A DNA stretch of 64,000 bases from Methanobrevibacter sp. TLL-48-HuF1 (GTDB taxonomy: Archaea > Methanobacteriota > Methanobacteria > Methanobacteriales > Methanobacteriaceae): NCBI RefSeq assembly GCF_023617305.1, contig NZ_CP081485.1, forward strand, positions 1,850,501-1,914,500, written 5' to 3'. The notes beneath the pieces were generated by a model. That model searched no databases and was not told where the DNA came from. It saw nothing but the letters and a program-made list of their open reading frames with translations. Positions 1 to 64,000 of this stretch are shown one piece after another. Every line of letters starts with the position of its first letter. Within the stretch, counting starts at the first letter, position 1. A program made the translations under genes and the position numbers.

Positions 1-1465
1 AATCCTTTTGTGTTTCATAAGGATCTTCACCATTTTTGGCTTCAATACCTTTTCTGACTCTTAGATAATTTAAAAATTCACGCCTGAAATTGTAGTTGTG
101 AAATATTCCATGGAAATATGTTCCAAAGACATTTCCACTACATGCTCCGTCAAAGTTACCTTCATCATTATTTCCCTGTCCTTTTTGAACATTTAACAAT
201 GGGTTTACTTCTTTACTTGGGTTCAGGTGTGATGTACCCTCATGGATTTCATAACCTGTTACTTTCTCTCCAGCTATCTTTGCAAATATGGCACCGGCTA
301 TTCCGGTTAAATCTTCTTTTTCAGGTACGACAGCTTCAGACTGTGTTACGATTTTTTCTGTGCGTTGGAATTTTGATTCAATATCTAATAATTTCAGTCC
401 TTCAATAGTTCCAACATCGGATTCTTTTTTATCATCATCATAAATTATATTTCCGAGAATTTGATATCCTCCGCAGATTCCAACAACAGGAATTTCATGG
501 GATTTGGCTATTATTTTGGCGGCAAGTCCGCTGTCAAAGAGCTCCTTTGCATCTTTAGTTGAATTACGTGTTCCGGGAATGATTATAGCATCAACATCTC
601 CAATTTCATCATTAAGATTAATCATTTTAATTCCGACATCCTCTTCAAACTCAAAGGGGTCAATATCTGTAAAATTGGAGATTTTAGGAAGTCTTATAAC
701 TCCAATAATAATGTCCTTGTTTTCATTAAATACATGTGTTGTTAATGATGCTGAATCCTCTTCAGGTAATTTCAGTGTTTCATCATAAGGCAGGACACCT
801 AAAACTGGAGCTTTGGTGATTTCTTCAATTCTGTCAAGTCCCGGTTTTAAAATATCTAAATTTCCTCTAAATTTATTAATAACTGTGGCTTTTAGTCTGG
901 ATCTGTCATAATCATCTAAAAGAACATATGTTCCAGCAATAGCTGCAAAAACACCACCCATTTCAATATCAGCTATTAAAATAACATTTGCATCAGCCAT
1001 ATGTGCAATTTCCATATTGGCAAGATCTTCTTTACGCATGTTAATTTCTGCAGGTGATCCTGCTCCTTCAATGATTATAATGTCATAATTTTCTTTTAGG
1101 ATATTGAAACTTTCTTTAATGGCTTCAAAAGCCCTGTCATGATAGTCATGCTGGTATTGATAGAAATTCATATCTCCGATGGATTTTCCCTGGATAATTA
1201 CATTGGATGTAAAATCACCTTTTGGTTTTAAAAGAATCGGGTTCATATGTATGCTTGGTTCAATCATTGCAGCTTCTGCTTGTAACATTTGAGCTATTCC
1301 TATTTCTCCATTTTCTTTAGTTGTATATGAGTTTAAAGACATATTTTGAGATTTAAAAGGAGCTACTTTATAGCCTCTGTTTCTGTATATTCTGCATAAT
1401 GCAGCTACAAGCATACTTTTTCCAGCATTTGATGATGTTCCCTGAACCATTAAACATTTAACCAT
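1..1465 (-). CDS. cobQ: cobyric acid synthase CobQ/CbiP (3' end beyond window)
   Basis: Amidates the side-chain carboxylates of adenosylcobyrinic acid a,c-diamide with glutamine and ATP, a cytoplasmic step of corrinoid synthesis; methanogens need corrinoid for the Mtr methyltransferase. I translated the minus strand: it opens MVKCLMVQGTSSNAGKSM, the dethiobiotin-synthetase-like P-loop (GTSSNAGKS, about residues 9-17) of the family. A class I glutamine amidotransferase domain follows, with the nucleophile Cys in VVGICGGYQ (about residue 330) and the His of YFHGIFHN near the C-terminus. About 488 codons are visible, and the family is usually near 500 residues, so only a few are missing at base 1. 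The ATG at 1465 has GTGAT about 5 bases upstream. It is divergent from ALP1 and no other cob gene lies in the window. Confidence 0.95.
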   Translation of the reverse strand, partial: MVKCLMVQGTSSNAGKSMLVAALCRIYRNRGYKVAPFKSQNMSLNSYTTKENGEIGIAQMLQAEAAMIEPSIHMNPILLKPKGDFTSNVIIQGKSIGDMNFYQYQHDYHDRAFEAIKESFNILKENYDIIIIEGAGSPAEINMRKEDLANMEIAHMADANVILIADIEMGGVFAAIAGTYVLLDDYDRSRLKATVINKFRGNLDILKPGLDRIEEITKAPVLGVLPYDETLKLPEEDSASLTTHVFNENKDIIIGVIRLPKISNFTDIDPFEFEEDVGIKMINLNDEIGDVDAIIIPGTRNSTKDAKELFDSGLAAKIIAKSHEIPVVGICGGYQILGNIIYDDDKKESDVGTIEGLKLLDIESKFQRTEKIVTQSEAVVPEKEDLTGIAGAIFAKIAGEKVTGYEIHEGTSHLNPSKEVNPLLNVQKGQGNNDEGNFDGACSGNVFGTYFHGIFHNYNFRREFLNYLRVRKGIEAKNGEDPYETQKD

Positions 1466-1637
1466 TAAAATCACTTTGTTTTTCTTTTAAAGATATTTTT
1501 GTTATTTATATTTTATAAATGTTGATTGGTTAATTTATCTATAATATTATATATTATTTAAACTAAAATTTATAAATATAAAAAAAATTTTATTAAATAT
1601 AAAATATATTTTAATTTGGTAAAAAGGTTGATTATTT
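1466..1637. promoter_or_regulatory. divergent intergenic region with candidate ALP1 TATA box
   Basis: This 172-base, almost pure A/T spacer separates cobQ (-) from ALP1 (+). TTTATAAATA at 1569-1578 is the best archaeal TATA-like element for ALP1, about 60 bases before its ATG. AAGGTTGAT at about 1624-1632 is a plausible ribosome site. In DNA this AT-rich the TATA call is weak, because similar strings occur throughout. Confidence 0.4.
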
Positions 1638-4600
1638 ATGAAATTCAATAAACAATTCTTTTTAGGCATTATGCTACTTATTCTCCTTTTAGGAGTTAGT
1701 AGTGTAAGTGCGAACGATTTGAATGACGTTAATTCATCTGATATGGGATTGGATGACTCTTCAATGGGAATTATGGAGGATTCTGCTCAAGTTAACAGTA
1801 ATGTTGATATTCCGGTAGCCAATCCTTCTGATGATGTGATTATTGTAAATAATTGGGGTGAACTAAAAACATACTGTGAAAAAACAGATAAAAACTATGT
1901 GCTTCAATTAAAGGAAAATACTAATTTTTATCCGGGCGATGGAGTTGATGAATCTAATCAGATTATTATTCGAAATAATGTAACTATCCTAGGAAATAAT
2001 GGAGCTTATTTTGGAGATAAATCATCTGATGCATTTACAATTTATTATACTCCGATGAAAACTCCTGAAAATTCAGGAATTAATTTAAAATTAATTAATT
2101 TGACATTTAAATGGATGATTCTTTCACAAAAAACATCTTTGGATAGTGGAATGTTTGTAGAGTTGGCTGGTGATTGCACAGGTAATTTGCTTGAAAACTG
2201 TACTTTTGATAATATAACTTCTTTATCAAGTCATGCCTGTGTTTACTATATTAAAAGAGGTTATACAACTGTTAAAAATTGTAATTTTACAAATATTAAT
2301 ACCTGTTTTGGTGTTTTAAGTGTTTATGATCCTGATGCTGGTTTAAACTGCAATACTTCACATATGTTAGTTGAAAACTGTTATTTTGAAAATAATTATG
2401 CTACAACAGAACCAGGCTGTATTAATAATTGCGGGCAATTGATTGTTAAAAATTCTACATTTTATAAAAACAGTGCATTTTGGTGGGCTGGAGCAATACA
2501 CACTCACAGCGGAGCAAATACAACAATATATGATTCTAATTTTACAGATAATGTAGCAGGATGGAATGGTGGTGCATTGTATACTTACAGTTATTTGCAG
2601 ATATACAATACTACTTTTACAAGGAATAACTGTACAACCAACAATGGTGGAGGAGCTATTGGTGCATGTTTCTACGGAACCAACCCACATATTTATATTG
2701 AAGACTCATTATTCCAATATAATGTAAACAATTGCTGGTCTCTTACTAATGAATCTACAACAGGTACTGGTCGTGGTGGAGCTATTTCAATAATGGATGC
2801 TGGTGATTTAGATGTATACAACACTACTTTCATAACTAATTCAGCATCTATAGGTACTGCAATTTGTGCAAATCAGGCACAGGGTTACGGATCTCCAAAT
2901 GTTAGATTGGTAGGTAATAAATTTATTAATCATACTAAATCTGGTGATTTATTAGTAATTGATCTTTCCAAATCTGTACTGGAATTGTCTGACAACTATT
3001 ATTATAACAATTCTTTAGTATTTTCCAAATCTAAAATCAGTGAAGAAGAAAGAATTGGCAATACAACAGTATTAAATATTCAGTTTAATTTAAAAAATAG
3101 CAAATATTATGATTCTGATATTTTATCCAAATCAGGTTATTTTGTTTATGTAGATGATGTTTATTTAAAAACAGTTTATAGTGAGTCTTTTAATTTAACT
3201 TTTAATGATGGTAAAGAACATAAAGTATATGTACGTTCAGTTGCCGGTGCTACTAACTCAAATAATCTTACTGTAAACGGTATACCTGTTCAGTATGTTT
3301 ATGTGTCTGTAAACGGTAATGATAACAATAACGGAAGTAAAAATTCACCGGTACGTACAATAGCTAAAGCTATTTCTTTAAATACTAATGGAATTTATAT
3401 TTTAGAGGGAAATTACAATGAATATGGGTTAAATATTACCAATGATTTAAAAATTGTTGGTGATGGAAAAGCTACTATTGGCGGATCTAATTCAGCTATT
3501 CCTATATTTAAAATTTCAAACAATGCAAATGTGTCATTTAATAATTTGAAATTTGCTGATGTATCTAATGGTGAAATTATCAACGGATTAGATGCTGGTG
3601 AAGTTGAAATAACTGGCTGTAACTTTTATTCAAACAATCAAAAAGATATTCTTGTTAATGTAGCTAATTTAGTTATTTCAGATTCCAAATTTAGCAATAA
3701 TAATGTTTTCAAATGTATTTATGCTAATTATTTAGAAATGATTAACTGTGAATTTGTAAATAATACTGCAAATGAGAAAAGAACTTCAGATGTAGGTAAT
3801 TTAATTTACTTGGACCTTAAAGACCAACAGGGAATAATTTCAGGCACTTCTTTTGAAAATAACAGTGTTTATCAAGGTTGTATTTATGTAAAAAGCAGTA
3901 ATTTTAATCAGGGATTAGATATTATTGACTCTATTTTTATAAATAACACTGGAGAAGGTAGAGGTGGCTGTTTGGCTGCTGATTCAAGTTCTACTGATAA
4001 CTATCAGATTAAAATTTCATCTTCAGTATTTATTAATAACTATGCATCTGTGGGAAGTGTTGCTTATGTTATGAAAAAATGTGTACTTACAGCTGTAAAT
4101 TCAATCTTTTTAGGAAATAAACAAAAACTACCAAGTTTAGGTGATGTATTTTCAACAGTAGGTAATTCCGCATCATTTGTATTAGATAATAACTGGTGGG
4201 GAAATACTGCTGAAAATGCAACAGCTGCACCAAGAAAAGAGTTAAACAATTGGTTATTCTTAAATGTAACAAGTAATGTTGATAAATTGAATTTCAGTGA
4301 AAATGCAATAATAACTGTTGATTTAGCTAATGTAATTTCTAGTAAAGGTGAAATTAGCAAATATGATGCTGGAGACAAATTGCCATTGGGTACTTTAAAT
4401 ATTACTTCCATTAATGGTATAGCAACTGCTGTTAGTGATAAATTTATTGACGGTAAATTGCAGGTTATATTTACTCCAACTGCTACTGGAGAAGCTTCAG
4501 TAACTACTAATCTTTACGGTGTAACCAGCACTTTAAAATTTGATGTAAGTAAAGCATTTACAAATTTAAATATTTATACTAAGGATATTAAGGTAAAAGA

Positions 4601-7600
4601 AGACCTTGTAATTAAAGTAGCTTTGGAAAGTAGTAGGCCAACAGGTACTGTTACAGTTAAGATTAATAACAAAGATTATACTATTGATTTGGTAAATGGT
4701 ACTGGAGTTACAACAATATCTGGTTTAACTGGCGGAGAGTATGAAATTACAGCTAAATATAATGGTGATGATAATTACGAAGAAGCTCTTGCTACATCTT
4801 CAGTTAAAGTTAATAAAATAGCTTCATCAATGGATATTAAGATTAGTATTGGAAAATATACTACAATTACTGTAAGCCTTCCAGAAGATGCAACTGGAGA
4901 AGTAATGTTTACTGTTGATGGCGAAAGTGAAAATGCAACTATTGAAGATGGTAATGCATATATTGTTTTATTTGATCTTGATGATGGACTTCATACTGTT
5001 CATGCAGTTTATAATGGAGATAATAACTACTTTGGCTGTGAAGCTACACAACAATTCGCTAAAGTTAAACTTAATTCTACTTTAACTGTAAATGCAAATG
5101 ATGCTAAAGTAGGTGAAGATGTTGTTATTTCTGTAATTGTCATACCAGCTCCAGGTAGTGACGGATCCAGTGTAAATATTACAATTGGAGATAAATCAAC
5201 CATTGTAAAAGTTGATAAAGATACTGGTAAAGCTTCCTTAAAAGTATCTGATTTAGCAGCAGGTAATTATACTGTTAAAGTAGTTTATAGTGGTAATGGA
5301 TTGTATAATGGTTGTGAAAATACAACCGATATTAAAATAATCGGTTATCCTGTTCCTCAATGGGATAATGACGGATTTGACACTAAAAACACTGGAAAAA
5401 CAAATTACACAGGAAATAGTAATGGTGCAGCTATCTGGAATTATGTTGTAAGCGGAAGCCAAATTAACGGTTCTATGGCTATTGATAATGCAGGAAATAT
5501 TTATGTGGCTTGTAATGATGGAATTTATTCATTTACTTCAAATGGAACTTTAAGATGGAAATTTGCAGGTTCATTTGGACGTGAAATTTCTTCAGGAATA
5601 GCAATTTCCCGTGATATTATTATTGCTCCAAAATCTGGAGATGCAATATACTTTATAAACTCCACTACCGGTAAAAAATATAATTCCAATATTTGGCAAG
5701 GTTCAAGTATTTTCTCACCAGTTGTAGATGAAAATGCTAATGTATACATTTCCGGAGAATATCAGTACAGCAGCCAAAGCTACAATTTAGTAATTATTCC
5801 ATATAATATGTGGAAATCCGGAGGAACTCCTACTATGATTGCTTTAGGATCCCAGCCAGTTAGTGCACCTACATTAATTGGTAATGGATTAGTAGCTGTT
5901 AATACAAAAGATGGTCTTAAAATAATCAATGTTACAAGTAAAACTGTAATTGGAAGTTTTGGCGGAATTGGTATTGTAGGACGTCCGGTAATTGACTCTA
6001 ATGATAATATATATGTATTTGATAAAGATGGAAAAGTTAATGCATTAACCATAAATAATAAATTATGGACTACTAAAATAGCTATAAATGGAAGCACATT
6101 AGCTTTAGATGATGAAAATGGTGTATTATACACTGTTGGCAGTGATGGAAATGTCTATAAAATAGATATATTTAACAAAGGTGAAACTTCTGTTTTCTAT
6201 AACTTTGGAGATAAAGCATCTTCCATAATGATTGATAATAATGGAACTGTTTATATAGGATCAGATAATGGAAAAGTATCAGCTATTGATAGCAATGCTA
6301 AATTATTATGGACATTTGCTGCAGATTCTTCAGCTGTAGGACCAATAGTTATGGATAAAAACGGTACTGTCTATGTTTATTCTAATAAAACAGTTTATGC
6401 ATTAGGTGTAGGTAAAGTCACTCCAGCTATTAATGTAACTGTTGAGGATATTAAAGTAGGTGAAGAAGCTATTATCAATATCGAACTTCCTAGTGATGCT
6501 ACAGGCAGTGTTGAAGTAGTTATTGGAAATATTACACAAAGTGCAAATATTAAAAATGGTAAAGCTTCAGTATCTATTAATAATTTAAATGTTGGCCAAT
6601 ACACAGCTACCATTCAATATAATGGAGATAATAAATATGGAAGTGCAAAAGCAACAGCTTCATTTAATGTTACTAAACTTGAGTCAAAAGTTGATATTTC
6701 TGTAGATAATATTGAAATTGGTGAAAATGCTGTTGTGACTGTTAGTGTTACTTCTGGTGCTACGGGTAATGTTACTGTTGTTATTAATGGTAAATCACAA
6801 GTTGTTGAGCTTAAAGACAGTAAAGCTACTGTAACTATTGAAAATTTAACTGCTGAAGATTATAAAATAGAAGCAACCTATAATGGTGATGCTAAGTATT
6901 TAACAAGCAGTGCAGTTTATACATTTAATGTAAATAAACTTCCTTCTTCAATTACTGTATCTGCTGGTGATATTAATGTGGGTGAGGATGCTGTTATTGT
7001 AGCTAGCGTTATTTCTGGTGCTACTGGTAATGTTACTTTTACTGTTGGTGATAAGACTGAAACTGTTGAGATTAAAGATGGTAAAGCTACTTTAACTGTT
7101 AAAGGTTTAGTTAGTGGCGATTATACTGTATCTGCTGTTTATAATGGTGATGATAAGTATTTAACTTCATCTAACAGTACTTCATTTAAAGTTTCTAAAG
7201 TTGAGTCAAAAGTTGATATTTCTGTAGATAATATTGAAATTGGTAAAGATGCTGTTGTGACTGTTAGTGTTACTTCTGGTGCTACTGGTAATGTTACTGT
7301 TGTTATTAATGGTAAATCACAAGTTGTTGAGCTTAAAGACAGTAAAGCTACTGTAACTATTGAAAATTTAACTGCTGAAGATTATAAAATAGAAGCAACC
7401 TATAACGGTGATGCTAAGTATTTAACAAGCAGTGCAGTTTATACATTTAATGTAAATAAACTTCCTTCTTCAATTACTGTATCTGTTGATGATATTAATG
7501 TGGGTGAGGATGCTGTTATTGTAGCTAGCGTTATTTCTGGTGCTACTGGTAATGTTACTTTTACTGTTGGTGATAAGACTGAAACTGTTGAGATTAAAGA

Positions 7601-8999
7601 TGGTAAAGCTACTTTAACTGTTAAAGATTTAGCTAGTGGTAATTATAAAATCAATGCTGTTTATAATGGTGATGCTAAATATTTATCTTCAAGTAACAGT
7701 ACTTCATTTAAAGTTTCTAAAATATCCGGATATGATATTAAAGTTAATGTTAGTGAGGTAAATGAGGGTGAAAATGCTACAGTTACTGTAATTTTACCTA
7801 AAGATGCTACTGGTAATGTAACTTTAGTTATGAACAACAGACCTTACTTTGCAAAAGTTATTGATGGTGTAGCTAAAATAATTGTCCCATATATTTCTGC
7901 AGGAACTCATGAATTTATTGTAACTTATTATGGTGATAATAAATATGATAAGGCAACTGCAAATGGAACTATAACTGTTAATAAAAAAACATTTACATTA
8001 ACTGCTGATGATCTTGTAAAATATTACAAAGGTCCTGAAAGCCTTACAGCTAAATTAGTTGATAGTAAGGGTAATCCGATAGCTGGTGCTGATGTAATAT
8101 TTAATATTAATGGTAAAGATTACATTAGAAAAACCAATAATGAAGGAATAGCTTCTATGGCTATTAATTTAGGTGCCGGAACATATAATGTAGCAGTTAA
8201 ATATAATGAAAGTTCAGTTAATGTAACAGTAACTGTAAAATCCACTATTGTGGCTGATAATTTAGTTAAAATGTATCAGAATGCTACAAGATTCTATGCC
8301 AAATTTTTAGACAGCACAGGAAAAGCATTAGCTAACAGTGAAGTTAAATTTAACATTAATGGAGTATTTTACACTAAAACCACGGATAAAGATGGTGTAG
8401 CAGATATGGGAATTAATTTAAGACCTGGAAATTATATCTTAACTGCATATAATCTGGCAAATGGTGAAGAAAAAGGAGTCAACATAACTGTAAAATCATT
8501 AATCGTACAAAGTGATTTAACTAAATACTACTTAAATGCTTCTAAGTTCCAAGCAACTGTCTACAACAAAGACGGATCTTTAGCAGTAAACAAAGAAGTA
8601 ACATTTAACATCAACGGTGTGTTCTATCACAAAAAAACAGATGAAAATGGTGTAGCTAGTTTAGGTATTGCTTTAAGACCTGGGGAATATACTATTACAA
8701 CTATGTTTGAAGGACTTGATATTGGAAACAAAGTTAATGTCTTGCCAACTTTAGTAACTAAAGATCTCTCCATGAAATACTTGGACGGCAGCAATTTTAC
8801 TGCTTTAACTTTAGATGGTCAAGGTAAGCCATTAGCTAACCAAAATGTATCATTTAATGTAAATGGTGTCTTCTATCATAAAGTTACTAATAAAGATGGT
8901 ATCGCAAGCTTAGGAATCAGATTAATGAGTGGTGAGTATATTATTACTTCCTACTGGAATGATTTCCAAACTGGAAACACTATAAAAATTAGTCCTTAA
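1638..8999 (+). CDS. adhesin-like protein ALP1: beta-helix, Ig repeats, beta-propeller, Ig repeats
   Basis: A very large predicted surface protein (2453 aa) with a Sec signal peptide at residues 1-26 (Lys, hydrophobic stretch, then SVSA). Residues about 50-900 are right-handed parallel beta-helix coils with N-rich ladders and many Asn-Cys steps, ending at an NNWWGN cap. Three bacterial Ig-like (Big_3-type) repeats follow at about 975-1235. A PQQ-type beta-propeller of about 8 blades (blade motif like NGTVYIGSDNGKVSAID) spans about 1237-1590. Six more Ig-like repeats cover about 1594-2117, two pairs of them near-identical. Four C-terminal repeats (DLVKYY-, DLVKMYQN-, DLTKYYLN- and DLSMKYLDG-type) end in ISP. 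There is no C-terminal membrane helix or LPXTG-like motif. The likely role is attachment to other cells or host glycans, inferred from the family. The C-terminus is nearly the same as in ALP5. Confidence 0.9.
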   Translation: MKFNKQFFLGIMLLILLLGVSSVSANDLNDVNSSDMGLDDSSMGIMEDSAQVNSNVDIPVANPSDDVIIVNNWGELKTYCEKTDKNYVLQLKENTNFYPGDGVDESNQIIIRNNVTILGNNGAYFGDKSSDAFTIYYTPMKTPENSGINLKLINLTFKWMILSQKTSLDSGMFVELAGDCTGNLLENCTFDNITSLSSHACVYYIKRGYTTVKNCNFTNINTCFGVLSVYDPDAGLNCNTSHMLVENCYFENNYATTEPGCINNCGQLIVKNSTFYKNSAFWWAGAIHTHSGANTTIYDSNFTDNVAGWNGGALYTYSYLQIYNTTFTRNNCTTNNGGGAIGACFYGTNPHIYIEDSLFQYNVNNCWSLTNESTTGTGRGGAISIMDAGDLDVYNTTFITNSASIGTAICANQAQGYGSPNVRLVGNKFINHTKSGDLLVIDLSKSVLELSDNYYYNNSLVFSKSKISEEERIGNTTVLNIQFNLKNSKYYDSDILSKSGYFVYVDDVYLKTVYSESFNLTFNDGKEHKVYVRSVAGATNSNNLTVNGIPVQYVYVSVNGNDNNNGSKNSPVRTIAKAISLNTNGIYILEGNYNEYGLNITNDLKIVGDGKATIGGSNSAIPIFKISNNANVSFNNLKFADVSNGEIINGLDAGEVEITGCNFYSNNQKDILVNVANLVISDSKFSNNNVFKCIYANYLEMINCEFVNNTANEKRTSDVGNLIYLDLKDQQGIISGTSFENNSVYQGCIYVKSSNFNQGLDIIDSIFINNTGEGRGGCLAADSSSTDNYQIKISSSVFINNYASVGSVAYVMKKCVLTAVNSIFLGNKQKLPSLGDVFSTVGNSASFVLDNNWWGNTAENATAAPRKELNNWLFLNVTSNVDKLNFSENAIITVDLANVISSKGEISKYDAGDKLPLGTLNITSINGIATAVSDKFIDGKLQVIFTPTATGEASVTTNLYGVTSTLKFDVSKAFTNLNIYTKDIKVKEDLVIKVALESSRPTGTVTVKINNKDYTIDLVNGTGVTTISGLTGGEYEITAKYNGDDNYEEALATSSVKVNKIASSMDIKISIGKYTTITVSLPEDATGEVMFTVDGESENATIEDGNAYIVLFDLDDGLHTVHAVYNGDNNYFGCEATQQFAKVKLNSTLTVNANDAKVGEDVVISVIVIPAPGSDGSSVNITIGDKSTIVKVDKDTGKASLKVSDLAAGNYTVKVVYSGNGLYNGCENTTDIKIIGYPVPQWDNDGFDTKNTGKTNYTGNSNGAAIWNYVVSGSQINGSMAIDNAGNIYVACNDGIYSFTSNGTLRWKFAGSFGREISSGIAISRDIIIAPKSGDAIYFINSTTGKKYNSNIWQGSSIFSPVVDENANVYISGEYQYSSQSYNLVIIPYNMWKSGGTPTMIALGSQPVSAPTLIGNGLVAVNTKDGLKIINVTSKTVIGSFGGIGIVGRPVIDSNDNIYVFDKDGKVNALTINNKLWTTKIAINGSTLALDDENGVLYTVGSDGNVYKIDIFNKGETSVFYNFGDKASSIMIDNNGTVYIGSDNGKVSAIDSNAKLLWTFAADSSAVGPIVMDKNGTVYVYSNKTVYALGVGKVTPAINVTVEDIKVGEEAIINIELPSDATGSVEVVIGNITQSANIKNGKASVSINNLNVGQYTATIQYNGDNKYGSAKATASFNVTKLESKVDISVDNIEIGENAVVTVSVTSGATGNVTVVINGKSQVVELKDSKATVTIENLTAEDYKIEATYNGDAKYLTSSAVYTFNVNKLPSSITVSAGDINVGEDAVIVASVISGATGNVTFTVGDKTETVEIKDGKATLTVKGLVSGDYTVSAVYNGDDKYLTSSNSTSFKVSKVESKVDISVDNIEIGKDAVVTVSVTSGATGNVTVVINGKSQVVELKDSKATVTIENLTAEDYKIEATYNGDAKYLTSSAVYTFNVNKLPSSITVSVDDINVGEDAVIVASVISGATGNVTFTVGDKTETVEIKDGKATLTVKDLASGNYKINAVYNGDAKYLSSSNSTSFKVSKISGYDIKVNVSEVNEGENATVTVILPKDATGNVTLVMNNRPYFAKVIDGVAKIIVPYISAGTHEFIVTYYGDNKYDKATANGTITVNKKTFTLTADDLVKYYKGPESLTAKLVDSKGNPIAGADVIFNINGKDYIRKTNNEGIASMAINLGAGTYNVAVKYNESSVNVTVTVKSTIVADNLVKMYQNATRFYAKFLDSTGKALANSEVKFNINGVFYTKTTDKDGVADMGINLRPGNYILTAYNLANGEEKGVNITVKSLIVQSDLTKYYLNASKFQATVYNKDGSLAVNKEVTFNINGVFYHKKTDENGVASLGIALRPGEYTITTMFEGLDIGNKVNVLPTLVTKDLSMKYLDGSNFTALTLDGQGKPLANQNVSFNVNGVFYHKVTNKDGIASLGIRLMSGEYIITSYWNDFQTGNTIKISP
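6681..7724 (+). repeat. 522-base tandem near-identical duplication inside ALP1
   Basis: Unit 1 begins at 6681 and unit 2 at 7203, exactly 522 bases (174 codons, two Ig-like domains) apart. Reading the two side by side I count about six differences in the first 430 bases, then more divergence to the end of each unit. The spacing keeps the frame, so the event added two whole domains to the stalk. Confidence 0.9.
8568..8653 (+). repeat. 86-base exact match to ALP5 (48824-48909)
   Basis: The stretch coding the middle of the third C-terminal repeat is identical base for base in ALP1 and ALP5, whereas sequence on both sides differs at synonymous sites. It is a possible recent gene-conversion tract. 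Confidence 0.85.
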
Positions 9000-9050
9000 G
9001 AGGATTTTTCATAAATTCTCTTAATCTTTTTCTTTTTTTATTATAAATTT
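8998..9050 (+). terminator. ALP1 terminator, hairpin plus T-tract
   Basis: The arms at 8998-9007 and 9013-9022 pair over 10 bases with one G-T pair. They start within the stop codon and are followed by a T-rich run to about 9040. The same design, related in sequence, follows ALP5. Confidence 0.6.
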
Positions 9051-9059
9051 TAAAAATAG

Positions 9060-9338
9060 CTATTTTAATATTTCAAGTATTTTTAATCCTAATTTTGTTG
9101 TTTTGTAAAGTCTGCCTTTTTTAGCATTTTCATTAAGACATATTACTAGTTTTTTACTTTTCAAATCATTTAATGCACCAGATACTTGTGTTGGACGCAA
9201 ATTAGTCTCTTTTGCAATTTCTGAAGGCATCTTATAATCATTGCCAGACAATGACTTTATTGTTTTGTATCGTGAAGGGGATACTTTTATAAACCCAATT
9301 ATTTCCCAAGTATTTTCTTCACTTTCTTTTTTATTCAT
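9060..9338 (-). CDS. small winged-helix transcriptional regulator
   Basis: A 92-aa protein that reads as a single winged helix-turn-helix domain. Residues about 20-70 hold the recognition core (PSEIAKETNLRPTQVSGALN is a clear helix-turn-helix: alpha2, turn, recognition helix), followed by a basic wing (KKGRLYKTTKLGLKIL). Such single-domain proteins are common archaeal DNA-binding regulators of the ArsR/MarR-like fold. No effector or metal site is visible: there is one Cys and no His cluster. The gene converges on ALP1 and has a long upstream region carrying a perfect 25-base palindrome (9474-9498) that could be its operator. The target genes are unknown; autoregulation or control of ALP1 or lonB are guesses from position. 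Confidence 0.8.
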   Translation of the reverse strand: MNKKESEENTWEIIGFIKVSPSRYKTIKSLSGNDYKMPSEIAKETNLRPTQVSGALNDLKSKKLVICLNENAKKGRLYKTTKLGLKILEILK

Positions 9339-9949
9339 GTTATATGTCTTTATATTGCATTAATCACTTTCTTATTTATAACTTTATTCTGTATTATTTA
9401 GTTTTAATTGGTATTTATTCTGTTTATTTTGTTTTAGTAACAATTTTATACTACTTATAATATATACAATTATGTAAATTAAATTTGTTTTAATTTACAT
9501 TTTATAATGGTAGTTTATACTATTGTTGTTAAACATCATTTACTATTAATTTCAATGAAAATGTAGTAAATTTGGAAAATATGGGATAAATTAACTTAAG
9601 AATTATACTTATCTATTTAATAAATTAAAATAAAAATTGACACGTTTAGGGGTTTGTGTGATTTTTAAAATAATAACTATCATAAGTATTATGTTTAGTG
9701 CATTATTTTTCTAAAAGTAAATATAGGTATAATTCTTGTTAATTTTAATTATCAGTGCTTTTTTTTATATTCATAAATCTTTAAACTTAAAAACATCAAT
9801 TTATTTTTTTAATATTATTTTACTTACTTAAATTTACTAAAATAGAAAGCTTTTTATATAGCAATTTGCCAATATTTAAATAGTAAATTAACTTAAATTA
9901 TTTATTGTTGAATTATATTGAACTAAAAAATTATGTTGAGGTAGGTTTC
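9339..9949. promoter_or_regulatory. long divergent intergenic region with palindrome and lonB promoter
   Basis: About 610 bases between the regulator (-) and lonB (+), with no credible coding frame. It holds a perfect inverted repeat at 9474-9498. TTTATATA at 9853-9860, preceded by purine-rich GAAAGC, is a good TATA/BRE candidate for lonB and gives a leader of about 65-75 bases. GAGGT at 9938-9942 is the lonB ribosome site, 7 bases before ATG 9950. The rest is A/T-rich with nothing I can name. Confidence 0.5.
9474..9498. promoter_or_regulatory. perfect 25-base palindrome, possible operator
   Basis: Arms of 10 bases (GTAAATTAAA and TTTAATTTAC) are separated by a 5-base loop, 136 bases upstream of the winged-helix gene and about 475 upstream of lonB. 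No T-tract follows in either direction that would make it an obvious terminator. A dimeric winged-helix protein could bind it, but this is inference. Confidence 0.4.
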
Positions 9950-11929
9950 ATGAAATTTGAAGAACAAGAATCAATAGATGATTCCTCAAAAGAAACTGTA
10001 TTAAAGCCTGAAATAGAAGAAAATGAGGCTTTTGAAAAAATTGAACCGATGTTAGATTATGGTAATATTAAAAGTTCAAAAGATATTGAAGTTCCTCCAT
10101 TATTAATTGATCAAGTTATTGGACATGAAGAGTCCATTGAAACTATTAAAAAAGCAGCAAAACAAAGGAGAAATATTTTACTTATTGGTGATCCAGGTGT
10201 TGGAAAATCAATGCTGGCTAAAGGTATGGCTCAAATTTTACCACATGAATCATTAGAAGATATTTTAATTTATCCGAATGTGGAAGATAATAATCATCCT
10301 TTAATAAGGTCAGTTCCAGCAGGCGAAGGTAAAAAAATAGTAAAGGCAACTAAAGGGTCTGCTAAAAACCATGAAGAGAAAAAAACACTAATTACAACAT
10401 TTATCATTGCAGCTATTGTTGTTATTGGATTTATGTACGGCAGAGTACTTGAAGCTATTATTGCAGCAGCATTAATCCTGCTTATTTCTATTCAAATAAA
10501 GCCTAAAAACAATAACATGTCTCCAAAATTATTGGTTAACAATGAAGATAAAAGATTCGCACCATTTATGGATGCAACAGGTGCTCATGCAGGAGCATTA
10601 CTTGGAGATGTTCGTCACGACCCTTATCAATCTGGAGGTCTTGGAACTCCGGCACATGAACGTGTAGAATCTGGAATGATTCATAAAGCTAACAAAGGTG
10701 TTTTATACATTGATGAAATTGGTACAATGACTATGAAAACACAACAGGAGCTCTTATCTGCAATGCAGGAGAAAAAATATGCCATTACTGGTCAAAGTGA
10801 AAACAGCAGTGGTGCAATGGTAAGATCTCAGGCAGTACCATGTGATTTTGTTCTAGTAGCATCTGGTAATCTTCAGGTTCTTGAAGGAATGCATATAGCT
10901 ATGAGATCAAGAATCAGAGGATATGGTTATGAAGTTTTCATGAAAGATTCCATGGATGATACTCCGGAAAACAGGAAAAAATTAGTAAGATTTGTAGCTC
11001 AGGAAGTTAAAAATGACGGAAGAATTCCTCACTTCGCTCCTGATGCATTAGATGAAATTATTTTAGAAGCTAAACGTCGTTCAGGAAAACAAGATGCTTT
11101 AACTCTTAAATTAAGAGATTTAGGTGGACTTGTAAGATCCTCTGGTGATGTAGCTATTGAAAAAGGTGCTGATTTAGTAACTGCAGAACATGTAATTGAA
11201 GCTAAAAAATTCTCCAGAACCTTAGAACAGCAAATAGCTGACAGATCCATTAAACAAAGAAAAGAATACAGCATGGTTCATCCTGAAGGTGGAAGAGTTG
11301 GTCTTGTAAATGGACTTGCAGTTATTGGAGATAGAAGCGGTATTGTTTCACCTATTGCTGCTGAAGCTGCACCATCCCAATCTAAAGAAGGTGGAAGAAT
11401 CATAGCTACAGGTAAACTTGGTGAAATAGCTAATGAATCAGTTCAAAACGTAAGTGCATTAATTAAAAAATACACCAACAAAGATGTTTCTGATTATGAT
11501 ATTCATGTTCAGTTTATCCAAACTTATGATGGTGTAGAAGGAGACAGTGCAAGTGTTTCAATAGCTACTGCAGTAATTTCGGCTGTTGAAGATATTCCTA
11601 TTGATCAGACTGTTGCATTAACCGGATCTTTAAATGTTCGTGGAGATGTAATGCCTATTGGTGGTGCAACAGCTAAAATTGAAGCTGCTGCAGAAGCAGG
11701 AATCAAAAAAGTATTAATTCCTAAGTCTAACATGAAAGATGTCATGCTTGAGAAAAAATATGAAGATATGATTGAGATTGTTCCAACTGAAACTTTAAGT
11801 GATGTATTAGAAAATATTTTAATTAGCGGTAGTAAAAAAGACCATTTAATTGAAAAAATGAAAAATTTAAGTTCTAAAGTTGTAAGTAAAGTTTCTAACT
11901 CTCAAATTGAAAAACCAACTACTAACTAA
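9950..11929 (+). CDS. lonB: archaeal membrane-bound Lon protease (LonB type)
   Basis: An ATP-dependent protease facing the cytoplasm and tied to the membrane, 659 aa with the start at ATG 9950. An in-frame TTG at 9905 would add 15 residues but lacks a ribosome site, whereas ATG 9950 has GAGGT 7 bases upstream. Walker A is GDPGVGKS at about residue 80. Two membrane segments lie at about 147-185 inside the AAA domain, between Walker A and Walker B (VLYIDEIG), which is the hallmark of the archaeal form. The C-terminal S16 protease domain has catalytic Ser 533 (EGDSAS) and Lys 576 (GGATAK). Length and layout match complete archaeal Lon proteins. It is monocistronic, with its own promoter and a terminator hairpin spanning the stop. 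Confidence 0.95.
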
Positions 11930-11950
11930 GTTGGTTTTACTTATTTTTTT
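11911..11950 (+). terminator. lonB terminator overlapping the stop codon
   Basis: AAAACCAAC (11911-11919) and GTTGGTTTT (11930-11938) form a perfect 9-base stem enclosing the stop codon, followed by a T-rich tract. The stem bases are also the last codons of lonB. Confidence 0.65.
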
Positions 11951-12092
11951 TATTTCGCTAACTTGTTAACGGGTTTTTCTCAATAGCTTTGCTGATTTGA
12001 TTTTATTTATTTTTTAAAATAATATAGTAAATTTAATATGTTAATCTGTACATATTAATAATATTATACAGAATAATGTCATAGGTTGAATT

Positions 12093-13529
12093 GTGATTAA
12101 TATGGTTAATAAACTTCGTTTTAATATAGCTAAATTTGGAGCTAAAATAGCTTCTCAGGTATCTAAATTAGGATTTGGAAGTGGTAATAATCTTCCGGGA
12201 TATGTTTTTTATAAGGTTGCTGGAAAGGAAGCACTAAAAGACTTAGCTCATGAAATGAATGTAGGCCCTATTTTAATCACAGGAACTAACGGAAAAACTA
12301 CTACAACAACTCTTTTAATTAAATTACTTTCATGTGATACTGAAATCCGGAAAAGTTTTGAAAGCAATACTATTCATGCAATAACTACAGGTATTTTAAA
12401 AGGTAGTGGAGATATTGGTGTTTTTGAATATGGAATTAGAAATAAAATTTATGGAATTCCAGATACTGTTCAAAGGCTTATTGATCCTGTGGGAGTTGTT
12501 TATACAACAATTTCACGTGAACACTCACAGGTAGCAGGTGTTAAAAATCCATTTGATGAATATGTAGATGCCAAATCTCTGCTTTCACAGGCTATGGCCC
12601 GTGGAGTTATTATTTCCAATGTAGATGATCCTGTAACAGCAAACATTGCTTTTAATAAACAGGAAGATGTTCATGTTAATTTTTATGGATTGGCTATTGA
12701 TGATATTAATGATATTTTTGAATCAGAGAGTCCAGATTGTCCGAAGTGCGGCAAAAAGCTTGAATATTCTCAAAAATTCTTAAATCACAGAGGAATTTAT
12801 AGTTGTGAGTGTGGTTTTAAACGCCAGGAGCCTAATGTTAAATTAGTTGGTGCCGATTTTAAGCCGGACAATTGGGATTTGACAATTGAAGGAAATTTAT
12901 ACAATTATACAAATAACAGGGATATTTCATTTAAAGTAACTATAAATGTTCCTCCATTTGGATTCCATAATATTTACAACACATTAGCTTCTGTTTGTAC
13001 ATATGCTACTTTCACTCCAAAAATAGCCAATATTGAAAATACTATTAAAGAAGTTTTCAATAATCTGGATATGTCTTTTATTCCTCCTGGAAGATTTGAA
13101 GTAGTTAAATTAAAAGATAAATATGTTGGTTTAGGACAGGGGGATAATGGTGATGCAGCTAAAATCAATGCATTATTTATGAATCAATATATTGATGGGC
13201 CTTTAGAGTTTATTTATACAACTCCGGATGAACATGAAGAGGAAATCTTTGAAGACCATTTGGATGTTATTAAAAATTTAAATCCGGACCATATAATTGT
13301 TGTTCCTGGAAGAAAATCTATTGAAAAAGCTCAGGATTATTGTAGTATAATATCTGAGGAATTTGATAATACTGATTTTTATCCCTTAAGTTATGAAAAA
13401 ATGGATGAAAGAATTAAAAAATTAGTGGATTTAGCTAAAACTTCAGATTATGGTTATGTAATTATGACTGGTTGCGGTGAAGAGCAGGAAATGTGGGAAA
13501 ATATAAAACAGAAGTTAATCAATAAATAA
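12093..13529 (+). CDS. Mur-ligase family protein, MurT-like (DUF1727)
   Basis: A 478-aa protein with the Mur ligase central fold: P-loop GTNGKTTTTT at about residues 64-73, conserved EYGIRN and SREH regions, and a zinc-ribbon insertion (CPKCGKK about 216, SCECGF about 238) characteristic of MurT. The C-terminal part matches the MurT C-terminal domain (DUF1727; GDNGDAAKIN, MTGCGEEQEMW). Bacterial MurT works with the glutaminase GatD to amidate lipid II. Here no gatD neighbour is present, and in a pseudomurein archaeon the substrate is probably a pseudomurein or other amino-acid-bearing precursor (inference). GTG 12093 has AGGT 6 bases upstream; ATG 12102 is the alternative start. Its 3' end overlaps the convergent gene by 11 bases. 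Confidence 0.85.
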   Translation: MINMVNKLRFNIAKFGAKIASQVSKLGFGSGNNLPGYVFYKVAGKEALKDLAHEMNVGPILITGTNGKTTTTTLLIKLLSCDTEIRKSFESNTIHAITTGILKGSGDIGVFEYGIRNKIYGIPDTVQRLIDPVGVVYTTISREHSQVAGVKNPFDEYVDAKSLLSQAMARGVIISNVDDPVTANIAFNKQEDVHVNFYGLAIDDINDIFESESPDCPKCGKKLEYSQKFLNHRGIYSCECGFKRQEPNVKLVGADFKPDNWDLTIEGNLYNYTNNRDISFKVTINVPPFGFHNIYNTLASVCTYATFTPKIANIENTIKEVFNNLDMSFIPPGRFEVVKLKDKYVGLGQGDNGDAAKINALFMNQYIDGPLEFIYTTPDEHEEEIFEDHLDVIKNLNPDHIIVVPGRKSIEKAQDYCSIISEEFDNTDFYPLSYEKMDERIKKLVDLAKTSDYGYVIMTGCGEEQEMWENIKQKLINK

Positions 13530-14001
13530 TATTACTTTCAATTATAGTATTTATTGTTTTATAGAAGTTATCTTCGCTTTTTTTGATTTGTCTAAATGAT
13601 GAATCAATTTTACATCCACATAAATCACAGCTGCCGATAATAAAGTTATTGCTGTTTTTCTCAATTAAAACTCCAAAGTATTCTTCTTTTAAATCACCAT
13701 ATTTTTGAAATTCTTCACTGCTGAGACTTATAGTTTTATCTTCAATGGAAAAAATATCACATTCATTAAATAGTGGTATAAAAGCAAGCATTCCGAATGT
13801 TATAAATATATTTTCATGTTTTAAGACTTTTAAGACTTTTTCAACATAGCTGTCTTCATTTTCAATATCATATTTTTTCAGTTCATCAATATTGTTGGAA
13901 CCCATTGTGTAATTATCACGGATTATGCAGATAGCTAGTTGGGGATCTATATAATTATCACATTTAGCTATAATATTTTCAATAGTTTTTTCAACATTCA
14001 T
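13519..14001 (-). CDS. uncharacterised 160-aa protein, partner of the ADP-ribosylglycohydrolase gene
   Basis: I do not recognise a family. The frame could open at 14046, but ATG 14001 (MNVEKTIENI) overlaps the last 11 bases of the upstream gene, a coupled arrangement, so I prefer 160 aa. The protein is soluble and acidic, with a predicted helical N-terminal half. A short CDLCGCK motif near residue 130 could bind a metal together with a third Cys or His, but only three Cys are visible there. No signal peptide or membrane segment. Tight coupling with the ADP-ribosylglycohydrolase gene suggests a shared process. Its 3' end overlaps the MurT-like gene from the other strand. Confidence 0.7.
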   Translation of the reverse strand: MNVEKTIENIIAKCDNYIDPQLAICIIRDNYTMGSNNIDELKKYDIENEDSYVEKVLKVLKHENIFITFGMLAFIPLFNECDIFSIEDKTISLSSEEFQKYGDLKEEYFGVLIEKNSNNFIIGSCDLCGCKIDSSFRQIKKSEDNFYKTINTIIESNIIY

Positions 14002-14896
14002 TGATAACACCTTCGTAACTTTCACATAATGAAAGAACCTCTTCAATTTTTGGAATTTGATTGAGCCAATCTATAGGGATGGAATCAAATCCATAATAAA
14101 TTCCAGAAAGTCCGCCGCAAATAGCTGCAACAGTATCGGTATCCCCACCTAAATTAACAGCTTTCAGTACACTGTCTTTATAACTGTCAGTACTTTCCAA
14201 ACAATAAATAACACTTTCAAGAGTGTCTATTACATAACCTGAACTGTTGATATTGTCTTTCAGATTATTATTAAAAATTCTCTCAAAATGTTCCAGCTCT
14301 TTGGAACCTTTATAGTGTTTCCTGATTTTATCACTGGCTATTTTAACATGTTTCTTTATTGTTAAATTACTTGAAAGCATGGATTTAGCCAGTTCAACAT
14401 AAAATACACAAGCTATTTTTGATCTTAAATGGCCATGGGTCAAACCGGATACATTTTCAATTGTTTCATAGTCAATATCACAAATGAAAGCCAGAGGCAA
14501 TATTCTCATCAAGGATCCGTTTCCATTATCTCTTTCGCTAGTTCCACCACAATTTAATGCTTCAAAACCATTTTTAAACCTTAATAATGCTTCATAAGTG
14601 GTGTTGCCATAATCAAAAGTTTTTTCATATTGTGTGTATTTGCCGTTAATTAACCATTCTAAAAATTCACTTTGGATATCTTCATAGTCAATAGCTTTTT
14701 TATTACAGATACTGCTTATAGTAGCTAGTGTCATTGAAGTATCATCTGAAAAAGTTCCGGGAGGCATATTGTATGTTCCGTAACCTGTCATTGTTTTTAC
14801 CGGATTTTTTTGAAGTGTTTCACGGGAACTGAACTCAACTGGAACACCTAAAGCATCGCCAACAGCAAATCCGCAAATTCCATCTTTGATTTTCAT
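13991..14896 (-). CDS. ADP-ribosylglycohydrolase family protein (DraG-like)
   Basis: A 301-aa cytoplasmic hydrolase predicted to remove ADP-ribose from modified proteins or related ADP-ribosyl compounds using two metal ions. The family metal sites are visible: GTFSDDTSMTLA at about residues 47-58 and LGGDTDTVAAICGGLSG near residue 255, plus GNGSLMRILPLA (about 125) and a HGH motif. The full length matches the family. DraG itself reverses nitrogenase ADP-ribosylation, but no nif gene or DraT transferase is near, so the substrate is unknown. It is the first gene of a two-gene minus-strand unit with the 160-aa unknown. The region upstream (14897-14982) is a short divergent promoter shared with the acetyltransferase. 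Confidence 0.9.
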   Translation of the reverse strand: MKIKDGICGFAVGDALGVPVEFSSRETLQKNPVKTMTGYGTYNMPPGTFSDDTSMTLATISSICNKKAIDYEDIQSEFLEWLINGKYTQYEKTFDYGNTTYEALLRFKNGFEALNCGGTSERDNGNGSLMRILPLAFICDIDYETIENVSGLTHGHLRSKIACVFYVELAKSMLSSNLTIKKHVKIASDKIRKHYKGSKELEHFERIFNNNLKDNINSSGYVIDTLESVIYCLESTDSYKDSVLKAVNLGGDTDTVAAICGGLSGIYYGFDSIPIDWLNQIPKIEEVLSLCESYEGVINEC

Positions 14897-14982
14897 GAAT
14901 ATAATTATATCTTTAAAGTTGATAAAAATAGCAGTTTTAAATTCACAAATTATAATTAGTACTTTAAATATTATTTAACATA

Positions 14983-15504
14983 ATGATTCTTAAAACACAA
15001 AATTTAATTTTAAGACCTTTGGAGATAGATGATGCTGAAGAATTATATCATCATGCTAAAAATCCAAAAATTGGTCCAATTGCGGGATGGTCACCTCATA
15101 AAAATGTTGAAAATAGCTTAGAGATAATTCAAAGTGTTTTTGCTCGAGATGAAACTTATGCCGTAACTTTAAATGGTCAGATTATTGGATGTGTAGCTTT
15201 GCTTATTCATCCTGACGGAAATTATTATTGGGGAGATAATAATGCAGAACTTGGATATTGGATTGCAGAAGATTTTTGGGGAAATAACTATGCTTATGAA
15301 GCATCTGAAAAACTATTGGAGCATGCTTTTGAGGATTTGAAATTAAATAAAATTTTTGCATCATTTAAAAAAAGCAATTATCAATCAAAAAGAGTTCTTG
15401 AAAAATTAGGTTTTAAATACTTTGATGAACTACAGAATATTGATTATGCAGGAAAATCTTATTTAGAAATTGTAATGAGTTTAAAAAATAATATGATGAG
15501 CTGA
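14983..15504 (+). CDS. GNAT acetyltransferase, RimJ/RimL-like
   Basis: A 173-aa N-acetyltransferase using acetyl-CoA; the acceptor is unknown. It begins LKTQNLILRPLEIDDAEELY, the typical RimJ/L-type opening. LGYWIAEDFWGNNYAYEAS (about 85-105) is the acetyl-CoA-binding strand-loop-helix, and KIFASFKKSNYQSKRVLEKLGF (125-146) is the closing motif in which SNxxSxxVLEKLGF is diagnostic. ATG 14983 lies close behind a TATA-like stretch (14955-14970), so the leader must be very short or absent, and I see no ribosome site. The nitroreductase gene starts 4 bases after its stop, and the zinc-ribbon gene follows 6 bases later, so the three probably form one transcript ending at 16454. Confidence 0.88.
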   Translation: MILKTQNLILRPLEIDDAEELYHHAKNPKIGPIAGWSPHKNVENSLEIIQSVFARDETYAVTLNGQIIGCVALLIHPDGNYYWGDNNAELGYWIAEDFWGNNYAYEASEKLLEHAFEDLKLNKIFASFKKSNYQSKRVLEKLGFKYFDELQNIDYAGKSYLEIVMSLKNNMMS

Positions 15505-15508
15505 TAAT

Positions 15509-16039
15509 ATGGAAACATTGGAAGCAATTAATAAAAGAAAAAGTGTCCGTGCTTATAAGGATGAACAGATAACGGAAGATGAATTGGATACAATTGTCGG
15601 AGTAGCTAATAAGGCTCCAAATGCAGGTCCGTTTCAAGTTAGTGTAATTCAGGATAAAGAATTTTTAAGTGAAATAAATGATAAAACTAAGGAGTTCATG
15701 TTAAATTCTGAAGGTTTTATGCGTCAGAGAGCTTCTATTCCAGGTTATGAACCATTATATGGAGCACCAACTTTAATTGTTATTTCTGCACCTGAAGGTC
15801 CTTTTACTCAAATAAATGTTTCAGCATCTGCAACAACAATGATTTTAGCAGCTACTGATTTGGGATTGGCTACATGTTATGTTGTATCTCCAATAGCTAT
15901 TTTAACTCAACTTAAAGATAAATTAAATCTTCCAGAAGATTTCACACCTGTTTCAGGTATTTTAGTTGGTTATGAGGCTCCCTGCAAAATCCCATCTCCT
16001 GAACGTGAAATTCCGGACAATATTAATTTTATTGGTTAG
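15509..16039 (+). CDS. nitroreductase-family flavoprotein
   Basis: A 176-aa FMN-dependent oxidoreductase of the nitroreductase fold, reducing nitro, quinone or other acceptors with NAD(P)H. METLEAINKRKSVRAY is the classic opening, in which the Arg-Lys-Ser-Val-Arg segment contacts the FMN phosphate. KAPNAGPFQVSVI (about 30-43), the central SATTMILAATDLGLATCYV helix (about 107-125) and the GYE region near the C-terminus are all in place. Family members are 170-220 aa, so it is full length. The physiological substrate cannot be read from the sequence. It is the middle gene of the acetyltransferase / nitroreductase / zinc-ribbon unit. Confidence 0.9.
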   Translation: METLEAINKRKSVRAYKDEQITEDELDTIVGVANKAPNAGPFQVSVIQDKEFLSEINDKTKEFMLNSEGFMRQRASIPGYEPLYGAPTLIVISAPEGPFTQINVSASATTMILAATDLGLATCYVVSPIAILTQLKDKLNLPEDFTPVSGILVGYEAPCKIPSPEREIPDNINFIG

Positions 16040-16045
16040 ATAATT

Positions 16046-16414
16046 ATGGTTAGAATTTGTAAAAATTGCGGATTTGAAAATCAGGACAGTTATGATTTTT
16101 GCGCTAAATGCGGAACCCCGTTAGTGGAAGGGCTTCAGTCCAATACATTTTTTGTTTATAGGAATGTGGAACCGAACATTAGCAAGAAATTTATAGTTAT
16201 TTCTTATATAATTACTATATTTTTTTCATTTGGAGGATTTATCATAGATTTGATAGCTAAACATACTTCAATGGGATTTTTTAGCTTTTTCGGATTTTTC
16301 ATGCCCTTTTTCTTACTTCAGGCAAGGGATAATAAAATTAAAAAACATGGTTTTATTCAGTTATTTATATCTTTTATTGGATTCGTCCTGTTTATAAGAA
16401 CATTACCGTTATAA
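16046..16414 (+). CDS. zinc-ribbon membrane protein
   Basis: A 122-aa protein with an N-terminal zinc ribbon (CKNCGFENQDSYDFCAKCG, residues 5-23) typical of the zinc_ribbon_2 family. Two or three membrane segments follow: about 48-66, 74-92 and 100-118. The layout, a cytoplasmic treble-clef-like ribbon on a small membrane anchor, is common in Methanobrevibacter, but no function is assigned. It is the last gene of the unit starting at 14983, and the bidirectional hairpin at 16428-16454 separates it from the convergent exported-protein gene. Confidence 0.8.
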   Translation: MVRICKNCGFENQDSYDFCAKCGTPLVEGLQSNTFFVYRNVEPNISKKFIVISYIITIFFSFGGFIIDLIAKHTSMGFFSFFGFFMPFFLLQARDNKIKKHGFIQLFISFIGFVLFIRTLPL

Positions 16415-16427
16415 AAAAAGAGTTTTT

Positions 16428-16454
16428 AAGTATTGTTTTTAAAAAACAATACTT
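16428..16454. terminator. bidirectional hairpin terminator
   Basis: AAGTATTGTTTTT (16428-16440) pairs perfectly with AAAAACAATACTT (16442-16454). T runs lie on both strands, so it can serve the plus-strand unit ending at 16414 and the minus-strand gene ending at 16464. Confidence 0.8.
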
Positions 16455-16463
16455 TTTTTTAAT

Positions 16464-16955
16464 TTAAACAAAATGTATTTTCATATCTCCAGTTAATAAA
16501 CATTCTGGAATTGCCAGATAATTCATATGGTAATCGCTCATTGCTTTATCAGCAGCATCTCCACGATCCATTCCATCACCCCAGTCGTATTGGCGAATAT
16601 CGGATATGATATCTCCACCAAATATTTTTTCAGATGCATTATTGTTTACTGTTATAATAATATTTGGAGATATATGATAAGTGTATTCCATTATTTCTTT
16701 AGCTGCTCCATAAGGATCGTCAGGATCATCTAAGTGAATATTATGCAGAGTTTGGTGCTGTGCATTAAATGAACTTCCTGGGTAAATCCAGGTAAATCCG
16801 CTACTTAAATTCCATGTTGCCCCCATGTCAACACCGGGAATACCTCCTTCACTTTCGTCTTCAGCTATTATTAACACACTAGAAGTTGCAGCTATTCCTA
16901 CTACAACAATGACAGCAAGTATTATAACTGCAAAAATAATTCTTCCAATTTTCAT
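16464..16955 (-). CDS. exported or membrane-anchored protein of unknown function
   Basis: A 163-aa protein. Residues 5-32 form one strong hydrophobic segment after MKIGR, a signal anchor or uncleaved signal. The remaining 130 residues are predicted outside the cell: acidic, with GATWNLSSGFTWIYPG, a region rich in Asp/Pro, and a C-terminal half containing DWGDGMDRGDAADKAM. I recognise no domain. The genes on both sides are unrelated, and it has its own promoter region at 16956-17043 shared with prs. Methanobacteriales carry many such short anchored proteins, so it may be lineage-specific. Confidence 0.7.
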   Translation of the reverse strand: MKIGRIIFAVIILAVIVVVGIAATSSVLIIAEDESEGGIPGVDMGATWNLSSGFTWIYPGSSFNAQHQTLHNIHLDDPDDPYGAAKEIMEYTYHISPNIIITVNNNASEKIFGGDIISDIRQYDWGDGMDRGDAADKAMSDYHMNYLAIPECLLTGDMKIHFV

Positions 16956-17043
16956 GATTTACAATTGTTTTTAGCATTAATATAGTTAACTTTTTTTATG
17001 TTAAAATCAAATATTAATTATTATATTAATTTTTGGTGATAAT

Positions 17044-17940
17044 GTGATTATTGGCGGTTCAGCATCTCAAGATTTAGCTGCTCATGTAGCAGAAGAATTA
17101 AATGATGATTTATGTTATGTAGAAACTAAAAAATTTCCAGATGGCGAAAGATATTTACGTGTTGATGGAAATATTGATGAAGAAGTTACGGTTATCCAAT
17201 CTACAGGATATCCTCAGGATGAAAATTTAATGGAATTGCTGTTTTTAATAGCTAATCTTAAAGACCTTGGGGCAAAAAAAGTTAGGGTTGTTGTTCCGTA
17301 TATGGGTTATGCAAGACAGGAAAAACGTTTCCATGATGGAGAAGCAGTTTCTGCAAAAATTGTAGCTAATTTAATTCAATCTGCTGGTGCTGATGAATTT
17401 ATTACATTTAATATTCATGAAAAATGTGTTTTAGACTTTTTTGATATTCCAACTACAAATATTTCTGCTATGGGTGCAATAGCTGAATATATTGATAAAA
17501 AAATTGATGAAAAACCTTTAATTGTTGCTCCAGATAAAGGGGCGTATCCTTTTGCTCAGGAAATAGCCGGAATTCTTGAGTGTGAATGCACTTATTTATC
17601 TAAAGTTCGTCTTGGACCGGATAATGTGGAAACCAGAATTGTTGATGTTGAGGGCAGTTCTGATGAAACAGTTAATGTAGATTCAGTTAAAGATAAAAAA
17701 GCATTTATCATTGATGATATTATAGCTACCGGCGGAACTATTGTTAATGCAGTTAAGATATTAAAAGAATATGGTGCCAAATCAGTTGATGTTTGCTGTG
17801 TTCATCCGATTTTGGTAAATGGAGCTACTATGAGAATTTATTCAGCTGGTGCTAATAGTGTAATATCTACCAATAGTTTATCTGCAGACAGTTCTCGTGT
17901 TTCTCTTGCAAAAAGTATAGCAAATGTTTTGAGGGATTAA
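17044..17940 (+). CDS. prs: ribose-phosphate pyrophosphokinase (PRPP synthetase)
   Basis: Makes phosphoribosyl pyrophosphate from ribose 5-phosphate and ATP, feeding purine, pyrimidine, histidine and methanogenic cofactor synthesis in the cytoplasm. The protein is 298 aa, the archaeal length. The start is GTG 17044 (MIIGGSASQDLA) with GGTGAT about 4 bases upstream; the overlapping ATG at 17042 is out of frame. Visible motifs are the ATP-site region YMGYARQEKRFHDGEAVSAK (about 96-115), the NIHEK metal loop, APDKGAYPFA, and the PRPP-binding loop DDIIATGGTI (about residues 222-231). The 99-aa unknown gene begins one base after its stop, then uvrB 7 bases later. Confidence 0.95.
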   Translation: MIIGGSASQDLAAHVAEELNDDLCYVETKKFPDGERYLRVDGNIDEEVTVIQSTGYPQDENLMELLFLIANLKDLGAKKVRVVVPYMGYARQEKRFHDGEAVSAKIVANLIQSAGADEFITFNIHEKCVLDFFDIPTTNISAMGAIAEYIDKKIDEKPLIVAPDKGAYPFAQEIAGILECECTYLSKVRLGPDNVETRIVDVEGSSDETVNVDSVKDKKAFIIDDIIATGGTIVNAVKILKEYGAKSVDVCCVHPILVNGATMRIYSAGANSVISTNSLSADSSRVSLAKSIANVLRD

Positions 17941-17941
17941 A

Positions 17942-18241
17942 ATGTTTGATAAGGATGCTATTAAAAAAGAAATTATTGAAGGATCTAATATCATTTTAAA
18001 GAGATATGATGAAAACGATGTTGTTGAATCTATATCTGTTATGAATACAAAAGGTCATGTTATTTTTTTAGGATCTTTAAGAGTTTATAATGAGATGAAT
18101 GTTAAAAATATTGAAAAAGCTTTGGAAAACAGTTTTGAGGACTATGGTAGAATTAGCATAAGAAGCAGTAAAGTTACTCCATGCTGTTCTGTACCATATT
18201 TCCATGTTAGTTTTCACATAAATGTTGATGAAATAATTTAG
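17942..18241 (+). CDS. uncharacterised 99-aa protein between prs and uvrB
   Basis: I do not recognise it. It is a small soluble protein with no signal or membrane segment, a mixed alpha/beta pattern (charged N-terminal helix, then strands at about 33-47 and 84-95), and a [17 protein letters not shown] stretch with adjacent Cys residues and two His that could bind metal. Its start is one base from the prs stop and its stop is 7 bases from the uvrB start, so it is almost certainly co-translated with them. That context suggests nucleotide or DNA metabolism, but nothing in the sequence proves it. Confidence 0.75.
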
Positions 18242-18248
18242 AATAATC

Positions 18249-20216
18249 ATGAAAAAATTTAAACTAAACTCACCTTACCAGCCATTAGGTGACCAGCCAA
18301 AAGCCATTAATTCATTAGTTGATGGAATAAATAAGGGTGTAAAGGAACAAACTCTTTTAGGAGTTACCGGTTCCGGTAAAACATTTACAATGGCTAATGT
18401 CATTGAAAAAGTTCAAAAACCCACCCTTGTTATTTCCCATAACAAAACATTAGCTGCGCAACTTTATGAGGAATTTAAAGAGTTTTTTCCTGATAATGCA
18501 GTTGAATATTTTGTCAGTTACTATGATTATTATCAGCCTGAAGCATATGTTCCAAGAACTGATACTTTTATTGATAAGGAATCCTCAGTTAATGAAGAAA
18601 TAGATATAATGAGACATTCTGCTACTCAATCTTTGTTATCCCGTGATGATGTAATTGTAGTTAGCAGTGTTAGCTGTATTTATGGTGTAGGTTCTCCTGA
18701 AGATTACGGTGAATTTGCATTTGGAATAGCTGTAGGAGATAATTATGACCGTTCAGACATTATTCGCAGACTTGTTTTTATGCAATATGAACGAAATGAT
18801 ATTGAATTTGGAAGGGGGCAATTTAGAGTACGTGGAGATGTAATTGAAATAAATCCTGTTCATGGTACTCCACCTGTACGAGTTGAGCTTTTTGGTGATG
18901 AAATAGATGCAATCAGTTTAATTGATAAGGTTACAGGTAAAAAAACAGAAAGTTTAAAAAGGTACATGATTTTTCCGGCAAAGCATTTTGTTGTTGGTCA
19001 GGATAAGATGGATACTGCAATTAGAAATATTTCTGATGAGTTGGATGAAAGATTAAATGAGTTTAATTTATCAAATAAGCTTCTTGAAGCTCAAAGATTG
19101 GAACAAAGAACACGTTTTGATATTGAAATGCTTCAGGAAATGGGTTACTGTCCCGGTGTGGAAAACTATTCTATGCATCTGTCTGGAAGAAAATGGGGTG
19201 AAAAACCTTACTCCTTATTGAAATACTTCCCTGAAGATTATCTGACTATTATTGATGAGTCTCATGTTACACTGCCTCAAATTCGCGGAATGTATAATGG
19301 AGATAGGGCACGTAAAGAAACTTTAGTGGAGCATGGATTCAGATTACCTTCTGCAAAGGAAAATCGGCCATTGAGATTTGATGAATTTGAGTCATCTATA
19401 AATCAAATCATTTATGTTTCAGCTACTCCCGGAGCTTATGAATTATCAAGATCAGGTAATGTTGTTGAGCAGATTATTCGTCCAACAGGTTTGGTTGATC
19501 CTGAAATAATTATCCGTCCGGTTAAAGGTCAGGTTGAAGATTTGCTTGGAGAAGTTAAAAAAAGAGCTAAAAAAGATGAAAGGGTATTAGTTACAACTTT
19601 AACTAAGAAAATGGCTGAAGATTTAACTGATTACTATGCAAAAATAGGTGTTAAAGTCAGATATATGCACTCTGAAATTGACACTTTAGAGAGAATTGAC
19701 ATTGTAGATGACTTAAGAAGAGGAACATTTGATGTGCTGGTTGGTGTAAATTTACTTAGGGAAGGGCTTGATTTACCTGAAGTTTCTCTGGTAGCTATTT
19801 TAGATGCCGATAAAGAAGGATTTTTAAGAAATGAAACTTCATTAATTCAGACTATTGGAAGAGCTGCAAGAAATATTAACGGTCAGGTAATAATGTATGT
19901 TGATGAAATGACGGATTCTGTTAAAAATGCAACAGCTATTACGAATAAAAGAAGAAAAATCCAGATTAAGTATAATAAAAAACATGGTATTGTTCCTAAA
20001 ACTACTAAAAGGGCACTTAAGGATAAAAAAGTAGCTGAGGATTTGGATATTGAAGGAACTGATATTAGTAAAATACCTAAAGATGAATTACGTTTACTTA
20101 TCAGTGATTTAGAAAATGATATGAAAGAAGCAGCATCTAAACTTGATTTTGAAAGAGCAGCTAGTTTAAGAGATCAAATAGCTACTTTAAAAGGTTTAAA
20201 AAAAGATTCTTCATAG
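18249..20216 (+). CDS. uvrB: excinuclease ABC subunit UvrB
   Basis: The damage-verifying helicase-like subunit of nucleotide excision repair: it loads with UvrA at a lesion and then recruits UvrC. 655 aa, the normal length. Walker A is GVTGSGKTF at about residues 38-46, the damage-probing beta-hairpin carries [12 protein letters not shown] (about 92-103), Walker B is [12 protein letters not shown] (about 336), helicase motifs V/VI are [14 protein letters not shown] and QTIGRAARN, and the C-terminal UVR motif that contacts UvrC and UvrA is at about 615-650 ([14 protein letters not shown]). It is the last gene of the prs unit. uvrA lies 1.7 kb away beyond the nuclease genes; uvrC is not in the window. 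Confidence 0.97.
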
Positions 20217-20234
20217 AATAATTTAAAATGGGAA

Positions 20235-20276
20235 CTGTCCATTAATTTTAATTTTTGCATTTTATTTAATGGACAG
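20235..20276. repeat. inverted repeat after uvrB
   Basis: CTGTCCATTAA (20235-20245) and TTAATGGACAG (20266-20276) are a perfect 11-base inverted pair with a 20-base loop, followed by CTAGAACTTATTTTTTTT. It could be the uvrB terminator or mark the border of the segment inserted between uvrB and uvrA. No second copy was seen at the other border. Confidence 0.55.
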
Positions 20277-20292
20277 CTAGAACTTATTTTTT

Positions 20293-20586
20293 TTAGAAAG
20301 TTGTTTTTAGTGTTTTTAATATTTCGTCGGAGGTTTTTCCTTCGTTTTCAAGAGTTTTTATTGTGTTTTTCATATTTGTTTTTTCTTCTTGTATACCTTC
20401 TTGTTTTCCTTCTTTTATTCCTTCTTTTATTCCTTCTTTTATTCCTTCTTTTATTCCTTCTTGTCTAAGTTCTATTTCTCTGTTGTGTAGTTTTTCGTTT
20501 ATGCTTTCTCCTTTTAGAATACTCATTGTTCTCACCTTTTCTAATGGTTTGAGATTTTTTTTAGGATTTTTTTTGTTGTTAATCAA
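20293..20586 (-). pseudogene. C-terminal fragment of an Rpn-like nuclease gene (duplicate)
   Basis: This frame repeats the last 80 or so codons of the complete nuclease gene 77 bases upstream on the same strand. The DNA of 20287-20546 is almost identical to 20657-20916 (offset 370). It lacks the whole catalytic domain. The only possible start is a TTG at 20586 with a Lys/Asn-rich leader (NNKKNPKKNLKPLEKV) replacing the normal sequence before TMSILKGESINEKLHN. Most likely it is a remnant of a tandem duplication or of a second copy, perhaps translated as a short Lys-rich coiled-coil peptide. The 12-base repeats inside have a different order from those of the intact gene. Confidence 0.75.
20385..20468 (-). 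repeat. 12-base tandem repeat array, copy 1
   Basis: Seven units of 12 bases (type CCTTCTTTTATT on the plus strand) code four-residue units on the minus strand: RQEG, IKEG four times, KQEG, IQEE. Units keep the frame, so changes in number alter linker length rather than break the gene. Confidence 0.85.
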
Positions 20587-20662
20587 AGCAAGTGGGTTTA
20601 ATATTATTTTATAGAGGGTTCTAAATTTTTTTTGTCTTTTTTTAAAGTATTTTATTATTTTT

Positions 20663-21583
20663 TTAGAAAGTTGTTTTTAGTGTTTTTAATATTTCGTCGG
20701 AGGTTTTTCCTTCGTTTTCAAGAGTTTTTATTGTGTTTTTCATATTTGTTTTTTCTTCTTGTATACCTTCTTGTATACCTTCTTGTTTTCCTTCTTTTAT
20801 TCCTTCTTTTATTCCTTCTTGTTTTCCTTCTTGTCTAAGTTCTATTTCTCTGTTGTGTAGTTTTTCGTTTATGCTTTCTCCTTTTAGAATACTCATTGTT
20901 CTCACCTTTTCTAATGTTTCTGGGTTTTTTATGAATATTTCTGTTGTTAGCCAAAGTCCCCATGTTAATATTTTAGTTTGTTTGGTTGTTATTTTGGTAA
21001 TTTTGCTAACATAACCGCAGATTTCTTTAACTATTTCTTCAGAATTTTTGGTTGTGTTTAAAAATGGTATGAAAATTAAATCTAATATGTCAAAAGTTGT
21101 TAGTTTTTTGTTATTTTCTATTTTGATTTTAACATTCTTTAATCTTTGGTCTCCGGGATATTTTTTTAGAAAAATTATTCTTATTGGCGTATATTTATTT
21201 ACTTTTCCAATCCAGCATTCTGTTTCTGATTTGTTTGGATTGCCTGTAGATATTATAATCGTATTTATGGGTTTTCCAGTTTCTTCGTGTAATTCCATGT
21301 CGTAACGTCCAGTATGGGTAAGATTACCATGAGTTAAGTTACCGCTGTAATGTTCATAATGGATATATGAATCATCAACCATTTCATATACAAAATCCAT
21401 TAATAAACCCTTAAAATTAGGTGTTATTAATTCTGTAGAATATACCTTTTTAATTTTTGTACAAGGCAATGGTTCATGTATTTCATCTGTTTCTTTTTCT
21501 AATGCTTCTAAATAATCAAAGAGGTCTTGACCATAATATTTTGCTAATCCTTTTATTAATTTATCCTGTTTTTGATAAATCAT
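20663..21583 (-). CDS. Rpn/PD-(D/E)XK nuclease family putative transposase
   Basis: A 306-aa protein of the recombination-promoting nuclease type (PD-(D/E)XK nuclease family transposase). The core shows D in LLMDFVYEM (about residue 62), E in YIHYEHYSG (about 76) and a following RYDMEL strand, which fits the D..ExK/Q pattern of these nucleases. The C-terminal third is helical, with VRTMSILKGESINEKLHN followed by seven EG-type four-residue repeats (about 252-279) and a TLENEGKTSDEILKTLKTTF tail typical of the family. A five-residue NLTHG doubling sits after the glutamate. Such proteins can promote recombination in bacteria; activity here is inferred. The gene lies between uvrB and uvrA on the opposite strand. 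Confidence 0.8.
   Translation of the reverse strand: MIYQKQDKLIKGLAKYYGQDLFDYLEALEKETDEIHEPLPCTKIKKVYSTELITPNFKGLLMDFVYEMVDDSYIHYEHYSGNLTHGNLTHTGRYDMELHEETGKPINTIIISTGNPNKSETECWIGKVNKYTPIRIIFLKKYPGDQRLKNVKIKIENNKKLTTFDILDLIFIPFLNTTKNSEEIVKEICGYVSKITKITTKQTKILTWGLWLTTEIFIKNPETLEKVRTMSILKGESINEKLHNREIELRQEGKQEGIKEGIKEGKQEGIQEGIQEEKTNMKNTIKTLENEGKTSDEILKTLKTTF
20757..20840 (-). repeat. 12-base tandem repeat array, copy 2
   Basis: Also seven 12-base units, but in a different order from copy 1: RQEG, KQEG, IKEG twice, KQEG, IQEG, IQEE. Equal total length with different composition shows unit exchange or conversion rather than simple drift. Confidence 0.85.
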
Positions 21584-21915
21584 TTTTTCTCTCCTTAATT
21601 GTTTAATATTCTATAAATCGATTTGATAAAATACACTAATACTTTGTATTGACCACTATATAAGTTGTTAAGTTGTAAATAACTTAAATAAAACAGTTTT
21701 GAGTAAATTTAACACTTTTAAATCAATATTTTAATAGTTTTTATAATGGTGGCGCGGATACAATTCCAAAATATTAAGTGGAAAAATGATTAGATATATT
21801 TATATATAAAAACATCTAATATTTGTTTGATACATTACGAATGTTTTATTTTTCAAATGCTCTTAGATTAATATTTAATAATGGAGTATTGGATAATTAT
21901 TACTAGGAGGTTATT
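21584..21915. promoter_or_regulatory. divergent region between nuclease gene and uvrA
   Basis: 332 bases with no coding frame. It contains an inverted repeat TTAAGTT/AACTTAA (21668-21674 and 21681-21687) upstream of the nuclease gene. TTTATATATAAA at 21799-21810 is a strong TATA-like element for uvrA, flanked by ATTAGAT (21789-21795) and ATCTAAT (21814-21820). AGGAGG at 21905-21910, 5 bases before ATG 21916, is one of the best ribosome sites in the window. Confidence 0.6.
21789..21820. promoter_or_regulatory. uvrA: inverted repeat flanking the uvrA TATA box
   Basis: Seven-base arms, ATTAGAT and ATCTAAT, sit symmetrically on either side of the TATA element. A repressor bound there would block TBP, so this is a candidate operator for damage-controlled uvrA expression. 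Confidence 0.4.
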
Positions 21916-24807
21916 ATGACAAAAGACTCTAAAAAACAGATTATTATTAAAGGAGCTAAAGAACATAATTTGCAAAATATAGATTTAGCTATTCCCCGTG
22001 ATGAATTTATTGTAATAACAGGATTAAGCGGATCGGGTAAGTCTTCACTTGCATTTGATACAATTTATGCTGAAGGACAGCGTAGATATGTTGAATCTCT
22101 ATCAGCTTATGCAAGGCAATTTTTAGGGCAAATGAAAAAACCTGAAATGGAATATATTGAAGGTTTGTCTCCTGCTATTTCAATAGACCAAAAAACCACA
22201 AAAGAAAACCCAAGATCAACAGTAGGAACTATTACTGAAATTTATGACTATCTTAGATTATTATTTGCAAGAATAGGAACTCCCCATTGTCCAAAATGTG
22301 GAAAGGAAATATCTCACCAGACATTAGGCCAAATTGGAGATAGTATAATAGAAGAAGGGGAAGGTAAAAAAATACATATTCTGGCTCCTGTTGTTAGAGA
22401 TAAAAAAGGCCAGCATAAAGATGTTTTAAATGATTTGAGAAATAAAGGTTTTGTAAGGGCAAGAATAGATGATGAAATTAGAGATTTGGAAGAGGATATT
22501 GACCTTCCAAAAACCTACAGACACAGCATTGAAGTAGTTGTAGACAGACTTAAAATAAGAAAGGATGTTGACTTTAAAAGAAGATTGGTTGACTCACTTG
22601 AAACCGCTTCAGAGTTTGCAGACGGATTAATAAATGTATTGTTCTCAGATGATGATGGAGATTATGAGAAAAAATATTCAGAACATTTTGCCTGTGTAGA
22701 TTGCGGAATAAACTTTGAGGAGCTTACTCCAAGAATGTTTTCATTTAATGCGCCTCAGGGAGCATGTCCTGAATGTAACGGTATTGGAGTTAAAATGGAA
22801 ATTGATCCTGATTTGATTATTCCAAATAAAAATCTCTCATTAAATGACGGAGCAGTTACTCCATGGGCAAAATCAAATAAAAGGGAAAATTATTATCATC
22901 AGATGCTGGAAGCAGTATCAAAGCATTTTAACTTTAGTATGGATACTCCATTTAATGAATTAACTAAAGAACAGCGGGATATGATATTATATGGCTGTGA
23001 TGATAAAATACCATTTTCATTTAAACGTAGAAATAAATCTTATCAGGTTAATCGTCAATTTGAAGGAGTTATTCCGAGAATGGAACGTTTATACATTGAA
23101 ACTAAATCAAATTACAGCAGGAAATACATTTCCAAATTCATGAGTGACAGAAAATGTCATGTATGTCATGGAAAAAGACTTCGTCCTGAGGTACTGGCTG
23201 TAACTGTTGGCGGAAAATCAATAGCTGACGTAGTGGAAATGTCAATTAAGGATTCATATCAGTTCTTCTTGAATTTGGAACTTACTGACAGGGAACAGTT
23301 CATAGCTAAAGAGGTTTTAAAAGAAATCAGACAAAGACTTAAATTCCTTGTAGATGTTGGACTTGACTATTTATCAATGGCACGTTCATCAGGTACATTA
23401 TCTGGTGGTGAAGCTCAAAGAATCAGATTAGCTACTCAAATAGGCTCCGGATTAGTTGGTGTTCTATATATTTTAGATGAACCAAGTATTGGTCTTCATC
23501 AAAGGGATAATGTAAAACTTATTGAAACACTAAAAAGACTTAAAAACTTGGGAAATACTTTAATTGTTGTAGAACACGATGAAGAAACAATATTGTCTGC
23601 AGATTATGTTGTAGATATAGGTCCTGGAGCAGGAGAACACGGTGGAAAAGTAGTTGCTTGCGGAACTCCGGAAGAGATTATGGAGTCTCATGAATCTGTT
23701 ACAGGTCAGTATATTTCAAGACGTGAAACAATACCAATTCCACAAACACGCAGGTCAGGGAATGGTGAATCACTTATAATCAGAGGAGCTAGACAAAACA
23801 ATCTTAAAAATATTGATGTTGAAATACCTTTAGGTAAGTTTACATGTGTTACTGGAGTAAGTGGATCTGGTAAAAGTAGTTTAATCAATGAAATTCTATA
23901 TAAAGGGTTAAGCGGAAAATTAAACAACAAATTCACTTTTGCCGGGGATTATGATAAAATTGAGGGTGTAAGTAACATTGACAAAATCATAGCTATTGAC
24001 CAAAAACCGATAGGACGTACTCCAAGATCAAATCCTGCAACTTATACTGGAGTTTTCACTGATATTCGTGATTTATTTGCAGAAACTCCTGAAGCTAAAG
24101 CCAGAGGATATAAACCTGGTAGATTTAGTTTTAATGTAAAAGGAGGAAGATGCGAAGCATGTTCAGGTGATGGAATTGTACAAATTGAAATGCACTTTTT
24201 AGCTGATGTATTTGTTCCATGTGAAGTATGTGGAGGTAAAAGGTACAATGAGGAAACTTTGGATATTCGTTACAAAGGTAAAAATATCTATGAAGTTTTG
24301 GAAATGACTGTTGAAGAAGCATTGGAATTTTTTGAGCATATACCTAAAATACATAAGAAACTTAAAACCTTGCTTGATGTAGGTTTAGGATATATGAAAA
24401 TAGGTCAGCCAGCTACTACTTTATCTGGTGGTGAAGCTCAAAGAATCAAATTAGCTAAAGAGCTTTCAAGGTCAAATACTGGGAATACATTATATATTTT
24501 AGATGAACCTACAACAGGTCTTCATTTTGCAGATATTAAAAGATTATTATCAGTACTTGCCAGATTAACTGATGCAGGTAATTCAGTTGTTGTTATTGAA
24601 CATAATTTGGATGTTATTAAAACAGCTGATTATATTATTGATTTAGGTCCTGAAGGTGGAGATGGTGGTGGAAAAGTAATAGCTACCGGAACTCCTGAAG
24701 AAATAGCTAAATCAGGAACATATACTGGTGAGTTCTTACAAAAAATCCTTAGTGAAAACATCACGCCTTATGCCAAACAGCTTGTTAAAGAGAAAATGAG
24801 CAAATAA
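21916..24807 (+). CDS. uvrA: excinuclease ABC subunit UvrA
   Basis: Damage-recognition ATPase of nucleotide excision repair, acting as a dimer with UvrB. 963 aa, full length. Two ABC modules are visible: Walker [14 protein letters not shown] (about residue 35) and [10 protein letters not shown] (about 650); signature [15 protein letters not shown] and [15 protein letters not shown]; Walker B with DEPSIGLH and DEPTTGLH. Zinc modules are [30 protein letters not shown] and, near residue 740-770, CEACSGDG with CEVCGGKRY. The start is fixed by AGGAGG 5 bases upstream. It is transcribed alone and ends in a hairpin overlapping the stop codon. Bacterial-type UvrABC in archaea is an old transfer from bacteria, well known in methanogens. 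Confidence 0.97.
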
Positions 24808-24825
24808 ATTTTCTCTTTTCAACAA
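24787..24825 (+). terminator. uvrA terminator overlapping the stop codon
   Basis: AAAGAGAAAAT (24787-24797) pairs perfectly with ATTTTCTCTTT (24808-24818) across the stop codon. The right arm is itself T-rich. Same plan as the lonB terminator. Confidence 0.6.
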
Positions 24826-24901
24826 AGTATTTAATAAAGTTATAACATATTAATTTTAAGTTCACTTTTTTAGAAGTAACTAATATTTAAGGTGAAATAT
24901 T

Positions 24902-25765
24902 TTGAAATTTATGGATTTTTTCTCAATTTTTATTCGGGGAATACTTATGGGTTCTGCAGATATTGTTCCGGGAATTTCCGGAGGAACAATTGCATTAATC
25001 ACAGGTATTTACGAACGTTTGGTACATTCAATCAGTACAATTAATTTTACTTTCATAAAACCATTACTTAAAGGAGATTTACATGGTTTTAAAGAAAGAT
25101 TATTCTATGAAATCGACTTTAAATTTTTCATACCATTATTATGCGGTATTGGACTTGCAATGTTGACATTAGCTAATGTTATATCCTATTGTATGGACGT
25201 ATACACTGCTTTAACTTATTCCTTCTTTTTAGGATTAATTATAGCTTCATCATATGTGTTATACAGACAAATGGATGAACTTACTCTTAAACATTTAGTA
25301 TTTACTATTATTGGAGCTGTTTTGGCATATATTTTTGTAAGTTTAAATCCAATAGCTATGAATCATACTTTGCCGATACTGTTCATGTCAGGTTTAATAG
25401 CTATCTGTGCAATGATTTTACCGGGTATTTCAGGATCATTTTTGCTTTTATTGTTAGGTCAGTATGAGTATATGTTAAATGCTTTAAAGACCATGAGTTT
25501 AAGTGAAATTGTTGTATTTTGTGCAGGTGCCCTTATTGGTATTTTAGGATTTTCCAAAATCTTAAATTATTTGCTTGAACATCATGAAGGTATTACAATG
25601 GCATTTCTTATTGGTGTCATGATCGGTACACTGAAACTTCCTTTTGTAAATATTGTAAATACGACTCCACTTACATTTACTGCATTACTGCCTTGTATTA
25701 TCCTGGCGGTTATTGGATTTGTTATAATTGTTGTTATGGAAACTAAATTCGATTATATCGAATAA
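24902..25765 (+). CDS. DUF368 membrane protein, polyprenyl-phosphate translocase family (PopT-like)
   Basis: A 287-aa polytopic membrane protein of the DUF368 family. Bacterial members were recently shown to return undecaprenyl phosphate, the lipid carrier for wall and surface glycans, across the membrane. Two copies of the family signature are visible, GSADIVPGISGGTIA (residues 17-31) and AICAMILPGISGSF (about 170-185), reflecting the internal repeat of re-entrant loops, with about eight membrane segments. By homology it would recycle the archaeal carrier (dolichyl or undecaprenyl type) used for pseudomurein or surface polymer; this is inference. TTG 24902 has GGTGA 6 bases upstream; ATG 24911 is a weaker alternative. 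It is separated from the helicase gene by 52 bases. Confidence 0.88.
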   Translation: MKFMDFFSIFIRGILMGSADIVPGISGGTIALITGIYERLVHSISTINFTFIKPLLKGDLHGFKERLFYEIDFKFFIPLLCGIGLAMLTLANVISYCMDVYTALTYSFFLGLIIASSYVLYRQMDELTLKHLVFTIIGAVLAYIFVSLNPIAMNHTLPILFMSGLIAICAMILPGISGSFLLLLLGQYEYMLNALKTMSLSEIVVFCAGALIGILGFSKILNYLLEHHEGITMAFLIGVMIGTLKLPFVNIVNTTPLTFTALLPCIILAVIGFVIIVVMETKFDYIE

Positions 25766-25817
25766 ATTTCTACTTTTTTTTAAAGTATTATTAACTTTAA
25801 CAACATAATATTATATA

Positions 25818-28409
25818 ATGATAATTCTTAAAAAAATAAAAAAACAGTGGAAATTATACCCAATCGGTTCTCCAAAAGGCGCATTAAACAATAAACGAGA
25901 ACCTGAATATGTTGGAACTGTTAAATTTAAAAAATATGATGATTCAATAGCTATTTCCAGATTTGTAGCTGACTATAATTATTCTGATTCATCTAATTTG
26001 TCCGAGAAACTGATTCCACCTCAGGAAGTAATTAAACTTTTAAGGAGTCAGGCTGTTTTTTTAGCAAGTAAGGATGAAGAAGTTGGGAATTATCTTAAAT
26101 CACTGAATATTAAGGTAAGACACACTAGAGTTTGTGATTTTTGTGCATTTGAAGGAAATATTACAATTGTAAACTCTGAATTTTCATATAAACATAATAA
26201 TCAGTTAATATGTGAACAGTGCGCATATGAAACAATAAAAAGAGAAATTAAACTTCAGGGTTTTGATAAAAAAATATTCAGAAACCTTAAAGATATTTTA
26301 GATAAAACAGGAAACCTGGAAAAAACATTATCTGTCTTATCACCTAAGTTTGATCCCCTTTCTAACAGAAATTTAACATTATTTGACAGGGTAGATACAA
26401 AATCCAAGTATAAAATACCTGATGTATCAATGAAAAGGCTTAAAATACCTCATAAGTTCAGGGATATTTTAATTAAAAATGGAAATGAAAAGCTATTGCC
26501 TGTTCAGTATCTGGCCATTAAGGAAGGTCTTTTAAAAAATCAGGATTTGCTGGTTGTAAGTGCAACAGGAAGCGGAAAAACTTTAGTTGGTGAGCTTGCA
26601 GGAATAACTAAAGCACTGAAAGGCCAAAAATTTATATTCCTGACACCTTTGGTGGCACTGGCTAATCAGAAATACCGTGATTTTAAAAGAAAATATAAAA
26701 AATTAGGCTTAAAGGTAGCTATTAAAGTTGGTAGGAATAGAGTTAAAGCTAAAGGTGAATTAAAATTACCTGACAGTGATGTTAAAGATGCAGATATAAT
26801 TGTTGGAACATATGAAGGTCTGGATTATCTTTTAAGAAACGGGAACTCAGCTTTATTGTCTAATTTAGGTGTAGTTTTAATTGATGAAATTCATATGATT
26901 GATGATGAAGACAGGGGAACAAGACTTAACGGATTAATAAAACGTATCAAGCATTTATATCCCAAATCACAAATTATAGGATTATCTGCTACTGTTAAAA
27001 ATCCTGATTTTTTAGCTGATGAATTTAATATGAAATTAGTTGAATATTCTCAAAGGCCTGTTCCATTGGAGCGTCATTTGGTTTATATCAGATCAGAATC
27101 ATCAAAACATCATATAATGCAAAAACTGGCTAAAAGGGAATACAATACCAAATCTAAAAAAGGTTACAGAGGACAAACTATAATTTTTACCAATTCAAGG
27201 CGAAAAACTCACAAAATAGCTAATTTCCTGCAAAATAAAAAAGTTAATGCAGCTGCTTATCATGCAGGATTGTCATATTATAAAAAGGAAAAAATAGAAA
27301 AGGACTTTGACAGGGGAAAAATATCAGTTGTTGTAACTACAGCAGCACTGGCAGCAGGAGTTGATTTTCCAGCATCTCAGGTTATATTTGACTCATTGGT
27401 CATGGGAAACAAATGGATTGGCCCAAATGAATTTTCACAAATGCTTGGACGTGCAGGAAGACCAAGCTATCATGACAGAGGAATAGTTTATCTCTTACCT
27501 GAAGTAGGGCATGACTTTGACGGTGAAAGTGAAGAGGCAAAAGCCCTGGATTTACTTGAAAGCGACAGCGAAGATGTATTTATAGAATATGATGAGGAAA
27601 GCTCATATGAACAGATATTGGCGGATATTTCCTCAAGATCAATAAAAACGATTGACGAGTTAAATAAATTCTATAGAAATATAAATATTCCTGTAGATAT
27701 TAAAACAGCTATTAATGAAATGGAAGATTTGGGATTAATAGATATTGTAGGAAATAAATTAAACATAACAAAATATGGCCGTGCCGTATCAGTATCATTT
27801 TTATCACTTGATGATGCCTGCTATATTAAAAAATCAATTGACGACAAGGGATATTTAAAAATCTATTTAAGAAAATCTCCGTATTATAAGAAAAAAGACA
27901 AATTTAATAAATTAAGAGTAAAAATATTAGCTATTGGACTGCAGCTGGAAATGTTTGAAAATGCATATTTATCTTCAGTTGTTCATAATCAGATAGCAAA
28001 TGCTTTAAAAATTAAATTTTCAACAAGGCTTTTTGCAGAGTCAACACTGGATATTATTTCATCAGGTGAAGCAATCGGCAAGCTGGACAAGAAATTCCAG
28101 GATGCTCTAATTAATATTCAATCAGATTTCTTAAAATGCAAATGTGAAGACAGACCATTTTGTGACTGCCTGCAGAAAGGAATATCTGAAGTAATAATAA
28201 ATGAAAGGCTTAAAGGAAAAGATCCGATTGATATATCAAACAAACTGTTTAGAAAGTATCAGATACAGGTCTATCCCGGAGATATATTTTCATGGTTAGA
28301 TAGCTATGTTAAAAATTTAGATGCAATAAAAAGAATAGCTAAAGCATTTAACCGTAAAAAAGTTGAAAGAGAGGCACATAAATTAATCAAAGCTATTGAG
28401 AACGGATGA
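25818..28409 (+). CDS. Ski2-like DEAD/DEAH helicase with zinc-binding ends
   Basis: An 863-aa superfamily 2 helicase related to Hel308/Ski2 proteins. The N-terminal 230 residues are lineage-specific and hold a Cys4 motif (CDFCAFEG about 105, CEQCAYE about 132). The helicase core has SATGSGKTLVGELAG (motif I, about 248), DEIHMID (II, about 356), GLSATVK (III), TTAALAAGVDFPA (V) and QMLGRAGRP (VI, about 541). A winged-helix/ratchet-like region follows, then a second cluster CKCEDRPFCDC near residue 774. I recall methanogen proteins of this type annotated with DUF5814, but cannot confirm it here. The role is probably DNA or RNA remodelling in repair or RNA turnover. Its 3' end overlaps the convergent GIY-YIG gene by 27 bases. 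Confidence 0.88.
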   Translation: MIILKKIKKQWKLYPIGSPKGALNNKREPEYVGTVKFKKYDDSIAISRFVADYNYSDSSNLSEKLIPPQEVIKLLRSQAVFLASKDEEVGNYLKSLNIKVRHTRVCDFCAFEGNITIVNSEFSYKHNNQLICEQCAYETIKREIKLQGFDKKIFRNLKDILDKTGNLEKTLSVLSPKFDPLSNRNLTLFDRVDTKSKYKIPDVSMKRLKIPHKFRDILIKNGNEKLLPVQYLAIKEGLLKNQDLLVVSATGSGKTLVGELAGITKALKGQKFIFLTPLVALANQKYRDFKRKYKKLGLKVAIKVGRNRVKAKGELKLPDSDVKDADIIVGTYEGLDYLLRNGNSALLSNLGVVLIDEIHMIDDEDRGTRLNGLIKRIKHLYPKSQIIGLSATVKNPDFLADEFNMKLVEYSQRPVPLERHLVYIRSESSKHHIMQKLAKREYNTKSKKGYRGQTIIFTNSRRKTHKIANFLQNKKVNAAAYHAGLSYYKKEKIEKDFDRGKISVVVTTAALAAGVDFPASQVIFDSLVMGNKWIGPNEFSQMLGRAGRPSYHDRGIVYLLPEVGHDFDGESEEAKALDLLESDSEDVFIEYDEESSYEQILADISSRSIKTIDELNKFYRNINIPVDIKTAINEMEDLGLIDIVGNKLNITKYGRAVSVSFLSLDDACYIKKSIDDKGYLKIYLRKSPYYKKKDKFNKLRVKILAIGLQLEMFENAYLSSVVHNQIANALKIKFSTRLFAESTLDIISSGEAIGKLDKKFQDALINIQSDFLKCKCEDRPFCDCLQKGISEVIINERLKGKDPIDISNKLFRKYQIQVYPGDIFSWLDSYVKNLDAIKRIAKAFNRKKVEREAHKLIKAIENG

Positions 28410-28787
28410 AACTTTTAAATTAGCCAATTTTGAGTTTTTAAAATAAATTAAATGGGAGTGGCATTTGCAGTCACTGCAGCCGAAATCAGCTATTGATTCC
28501 TCATTTTCAATTATTTTTTTAGCTATTTCACATTCCAGTTTTTCATCAGACTCTTTTGTATACACCTTTTCAATTTTTGAGTTTTCATTTAATAAAAGAT
28601 AATCAATATGCCAATGCTTTTTCTTGTTATCTGACAAGTGTCTTTTAACTCTGGATTCAAGGCAGTTCATAGCTGAACCGACATAAACATAACATCCTTT
28701 TTTAAAGTCAATAAATCCTAATTTTTTACCGATTTTAATTTCAGTATCTTTTTTAATGTTGATTATTAGACAGTAGCTTCCTTTCAT
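28383..28787 (-). CDS. GIY-YIG domain protein (DUF123 family)
   Basis: A 134-aa protein with the GIY-YIG nuclease fold in its DUF123 form. The opening MKGSYCLIINIKKD and the second element CYVYVGSAMNCLESRVKRHL (about 31-50) replace GIY and YIG. HWHIDYLLLN, a conserved Glu (LECEIAKKI) and GCSDCKCHSHL, with Cys and His ligands, follow in family order. Archaeal members are stand-alone proteins of 130-150 aa, so this is complete. Nuclease activity is presumed from the family but not shown for this branch. ATG 28787 is the only good start. It converges on and overlaps the helicase gene. Confidence 0.88.
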   Translation of the reverse strand: MKGSYCLIINIKKDTEIKIGKKLGFIDFKKGCYVYVGSAMNCLESRVKRHLSDNKKKHWHIDYLLLNENSKIEKVYTKESDEKLECEIAKKIIENEESIADFGCSDCKCHSHLIYFKNSKLANLKVSSVLNSFD

Positions 28788-28847
28788 GTTTTTCTACACC
28801 TTGTAATAATAGTTTATTATATATTTTTTTTATTTTCTTAATGCTTT

Positions 28848-28857
28848 TTTAAATATA
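28848..28857 (+). promoter_or_regulatory. candidate TATA element of the ALP2-ALP3-ALP4 operon
   Basis: TTTAAATATA lies 87 bases upstream of ATG 28944 in the only sizeable gap before the operon (28788-28943). GAGGTG at 28934-28939 is the ribosome site. The TATA choice is uncertain in this AT-rich stretch. Confidence 0.35.
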
Positions 28858-28943
28858 TTTCAATTAACTTTATTTATTAATAAAAACATAATTGACTTCA
28901 TAATAAAGTTATTTTATTATTATATAAAATTATGAGGTGTTTT

Positions 28944-31900
28944 ATGAGGAAAAAATTCTTAACAGTATTTTTTATTTTATTGTTTTTACTATGTTTGTCT
29001 GTAGTTTCTGCAACTGATGAAAATACTAATTCCAGCATAGTTGCTCAGGATTATGATGGAAATGAATTTTATGTTGATTTAGGTGGAGATGATAGTAACT
29101 CCGGTCAACTTAATAGTCCATTTAATTCAATAAATAAAGCAGTAGAAGTATCTAATCCTCGTGATAATGTTGTTATTCATTTAGGGGAAGGTACATTTGA
29201 AGGAAATGGAAATGTAATGATATCAATCAATAAAGCTCATTTAAGCCAAGGTGGTTCAATAACTATTGTTGGTGCAGGAGCTGATAAAACTATAATTAAA
29301 GGAAGTAGTGCATATTATGCATTTAATATATATGCTGATTCTGTAGTTACTTTAAGAGATTTATCTATTGTTGATTGTAAAAGTGTTGAAGGTGGTGCAA
29401 TATGCAATTCCGGTACATTGTTAGTTGATAACTGTATTTTCAGGAATAATTTTGCATTCAATGCCGGGGGAGCTATATCTTCTATAGAAAATGGGGATTG
29501 TAAAATTTATAACTCAGTATTTATTAATAATTCAGTTACCTGTAATGATGAATATGGGAATGCTAATGGTGGAGCTGTTTATTCATTAAAAAGTGATTTA
29601 TTAGTTGATTCCTGCAGATTTGTAGGTAATTTTGCAAAGGGTAACTGTTTAAATGCAATTTCTGGAGGAGCTATTTATGTAGGTGCTTATTTAAATAATG
29701 TTCCTTCTGTGAAAAACAGTAATTTTATTAATAATTATGTTGTTTCAACAAGTTTCAGAACAAACTGGGAATATGCCAAAGGCGGATCTATTTATATGAT
29801 AAACTGTAACTTATTTAATGATTCTTTTATTAATTCTAGTGTTACAGGAAATAATGGAGTAGGTGGATCTTATTATTCTGAACCTAAATACTTAAATAGT
29901 ATTTCCAATATTTTGAGAATTAACTCAAGTGTTAATGGTGTTTTGGAAAGTAATATTTATCCTGCTGATTATGATGGAAAGTACTCTAATGAAGTTGTAG
30001 TGTATGTTTCTGTTAATGGTAATGATGAAAATGGTAACGGGTCTTTTAATAATCCTTATGCTACAATAGCTAATGCAATTGCTAAATCAGCGGGTAATGT
30101 ATATAACTTGAAAGTGTATTTGTTAGATGGAGTTTATAGTGGAGCAGGCAATACTAATATCAGTTTGCCAAGTAGTATGAATATTCAAATTGCAGGTATT
30201 GGTTCTAAAGTCATAATTGATGGAAGTGGTTCTAATTGGTTTGCAGCTAATGAAAGATCAATTTCCGGATTTAAATATGTTTTATCTAATTTAAATTTAA
30301 TTAATTTTAAAGCTAAAAGCACAGGATATAAAAAAGAAAATAATATTGGGGTTATTTCTAATTATGCAGATTTAACTATTGATAATTGTATTTTTAAAAA
30401 TATTATAGGTTCTTCAATATCCAATTATGATTTGGCTAATTTAAAGGTTATTAGTTCATCATTTGTAGATTCAAAACACTTGGGATTCTATGGTGGTGTT
30501 TTATTTAATTATGATGCTAATGCAAGATTTTATAATTGTATTGTAAATAATTATTCTTCAACAGATATTTTTTATTCTACAGCAGTTAATACAGAAAATG
30601 TTTATTTGGAGTTTTTTAATTCAACATTTAAAAATTTAAAAAGCTTTGATTCCAGATGTAAGTTTTTAGGAGCAAGTAATACAAATGTTACTATGAGTTA
30701 TGTTAATTATGCAGATAATGATTGCAATTTTGCAGTTGCTTATGATAAATCCTTTGTGAAAATAGATAATTCTGTATTTAAAAATAGTAACTGGTTAAGC
30801 GGGTCTGTTAATGGAATGATATGGGATGTTTGTAATTCTTCTTTTATAAATATAAACTCTTTAACTTTCAGTTCAATTAATGATTATAAAAGTAATTTTA
30901 ATGGATGTTTGTTTGATGGAGGAAATGTGGAATTTAGAGGAAATACCATAACTGTTGGAAATTCAAGTTTTTATAATAATAAAGTAATCATTGTTAATAA
31001 TGATAATCAGAAGGGAAATTTAGATTTTAATTATAATTATTGGAATAATAACAATCCTAAAAATATGATTGATACAACTGCAAATGTTAAATTAAATTAT
31101 TGGATTGTTAAACATTTATCTGCAGAAAACTTATTTAATGATAGCTATAAAGTAGTTATTTCTTATAAATTATTTGATGGAAGTAATTATAAAAATTATG
31201 ATGTTAGATATGTTCCGGTAAAACCGGTTAGATTTATTTTAATAACTTCCAAAGGAAGTAATTCTTTAGATTCTGGTACATTGATTAATGATATCTTTGA
31301 ATTTATTAATACGGCTAATGATGATAGAAATGTAGTGGTTAGCTTTACAGATAATACTAAATTAAATATAACTCTTTATAATCAGCATAAAGTAGATACT
31401 AATATAGATTTATCTCAAAAAACAGCTAAAATAGGGGACATAGTTGAAATTAATGTAAATATTAAGGATAATAAAACAGGATTGGCAGTTGATTTCGGTA
31501 TTGTTGAAATTTATTTAAATAATAAATTAATAAGTTCAAATAATGTTACTGGATTAGCTATCAGTAAATCTATCACAGTTGATGAAAGTAAATCATTTTA
31601 TAATATTTCAGTTATTTATAAAGGAAATAATAAATATGCAGATTCTTCAAATTCAGCTATATTAAGAATATCTTCAATTCCTCTTGAAACAGTTATTATT
31701 TCTAAAGATTTAACTAAATATTATAAAAACGGATCCCAGTTTGATGTTGTCCTTAAAGATGTTTTAGGTAATGTTCTAGTTGGTAAAATAGTTAAAATCA
31801 CAATTAATGGTGTTACTTATAATAAAATAACTAATGATAAAGGAGAAGCCAGATTGTCTATAAACCTTTTCCCAGGTGTTTATAATATAACTGTTTTATT

Positions 31901-32720
31901 TGAAGATGATGATAATTATGTTAAATCATTAAATACCAATAAAATAGTTGTTTTATCCAAGATAATTACAAAATTTGTAGATAATAATAAATTTATTGTT
32001 AAATTGGTAAATGATGATGGAACTCCAAAAACAAATGCTTCATTAGCTATTATTGCAAATGGTGTTCAATATAATCGTATTACTAATGGTAGTGGTGAAG
32101 CTAGACTTAATGTTAGATTAAATCCGAATAATTATATTTTTGCTGTAACTGATGGTCAGGAAGTTGTTTCAAGTTCTGTTAATGTTTTATCAACAATTGA
32201 AACTAGTGACATATCCATGTTTTATAAAGATGGAACAAGATTTGCAGCTAAATTATATGATTCTAATGGAAAAATTGTATCTAATAAAGAAGTGGCAATT
32301 ACAGTTAATGGAGTTACTTATAATAAATTAACAGACTCTAATGGTGTTGCTTATTTAAATATAAATCTTAATCCTGGTGTTTATGGTATTTCAGCAAGTT
32401 ATGATGGAAAAACTGTTTATAATACCATTTCAATTGCAGCTATGCCTGTTACTATAGTTTCATCTAGTATCCATATTCAACAAGGTACTTTTTATAAGGT
32501 TAAATTTTCTGATGCTTTGTCAAATCCAATCATCGGACAAAAAGTTGGAATATTTGTTAATGGAGTAATGTATTATCGTGAAACTGATGATTTAGGTGTT
32601 GCATCTCTTAAAATTAATCTTAATCCAGGTCATTATATGATAACTTCTGGTTTATTATCTAATGCATATGAAGCTAAAACTATGAATAATATTATAACAG
32701 TTAGTGGAGGTTACTTATGA
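28944..32720 (+). CDS. adhesin-like protein ALP2, first gene of a three-ALP operon
   Basis: A 1258-aa surface protein. ATG 28944 (MRKKFLTV) is preferred over 28932 because GAGGTG at 28934-28939 would lie inside the longer form. The signal peptide is residues 1-24 (LLFLLCLSVVSA). Two right-handed beta-helix blocks follow, each opened by a YVDLGGDDSNSG or VYVSVNGNDENGNGS cap; the first runs about 30-350, the second about 350-720 and ends at NYNYWNNNNP. An intermediate strand-rich segment and one Ig-like domain (about 818-908) lead to four C-terminal Ig-like repeats (about 915-1258) with the consensus INGVTYN..T...GEA.L.INL.PG.Y. There is no membrane anchor at the C-terminus. Its stop overlaps the ALP3 start by four bases. 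Confidence 0.9.
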   Translation: MRKKFLTVFFILLFLLCLSVVSATDENTNSSIVAQDYDGNEFYVDLGGDDSNSGQLNSPFNSINKAVEVSNPRDNVVIHLGEGTFEGNGNVMISINKAHLSQGGSITIVGAGADKTIIKGSSAYYAFNIYADSVVTLRDLSIVDCKSVEGGAICNSGTLLVDNCIFRNNFAFNAGGAISSIENGDCKIYNSVFINNSVTCNDEYGNANGGAVYSLKSDLLVDSCRFVGNFAKGNCLNAISGGAIYVGAYLNNVPSVKNSNFINNYVVSTSFRTNWEYAKGGSIYMINCNLFNDSFINSSVTGNNGVGGSYYSEPKYLNSISNILRINSSVNGVLESNIYPADYDGKYSNEVVVYVSVNGNDENGNGSFNNPYATIANAIAKSAGNVYNLKVYLLDGVYSGAGNTNISLPSSMNIQIAGIGSKVIIDGSGSNWFAANERSISGFKYVLSNLNLINFKAKSTGYKKENNIGVISNYADLTIDNCIFKNIIGSSISNYDLANLKVISSSFVDSKHLGFYGGVLFNYDANARFYNCIVNNYSSTDIFYSTAVNTENVYLEFFNSTFKNLKSFDSRCKFLGASNTNVTMSYVNYADNDCNFAVAYDKSFVKIDNSVFKNSNWLSGSVNGMIWDVCNSSFININSLTFSSINDYKSNFNGCLFDGGNVEFRGNTITVGNSSFYNNKVIIVNNDNQKGNLDFNYNYWNNNNPKNMIDTTANVKLNYWIVKHLSAENLFNDSYKVVISYKLFDGSNYKNYDVRYVPVKPVRFILITSKGSNSLDSGTLINDIFEFINTANDDRNVVVSFTDNTKLNITLYNQHKVDTNIDLSQKTAKIGDIVEINVNIKDNKTGLAVDFGIVEIYLNNKLISSNNVTGLAISKSITVDESKSFYNISVIYKGNNKYADSSNSAILRISSIPLETVIISKDLTKYYKNGSQFDVVLKDVLGNVLVGKIVKITINGVTYNKITNDKGEARLSINLFPGVYNITVLFEDDDNYVKSLNTNKIVVLSKIITKFVDNNKFIVKLVNDDGTPKTNASLAIIANGVQYNRITNGSGEARLNVRLNPNNYIFAVTDGQEVVSSSVNVLSTIETSDISMFYKDGTRFAAKLYDSNGKIVSNKEVAITVNGVTYNKLTDSNGVAYLNINLNPGVYGISASYDGKTVYNTISIAAMPVTIVSSSIHIQQGTFYKVKFSDALSNPIIGQKVGIFVNGVMYYRETDDLGVASLKINLNPGHYMITSGLLSNAYEAKTMNNIITVSGGYL

Positions 32721-35700
32721 GGTTTAATAAATGTATATTATTAGTAATATATGCAATTATAGCTATTGTAGTATTCACACCATTATATGCTGAAAATAGT
32801 AATAATACTATATTTACTTCACCAAGTGATGATGTTATTGTATGTGATAATGTTTATACTGGTAATATAATTAATATTACTGATGATAATTATGATGATT
32901 ATTTTGATGTTTATTCAGGTGAGATGAATCCCGAGTCTAATATCAATGATGGAGATAGAATACATATTGGTAATGTTACAGATAAAACATTTGTTATCAA
33001 TAAACAACTAGAAATCACTACTATGCATAATGGTGATATTATTAAAAATGGTTATGTTAAGCTAGTTAAAGGTAGTGATGGTTCTAGTGTTCATGGATTA
33101 ACTATTATTAATGATAAAGCACATTATGTTGTTGATGGTATACAAAGTATTGATTTAAATGGTATTGGTTTATTCTATACAAATAACAATTATATCTATA
33201 ATAACTCAGTTCAATTAGCAGAAGGTAGGGGTGTATTTGCATTACCGATGGGTGCATCATCTAATAATAAAATATATAAAAATAAATTTGTAAGTACAAT
33301 GAGTACTTGTGTACCTATGAGTGAATGTGATAATAATATATTTGATGGTAATTATTTCCAATCTACTTTAGCTAATGTAATCTACTATAATCCATGGGGT
33401 CATGCGGATTATTTTGGTGGTCATGGTGTATGTTATAATAATACATTTAGTAATAATTATATATGTTCTTTAAATAGGAACTCTGAATGGGTTATAGGTA
33501 TGTCTCTTTTAAGTAATTGTAATGTATATATTATAAATAATACTATTGCTAATGTTTATGATGGTATTAGTGGTTTAGGTTCAAACTCTATAGTAAAAGG
33601 GAATACTATAATAGGCATAGAAAGTTTAGGTTTATCTGTTAATAGTGATAATTTAACTGTTGAGAACAATACATTCATAGATATGACTATGGCTATAGCT
33701 GTATTGAATGATAATATTGTTGTTAAGAATAATATGATAACAAATTCTTCAATTGGAATTTGGGTATCTGGGGAAAATGCGTCTTTAATATCTAATACTA
33801 TTAGTTTAGTTGATGGGTATTATGCAGTTAATGTTGAAGGTGAAAATGCAGTAATAGTAAATAATAATATTAAAGTGAGTAATTTTGGTGAAGGGATTAG
33901 AGTAGCTAAAACTAATACTAATATATTAAATAATACTATTCAAACAGCTGTTGATTCTGGAATTTATATATTATCTTCTAAAAATATTGTTAGTGGAAAT
34001 AAAATATCTTCTAATTTGTATGGAGTTTATGTTGATGCAGCATCTGAAGTATATTATTATACTCGTGGTGTATTAAAAGCTTTTTATTATGTAAAAATTA
34101 ATCAAGGTAGATTAAATTATAATAATATTAGTGATAATGTTATCAATACTAAGTCATATGGGATTTATTTAGTGGGAACTGTTTATAATACTACTATTAC
34201 ATATAATAATATTACTACAAATGCTGCAATTGGTATTGTTGAGAATATTACTGATCCATTTTCAAATGTTGTTAGGGATAATATTGTTAATGGTGTGTTT
34301 TTGAATTATAGTGGTATAGTTATTAGTGATGATAATTTCTATGTCTATTTTAATGAGAATGGATATTTTAAATTTGATAATATTAAGTCTATTGTTTTAG
34401 TAATTACAAAGCTTTCTAATAAGGATATGGTAATTAATCAGAAAATGACTATATTAAATGGTGGATCAGTTAATATATTATCTAATGTTACTTTATATTT
34501 AGTATCTGGAGCAAGTGGAACTTCAATTAAGTCACTAAACTTTAAAAACACAGATAAAAGTGCAATTGTTTTAAATGATGTAAATGATGTGACTTTAGAA
34601 CAAATTAATATGATGTTAACTTCTAAAATGAAAGATGTTTTTGGAATTTCTATAAATTCATCAAACAACATCAATATTGTATCAAATGATGTATATGTCA
34701 CAGGTGAAAATAGACTAATTCAGGGTATTTTACTTAGTCATTCAAATAATATCACAATTAATAATAATAGTGTAATTTTAGAAGGAAATAAAACAGCTAA
34801 GGGAATTGTTATAAATTCAGTAAATGTATCTAATTTAGTTAACAATACTATTCATATTCAGGGAAATGGAGTATTTGACATTGTTTTAGTTGATAATTCT
34901 AATAATTTAAATATCTCATATAACAATTTAATAGCCAGATCTACTAAAGTTGTTTCTCCATTAGAAATAATTAATTCTAATAATTTTATTATGAATAACA
35001 ATAATATTAGTGCATTTGCTAATTTGGTAAAATCTTTGAATTTCTCAAATAATAGTAATATTTTGTTAAATTCTACTTTCATTAATTTAATTGGAGTATC
35101 TAAAAGCAGTGCAACTTTTGTTAATAAAGGTTTAAATAATGTTGAAGTAATAAATTCTATAATTTATTCAAATGCTTTAAAGTTAATTGATGGAAACGTA
35201 ATTTTAAATGAAAATAAATATGTAATTTATGATGGAAATATTGAAACATTCTTTGATTCACAGGGAATATTTAGTAACTCATTAATAACTCAAAAAGACA
35301 TTTTACTTTTTGATAATTTAAAATTAAAACATTATAATTTAATTTTTAATCAAGTAGTTACTTTAGATTCTTATTATAAAACTTCAGTAATTGATGCAAC
35401 TTTAAATTTTAATTCAAAATCAAGTAATTCAACTATTAGAAATTTAAATTTTGATTTAGTTGGGAATACAGCATTTAATTTGAATTTTGCAAGAAACATT
35501 ACTATTGAAAATGTTAATATTAATTTAATATCTTCTAAGGATGTTTCAGCTATTATAATAACTGGTGAAAGTTTTGACAATTTAATTAATAACAATACTA
35601 TTAATATGAAAGGTAGTGCTTCATTAACAGGAATTACTATTTATAATTATTATGATGGATATTATGGATTAAGTCCTAAAAACAATATAATTTCAAATAA

Positions 35701-38206
35701 TAATATTATAATTGATTCAACTAAATATGTAATTGGTATTTATGTTGCAATGGCAGATAATACAATTATAATGGATAATAATATAAAATTAACTGCAGGT
35801 AATATTGCATATGGTGTTTATAATATTTATTCTCATGATTTCAAAGTATTTATGAGTACTATTTGGACTGCAAATACAAAAATTATTCGTAATTTTATTG
35901 ATGCAAAAGGTTCAATTGTCTGTTTAATTAACTCAATTGAAGCTAAAAATACCTTAGTTGATAGTAATATATTAATCGCTACAGCTGATGGTGGTTCTTA
36001 TGGTTACTTTGGATATAAAACATCTGGAGATATAATAAGGTATAATGATTTCACAATAAATGGAACTTTAAATAATAGGCCATTAGCACCTAATGTAGGT
36101 CAAACTGGTATTTATTTATCAAGTGGTTCTTCTAATGTATTGATTTTAGAAAATAGTATTATCTCTAATTATACTTCTGGAAATGAATATGCAATTTATG
36201 TAGATGCAGATTCTAATAAAATTTCAATTGTTGACAATTATTTAATTAGTGATAATTGGAACAGATACTCTGATAATGCGATATATGCACCATCAGCTAA
36301 TTTAACTAATAATGAACTTTATTATGTTTATGTATCACCTGATGGTAGTGATGAATTAGGTAATGGATCTATTAACAATCCATTTAGAACAATAAAACAT
36401 GCTTTAAGTAAGGTAATTAATAAAGGAATAGTTTATGTAATTGCAGGTAAATATATTGAATCTAATATTATTATTTCAAAAGTAGTTAATATTAAGGGAT
36501 TAGGTGATGTTATTGTTAATTGTGAAGGTAGTCTATTTAATATTACAAAATCTGGTTCATTAAAAGTATATAATATTAAATTTATGAATGCATATTCAGT
36601 TTCTGGTTCAACATTTTGCAATTTAGGAAAATTATACTTAGAAAATGTTTCAATAATAAATTCTACAGCTTTAACTTATGGTGGAGCTATTGTAAATTAT
36701 GGAGAATTAGTTATAGTAAATTCTATATTTTCACTAAATAAAGCGAAAAATGGCGGGGTTATAGCTAATTATAATAAATTAGATATTAAATCATCAAATT
36801 TCACTAATAATAGTTGTTATATTAAAGGTTCTGGAGGAGCGATTTATAATTTAGGAAAAGGCACTCTTACTATTGATAACTGTAATTTTGCTGATAATAA
36901 AGTTGATGCAGAATATCTTCTTGAAGAAGATGATTTTGGTGTTCGTTTAGGTTCCGGAGGAGCTATCTACAACCGTGGAGATTTATATATTTATAATTCA
37001 AATTTCACATCTAATAGAGCATTTAATTGGGGTGGAGCTATTGTAAGTATCACTGATGTTAAAAAACATAATCTTAAAATAATTAACTCCATATTTGATA
37101 AAAATACCTGTTTTGCAGGTGGTGGGGGAGCTATATTTATTGCAAATGCTAATGTAAATATTGCTAATTCTTCATTTACATCAAATGAAATTGGAGGTGA
37201 TAGTGGTGGAGCATTGTATTTCACAAAATCCAATGCTAAAATTTATAATTCCACATTCTTTAAAAACTCTGCAAGTTATAGTGGAGGTGCAATAGACGCC
37301 TGGAAATCAAATATAACTATGGATTTATGTAATATAACAGATAATAATGCTGAACATGGTGGAGCTATAGTTTTCTATGGTGAACGTGTTGGAAATCATG
37401 TTACTGGTACTTTAAATATTTATAATTCGACAATTCATAATAATAAAGGATTTTATACTGGTGGGGCGTTTTATGTTATGGATTTAAATATGAATGTTAA
37501 AAATTCTAATATTTATAATAATTTTGGCGGAGATGGTAAAAATTCCCTTTCAGTTAACATATTTTACCCTATAAAACCAGTTAATAATATAGATTTAAAT
37601 GGTAATTGGTGGGGTAGTAATAATGGTCCTGGAGAAGATGTATGGTTAAATGCGCAATATTATAGGGAATGGGTTAAAAATAAAATTACTTGGTCTACTA
37701 TTAGTCATCCAAATCAGGATAATAATCCAAACAATCCTGGAAATAATCCAAGACCTGGTCAATCAACTAATAATCCAATTATTGGTCCGAATACTGGCGG
37801 ATCATTAACATCAGGTTCAAATTCTGGTGGTTTTGGAACAGGTATAGGTTCTGGTACTGGAAATGGTTTTGGTAATGGTAATGGTAGAGGTTCTGGAAGT
37901 GGAAGTTCTAATGGTGGAAGCTCTGGAAATAATGGTGGAATATTAGGTTCAGGAACTGGATTTAATGGAACTGTTTACTCAAACCAAGGTTCACTAGGTG
38001 ATCTGGGATCTTCTTCCAGTTCCGGTGCTGGTGGAAGTGATGCAGGTTCTGCAGCCCAATCATCAAACATGATGTATGAACTTAATAAAAATGTTAAAAA
38101 AGTATTATCTGATGATAATTTTATGTATGGTATTGTAGTTTTAGCAATAATTTTGTTATTAATAATATTTGGATATAAACGTAATTCTAAAAAGGAGGAT
38201 GAATAA
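32717..38206 (+). CDS. adhesin-like protein ALP3, membrane-anchored, second gene of operon
   Basis: A 1829-aa protein whose ATG overlaps the ALP2 stop (ATGA), so it is translationally coupled. The signal peptide is residues 1-25. Nearly all of the next 1640 residues are beta-helix, first with NosD-like NNTI/NNNI ladders (about 150-1180), then after a YVYVSPDGSDELGNGS cap (about 1208) with GGAI-type coils up to NGNWWGSNNGPG. A linker of about 110 residues rich in Gly, Ser and Asn (about 1668-1780) follows, then one membrane helix (MYGIVVLAIILLLIIFGY, about 1802-1819) and a basic tail KRNSKKEDE. It lacks the four-repeat C-terminal module of the other four ALPs. The anchor suggests it is the membrane-fixed member of the operon. 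Confidence 0.9.
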   Translation: MRFNKCILLVIYAIIAIVVFTPLYAENSNNTIFTSPSDDVIVCDNVYTGNIINITDDNYDDYFDVYSGEMNPESNINDGDRIHIGNVTDKTFVINKQLEITTMHNGDIIKNGYVKLVKGSDGSSVHGLTIINDKAHYVVDGIQSIDLNGIGLFYTNNNYIYNNSVQLAEGRGVFALPMGASSNNKIYKNKFVSTMSTCVPMSECDNNIFDGNYFQSTLANVIYYNPWGHADYFGGHGVCYNNTFSNNYICSLNRNSEWVIGMSLLSNCNVYIINNTIANVYDGISGLGSNSIVKGNTIIGIESLGLSVNSDNLTVENNTFIDMTMAIAVLNDNIVVKNNMITNSSIGIWVSGENASLISNTISLVDGYYAVNVEGENAVIVNNNIKVSNFGEGIRVAKTNTNILNNTIQTAVDSGIYILSSKNIVSGNKISSNLYGVYVDAASEVYYYTRGVLKAFYYVKINQGRLNYNNISDNVINTKSYGIYLVGTVYNTTITYNNITTNAAIGIVENITDPFSNVVRDNIVNGVFLNYSGIVISDDNFYVYFNENGYFKFDNIKSIVLVITKLSNKDMVINQKMTILNGGSVNILSNVTLYLVSGASGTSIKSLNFKNTDKSAIVLNDVNDVTLEQINMMLTSKMKDVFGISINSSNNINIVSNDVYVTGENRLIQGILLSHSNNITINNNSVILEGNKTAKGIVINSVNVSNLVNNTIHIQGNGVFDIVLVDNSNNLNISYNNLIARSTKVVSPLEIINSNNFIMNNNNISAFANLVKSLNFSNNSNILLNSTFINLIGVSKSSATFVNKGLNNVEVINSIIYSNALKLIDGNVILNENKYVIYDGNIETFFDSQGIFSNSLITQKDILLFDNLKLKHYNLIFNQVVTLDSYYKTSVIDATLNFNSKSSNSTIRNLNFDLVGNTAFNLNFARNITIENVNINLISSKDVSAIIITGESFDNLINNNTINMKGSASLTGITIYNYYDGYYGLSPKNNIISNNNIIIDSTKYVIGIYVAMADNTIIMDNNIKLTAGNIAYGVYNIYSHDFKVFMSTIWTANTKIIRNFIDAKGSIVCLINSIEAKNTLVDSNILIATADGGSYGYFGYKTSGDIIRYNDFTINGTLNNRPLAPNVGQTGIYLSSGSSNVLILENSIISNYTSGNEYAIYVDADSNKISIVDNYLISDNWNRYSDNAIYAPSANLTNNELYYVYVSPDGSDELGNGSINNPFRTIKHALSKVINKGIVYVIAGKYIESNIIISKVVNIKGLGDVIVNCEGSLFNITKSGSLKVYNIKFMNAYSVSGSTFCNLGKLYLENVSIINSTALTYGGAIVNYGELVIVNSIFSLNKAKNGGVIANYNKLDIKSSNFTNNSCYIKGSGGAIYNLGKGTLTIDNCNFADNKVDAEYLLEEDDFGVRLGSGGAIYNRGDLYIYNSNFTSNRAFNWGGAIVSITDVKKHNLKIINSIFDKNTCFAGGGGAIFIANANVNIANSSFTSNEIGGDSGGALYFTKSNAKIYNSTFFKNSASYSGGAIDAWKSNITMDLCNITDNNAEHGGAIVFYGERVGNHVTGTLNIYNSTIHNNKGFYTGGAFYVMDLNMNVKNSNIYNNFGGDGKNSLSVNIFYPIKPVNNIDLNGNWWGSNNGPGEDVWLNAQYYREWVKNKITWSTISHPNQDNNPNNPGNNPRPGQSTNNPIIGPNTGGSLTSGSNSGGFGTGIGSGTGNGFGNGNGRGSGSGSSNGGSSGNNGGILGSGTGFNGTVYSNQGSLGDLGSSSSSGAGGSDAGSAAQSSNMMYELNKNVKKVLSDDNFMYGIVVLAIILLLIIFGYKRNSKKEDE

Positions 38207-41200
38207 ATGAATAAATTTAGACCAATTTTAATCTTATCATTATTCATATTGTTCATGGTTTCATTAGGAGCTATATCTGCTGAAGAATTAAATTCTACAG
38301 TTGTAAATGATGCTCCGGCAACTGATTCAATTTATGTTGATTCAAATGCAACAATTGGTGGGAATGGTGCATTAAACAATCCTATGAATAATATTAAAGA
38401 TGCTGTTAATTCAGTAGATAACAACTCTGTAATTCATATTAAAGGTGGAAATTATTATACTTCGGATAACAGTAGGATAATTATTAATAAAACAATTACT
38501 ATTGAATCTTATGATGGAACAGCTGTAATTAATGGAAAATATACTGATTATATATTTTATATTACAGATAAAGGTTCTTTAACTTTGAAAAATATTGAAT
38601 TTCTAAATACCGAATATTCAACTGTTAAAACATATAGTGCTATTGTAAATTATGGTAATCTTAATGTTGAAAATAGTTTCTTTGATAATGCAACTGGTTT
38701 AAGAGCAGGTATTATATTGAATTATGGAAATTTAACTGTTAATAATTCTGAATTTAAGAATAATACTGCAAAATATTATGGTGGAGCTATAACCAATTTT
38801 GGTTTTGCAAATATTGTTAATTCATTATTTGAATCTAATACTGCTGCAGAAGGTGAAGCTATTTTAAATACATATGATATGTTTATTTCAAATTCCAGAT
38901 TTATCGATAATAATATTTCATCAAATAAATATCAAAAAGTAGAAAGTTTAATAGATATTTCATCTTCATACTTCACTGAAAATTCTGATATTTTTGTTAA
39001 AGATAGTGGTATATATATTAAAGAATCTTATGTAACTTTAATTAATACATCAAACTCTGTTGTAGATATCAGTTATTCATTTATAAATACCTATGATTTT
39101 GTTAATTCAAGATTAAGTATTGATAATAATTTCTGGTGTTCTAATGAAAATATCCCTAAACAGGCTAATAGATGGTTGATTATGATTTTCGTAGATAAAA
39201 ACACTGGAAGTTCTATAATTAAATCTAAATCAGTTGTTGATGTTTTAGTTACTTTTAAGGCATGTAATGGAAAATCTACATATAATTTACCTTCTGATGT
39301 TCGTTTACCTTCTGTTTATATTCAACTTGAAGCAGATAATGGCAGATTCAAAGAAAATGGAGGATATTTAATAAATAATGCATTTTTAACTACTTACTTT
39401 GATAATTCTAAAAACACATTAATATTTGCAATGTTTGATGATTCTTTTGCTACTTTAACAGTAGGTTCTGGATTTAATAATGGAAAAATATATGTTTCAA
39501 CTTCAGGTTCTGATGAAAAAGGAGATGGGTCTATTAATAATCCATACAAATCTTTAACTAAAGCAGTTAGTGTAGCTTTAAATGGAGACATTATTTTCAT
39601 CGGAAAAGGAAGTTATTCTGGATTGTATAATTCCGGACTTTTAATTAATAAAACTTTAACCTTTTCTAGTTATAATGGTGAAGTTAAATTATGTAGGGAT
39701 GATTTCCATACAATGTTTACTATTAGTCCAAGAGGTGTTCTAACATTAAAAGGATTAACATTATCTGCTATGGATAAATCAAAATTCATTCCACTTGTAA
39801 ATAACTCTGGAAAAACAGTCATTGATAATTGTATTATTAAAGATGCTAATGGTGGAAATAAATATGTATTTAAAGGTAATGAAGCACAGCATTATCAATA
39901 TTTCTCTAATCAAAGTATAATTTACACTAGTAATGATTTAATTATCAATAATTCTGTTTTCAGTAATTTAGAAGATATTGTTATTAGATCATACTTTTAT
40001 ACTGGAAGTAATTATTTTAAACACTTTGATGTGACTATTGAAAACTCAGTATTTACTAACTGTAAAGCAATGGAGTGGGGAACTACTTGGGATAGTAAAA
40101 ATTATATTGATAAAGCAGATGTTGTTAGCCCTTCATTTATAATTAATGTAGGTGCAGAAAATGTCTTAATTGATAATTGTACATTTAAGGATAATACAGC
40201 ATCTGCTGTTCGTGTAAATGCATCTAAATCATTTTTAGTAGATAATTCAAGATTTATACGTAATCATGGATCTATTTATTCATTAACAACTGGAGTATTA
40301 AATAATACATTAATAACTGAAGATTATGGTCCGTCTGTAGGTTTTTCAACAGGATTTTTAATTCCAATAATTAGAAATATGCAATCTATTGTTAATTCAA
40401 ATTTTACTAAAAATAAAGATGTTATTATAAGTACTTCTTTTGTCCACTATGGTGATAATATTTATTTATATAACTGTTATTTTGGAAATAATACAAATTA
40501 TTATGCTCAAGACCATAGAAACAGTAGTGGGGAAGGATTAATATTAAATGGCGGAAATATGACTGTAGATTATTGTACTTTTGAAAATAATTCCGTATTT
40601 TATGGTGGTGTATTTTATAATGATGGAACAACTGTAAGTCCTGGAAAACTTTATTATTCTAAACTAGATATTACAAATTCTATATTTTATAATAATAATG
40701 CAGTATTTGGTAAAGATATTTTCAATAAAGGTGGTGAAGTATTTGTTTCTGATTGCTGGTGGGGATCTAACAGAGGTCCAAATGATGAGAATATTTATAA
40801 GGCTGCAGGCACTGTCAATGTTAAAAATTGGGTTATATTAACATTTGATATTGAAGATAATACATTAATTGGTAGTTTAAATAAAGTAACAGATAGTAAA
40901 GGTAATATTTATAATATTACTGGTAAACTGCCTTCTAGAATAGCTATATTCGAATCTTCAATGGTTAAAATTAATCCTAATGTTATTCCATTAATTAATA
41001 ATCAAGCTAAGGTAAATATTTCATTCAATGGTGAGGATATTTCAGCTAGTCTTCGTGTTGATAATCAAACAATTAGTTTAGTATTTTATAATAAAAACAC
41101 AGTATTTGATTTAAGAGATATTATTGTTTATGGTAAAGGAACTTCTTACTCTTTTATTTTAAAAAGTGTAAACGGTTATGTTGTATCTAATAAAACAGTT

Positions 41201-43321
41201 ACTTTGTTGATTTTAAATGGAACTAATGTTTATCAAAAACACATATTAACAACTAATGCTTTAGGAGTAGCTACTTTAATTATTAATTGCAGTATGGGTA
41301 ATTATACTTTTAAAGCTAGTTATGATGGAGATAATTATTTTAAACCAACACAAGGGAGTGCTAAATTAGTTGTAATGCCATATTATACATCTATATTTAT
41401 TAAGGGAGATCAAACATTTTATGGAAATGGTAATTTCATTTATGCTCATGTTTATGATAATTTAGGGGATGCTATGGTTAACCAGATGATTTTATTTACC
41501 ATAACTTCATCTGATGGAAATATTTATAAGAGATATGCCCTTACTGATTGGAAAGGTCAAGCAGGATTCTACCTTAATTTATCTGGTGGGAATTATAATG
41601 TTAATGTAAGTTATTCTGGTGATAATTGGCATTATGGGTCTTCAAGTACTGGTTTATTCAATATATTGTCTATTGGCACTAATGTAATTATTGAACAGTC
41701 TTTATTTAATGGTAGAGGCAATACTTTAACAGTATTGCTTAGAGATAATAATTATAGGGTTTTATTTAATGAAACTGTTGAAATAATATTGTCTGATGGT
41801 AAAGTTTCCCAAGCATTTAAAGTTACTACTAATGAAAATGGTCGTGCAGGTGTTGTTATTAATTTAGTCCCTGGCAAGTATAATGTTTATGTAAAATATG
41901 CTGGAAATAAATTGAATTCTCCATCTTCTGCTGAAGGAGATATGACTATTAATCATGTACCTACTCAAATTTCTGCAAGTTCAGTAATCATTTTTGATAG
42001 TACTATGAATAGTTATTTGGTTAAATTAACTGATATTTATGGACGCTTACTTGTTAATGAAACAATTATCATTACAGCAATTAGTCAAGCTACTGGTGTC
42101 AAACAGATATTTAAAGTTAAAACAAATGGTGAAGGTATTGCTAATTTAACATGTAAGTTAGATATTGGTAATTATTTATTGAAAATTGATTTTAATGATA
42201 ATGAATGGTATGATGGCAGTAATTATGCAAGTACTTTGATAGTAGTTGATACAGTTGATGATTTCAATCCATATGCTACTATTTTAGTTGCTAATGATTT
42301 AGTTAAGTTCTATAAAAACGGTACTCAATATATTGTCCGTTTGCAGGATATTTATGGCAATCCTATTTCAAATATGGAAGTTGTTATATCTATTAATGGT
42401 GTGAAATACACTAGAATAACAAATAGCTCAGGTGAGGCTAAATTAAATATTAATTTGGCTCCTGGTGTCTATCATGTAAATGTCACTTTTGAAGGTTATG
42501 GAGATTGGACTGAATCATTTGTTAATAGTTCAGTTACAGTTTTATCTCAAATCATCTCTAAGGATTTAACTAAAATTTTAAGAAATGGAAGTCAATTTAT
42601 TGTTAAATTTGTGGATAATGCTGGAAATCCTATTGAAGGTAAACTAATTAGTATTTCTATTAATGGAATTGTTTATTCACGTGTTACCAATAGTTCTGGT
42701 GAAGCTAAATTATCTATTAATCTTAATCCTGGTAAATATGATGTTGTAACTTCATGTGGTGATTTTGTTAATCATAATGTCATTAATGTATTGTCTAATA
42801 TTGATAGTGATGATCTTTCAATGTATTATAGGGATGGGTCTAAATTTAAAGTAGTTATCTATGATAGTGAAGGTAAAGTTAAACCTAATGCAACTGTTAA
42901 ATTCACAGTTAATGGTGTTTCATATACTAGAATTACTGATAAAGATGGTGTAGCAGCTTTAAGCATTAATTTAAATTCAAATATTTATACAATAACAACT
43001 GAATATAATGGTATTGTTAATACTAATCAAATTTGGATTTATAATATGGCAGTTAATATGGATGCAGTTAATGAAACGGTTAAAAAAGGTACGGCATTTT
43101 ATGTAAAATTAATTGATGTTAATGGAAATGCAATATCTGGTGGGCAAGTATCATTTAAAATTAATGGTGTTTCATATATTAGGTCAGTTAATGAAACTGG
43201 TTATGCAAAATTAAACATTAATCTTAACCCAGGTGTATATAAAATTATCACAGCATTTTCTATTAGAAATTATGAAGATAAATTACTTTATAATACCTTA
43301 AAAGTAACTGATACAAATTAA
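38207..43321 (+). CDS. adhesin-like protein ALP4, third gene of operon
   Basis: A 1704-aa protein whose ATG directly follows the ALP3 stop. GGAGG at 38194-38198, inside the ALP3 end, is its ribosome site. The signal peptide is residues 1-25 (FMVSLGAISA). Two beta-helix blocks (about 30-320 and 425-890) are each closed by a cap (NNFWCSN; SDCWWGSNRGP). Four larger Ig-like domains with aromatic-rich strands span about 960-1350, including YDGDNYFKPTQGS and YSGDNWHYGSSS. Four C-terminal repeats (about 1354-1704) resemble those of ALP2, and the last repeats of ALP2 and ALP4 are more alike than either is to ALP1 or ALP5. A strong hairpin terminator ends the operon. Confidence 0.9.
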   Translation: MNKFRPILILSLFILFMVSLGAISAEELNSTVVNDAPATDSIYVDSNATIGGNGALNNPMNNIKDAVNSVDNNSVIHIKGGNYYTSDNSRIIINKTITIESYDGTAVINGKYTDYIFYITDKGSLTLKNIEFLNTEYSTVKTYSAIVNYGNLNVENSFFDNATGLRAGIILNYGNLTVNNSEFKNNTAKYYGGAITNFGFANIVNSLFESNTAAEGEAILNTYDMFISNSRFIDNNISSNKYQKVESLIDISSSYFTENSDIFVKDSGIYIKESYVTLINTSNSVVDISYSFINTYDFVNSRLSIDNNFWCSNENIPKQANRWLIMIFVDKNTGSSIIKSKSVVDVLVTFKACNGKSTYNLPSDVRLPSVYIQLEADNGRFKENGGYLINNAFLTTYFDNSKNTLIFAMFDDSFATLTVGSGFNNGKIYVSTSGSDEKGDGSINNPYKSLTKAVSVALNGDIIFIGKGSYSGLYNSGLLINKTLTFSSYNGEVKLCRDDFHTMFTISPRGVLTLKGLTLSAMDKSKFIPLVNNSGKTVIDNCIIKDANGGNKYVFKGNEAQHYQYFSNQSIIYTSNDLIINNSVFSNLEDIVIRSYFYTGSNYFKHFDVTIENSVFTNCKAMEWGTTWDSKNYIDKADVVSPSFIINVGAENVLIDNCTFKDNTASAVRVNASKSFLVDNSRFIRNHGSIYSLTTGVLNNTLITEDYGPSVGFSTGFLIPIIRNMQSIVNSNFTKNKDVIISTSFVHYGDNIYLYNCYFGNNTNYYAQDHRNSSGEGLILNGGNMTVDYCTFENNSVFYGGVFYNDGTTVSPGKLYYSKLDITNSIFYNNNAVFGKDIFNKGGEVFVSDCWWGSNRGPNDENIYKAAGTVNVKNWVILTFDIEDNTLIGSLNKVTDSKGNIYNITGKLPSRIAIFESSMVKINPNVIPLINNQAKVNISFNGEDISASLRVDNQTISLVFYNKNTVFDLRDIIVYGKGTSYSFILKSVNGYVVSNKTVTLLILNGTNVYQKHILTTNALGVATLIINCSMGNYTFKASYDGDNYFKPTQGSAKLVVMPYYTSIFIKGDQTFYGNGNFIYAHVYDNLGDAMVNQMILFTITSSDGNIYKRYALTDWKGQAGFYLNLSGGNYNVNVSYSGDNWHYGSSSTGLFNILSIGTNVIIEQSLFNGRGNTLTVLLRDNNYRVLFNETVEIILSDGKVSQAFKVTTNENGRAGVVINLVPGKYNVYVKYAGNKLNSPSSAEGDMTINHVPTQISASSVIIFDSTMNSYLVKLTDIYGRLLVNETIIITAISQATGVKQIFKVKTNGEGIANLTCKLDIGNYLLKIDFNDNEWYDGSNYASTLIVVDTVDDFNPYATILVANDLVKFYKNGTQYIVRLQDIYGNPISNMEVVISINGVKYTRITNSSGEAKLNINLAPGVYHVNVTFEGYGDWTESFVNSSVTVLSQIISKDLTKILRNGSQFIVKFVDNAGNPIEGKLISISINGIVYSRVTNSSGEAKLSINLNPGKYDVVTSCGDFVNHNVINVLSNIDSDDLSMYYRDGSKFKVVIYDSEGKVKPNATVKFTVNGVSYTRITDKDGVAALSINLNSNIYTITTEYNGIVNTNQIWIYNMAVNMDAVNETVKKGTAFYVKLIDVNGNAISGGQVSFKINGVSYIRSVNETGYAKLNINLNPGVYKIITAFSIRNYEDKLLYNTLKVTDTN

Positions 43322-43360
43322 TTTATTCATTTAATGAATAAATTTCTTATTTTTTTTTAT
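43320..43360 (+). terminator. terminator of the ALP2-ALP3-ALP4 operon
   Basis: AATTTATTCATT (43320-43331) and AATGAATAAATT (43333-43344) form a perfect 12-base stem with a one-base centre starting inside the stop codon, followed by a T-rich tract. Confidence 0.75.
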
Positions 43361-43654
43361 CTGATCTGATTTTTAAATTTTAATTTCTGACTTATTTTTT
43401 CTTATTTTTTATTAATTCATTTAAAATTCACTGTAATTTAAAGTTTTAAATAATAAAATCTTTATTTTTTAATTATAGTTACAATTCTATGGTAAAAAAT
43501 TATTTTGGGAGGGGTAATTGCTCAAGTAAGATTAATATTTCATATTTTATTATTAATCAGTATTGTATTTCTTTAGGAACAGTTTTATATCAGTTAATAA
43601 AAATATAATATTTGTCAATTTATGTTGACGTAATAATTAATGGAGGATTAATTT
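43345..43654 (+). promoter_or_regulatory. ALP5 upstream region
   Basis: 310 bases without a gene. TTTTATAT at 43583-43590 is the best TATA candidate for ALP5, and GGAGG at 43642-43646 is its ribosome site, 8 bases before TTG 43655. A second, orphan G-rich purine run, GGGAGGGG at 43507-43514, stands out in this A/T background and is followed by a frame that reads as about 20 hydrophobic residues (IAQVRLIFHILLLISIVFL) without a standard start. It may be a relic of an ALP signal peptide. Confidence 0.45.
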
Positions 43655-46600
43655 TTGAGAAATAAACTCGCAATATTAACTTTATTGATATTATTTATTG
43701 TATCTATTTCTTGTGTTAGTGCTGAAGATAGTAATTCTGTCAGTGTTCTAAGTGATTCTAACTCTGATGTTTATGTTAGTCCAACAGGAAATGATAATAA
43801 TGTAGGTGATGTTAATAATCCTTTTGCTACAATTAATAAAGCAATAGATTCTAATGTAAGTAACATACACTTATCTGAAGGAAAATTTATTGGTACTGGC
43901 AATAACGGTTTAACAATTGAAAACAAATCAATAACCATTATAGGAGCTGGCGCGGATAAAACTATAATAGATTTAAACAAAACTCAATTTATGGATATTA
44001 AGTCCACTAGTTCTGTAGTTTTAACTAATTTAACCATTATAAATGGTTATACAAAGTATGGTGGAGCTATTTACAACAATGGTAATTTAACTATTCAAAA
44101 TTGTAACTTTAAAAATAACTCTGCTACTTCTGGTGGAGCTATTTACTCTGGGACCACTGCTAATTTAAACATTTATTCTTCTACCTTTGAAGATAATGTA
44201 GTTACAAATAATGGTGGTGCTGTTTTTTCTTATAGCTATGTAGGTATCTATGATTCTACTTTTTTAAGAAATAAAGGTACCGGTACATATTCAACTGGAG
44301 GTTCCATTTATATTAATGGAAATAGTAACAAATATTCTGTTTTAAATAGAAATATATTTAAAGATACATCTGTTGCAAGACAAGGTGGTGCACTTTATTT
44401 AAGTTATGTAAATGTTACTAATTGTATATTTGAAAATGCATCAACTACTGATACTGGGTCAAGTAATGGTGGTGGAGCTATTTATGGGTCTAGTTTTAAC
44501 CTTAAAAACAATACTATGACTAATTGTGTATCTAAAAGTGGAAATGGAAACTACATATTTGCATTTTCTGGATTCAATGGAGTAGTCACAATCCTTGAAG
44601 GTAAAACTGCAGATGTAACTAGTTCTACTTTTACTCTTAATGCAACTGCAACTGATGATATGGGTCATCCAATTCATGGAGGTTCTTACACATTTTATCT
44701 AGATGATATTAGAATAGGTAGTGCAAGCTCTGTAAATGGATTTATAACTGGTACATTTTCTAAATTATTAGATGATGGTAAATATATTGTTACAGTTTCA
44801 GGTCCTTTAAATAACAATGCAATCGTTAAAACAACTACTGCAAATGTTAAAATTGACCGTGACTATGTAGATTATTATGTATCACCTAATGGTGATGACG
44901 ATAACAATGATGGTTCAAAAGATAAACCATTTAAAACCATTAATAAAGCAATAACTGAAGCATTTGCTAAAAATATCTATGTAAACATCTACCTCTTAGA
45001 AGGAACTTATTCAGGTACTGGAAATGTTAATTTAGAGTTAACTAAATTATTAGGTTATCTTAATATAATTGGTGTAGATGGTAAAACAATAATTGATGGT
45101 AATGGTAAAGATTATGCATTTAACTTTGGCACTACACTAAATGTTAACATTAAAAATATTATATTCACTAATTTATACAGTAAAAAATATGCTGGTTTAA
45201 TTAAAGGAGGTTCTGGTGATTTCACTGTAAATATTGATAATTGTACATTCGAAAAATGTAATGCAAAAACTTTAATTCAAATTAATGGTAAAGTAAATGA
45301 TGTTATAATGAGGGAGAATGTTGTTTCTTCTAGTTTTATTACTAATGTTATTAGTATAAACAATCTTTTATTTGAAAATAACTCAGGTAATGGTCATATT
45401 AGTGCTGAAAAAGGAATATATAATTCTACATTTATAAATAACAAAATTACCGCTAAATCCACTAATGATTATGGAATAATATATGTTAGTGATGCTAATT
45501 TTGTATCTTCTAATAATGTTTTCGAAAACAACACTGTTAAAGGATTATACATTAATAGAGGAAGTGCTAATTTTACAAGTATAAATGATACTTTTGTAAA
45601 TAATGATGGTGTATCTGGTGGTGCTGTTAAAGGTGGAGGAACATTTATCAATGCTAAATTCATAAATAACAAAGCTACCAAAGGTGGAGCTATTTATCAT
45701 GATTCAAATGTTTTAACTTTAAAAGACTGTATTTTCGAAAATAACAAAGCAGATGACGGTGATGACATATATGGTTACATAGCTCCAAATGGTATAACTG
45801 GTGGTTTATGTTTAAATATGTCTAATACTTTAACTTTAGTATCTACTAATTCTTCTAGTATTAGGTCTGAATTAAAAGCTATTTTTGATTTAGATGGTCT
45901 TAAAGTAAGCGGATATAATATTAAATTTTATTTAAATGGTGTTTATAAAGGTTCTGCTCCATTAGTTAATGGTGTAGCTACTTTTGTTGCTGTTGCTAAT
46001 GATGGAAAATACGAAATTTCAGCTTCTGGAGATTATATTAACAAGACTACTGTTGTTAAAGGTGTGTTAAATGTTGATGCTAATCCTGTGTCTGTTTTTG
46101 ATGTTTATGTTTCTGGAACAGGTAGTGATGAATCTGGTGATGGTTCATTAGCTAAACCATTTGCAACCATTAAAAAAGCATTTGAATACGGAATGTCACA
46201 AAACACATTAAGCTTAACAATCCATATTATCGGTACTTTGAAAGGTGAAGGTAATGTTAATCTTGATTTAGCACCACTTATAGATTTAACTATTGTTGGT
46301 GAAAATAAAGAAACCTCAATTATCGATGCAGAAAAAAATAAATACATATTTGACTTTACCCCAGCATACGACAACGTTAAAGTTTACCTAAAAAACTTAA
46401 CAATTAAAAACGGTGTAACTACTACATATCCTACTCAGGGTGGTGGTAAGACAGTTGATGTTGGTCTTGTTCGTATTGATGGTTATTATTTAAGTGTGGA
46501 TGATTGTGTATTTAGAAATACTACTGGTCATGGAATTTCTGCAGATAAACTATTCTCAACTCTTATAGTTAACAATACAAAATTCATAGAATCCAGTGGT

Positions 46601-49255
46601 GGAGTTTATTCAGCTACTAAAGCATTAAATGTAATCGTAGCAAATACTGAGTTTATAAACTGTAATTTAGGTGTAAATAAGAATGGACGTACAGTTTATT
46701 TAACTGGTTTAATTGCAGTTAGCGATATTTTTATTTCATCCAGTTCTATTCCTAGGTATAATGTTACACAAGTATTATTGGATAATGTAACTTTTGATGG
46801 AAATTATAATGGTACTAAAACTGTAGGTTCTGCTCTTTATTTAGAGGGTACAAATGCTACTGTAATTAATTCTAAATTCATAAACCTAAAAGATATTTCA
46901 GCTATTCATGCATTTAGTAGTAGTGGATATAAATGTAATGTAACTATTATGGGTACTTACTTTGAAAACAATACAAGGGATATTGATTATGGTTATGGTC
47001 AAACTAATGATTATCGTCCAATATTCTGGTTAATTAACTCAACATTTATTAATAGTGGAGCATTTGCATGTCCTGATATGCGTTATAGAGATGCATGGTG
47101 GGTTGTTAATAATACTAAATTTATTAACATGACTAATCAAGTATTATTTAGAGGATCAATATCTTCCACACATAAAGATGATTCATTACCTGATGGTGTT
47201 AACAATATTATAACTATTATTAATTCATTATTCTTAAACAATGAAAGAGGTGTTCAGTTTATAGGAGGTAATGTTACTGGATCTAGTTTCTATAACACTG
47301 AAGTTACTGCTTCTGGAACTGCATACATAGTTTATTTGGATAATAATTTCTGGAATAGTTCTGAGCCTACTTATGTTTATAGTCCTTCTATTTCTTGTGG
47401 TAGTTGGATTGTTCCTGTTTTGGTTGGGGATAATGCTTCTGGTCCTGTTCAGGTTATTAGGCTTGTTTATATGGCTTTTAATGGAACTGATTATTCTTAT
47501 TATGATGTTTCTAAAGTACCTATTTTGGATGTTAATGCTAGTTTAACAGTTTCTAATGGTGTAATTACTCCAAATAAAGGTGTTCTTAACTCTAATGGTT
47601 TAACTGCTAATTATACATATAATGGTGTTGGTAATCAGACTGTAACTGCAACTTTAAGTGATGGAAATATTTTAAAATTAAATGTAACTTTCTACAGAAT
47701 TGATACATTTACAAATATGACTATTTCAAATAATGCTCCGCAAACTGGAGATTATATTACTGTTAATGTTGTTGTTCGTGATAAGAATGGCAAACTTTTA
47801 AATGGTAGTGTGAATGTTTATCTTAATAGTGTTTTAAAAGGAACTATCAGTTTAATAAATGGTATGGGTTCCTTTGATGTGTTAGCAGAAAAAACTGGTC
47901 CTTGTGAAATATTTGTTAATTATACTGGAGATTTAGATAATTCTTACTCAAGTAATATGACTATTGTTTCAGTTAAAAATACACAAATGAATGTTTCTGT
48001 TTCTGATTCAGATTCTGCAAGCAATGTTACTTTTACTGTGGACTTTGATCATGTAGCTAATGGTTTTGTATTTGTAACTATTGGTGGTGTAACTTACAAT
48101 GCTACTGTTTCAGGTAAAGAAGCTAAAGTTATTGTACCTCCATTAGCTGTAGGCAAATATGATGCTATTGTTTCATATAATGGTGTTGTTAATAAAACTG
48201 TTGCAGTTAACATATCTCCTGATAGAAATCCAGTATTAAACATTTCAGATATTGTAATGATTTACAAAGACGGTACCAGAATGGTTGCTGTTTTAACTGA
48301 TTATTTAGGTAATCCTATTGCTAATGCTATTGTATACTTTACTATCAATGGTAAAACTTACAATAAAACCACTGATGCTAACGGTACTGCTTCCATGGGA
48401 TTAAACTTAGCGTCTAATGTGTACAAAGCTACTGTTTCATATAATGGTTCAGATAAGTATAATGCAGTTTCTAAAAACATTACTGTAACTATTAATCCGA
48501 CTATTATAAGTAAAGATTTAGTTAAAATGTATCAGAACGCTACAAGATTCTATGCTAAGTTTACTGACAGCACTGGAAAAGCAATAGCTAATAAGGAAAT
48601 CAGATTTAATATTAATGGTGTTTTCTATACTAAAAAGACTGATAAGGATGGTGTAGCTGATTTAGGCATTATGTTAAGACCTGGAAATTACATTTTAACT
48701 GCTTACAACCCTGTAACCGGCGAAGAAAAAGGATTTAACATAACCGTAAAATCATTAATCATGCAAAATGACTTAACCAAATATTACTTAAATGCTTCCA
48801 GATTTGAAGCAACTGTCTACAATAAAGACGGATCTTTAGCAGTAAACAAAGAAGTAACATTTAACATCAACGGTGTGTTCTATCACAAAAAAACAGATGA
48901 AAATGGTGTTGCAAGCTTGGGAATTGCTTTAAGACCTGGAGAATATACTATTACAACAATGTATGATGGTTTGGATATTGGAAACAAAGTCACTGTCATG
49001 CCAACTTTAGTAACAAAAGATCTCTCCATGAAGTACCTTGACGGTAGCAATTTCACTGCTTTAACTTTAGATGGTCAAGGTAAGCCATTAGCTAACCAAA
49101 ACGTATCATTTAACGTAAACGGTGTTTTCTATCATAAAGTTACTAATAAAGACGGTATCGCAAGCTTAGGAATCAGATTAATGAGCGGCGAATACATTAT
49201 AACTTCCTACTGGAATGACTTCCAAACAGGAAACACAATAAAAATCAGTCCTTAA
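43655..49255 (+). CDS. adhesin-like protein ALP5, three helix/Ig modules
   Basis: An 1866-aa protein starting at TTG 43655, fixed by GGAGG 8 bases upstream. The signal peptide is residues 1-23. Three beta-helix blocks, each opened by a cap such as VYVSPTGNDNNVGD, YYVSPNGDDDNNDGS or VYVSGTGSDESGDGS (about 30-320, 405-708, 808-1255), alternate with Ig-like spacers (about 320-403 and 710-805). The third helix ends at NNNFWNSS. Two Ig-like domains (about 1348-1528) and four C-terminal repeats (about 1527-1866) close the protein. The last three repeats match ALP1 almost residue for residue, and the final 84 are identical. It is monocistronic. The role is presumably adhesion; how the protein is held to the wall is not visible. 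Confidence 0.9.
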   Translation: MRNKLAILTLLILFIVSISCVSAEDSNSVSVLSDSNSDVYVSPTGNDNNVGDVNNPFATINKAIDSNVSNIHLSEGKFIGTGNNGLTIENKSITIIGAGADKTIIDLNKTQFMDIKSTSSVVLTNLTIINGYTKYGGAIYNNGNLTIQNCNFKNNSATSGGAIYSGTTANLNIYSSTFEDNVVTNNGGAVFSYSYVGIYDSTFLRNKGTGTYSTGGSIYINGNSNKYSVLNRNIFKDTSVARQGGALYLSYVNVTNCIFENASTTDTGSSNGGGAIYGSSFNLKNNTMTNCVSKSGNGNYIFAFSGFNGVVTILEGKTADVTSSTFTLNATATDDMGHPIHGGSYTFYLDDIRIGSASSVNGFITGTFSKLLDDGKYIVTVSGPLNNNAIVKTTTANVKIDRDYVDYYVSPNGDDDNNDGSKDKPFKTINKAITEAFAKNIYVNIYLLEGTYSGTGNVNLELTKLLGYLNIIGVDGKTIIDGNGKDYAFNFGTTLNVNIKNIIFTNLYSKKYAGLIKGGSGDFTVNIDNCTFEKCNAKTLIQINGKVNDVIMRENVVSSSFITNVISINNLLFENNSGNGHISAEKGIYNSTFINNKITAKSTNDYGIIYVSDANFVSSNNVFENNTVKGLYINRGSANFTSINDTFVNNDGVSGGAVKGGGTFINAKFINNKATKGGAIYHDSNVLTLKDCIFENNKADDGDDIYGYIAPNGITGGLCLNMSNTLTLVSTNSSSIRSELKAIFDLDGLKVSGYNIKFYLNGVYKGSAPLVNGVATFVAVANDGKYEISASGDYINKTTVVKGVLNVDANPVSVFDVYVSGTGSDESGDGSLAKPFATIKKAFEYGMSQNTLSLTIHIIGTLKGEGNVNLDLAPLIDLTIVGENKETSIIDAEKNKYIFDFTPAYDNVKVYLKNLTIKNGVTTTYPTQGGGKTVDVGLVRIDGYYLSVDDCVFRNTTGHGISADKLFSTLIVNNTKFIESSGGVYSATKALNVIVANTEFINCNLGVNKNGRTVYLTGLIAVSDIFISSSSIPRYNVTQVLLDNVTFDGNYNGTKTVGSALYLEGTNATVINSKFINLKDISAIHAFSSSGYKCNVTIMGTYFENNTRDIDYGYGQTNDYRPIFWLINSTFINSGAFACPDMRYRDAWWVVNNTKFINMTNQVLFRGSISSTHKDDSLPDGVNNIITIINSLFLNNERGVQFIGGNVTGSSFYNTEVTASGTAYIVYLDNNFWNSSEPTYVYSPSISCGSWIVPVLVGDNASGPVQVIRLVYMAFNGTDYSYYDVSKVPILDVNASLTVSNGVITPNKGVLNSNGLTANYTYNGVGNQTVTATLSDGNILKLNVTFYRIDTFTNMTISNNAPQTGDYITVNVVVRDKNGKLLNGSVNVYLNSVLKGTISLINGMGSFDVLAEKTGPCEIFVNYTGDLDNSYSSNMTIVSVKNTQMNVSVSDSDSASNVTFTVDFDHVANGFVFVTIGGVTYNATVSGKEAKVIVPPLAVGKYDAIVSYNGVVNKTVAVNISPDRNPVLNISDIVMIYKDGTRMVAVLTDYLGNPIANAIVYFTINGKTYNKTTDANGTASMGLNLASNVYKATVSYNGSDKYNAVSKNITVTINPTIISKDLVKMYQNATRFYAKFTDSTGKAIANKEIRFNINGVFYTKKTDKDGVADLGIMLRPGNYILTAYNPVTGEEKGFNITVKSLIMQNDLTKYYLNASRFEATVYNKDGSLAVNKEVTFNINGVFYHKKTDENGVASLGIALRPGEYTITTMYDGLDIGNKVTVMPTLVTKDLSMKYLDGSNFTALTLDGQGKPLANQNVSFNVNGVFYHKVTNKDGIASLGIRLMSGEYIITSYWNDFQTGNTIKISP
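48824..48909 (+). repeat. 86-base exact match to ALP1 (8568-8653)
   Basis: Counterpart of the exact-match tract in ALP1. It is flanked on both sides by sequence that differs from ALP1 mainly at third codon positions. Confidence 0.85.
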
Positions 49256-49293
49256 AGAGAATTCATAATTCTCTTACTTTTTTTCTTTTTTAC
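49255..49293 (+). terminator. ALP5 terminator
   Basis: A perfect 9-base stem, AAGAGAATT (49255-49263) and AATTCTCTT (49267-49275), with a CAT loop and T-rich tail. It is homologous to the ALP1 terminator, so the similarity of the two genes extends past the coding end. Confidence 0.75.
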
Positions 49294-49463
49294 ATGTAGA
49301 TTTAACTTTATATATTTATTATTTTTTAACATAGCTATTAATTTAATAAAAATAACATTTAATTTTTCAACATGTTAACTAATATATCACTAATATTATG
49401 GTACTTATTTTTAATTATATTCAATGAAAATATTTATTAGTTTTACAGTTTAAAATTACAATT

Positions 49464-49877
49464 ATGATTTTTAAAATTAGAACTAAAGGTCACAAAAATG
49501 TATCTTCCATGCACAGATCCACTTTTGAAATAACTAAAGATCCAGAAATTGGGCCTGCTGCAGACTGTATTGTTGGAGTGGCTATGGATAATTCCATGAA
49601 TGATTTTTCAGATGAGTTTAAAGCTAAAATAGCCAATAAAAACACTAAAATAACTGTTATATTAGATACTGAAAACGGCTATGATGAGATTGTCGGCTTT
49701 GGTCATGAAGATTTGACTTTAACTCATCCGACAGATATTGTCTGCAGAACCAGTGATTATGTCTGTCCCCGTACTTTAATGGTAAATGCAGACAAAGCCT
49801 CCAGAGATCTTGATTTGGATTTAATTGAAGATTTGAAAAATGAAAAAGAAATGGAAGTTACAATTATTCTAGACTGA
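49464..49877 (+). CDS. DUF371 family archaeal protein
   Basis: A 137-aa protein that I recognise as the archaeal DUF371 family from its opening FKIRTKGHKNVSSMHRSTFEIT, the conserved GPAADCIVGV segment (about 32-41) and GFGHEDLTLTHPTDIVCRTSDY (about 73-94). No function has been assigned. It is cytoplasmic, without membrane segment, and conserved polar residues (His 16, Glu, Asp 34, Asp/Arg of the C-terminal half) could form an active or RNA-binding site, which is speculation. It is transcribed alone. Its last 14 bases overlap the convergent ABC ATPase gene. Confidence 0.85.
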   Translation: MIFKIRTKGHKNVSSMHRSTFEITKDPEIGPAADCIVGVAMDNSMNDFSDEFKAKIANKNTKITVILDTENGYDEIVGFGHEDLTLTHPTDIVCRTSDYVCPRTLMVNADKASRDLDLDLIEDLKNEKEMEVTIILD

Positions 49878-50940
49878 TGTTTTTAAGCTGGTCTTTACTT
49901 GCACTTTCAGCTGCTTTAATATAAGCATCACAGACTTTATTTACTTCATCAAAAGCTACAACTTTTCCTTCATTAATCCATAATGCTTTATCACATATGT
50001 TTCTGATTTGTTGAATTGAGTGTGATACAAGTAAAACAGTAGTACCTGAGCCCATTAGTGATTTAAGTTTATCATTACTTTTTTTCTGGAATTTAACATC
50101 TCCGACAGACAGGATTTCATCAATAATTAAAATATCAGGATTTACAACAGTAGCTATTGAGAAACCAAGTTTTGCAAGCATTCCTGAGGAATAGTTTTTA
50201 ACAGGAAAGTTAATAAACTCTTCAAGTTCTGAAAATTCAACAATTTCATTATATTTTGATTTTAAAAATTTTTCAGTATATCCTAAAATAGCACCATTTA
50301 GAAAGATGTTGTCTTTTCCTGAATAGTTATAATCAAAACCGGCACCTAAAGAAAGTAACGGTGCGATTATTCCGTTAGTAGTTACTTCTCCACTGTCACA
50401 GTCATAAACACCAGATACTATTTTAAGTAAAGTACTTTTTCCAGCACCGTTAAAACCGATTACTCCAACTTTTTCTCCCTGGTAGATTTTAAATGAAACA
50501 TTATCAAGAGCTTTGAATTTTCTGCTTTTTTCTTTGTTTCTTTTAATAGTACGTATTACATATTCCTTTAAATTGTCAATTTTATCATTAGATATTTTAA
50601 AACTTAAAGAAACATTTTTAAGTTCAACTGCAACTTTTTCATGATAGTCTGGAATAAATTGTGAAACTAGATTATCAACATCCTGATGTTGTTTTGCAGT
50701 TTCTTTTTCTAATATATTATTATGAATTGGTTCTATGTAATCTGGAACTTCATTATTTTTTGATGGCTGCCAACCATTAGGGTGTAGAGATTTAGGCTGT
50801 TGCATATCATTTGGGATTCTGTTGTAATCATCTTGCAGGTCAAAGATAACTTCTTTTGGTTGTTTTCTCTGATTAAAATTTCTGTTTTGATTGTTGGAAT
50901 CACTATTTATATTATTTTTAAATCTTAAATTCTTTTTCAT
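49864..50940 (-). CDS. ABC exporter ATPase, TagH/Wzt type
   Basis: ATP-binding subunit of a polysaccharide or teichoic-acid-type ABC-2 exporter. ATG 50940 (MKKNLRFK) with TAGGT about 9 bases upstream is preferred over TTG 50949. The ABC domain has Walker A GFNGAGKST (about residue 161), the Q-loop replaced by LGAGFD, as in TagH/Wzt, signature NYSSGMLAKLGF (about 248), Walker B PDILIIDEIL and the switch His VSHSIQQIR. The insertion ALDNVSFKIYQGEKVGVIG is typical of this subfamily. The first 100 residues are an unusual hydrophilic extension rich in Asn, Gln and Pro. No C-terminal carbohydrate-binding domain of the Wzt kind is present. It is co-transcribed with the permease. Confidence 0.92.
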   Translation of the reverse strand: MKKNLRFKNNINSDSNNQNRNFNQRKQPKEVIFDLQDDYNRIPNDMQQPKSLHPNGWQPSKNNEVPDYIEPIHNNILEKETAKQHQDVDNLVSQFIPDYHEKVAVELKNVSLSFKISNDKIDNLKEYVIRTIKRNKEKSRKFKALDNVSFKIYQGEKVGVIGFNGAGKSTLLKIVSGVYDCDSGEVTTNGIIAPLLSLGAGFDYNYSGKDNIFLNGAILGYTEKFLKSKYNEIVEFSELEEFINFPVKNYSSGMLAKLGFSIATVVNPDILIIDEILSVGDVKFQKKSNDKLKSLMGSGTTVLLVSHSIQQIRNICDKALWINEGKVVAFDEVNKVCDAYIKAAESASKDQLKNISLE

Positions 50941-50950
50941 AATAAACAAC

Positions 50951-51739
50951 CTACAATTCTAATGTAATTTTCCTTTGGTATTTTGTAAATATTATAACTC
51001 CGGCAACTAATACAATAAGAGCAAATAAACTGGTATTAATAACACTCATGATATTTGGTAATGTATTATACATTATAATGTCTCTGAATTGATCAATTAG
51101 TAAATACACAGGATTAAGATATAAATATTGTCTTAATGCTTCTGGAATAATCTCTGCAGGATAAAATATAGCGGATGCATACATCAATAATATTGTAAAT
51201 ATGTTGTAAAGGTATTCAATATCTCTAAAGTATGTACATACGATTGATAATATTAATCCGATTCCCACTACCATAACAAAGAGTATTATCATAGGAATAA
51301 TAGCTAATACTGACATTAAGGTTAAATGAAGGCCTGTTAAATACATTACGGCAACAAGTATTATTAATGAAATTATGAAATTGATAAACTCTGAACATAT
51401 TCCTCCAAAAGCAAAGATGTATCTTGGAACGAATATTCTTTTTAAGATACCGCTGTTTCCTTTTATGGAATTCATAGCTATTTTTGTCCCGGCACTAAAA
51501 AAATCAAATAAACATCGACCTGCTAAAAAATAAACCGGATAATTTGCAATATTTCCAGAAAATATTGTTGAAAAAATTGCAGTTAATAAAAGCATAGTTA
51601 ACAATGGGTTTATAAAACTCCATAAGATTCCAAGTATTGAATCTTTGTATTTAGCAGTGAAATTTTTTTTAATTAATTGTTTAAGTAGGAAATGCTCACT
51701 TGTATTTCTTTTAATCATTTCTTTAAACATAACTTCCAC
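50951..51739 (-). CDS. ABC-2 type exporter permease, TagG/Wzm type
   Basis: Membrane subunit (262 aa) that with the following ATPase would move a lipid-linked surface polymer outward. There are six predicted membrane segments (about 33-55, 62-82, 110-135, 142-170, 177-195, 232-252). The N-terminal amphipathic region FLLKQLIKKNFTAKYKDSILGILWSFINPLL is the family signature (KxRYKxSxLGxLWxxLxPL). C-terminal LNPVYLLIDQFRD is also conserved. The start could be GTG 51739 or ATG 51730; neither has a clear ribosome site. It is divergent from the glycosyltransferase/glycerophosphotransferase gene across 69 bases, a classic exporter-plus-synthase layout. Confidence 0.93.
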   Translation of the reverse strand: MEVMFKEMIKRNTSEHFLLKQLIKKNFTAKYKDSILGILWSFINPLLTMLLLTAIFSTIFSGNIANYPVYFLAGRCLFDFFSAGTKIAMNSIKGNSGILKRIFVPRYIFAFGGICSEFINFIISLIILVAVMYLTGLHLTLMSVLAIIPMIILFVMVVGIGLILSIVCTYFRDIEYLYNIFTILLMYASAIFYPAEIIPEALRQYLYLNPVYLLIDQFRDIIMYNTLPNIMSVINTSLFALIVLVAGVIIFTKYQRKITLEL

Positions 51740-51808
51740 ACAAAAATTTATAAATTAGTATCAATATACTAATATTTAATTTAAATATCATTTATAGGTT
51801 ACTGAATC

Positions 51809-54800
51809 ATGTCGAAAGTTAAAGTTTCTGTAATAGTTCCGGTTTTTAATGTTGGAGTTTATTTATCAACATCATTAGATAGTATTTTAAACCAGAGTTT
51901 AGAAGATATTGAAATTATTTGCATTAATGATGGGTCAACTGATGATTCTTTAAAAATTTTAGAAAATTATGCTAAAAAAGATAACCGAATTAAAATAATC
52001 TCTAAAGAAAATGAAGGACAGGGAACTGCACGTAATGTTGGATTGGACAATGCTTGCGGTGAATTTATATCTTTTGTTGATGCAGATGATTTTATAAAAA
52101 AAGACATGCTTGAGAAATTGTATAATAAATCAGTTAATGGAAATTTGGATTTGGTAATGTGTAAGGTTTCTTCTTTTGATAATGAAACACATGTAATTGA
52201 TGATAATTTATGGTATTATTCTCTTAAATGTTTCAGCGGGTTTAAAAAAGAGGTATTTAATAATTTAGATACTAAAGAGTTCACTTCATTAATTTCAGTA
52301 ACTCCTTACAACAAGTTATATCGAAGGTCTTTTGTTGAAAAAAATAATATCAGATTTCCGGAAAAATATATATTTGAAGATGAAGTCTTTTTTTACAATG
52401 TTTATCTTAAAGCTAAAAGGATTTCTTTAATTGATGAAAACTTATATTATTACAGAACAAACAGAAAAGGTTCAACAGTTTCTAAAGGTTTGGATAAAGA
52501 TTATAGTGATATTATTCATATTTTCAGATTAATTTGTGACTTATTAGTTGAAACTAATTATATAAATGTCTATAAAAAACAGGTTTACAACAGATTCATC
52601 CATCTTATTTTATGGAGATTCAGCCAGACAGCTCCAAAATATAGAAAAAATTTCTTTAATCTGATGAAAAAAGAATTTAATGAAATATTAAATGAAAATT
52701 CAAAAGATTTTTCATTAAATGTTGATGAACTGGATTTTAAAATAAAATCAAGAACTTTAAAAGTATTGAATTCCAATAATCTTGAAGAATTTGAAAAATT
52801 GGATTCATATAAGCCATTTTCAGTTATAATGGCATCTTATAATAATGACAAATATCTTGAAGATGCAGTTGAATCTTTAACAGTTCAAAATTTTGGATTC
52901 GAACATAATGTGGAACTTATTATAGTTGATGATGGAAGTAATGATGATTCTTTAAAAATAGCTAAGAAATATCAGAAAAATTATCCTTATAATATTCAGG
53001 TAATCTCTAAAGAAAATGGCGGTCAGGCAAGTGCACGTAATTTAGGATTAGAATATGCTAAGGGAGATTATATAAACTTCCTTGACAGTGATGATAAACT
53101 GTCTCCAAGTACTTTTAAAGCAGTTTATGATTTTTTAGTGAAAAATCCTGCTGCAGATGTTATATCAATACCTATAACTTTTTTTGACAATCAGAAAGGA
53201 GCACATATTCTTAATTATAAATATAAAAACGAAAAAGTAGTTAATCTTTTAGATGAACCTGATTATCCGCAGCTTTCAGCTTCATCAGCTTTTATTAAAA
53301 GGGAAGCTATTGGTAATTTAAGATTTAATACAGGTATTGTTAATTCTGAAGATGCATTATTCATTAATAAAATTCTTATTGATAATCCGAAATTAGGTTT
53401 GGTTAAAAATGCCAATTACTTATATAGAAAACGCTTTGATGAGTCATCTACAATTGATAATTCTCAAAAAAAGAAAGGATTTTTTACAGACAGGTTAAAA
53501 TATTACTTTAAGGAACTTATTGATTATTCAGTTAAAAAATATGGTAAAACTCCAAAGTTTATCCAGTATACTTTACTTTATGATCTTCAATGGATGGTAA
53601 AAGTTGAAGAAATTGAGAATATTTTAACTAAAGAAGAAATTAATGAATTTTGGGAAGTTTTCTTAGATGTCTTATCTTATATTGATGAAGATATTATTAA
53701 AAACTATAAAACTTTAGATAATAATGTTCGCGAGTTTTTATTAACTATCAAACAGTCTGATTTAACTGCCAAAACAATTAATGAATTGCAGCTTAATGAC
53801 CGTTTAGGTATTCACAGATTTTACATTGATATAGTTAATATAAAAAATGGCTTTTTAAACATATCAGGTCTTTTAATGAGTAATTTTAATCCGGACAATA
53901 TTGAAATAGTAGCTAAGTGTGAAAATAAGGAATTTATCTCTAAACGATTTGTTTATCCTACAAGGAAACCATTAAAATTTTTATCAGTTGGGTATAAATT
54001 TCCTTATGATTTTGATTTGGAAATTCCGGTAGATGAAATTAAAGACAAAAAATTAACTATAAATGTTTTAAGTGGAAATGAATCATTTAATCTTCCAATT
54101 ACTTTTGAAAAGCATGCAAGATTATCAACTAGCAGCAATTACTTAATTAAAGACAATAATATTGTGGTTTTTAAAGATAATTCTTTTTATATAACATCAT
54201 ATTCATTTATTAAAATGTTAAAATTGGAGTATAAATGTTTAATGAAAATCTATAATGATAAAGGCCCGTATTATACTTCTGCATTGGCTTTTAGATTAAT
54301 GTATCTTTTTTTATATCCATTTTTAAAAAATAAAAAAATCTGGTTATTTATGGATAGGCGAAATGAGGCTGATGATAATGCTGAACAATTATTTAAGTAT
54401 GCACTATCCAGAAAAGATCATGTTAAAAAATATTTCACGGTTTCAAAGGATAGTAAAGATTATTCCAGATTAACAAACAAATATAAAAATGTTTTACCAT
54501 TTTATTCACTAAAACAAAGATTAATCTATTTATTTGCAGATAAAATAATCTCTTCACATCCTGATGAAAACATTTTAAATCCTTTTTATGCCAAAAATGG
54601 AGATTTATACAGTGGACTGATTACATCAGAGAAATACTTCTTACAGCATGGAGTTACAAAAGATAATATTTCTAAATGGATTAGAAAATATGATAAGGAT
54701 TTATCTTTAATTTTAACAGTTTCTCCTTTAGAAAGAAAGTCCTTTTTAGGTGAAGATTATAATTATTCTCCTGAAATTATTCAAACACTTGGATTTCCAC

Positions 54801-55390
54801 GTTTTGATAATTTGGAAAATAATAATCTCAAAAAACAGATATTAATAATGCCTTCCTGGAGAGAATATTTGCAAAAAAGTGAATTTGCTCTTAAAAATTC
54901 CAAATACTTTAAAGGATTAAATGATTTATTAAATAATGAAGAGTTAATTGGTTATGCTAAAGATAAAGGTTATAAAATAATTTTTAAACCGCATCCAAAT
55001 TTGGCAAATTTTATTCATTTGTTTGATTTAGATAAAAACATTATTGTGGATGATAAAAATACTTATCAGGAACTATTTAATGAGTCAAAATTACTTATAA
55101 CTGATTATTCATCTGTTGCTTTTGATTTTTCATATCTTAAAAAGCCAGTTATATATTATCAATACTCAGATGACTATAACTTTGATTTATCCAAAAGCTA
55201 TTTTGATTATAAAACAATGGGCTTTGGAGAAGTTATTAAAAAAGATGATGATTTAATAAAGTTAATTAAAGATTATTTGGATAATGATTGTGAAATGAAA
55301 GAAGTTTATAAAAAAAGAGTTGACGAGTTCTACAAATACAATGACCAAAATAACTCTAAAAGAGTTTATGACTGGATTTATGAAAATTAA
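51809..55390 (+). CDS. trimodular GT2-GT2-CDP-glycerol glycerophosphotransferase (TagF-like)
   Basis: A 1193-aa fusion of three enzymes. The first GT2 domain (residues 4-230) has VPVFNVG, CINDGSTDDS (about 38) and VDADDF (about 90). The second (about 334-560) has VIMASYNND, IVDDGSNDDS (about 372) and LDSDDK (about 427). The last 350 residues are a CDP-glycerol:poly(glycerophosphate) glycerophosphotransferase domain: WLFMDRRNEADDNAEQLF (about 845), FLQHGV with the conserved His (about 945), IFKPHPN (about 1062) and TDYSSVAFDF (about 1097), all hallmarks of TagF/TagB enzymes. It should add sugars and phosphopolyol units to a surface polymer. The donor (CDP-glycerol, CDP-ribitol or another) cannot be read from the sequence. 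It is divergent from the ABC exporter. Confidence 0.92.
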   Translation: MSKVKVSVIVPVFNVGVYLSTSLDSILNQSLEDIEIICINDGSTDDSLKILENYAKKDNRIKIISKENEGQGTARNVGLDNACGEFISFVDADDFIKKDMLEKLYNKSVNGNLDLVMCKVSSFDNETHVIDDNLWYYSLKCFSGFKKEVFNNLDTKEFTSLISVTPYNKLYRRSFVEKNNIRFPEKYIFEDEVFFYNVYLKAKRISLIDENLYYYRTNRKGSTVSKGLDKDYSDIIHIFRLICDLLVETNYINVYKKQVYNRFIHLILWRFSQTAPKYRKNFFNLMKKEFNEILNENSKDFSLNVDELDFKIKSRTLKVLNSNNLEEFEKLDSYKPFSVIMASYNNDKYLEDAVESLTVQNFGFEHNVELIIVDDGSNDDSLKIAKKYQKNYPYNIQVISKENGGQASARNLGLEYAKGDYINFLDSDDKLSPSTFKAVYDFLVKNPAADVISIPITFFDNQKGAHILNYKYKNEKVVNLLDEPDYPQLSASSAFIKREAIGNLRFNTGIVNSEDALFINKILIDNPKLGLVKNANYLYRKRFDESSTIDNSQKKKGFFTDRLKYYFKELIDYSVKKYGKTPKFIQYTLLYDLQWMVKVEEIENILTKEEINEFWEVFLDVLSYIDEDIIKNYKTLDNNVREFLLTIKQSDLTAKTINELQLNDRLGIHRFYIDIVNIKNGFLNISGLLMSNFNPDNIEIVAKCENKEFISKRFVYPTRKPLKFLSVGYKFPYDFDLEIPVDEIKDKKLTINVLSGNESFNLPITFEKHARLSTSSNYLIKDNNIVVFKDNSFYITSYSFIKMLKLEYKCLMKIYNDKGPYYTSALAFRLMYLFLYPFLKNKKIWLFMDRRNEADDNAEQLFKYALSRKDHVKKYFTVSKDSKDYSRLTNKYKNVLPFYSLKQRLIYLFADKIISSHPDENILNPFYAKNGDLYSGLITSEKYFLQHGVTKDNISKWIRKYDKDLSLILTVSPLERKSFLGEDYNYSPEIIQTLGFPRFDNLENNNLKKQILIMPSWREYLQKSEFALKNSKYFKGLNDLLNNEELIGYAKDKGYKIIFKPHPNLANFIHLFDLDKNIIVDDKNTYQELFNESKLLITDYSSVAFDFSYLKKPVIYYQYSDDYNFDLSKSYFDYKTMGFGEVIKKDDDLIKLIKDYLDNDCEMKEVYKKRVDEFYKYNDQNNSKRVYDWIYEN

Positions 55391-55409
55391 TTAACTAACA
55401 GGCCAGATT

Positions 55410-56450
55410 ATGACAATTATGAATAATTTATTTGGAAATAAAAAAAAGTTGATTCAGGAAAATAAAGTTCTTAAACAAGAAATAGAAAATTTACATAAAG
55501 AGATTGATTCTCTTAACGATAAATATAACAATCTTAGTAAAATTAGAGCTAATGAACATACTGCAGCTAGCTTTTGTAATTGGTCTTATATAAATTATTA
55601 TTTTAGAGATGATTTTGAGGAAAAATTCAAGAAAATGGTTGAAAATTTACCTAAAGAATCAAAAAACTACTTTAAATGGCTTTTTTTAAGAAGTTTAGCT
55701 ATTAATTATAACAGAAGAGAAACTTTATTTTTTGATGATGAACTGGAAAAACAAAAACAGTGGACAGATTTTAAAATAAATAATGTATCTGAGGATAAAA
55801 TAGGAAAATATAACTTTAAAGGCGGATATAATCTTCATGGATTTATAGATTTAAATTTAAGTAAAGAAGATAAGAATTTTCTTGAAAATAAAGATATAAT
55901 TGATGCAGGAGCATTTACTGGAGATACTGCAATTCCATTATCTGAAGTTACTCATAAAAATGTTTTTGCTTTTGAACCATTTGAAGAGTCTTTTAAATTA
56001 TTAAAAGAAAATGTTGAAATAAATAATATTTCAAATATAAAACCTGTAAACAAATCTTTAGGAAATATTAATGGTGAGCGAAGTTTATATTTAGCTAATG
56101 ATAATTTTCAGGGGATTACATCTGATTCTAACTTAAGAAAATATACAGAAGAGCTAAAAGTTCAAGAGGTGACTGTTGATCAATTTGTCAAGGAAAATAA
56201 CTTGGATGTTGGTTTGATTACTATTGATGTTGAAGGAGCGGAAAAGGATCTTTTAAATGGAGCTATTGAAACAATAAAAAGCCAAAAACCAATGCTGTTT
56301 ATTAGTATGTATCATAGTGTTGAAGATTTCTTTGAAATAAAACCTTGGATTGAGAATTTAGATCTAGGTTATAAATTTGAGATTATTAAAGAACAGCCCT
56401 GGACATTTATTGCGGATACTATTTTAAAATGCAAAATAATTAATGATTGA
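55410..56450 (+). CDS. FkbM-family methyltransferase with N-terminal coiled coil
   Basis: A 346-aa S-adenosylmethionine-dependent methyltransferase of the FkbM type, commonly acting on sugars of surface glycans. Residues about 10-45 form a coiled coil (KVLKQEIENLHKEIDSLNDK). The Rossmann core begins DIIDAGAFTGDTAIPL (SAM-binding, about 163), with FAFEPFEESFKLLKENV and LITIDVEGAEKDLL (about 270), the family motif, followed by MLFISMYHSVEDF. ATG 55410 or, 9 bases on, ATG 55419 may be the start. It follows the trimodular gene by 19 bases and is likely in the same transcript. The coiled coil might tether it to that enzyme or to the polymerising complex (inference). Confidence 0.88.
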   Translation: MTIMNNLFGNKKKLIQENKVLKQEIENLHKEIDSLNDKYNNLSKIRANEHTAASFCNWSYINYYFRDDFEEKFKKMVENLPKESKNYFKWLFLRSLAINYNRRETLFFDDELEKQKQWTDFKINNVSEDKIGKYNFKGGYNLHGFIDLNLSKEDKNFLENKDIIDAGAFTGDTAIPLSEVTHKNVFAFEPFEESFKLLKENVEINNISNIKPVNKSLGNINGERSLYLANDNFQGITSDSNLRKYTEELKVQEVTVDQFVKENNLDVGLITIDVEGAEKDLLNGAIETIKSQKPMLFISMYHSVEDFFEIKPWIENLDLGYKFEIIKEQPWTFIADTILKCKIIND

Positions 56451-56767
56451 TTAACACTTTTAAAATCAGTATTGATTCGTGTTTATGTTATTAATAAGGA
56501 AAATATAAATAGTATAATTTATATAATTATTATTGTTAATAATTTGTTTATTAATTTAAAAGATTAGCATATTTAAATTATAATTCTAGAACTTGATGTT
56601 GAAATCATAAATTAGGTGATGATATTTATTTTAAATTAAACAATTTAATGTAACTGACATTTAATGAAATTAATTATGATAATGAACTTAGTAGCGTTTT
56701 AGATATTTATGAGATTAATAAATAATTTTGATTTTATTAATAAATGGTTAATAAAGGGGGGGTTTAA
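56451..56767 (+). promoter_or_regulatory. gap before second FkbM gene, with G7 ribosome site
   Basis: 317 very A/T-rich bases with only short frames (about 20 codons near 56660-56725). I see no RNA gene. A run of seven G at 56756-56762 forms the ribosome site 5 bases before TTG 56768. A promoter for the downstream set probably lies here, but I cannot single out a TATA box. Confidence 0.45.
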
Positions 56768-58042
56768 TTGAAATTAGATTCTGATGATTTTACTAATGAT
56801 GTGAATTCTATATTTGAGTTATATTTAAAAAAATGTACTATATTTGAGAAGTTTATAGAGTATTATTCGCATAAACAAAATGATTATATGGTAAATTTTA
56901 AGAAACTACATAAAGATGTTAATAATTTTAAGAAACACCAAATTTTGATTAATAATAATATTGAATTATCAATTCAAGAATCAATGAAACTTATAAAGGA
57001 TAATAATAAGTTATTATTGAATTTAATTCAAAAGTTGGATGTGATTGATTATTTTGGTGTTTTTGCGGAGCATCAAAAAATTTCGGATAATGATTTTAAT
57101 GGAAATGGTGATTCTCGTAGTTTTCAAAAAGAATTTAACAAGGTTTTATTAAGAGAGGATTTATATAAAAAATATTATGAGTATAAAAATTATTTTTTTA
57201 AAGGCTATGAAAATTTATTAAAGGAAGTTCTCGATACTGATTTTTTATTTGATTTATGTTATTTTAACAATATTGAATTTTTGGCTTACTCCCCATATGA
57301 AAATAGATTATTATTTGAAACCAAAGATGGTATAAAGTTATTAACGAATAATCATATCTGGACATTATATGAAGTTATAGGATTAAATTCATATATTTTT
57401 CCTCAATTATATCAGTTTGATGAATTTGTAGTTTTTGATGTGGGGATGAATAGAGGTTATTCCTCTTTAAAATTCGCTAATTTTGAGAACTGTTATAATG
57501 TTTTTGGTTTTGAGATTGATGATGAAACTCATAGGTTAGCTTTAGAAAATATTCATATTAATCCTACTTTACAAGACAAAATAACAACTTATAATTTCGG
57601 ACTTTCTGATGAAGAGGGTAAAGTTGATTTATATTGTTTAGAGGGGTGTGATGGGGTTAATACTATGTTTCCTGACATACCCATTCAAAAAGAGATTAGT
57701 ACTAAAGAAAATAATAAGTATATAAAAAAGGTTAATGTCAAAAAAGCTAGTAATGTTATTTCAGAGATTATTGATAATCATAATATTACATCCAATATTG
57801 TTTTGAAAATAGATACTGAAGGAGCAGAATATAAAATCATTAATGATTTAATTAAATCAAAATTAATAAATAAATTTGATTTAATTGTAGGTGAGGGACA
57901 TTTTATAGATGGTGAAAATTTTGAGAGTGATTTATTAAAATTTGGATTTAAAAAGATTCTTGTTAATGAATCTCAATTTACATATGATTTTGCATATGTT
58001 AAAGAAAAATATTATAATAAATGGCCTTTGTTAGATCGTTAG
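56768..58042 (+). CDS. second FkbM-family methyltransferase
   Basis: A 424-aa protein starting at TTG 56768 behind a G7 tract. The first 200 residues are helical and of no known family (Lys/Asn-rich, with a MVNFKKLHKDVNNFKKHQ-type coiled coil). The C-terminal half is a SAM-dependent methyltransferase: FVVFDVGMNRGYSSLKF (about 220), VFGFEIDDETHRLALENIHI (about 246), and IVLKIDTEGAEYKII (about 345), followed by LIVGEGHF. It is clearly distinct from the FkbM protein upstream in both N-terminal region and motif details, so not a recent duplicate. The likely job is sugar O-methylation in the surface polymer, inferred from family and place. Base composition is more A/T-rich than in wecC nearby. Confidence 0.85.
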   Translation: MKLDSDDFTNDVNSIFELYLKKCTIFEKFIEYYSHKQNDYMVNFKKLHKDVNNFKKHQILINNNIELSIQESMKLIKDNNKLLLNLIQKLDVIDYFGVFAEHQKISDNDFNGNGDSRSFQKEFNKVLLREDLYKKYYEYKNYFFKGYENLLKEVLDTDFLFDLCYFNNIEFLAYSPYENRLLFETKDGIKLLTNNHIWTLYEVIGLNSYIFPQLYQFDEFVVFDVGMNRGYSSLKFANFENCYNVFGFEIDDETHRLALENIHINPTLQDKITTYNFGLSDEEGKVDLYCLEGCDGVNTMFPDIPIQKEISTKENNKYIKKVNVKKASNVISEIIDNHNITSNIVLKIDTEGAEYKIINDLIKSKLINKFDLIVGEGHFIDGENFESDLLKFGFKKILVNESQFTYDFAYVKEKYYNKWPLLDR

Positions 58043-58060
58043 GGGAGATAGTGGTTTTTT

Positions 58061-59038
58061 ATGATTAAAATTTCTGTTGTAATGCCTGTTTTTAATTCTG
58101 AAAGTTATTTAAAAGAATCTATTGGGAGTATTTTAAGTCAATCATTAAAGGATATTGAAATTATTTGTGTTGATGATGGTTCTACAGATGATTCTTTAAA
58201 TATTTTAAATAAATATGAGAGTAATAATGAAAATATGAAAGTTATATCTCAAATTAATAAGGGTCCAGGTGGTGCAAGAAATACTGGCCTAAAATATGCT
58301 AAAGGGGAATATGTATATTTTATAGATTCTGATGATATTTTAAGGTTAGATTCCGCATTGGAAGAATTATATCGTATTTTAAAGAATAATAATTTAGATT
58401 TATTGATTTTCCCGTTATTAAATTATGATAATGATACTAATGAAATATTTGAAACAAAATATTTTAAAATGAAAGATTTATATGATTCTGTTGGCGAGTC
58501 TATATTCACTTATAAAGATATATCAGATATTTTGTTTTCCACATGCAATTCAACTTGTTGTAAAGTGTATTCTAAAAACTTTCTTTTAGATAATGATATA
58601 TCTTTCCCTGAAAACCTTATTTTTGAGGATAATGTTTTTCATTTTCATGTTATGTTAGCTGCTAAAAAAATTTATTTTTATAATAAATATCTTTATCTTA
58701 GAAGACATAGGGAACATTCTATAATTACAAGTGCTGATGATAGGTATATGGATTGTCTTGTAATTTATGATATTCTTTTTGATTTATTTAAAGATTATAA
58801 TATTTTTGATAAATTTAAAGTTGAATTATATAATTATATGGTATTTGGTATTAAATCATGGTTTTTAGATATTGGCGAAATTAATAAGGATGATTTTTTT
58901 AAAGATATAAAAAAATATCTTAAAAAGTACAATAGTTCTATGGAAGGATTATTATATATGAATAACAGTAATTTTTTAGAGAATGTTTTAAAAGCAAAAT
59001 CTTATGATGAATATTTAAGTTTAGTTGAGAAAAAATGA
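58061..59038 (+). CDS. family 2 glycosyltransferase
   Basis: A 325-aa inverting glycosyltransferase with a GT-A fold. VSVVMPVFNSESYLKESI (residues 4-21), CVDDGSTDDSLNIL (about 33-46), GPGGARNTGLKYAKGEYVYF and the metal-binding DSDD (about 88-91) are all intact, as is the acceptor-side FEDNVFHFHVMLAA (about 187-200) and the RRHREHSI motif (about 217), seen in many Methanobrevibacter and Firmicutes surface-glycan GT2 enzymes. No membrane segment, so it is cytoplasmic or peripheral. Sugar and acceptor are unknown. It lies 18 bases after the FkbM gene and 45 before wecC. Confidence 0.92.
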   Translation: MIKISVVMPVFNSESYLKESIGSILSQSLKDIEIICVDDGSTDDSLNILNKYESNNENMKVISQINKGPGGARNTGLKYAKGEYVYFIDSDDILRLDSALEELYRILKNNNLDLLIFPLLNYDNDTNEIFETKYFKMKDLYDSVGESIFTYKDISDILFSTCNSTCCKVYSKNFLLDNDISFPENLIFEDNVFHFHVMLAAKKIYFYNKYLYLRRHREHSIITSADDRYMDCLVIYDILFDLFKDYNIFDKFKVELYNYMVFGIKSWFLDIGEINKDDFFKDIKKYLKKYNSSMEGLLYMNNSNFLENVLKAKSYDEYLSLVEKK

Positions 59039-59083
59039 TTTTTTAGATATATGATGTTTAGATAATATTTTTGGAGGATATTT

Positions 59084-60325
59084 ATGAAAATTTGTATTAT
59101 TGGACAAGGCTACATCGGATTGCCAACAGCTGCACTTTTTACTAAAAATCATTGCGAAGTTGTTGGAGTAGATGTTAATGAAAAGGTTGTTGAAACTTTA
59201 AATCAGGGAAAAATTCATATTGAAGAACCTGGAATTGGTGAAATAATTAAAAAAGCTGTTGAAAAAGGCGTATATTCTGCTTCAACAACACCTGTAAAAG
59301 CTGATGCATTTATAATAACTGTGCCAACACCATACATTGCTGAAAATTACACATGTGATTTAAGTTATGTTATCAGTGCATGTGAATCCATACTTCCTTA
59401 TTTGGAAAAAGGAAATACTGTAATTGTTGAATCTACAATAGCTCCAATGTCTATGGATGATTATGTTAAACCTATTTTTGAAAAAGCCGGTTACACAATA
59501 GGAAAAGACTTATACCTTGCCCATTGCCCTGAGAGAGTCCTTCCAGGAAAAATCATGTATGAATTAGTACATAATGATCGTATTGTAGGTGGAATAACCC
59601 CTGAATGCTCAATTAAAGCCAGTGAAGTTTATGGTCAGTTTGTTGAAGGTGCATTAATGAAAACAGAAGCAAAAACTGCAGAATTATCCAAATGTATGGA
59701 AAATACTTTTAGAGACGTTAACATTGCACTAGCTAATGAACTTACAAAAATATGTACTAAAATAGGAGTAAATGCATTGGATGTAATTGAAATGGCAAAT
59801 AAACATCCAAGAGTAAACCTGCACTCACCAGGACCTGGAGTTGGAGGACACTGCCTAGCTATTGACCCTTATTTCATTTATTCAAAAGCACCGGAATATG
59901 CAAAAATAATAAAACTAGCCAGAGACACCAACAACTCAATGCCCGAATTTGTATATGAAAATGTTAAAAAAATAACACCAAATGGCAAAATAGCAGTTTT
60001 AGGAGTTGCATATAAAGGAAACACTGGTGATGACAGGGAAAGTCCGGCATATGAGATAATAGCTAAATTAAAAGAAGACAACTATGAAATAAGCATCTGT
60101 GATCCCCATGTAGCCAATGAAGAATATGTTGATTTAAACCAAGCCACCAAAAATGCGAGCCTTGTTTTAATTTTATGCGACCATGATGAGTTTAAAGACC
60201 TTGATTACGATTTAATCAAAGAAAACATGAAAAATCCAATTATATTTGACACCAAAAATATAATAAAAGAAGTACCTGAAGATATTAAGCTTTACAATTA
60301 TGGAAACTTATATAATATTTTTTGA
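59084..60325 (+). CDS. wecC: UDP-N-acetyl-D-mannosamine dehydrogenase family (WecC-like)
   Basis: A 413-aa NAD-dependent UDP-sugar 6-dehydrogenase, oxidising a UDP-HexNAc (by homology UDP-ManNAc) to the uronic acid. The N-terminal Rossmann motif GQGYIGLPTA (residues 6-15), VPTPY, LAHCPERVLPGK (about 145-156), the helix TAELSKCMENTFRDVNIAL, the catalytic Cys at about 257 in GVGGHCLAIDPYFI, and the C-terminal domain with LGVAYKGNTGDDRESP are all present. The CPER.LPG and TAEL..CMEN variants favour WecC over UDP-glucose dehydrogenase. Third codon positions carry visibly more C than the flanking glycosyltransferases, so it may have a different history. GGAGG at 59073-59077 is its ribosome site. 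No WecB epimerase gene is in the window. Confidence 0.92.
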   Translation: MKICIIGQGYIGLPTAALFTKNHCEVVGVDVNEKVVETLNQGKIHIEEPGIGEIIKKAVEKGVYSASTTPVKADAFIITVPTPYIAENYTCDLSYVISACESILPYLEKGNTVIVESTIAPMSMDDYVKPIFEKAGYTIGKDLYLAHCPERVLPGKIMYELVHNDRIVGGITPECSIKASEVYGQFVEGALMKTEAKTAELSKCMENTFRDVNIALANELTKICTKIGVNALDVIEMANKHPRVNLHSPGPGVGGHCLAIDPYFIYSKAPEYAKIIKLARDTNNSMPEFVYENVKKITPNGKIAVLGVAYKGNTGDDRESPAYEIIAKLKEDNYEISICDPHVANEEYVDLNQATKNASLVLILCDHDEFKDLDYDLIKENMKNPIIFDTKNIIKEVPEDIKLYNYGNLYNIF

Positions 60326-62916
60326 TTGAGTTGAAAAAAATGAAATATAAAGTTAGTATTATAATTCCTGTATATAATGTTGAATTGTATTTAGAAAAAT
60401 GTTTATTTTCTTTATTTGCTCAGTCATTAGGATTTGAAAATTTAGAGATTATATTGGTTGATGATTGTTCTACAGATAGAAGTAAACAGATTATTAGTGC
60501 TTATGATAATGTTTATGAAAATATTAAAGGAGTATTTTTGAATAAAAATTCTGGTGTTGCAGGTAAACCACGTAATGTAGGTATGGAATATGCAACATCT
60601 GATTATTTAATTTTTTTAGATCCTGATGATGTTCTTAAAGAAGATGCTTGTGAAATTCTTTTTAATAAAATTGAGGATGAAAATGCAGATATTGTTACTG
60701 GTGTGCATTCTATAATTGATAATGATGATGAAGTAATTTTTCCAGGTTTATTAATAAACTCTTTTACTAATCCTCTTGATACTTGGAAAGATAGACAACG
60801 AGATTTTGATAATGTTTTTAGGGATGAGATGAAATTTTCATCAATTAAAGATATGGAATATTTTTTAGGAAATTTTGGGTTGTCTAGTAAAATTTTTAGA
60901 AGGAAATTTATAGAAAAACATACTATTAAGTTTCCAGAATATATTCCTGGTGAAGATTCTGTTTTTTTATTTAATTCATTAATTAATGCTAGGGGTATTG
61001 TTTTTTTAAATAAAATTATTTATGTTTATAATAACTCTCGTAATGATGAAAATAATAATTCTTTAAGTTTTCAAAAAGACTTAAAACGAAATCTTGGTCG
61101 ATTGGATGCTTATTTAATCATGTTAAATATTAGTAAGGAAAAAGATATGTTATATCCTTTTGTTCAATATCTTTTAAAATCTAAATTAGTCTATTTTACA
61201 AACAATTTTTTAGTAGGTAATGATTTAAGTTATGATGAGATGCTTGAAATTTTAAAAAAAGCACAGCCTCTTTTTAGTGAATCTTATGATTTTGATGTTA
61301 ATGTAACTAATTTCAAATTATTATTTGATTTACTAAATATTAAAAAATATGATGAAGCAATTAAATATATTTCTTCAATTAAAAAGAGCGATAATTCTAT
61401 AAATAATATTTCTAAAGTTAATAAAAGATTAAAACAGAAAAATATTAAGGTTGCTTTAATCATGGATGCTTTCACATATAATTCGTATAAAGATGAATTT
61501 ATTCCAATTATTTTAGAGCCTCATAATTGGTTAGAATCTTTTGAAAAAAATCAACCAGATATATTTTTCTGTGAATCTGCTTATCATGGATTTTTTAAAG
61601 ATGAAATGGTTGATGGAATAGCGGTTGAAAGTAAACATGATGGGCCTTGGTTTAAAAAAATCGGTGTTAATTATAATACTAAAAAAGAGTTTAGAAATGA
61701 ACTTTTTAAAATATTAGATTATTGTAATAAACATAATATTCCTACTGTTTTTTGGAATAAAGAGGACCCTACATCTTTCAATAATCAAGATTATAATTTT
61801 ATTGATACTGCATTAAGGTTTGATTATATTTTCACAACATCTGAAGAGTGTATTTCTAAATATAATTCTAGGGGACATTATAATGTTTATCCATTGATGT
61901 TTGCATCTAATCTAAAATTATTTAATCCGATTCATAATGAAACTAGAAAAGATGATTTGATTGTATTTGCAGGTAGTTGGTATAAGCAATTTGAAGAAAG
62001 ATGCAATGTAATGGTCGATTTTTTTGATAAAATATTGGAAAGTAATTTTGATTTAAAAATTTATGATAGAGCTTATGGAAAAAATTGGTCTAATAGAATT
62101 TTTCCAAGGAAATATACTAACTATATATATCCTGCAGTTCCATTTAATAAAATGTCTGAAGTGTATAAGGAAAGTAAATTTGGGTTAAATATTAATACTG
62201 TTGTAGATTCTTATACTATGTTTGCAAGGAGAATATTTGAATTAATGTCATCAAATACCTTTGTTATTTCAAATTTTTCTAAAGGGATTTATGATATTTT
62301 TAAAAATAATGTTATTTATTTAGATAAATTGGATAAATTGGATTTTAATAATTTAGATATAGATAATATTATTGAAGATAATTTATATAATGTTTTGGAG
62401 AATCATAATTATACTAAACGTTTCCAATATATATTAGATTCAATAAACTTTGATTATCAAAAGGAATATGCCAATGTTACAATCTTTTATAATTTAACAA
62501 AGAGTACTAAAATTGAAGATATTAAGAAACATTTTAGTTCAATTCAATATCCATTTAAAAATTTAATTGTTGTAATTGATAATGAAAGAGGTAATAGGAA
62601 TATTTACAATAAACTTGAAAAAGAAGATATTTTATTTATTCTAAAAAAAGATTTATTAAGTTTAAAAGATGATTTTAATGATAATGATTTTTTTATTTTT
62701 GCAGATGTTTCTGTTAATAAGGATTTTATAAAAAAATCATTATTACATTATCAGTATTTATCTAAAAATTTTGGAATTAGGTTTGATGAATATGATAAAT
62801 TCATGTTTAGTACTACTAATACTTTGGATAATGTTATATTTAATGGTAATTTATTTGAAAATGTAATTGGCCAGTATTTGAATGATGATTTATTGGTTGA
62901 TATTTATCTTATTTAA
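60322..62916 (+). CDS. GT2-CgeB-like fused glycosyltransferase
   Basis: Up to 864 aa. The frame starts at TTG 60322, overlapping the wecC stop, but ATG 60340 (MKYKVSI) fits the GT2 opening better. Residues about 7-330 are a GT2 domain (VSIIIPVYNVELYLEKC, LVDDCSTDRS, FLDPDD, PGEDSVFLFNSL). Residues about 370-690 match CgeB-like/GT4 transferases: ALIMDAFTYNSYKDEF, FWNKEDPTSF (about 472), FAGSWYKQFEER, IYDRAYGKNWSNR and the C-terminal NINTVVDSYTMFARRIFELM. The final 150 residues look like a second GT2-type Rossmann half (VTIFYNLTK, LIVVIDNERG, FFIFADVSV) without a clear DxD. It probably adds two sugars in sequence to a polymer or protein. Confidence 0.85.
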   Translation: MIELKKMKYKVSIIIPVYNVELYLEKCLFSLFAQSLGFENLEIILVDDCSTDRSKQIISAYDNVYENIKGVFLNKNSGVAGKPRNVGMEYATSDYLIFLDPDDVLKEDACEILFNKIEDENADIVTGVHSIIDNDDEVIFPGLLINSFTNPLDTWKDRQRDFDNVFRDEMKFSSIKDMEYFLGNFGLSSKIFRRKFIEKHTIKFPEYIPGEDSVFLFNSLINARGIVFLNKIIYVYNNSRNDENNNSLSFQKDLKRNLGRLDAYLIMLNISKEKDMLYPFVQYLLKSKLVYFTNNFLVGNDLSYDEMLEILKKAQPLFSESYDFDVNVTNFKLLFDLLNIKKYDEAIKYISSIKKSDNSINNISKVNKRLKQKNIKVALIMDAFTYNSYKDEFIPIILEPHNWLESFEKNQPDIFFCESAYHGFFKDEMVDGIAVESKHDGPWFKKIGVNYNTKKEFRNELFKILDYCNKHNIPTVFWNKEDPTSFNNQDYNFIDTALRFDYIFTTSEECISKYNSRGHYNVYPLMFASNLKLFNPIHNETRKDDLIVFAGSWYKQFEERCNVMVDFFDKILESNFDLKIYDRAYGKNWSNRIFPRKYTNYIYPAVPFNKMSEVYKESKFGLNINTVVDSYTMFARRIFELMSSNTFVISNFSKGIYDIFKNNVIYLDKLDKLDFNNLDIDNIIEDNLYNVLENHNYTKRFQYILDSINFDYQKEYANVTIFYNLTKSTKIEDIKKHFSSIQYPFKNLIVVIDNERGNRNIYNKLEKEDILFILKKDLLSLKDDFNDNDFFIFADVSVNKDFIKKSLLHYQYLSKNFGIRFDEYDKFMFSTTNTLDNVIFNGNLFENVIGQYLNDDLLVDIYLI

Positions 62917-62952
62917 TAAATATTTGTTGTGTTATGATTATATTTGCTAAAG

Positions 62953-64000
62953 GTGATTAAAATTAATAAAAATAATATTAAAATTTCAATTGTTATCCCT
63001 ATTTATGATAATAATAATTATGTTAAAGATTGTCTGCATAGTTTGTTAAATCAAACATTAAAACAAATTGAAATTGTTTGTATAAATTATTGTTCTGATG
63101 ATTGGCTAAAATATTTTGCTGGTAAAAATGAACATTTTCAAGTATTTTCTAAAAAAAAGTCTGAAAATATAATAAATATTATTAATGGTGAGTATGTAAC
63201 ATTTATTAATCAAGAGGATTTTTTCATGTTTATTACTTTTGATGCATTATATGATTATGTTTGCATTAATAAATGTGATATGCTTTTTTATCCATCAGGA
63301 ATTATAACTGAAAATAAAGAAATTTTGCACGATGAATATTTTGAGTATTCTTTATTAAATTCACATAAAAATCAAAAAGATTTTATGGATTATTTGTTTT
63401 TTAGTTCTCATGAGATTACTAATATTTTATATAATGTTTCTTTTTTAAAAAAGTTGAATTTATCATTTCCAACGGATATAAGTTTTGATAATGTATATTT
63501 CTTTTTTAAAACTTTTTTGAGTTCAAATAGTATTGGTTTTTTTGATAGTATAATGGCATTTAAACGAAAAGAAATGCAACCATATTATATTAAAGAAGAT
63601 ATAAAAAAAGAGGAATATCCTATTTTTGGTAACGATTTTTGCAATTATTTTTTTATAAATAATTATGATTTTTCAAAAATTGTATTTAATAAAAGTTATT
63701 TTGATACACTTATTAATATTATTAATTTATTTGACAATTTGTTTTTGTTTAATGTTGTTTCAAGAAATTTACTTAATTATATTTGTTGTTTTGTTAAAAA
63801 AAGTTATATTTGTGCCGAAAATAAAAATATAATTTTTAATTTAATTAAACATTTTTTTGATGAAATTAATAATAAACATTATATGGATTTTATTCTAAAT
63901 TTAGATGTGGAAAATCTAATTTTTTATAGAATGATATTAAAATCCCAAACGAATGGAGAATTTATTTTAAATTATAAAATTCGTGAAGTTAAAATGGATA
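62953..64000 (+). CDS. degenerate GT2-like protein (3' end beyond window)
   Basis: I read this frame by hand: it begins at GTG 62953 (VIKINKNNIKISIVIPIYD), with AAAGGTGA overlapping the start, and stays open for 349 codons to the window edge. The first 100 residues follow the GT2 pattern strand by strand (SIVIPIYDNNNYVKDCLHSL, LKQIEIVCINYCSDDW, NGEYVTFINQEDFFMFI), but the nucleotide-sugar DDGS is replaced by NYCS, the GGARN loop is gone, and the DxD metal site reads NQED. It looks like a catalytically dead relative that may serve as a scaffold or regulator, or a pseudogene that has not yet lost its frame. Very A/T-rich. More domains may lie outside the window. Confidence 0.8.
   Translation, partial: MIKINKNNIKISIVIPIYDNNNYVKDCLHSLLNQTLKQIEIVCINYCSDDWLKYFAGKNEHFQVFSKKKSENIINIINGEYVTFINQEDFFMFITFDALYDYVCINKCDMLFYPSGIITENKEILHDEYFEYSLLNSHKNQKDFMDYLFFSSHEITNILYNVSFLKKLNLSFPTDISFDNVYFFFKTFLSSNSIGFFDSIMAFKRKEMQPYYIKEDIKKEEYPIFGNDFCNYFFINNYDFSKIVFNKSYFDTLINIINLFDNLFLFNVVSRNLLNYICCFVKKSYICAENKNIIFNLIKHFFDEINNKHYMDFILNLDVENLIFYRMILKSQTNGEFILNYKIREVKMD

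Follow-up and report, generated by a model that had tools for sequence, protein, structure and literature searches.

Introduction

In the accessory Sec system the inactive glycosyltransferase homologue GtfB serves as an acceptor-binding chaperone for the GT4 enzyme GtfA, with which it glycosylates a protein (PMC12809243). In ABC-dependent O-antigen synthesis a coiled-coil protein is both ruler and membrane scaffold (PMC11231755). The protein analysed here, from Methanobrevibacter sp. TLL-48-HuF1, resembles GtfB in being a dead glycosyltransferase homologue paired with an active partner, which is encoded beside it and with which it would form a putative complex. It differs in being GT-A/GT2-like, in carrying a coiled coil and in belonging to a polymer locus. 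With the WbdD/WbbB type it shares a head followed by a long coiled coil and a locus with an ABC-2 exporter; two orthologues also have a putative membrane segment in the tail. The heads of the WbdD/WbbB type are a kinase/methyltransferase or a terminating glycosyltransferase, whereas the head here is a dead GT-A domain.

The window, that is, the whole stretch of DNA analysed (64,000 nucleotides), corresponds to positions 1,850,501-1,914,500 of a single-contig genome of 1,951,395 bases, and the contig continues rightward past it. Little is known about how gut methanogens make their cell-surface polymers. A literature search on glycosyltransferases described as pseudo, inactive or degenerate, and on those of Methanobrevibacter, showed no such protein in the titles and abstract beginnings covered, most subscription journals lying outside its scope.

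Results and Discussion

The gene and its reading frame

Genomes are labelled G and loci L; the four orthologues discussed below are the window copy (G000) and those of G001, G122 and G121. Positions in L004 equal window positions minus 56500.

62944..64000, continuing to window-equivalent 64443 (L004:6444-7943), + strand: pseudo-glycosyltransferase gene, 352 of its 499 codons lying in the window

The frame is open from a TTG at 62944 to the end of the window (352 codons), and a GTG at 62953 in the same frame leaves 349 codons, the length that an earlier sequence-only reading had given as a minimum. The right-hand continuation bears this out, with the frame running unbroken through 499 codons to a normal TAA stop at L004:7941-7943 (window-equivalent 64441-64443), 443 bases beyond the window. 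That reading had named a frame break just beyond the window, or an intact second catalytic domain downstream, as observations that would speak against a maintained pseudoenzyme. Since the ORF ends after 499 codons and only a coiled-coil tail lies downstream, neither is present; no catalytic domain was found in the downstream part of the ORF by inspection of the continuation and by Pfam.

In three orthologues an ATT stands in frame about 4-8 nt after a GGTG-type stretch resembling a ribosome-binding site (window 62944-62967; L239:9400-9415; L037:3927-3914, - strand). ATG, GTG and TTG are absent from the usual spacing in these three, and in G122 none occurs within the first 42 codons. Translation might begin at this non-canonical ATT, although ATT is common in such AT-rich DNA.

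A GT-A head without its catalytic motifs

62977..63333, + strand: GT-A (GT2-like) core, residues 12-130, from Pfam, alignments and the structure model
63085-63096, + strand: NYCS at the nucleotide-binding Asp site, residues 48-51
63148-63195, + strand: SKKKSENIINIINGEY in place of the GGARN loop, residues 69-84
63208-63219, + strand: NQED at the DxD site, residues 89-92
63487..63492, + strand: ED motif changed to DN, residues 182-183, with Asp replaced by Asn at 183

A GT2-like GT-A fold spans the first 212 residues. PF00535 matched residues 15-117 with 32.9 bits against a curated cut-off of 23.3 (E 7.8e-8); of the 25 Pfam families listed, it alone exceeded its cut-off. Among the orthologues, PF00535 scores in the copies of G000 and G122 and misses those of G001 and G121 at E limits of 0.001 and 1. 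A structure model built with relatives from the window and viral contigs only (mean pLDDT 64.3, pTM 0.65) is confident over residues 11-130, where block pLDDT is 73-95, and of low confidence in the helical part, with block values of 29-58 from residue 211. Its best PDB matches were RmlT, CgT, TarS and TarP, with Z of 20-21.6 from VIA-align, which re-ranked Foldseek's own matches, and 17-23% identity over the aligned part. The GT2 likeness seen earlier is thus supported by both fold and Pfam score, and the structure prediction that had been called for gives a confident GT-A core with teichoic-acid-type transferases ranking first. These GT2-type proteins share with the window protein the GT-A core fold and the order of its elements; they themselves are enzymes. 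GtfB has a GT-B fold. We considered the window protein as a GtfB homologue and rejected this on its GT-A fold and GT2-like sequence.

The nucleotide-binding Asp, the GGARN or acceptor loop, the DxD and the ED motif all have catalytic roles in glycosyltransferases of this kind. The sequence-only reading had reported that DDGS has become NYCS, that the GGARN loop is missing and that DxD has become NQED, and alignments bear out all three; the change of the ED-motif Asp to Asn183 is a further loss. When the window protein was aligned with GT2 proteins from the window and viral contigs (16 rows), the nucleotide Asp, both DxD Asp residues and the ED Asp were kept in 15/15 of the others, while the window protein had Y49, N89/E91 and N183 at these positions and no GGARN loop. 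In a wider alignment of 58 intact relatives, made up of rows not labelled degenerate and not chosen on the ED motif, the ED Asp was present in 57 with one gap; DDGS and DxD were present in 58/58 of this set, nearly all rows of which had been selected for those two motifs.

The same losses recur in the orthologues. The DxD is broken, the ED-motif Asp lost and the loop missing in 4/4, and the nucleotide Asp is lost in three, the G122 copy retaining it.

Orthologues and gene neighbourhood

60322..62916, + strand: operon partner of 864 aa, in which an intact GT2 domain precedes a Glyco_trans_1_2 domain, 27 bases upstream of the pseudo-glycosyltransferase gene
59084..60325, + strand: UDP-sugar dehydrogenase (UDPG_MGDP_dh), a neighbour in all four orthologous loci
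49864..51739, - strand: ATPase and membrane protein of an ABC-2 type exporter, a gene pair in the same surface-polymer locus

A search with the C-terminal part across 150 genomes of the order returned the four orthologues at E values of 5e-81 to 4e-70, the next match standing at 8e-13. The degenerate copy in G001 had come from a search of the genus, that in G122, a member of another genus, from a search of the family, and that in G121 from a search with the neighbouring gene; the full-length profile missed G121 because much of its core is deleted. A phylum search (151 genomes) added no orthologue. Neither did a search of genome contigs with a two-row alignment, which returned two bacterial GT2 loci only, and no orthologue was found in viral contigs. 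The next-best loci from the order and phylum searches were rejected as orthologues, since all seven that were read, out of nine, keep the motifs; the best genus match after G001, in G024 (L008), is likewise an intact GT2. In a 68-row tree that included three of the orthologues and for which the program warned of long branches, the G000, G001 and G122 copies formed one clade (SH-aLRT 99) and grouped pairwise when each in turn was omitted (97-99). Motif loss is therefore most simply older than the split of these three copies.

The pseudo-glycosyltransferase gene lies directly after the Glyco_trans_1_2 gene, at a distance of at most 27 nt, in 4/4 orthologues, and the UDP-sugar dehydrogenase stands beside the gene pair in each. 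By Pfam, the partner carries an N-terminal GT2 domain in three of these loci and lacks it in G121. Of 138 family genomes, 3 have a full-length match to the partner (at least 842 of its 864 residues), and all three carry the pseudo-glycosyltransferase. Twelve further family genomes have a Glyco_trans_1_2 relative (E at most 1e-95); G121 alone among them has the pseudo-glycosyltransferase, and since it is absent from the other 11, the Glyco_trans_1_2 kind of enzyme does not generally need it. Beta-repeat proteins, considered as a general neighbour of Glyco_trans_1_2, were found in only 2/18 loci.

Maintained or decaying

With losses and neighbourhood common to four orthologues, the earlier suggestion of a maintained pseudoenzyme is well supported. 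One alternative is slow decay, in which a duplicated GT2 beside Glyco_trans_1_2 is no longer functional and is gradually being lost. In some other genomes (L094, L093) the immediate neighbour of Glyco_trans_1_2 is indeed an intact GT2 gene; here, all the core motifs are gone, the core of the G121 copy is largely deleted, and between G000 and G001 the pseudo-glycosyltransferase is 31.5% identical as compared with 53.5% and 76.6% for its two neighbours, so that it evolves faster than both. However, none of the four copies contains a stop, at pairwise identities of 23-39%, whereas neutral drift predicts tens: in simulations at 33% nucleotide divergence (n=200) a mean of 34.6 stops arose in 499 codons, with a minimum of 22.

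The distribution of conservation along the protein also bears on this question. Among 1,540 pairs of intact GT2 proteins, identity in the core exceeded that in the C-terminal part by a mean of 0.24 (sd 0.08), and the difference never fell below +0.06 in the 1,268 pairs with C-terminal identity under 0.36. The six pseudo-glycosyltransferase pairs gave -0.02, +0.04, -0.08, +0.05, -0.08 and -0.01, with C-terminal identities of 0.26-0.32 against an intact mean of 0.30. Constraint has shifted from the GT-A core to the rest of the protein. The C-terminal module is thus conserved about as well as in intact GT2 proteins, the shared loss most simply predates the split of two genera and the tight gene order has been retained, all of which argue against decay, an explanation we consider unlikely.

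Neutral dN/dS had been put forward as a sign of simple decay. NG86 estimates, made between species and genera because the set holds one genome per species, and not decisive since dS is near saturation, were 0.60-0.84 for the pseudo-glycosyltransferase, as against 0.30-0.42 for the partner and 0.10-0.26 for the dehydrogenase. The values are below 1, in keeping with constraint, but that constraint is weaker than on the neighbours, and relaxed constraint would fit such high values as well as a new function would.

It might instead be supposed that the protein remains catalytic, as a divergent GT-A transferase that handles donor and metal with different residues. Not every glycosyltransferase family has a canonical DxD, the window copy still has E91 and D92, and D92 is retained in 3/4 orthologues. 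The remaining acidic residues nevertheless vary among the four, position 91 being E, K, K and Q and the ED-motif position N, Q, I and N; the loop is missing from all of them and the excess conservation of the core has been lost. We regard residual catalysis of this kind as very unlikely. Taken together, the sequence evidence makes it highly probable that the window protein is non-catalytic and maintained.

The helical module and the tail

63580..63978, + strand: C-terminal helical module, residues 213-345, with NDF and LNL..N..FYR signatures kept in four orthologues
63979..64000, + strand: first part of a coiled coil that covers residues 346 to about 490 and continues at L004:7479-7913
L004:7626-7783: 42-bp repeats, 3.8 copies, 96% alike, in frame within the coiled coil

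The coiled coil shows a period-3.5 power of 4.29 over residues 346-480, a value that none of 10,000 shuffles reached, and contains nine consecutive heptads of the form YxxI, YxxL, YxxF or similar. The length of the tail varies among the orthologues, as does its nature. The G001 and G122 copies end in an SxSW motif with a strongly hydrophobic stretch (19-residue means of 3.2 and 3.7). The window copy is without a transmembrane segment and has a basic C-terminal end, SSWKKLINKFKS, which resembles the part preceding the hydrophobic stretch of those two copies. In the G121 copy the coiled coil is replaced by four repeats, each about 130 residues long and read from sequence as beta. Neither type of tail is therefore universal.

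Such a tail invites comparison with a molecular ruler, in which the dead head at the far end of the coiled coil would cap or sense the end of the polymer and set chain length as in the WbdD type. In-frame 42-bp repeats and differing tail lengths would suit a ruler, as would the ABC-2 exporter in the locus, the SxSW and putative transmembrane stretch of two orthologues and the ruler and scaffold precedent from ABC-dependent O-antigen systems (PMC11231755). The head, however, contains no terminating enzyme, PF00535 being alone above its cut-off among the 25 families listed; the G121 copy is without a coiled coil, and the orientation and membrane association of the window protein are hypothetical. 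A ruler is thus rather unlikely.

Other degenerate GT2 domains

A survey of 1.68 Mb in 162 fetched sequences, which overlap in part and exclude two bacterial loci, found 275 full-span GT2-like domains, of which, by the motif criteria used, 230 keep all three motifs and 25 are without two or three. Ten of these 25 belong to a subtype with DAGS or DANS followed by ETDD or ESDD, which we take to be active. Besides that of the window, degenerate domains occur in G001, G037, G041, G046, G057 and G059, and G009 has more than one. At least five changes of the degenerate label are required on the 68-row tree, which, with the caveat of long branches, does not favour one common origin for all these domains. 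Several are joined to other domains:

L239:15278-18025 (G122), - strand: degenerate GT2 fused through a coiled coil to an intact GT2
L090:6805-9372 (G057), - strand: degenerate GT2 fused through a coiled coil to an intact GT2
L124:7914-9629 (G041), - strand: degenerate GT2 fused directly to an intact GT2
L090:10981-13278, - strand: Glyco_trans_1_2-like protein whose own N-terminal GT2 is degenerate
L103:15235-18390, - strand: Glyco_trans_1_2-like protein whose own N-terminal GT2 is degenerate

By the usual logic of gene fusion, the joining of degenerate to intact GT2 domains suggests that dead and live GT2 domains work side by side, and this is the best argument for such an arrangement.

Proposed role

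Since the catalytic residues have been lost and yet the gene has been kept, it is suggested that the protein aids or holds together surface-polymer machinery. We propose that it is probably a non-catalytic GT2-type pseudoenzyme acting as a subunit or scaffold of a surface-polymer synthesis complex in Methanobacteriaceae. That it scaffolds the polymer machinery, as the sequence-only reading had suggested, seems the best interpretation of the coiled coil, the operon partner and the fusions of dead to intact GT2 domains elsewhere. In the proposed complex, the dead GT-A head and the helical module would bind the partner glycosyltransferase, perhaps through the helical module, without transferring sugar themselves, and might also hold the growing polymer. 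The coiled coil would oligomerise and place the complex at the membrane, by analogy with O-antigen systems that use ABC exporters. By the features tested, the window protein belongs to neither the GtfB nor the WbdD-type family.

More speculatively, Methanobacteriaceae may repeatedly turn GT2 proteins into dead, often coiled-coil-linked modules of polymer synthases, with the window protein as a stand-alone form that holds the polymer end beside Glyco_trans_1_2 and sets its length without catalysis through a coiled coil tunable by its repeats; we offer this broader idea with considerable doubt. Conserved though dead, and linked to a single partner gene, such a glycosyltransferase provides a handle on how the synthesis complex is assembled, and the known set of non-catalytic glycosyltransferase subunits would gain archaeal GT-A members. 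Labelling such genes as glycosyltransferase family 2 would overcount polymer linkages.

Further observations on the loci

The locus differs between close species, in that G006 encodes a relative very close to the GT2-GT2-Glyphos_transf protein at window 51806-55387 and is without the pseudo-glycosyltransferase and its partner. In the G001 locus a GT2-Glyphos_transf gene (L037:14510-17150, - strand) is apparently split by a frame break, and an ORF read from its sequence as transposase-like lies near the contig end (L037:289-807, - strand).

A second related pair of degenerate GT2 proteins, in G009 and G059 (L064:2574-3560; L140:5947-6954, - strand), is 49% identical and grouped with SH-aLRT 100; each directly follows a GT2 gene with motifs. 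The stand-alone degenerate GT2 of G037 (L096:2341-3951) has a long coiled coil of near-identical repeats and in the tree lies apart from the window protein. The fetched loci also contain a repeat domain, about 130 residues long and with no Pfam match above cut-off, which was seen in 22 separate ORFs (for example L245:6795-9458, L245:12714-13712 and L090:9547-10821), sometimes together with a GT2 in one ORF. Ends resembling coiled coils are also found on FkbM methyltransferases and a DUF6270 protein (window 55410-56450; L037:1123-2502, - strand; L004:8643-9599), as if many parts of the machinery encoded in these loci were zipped together by them.
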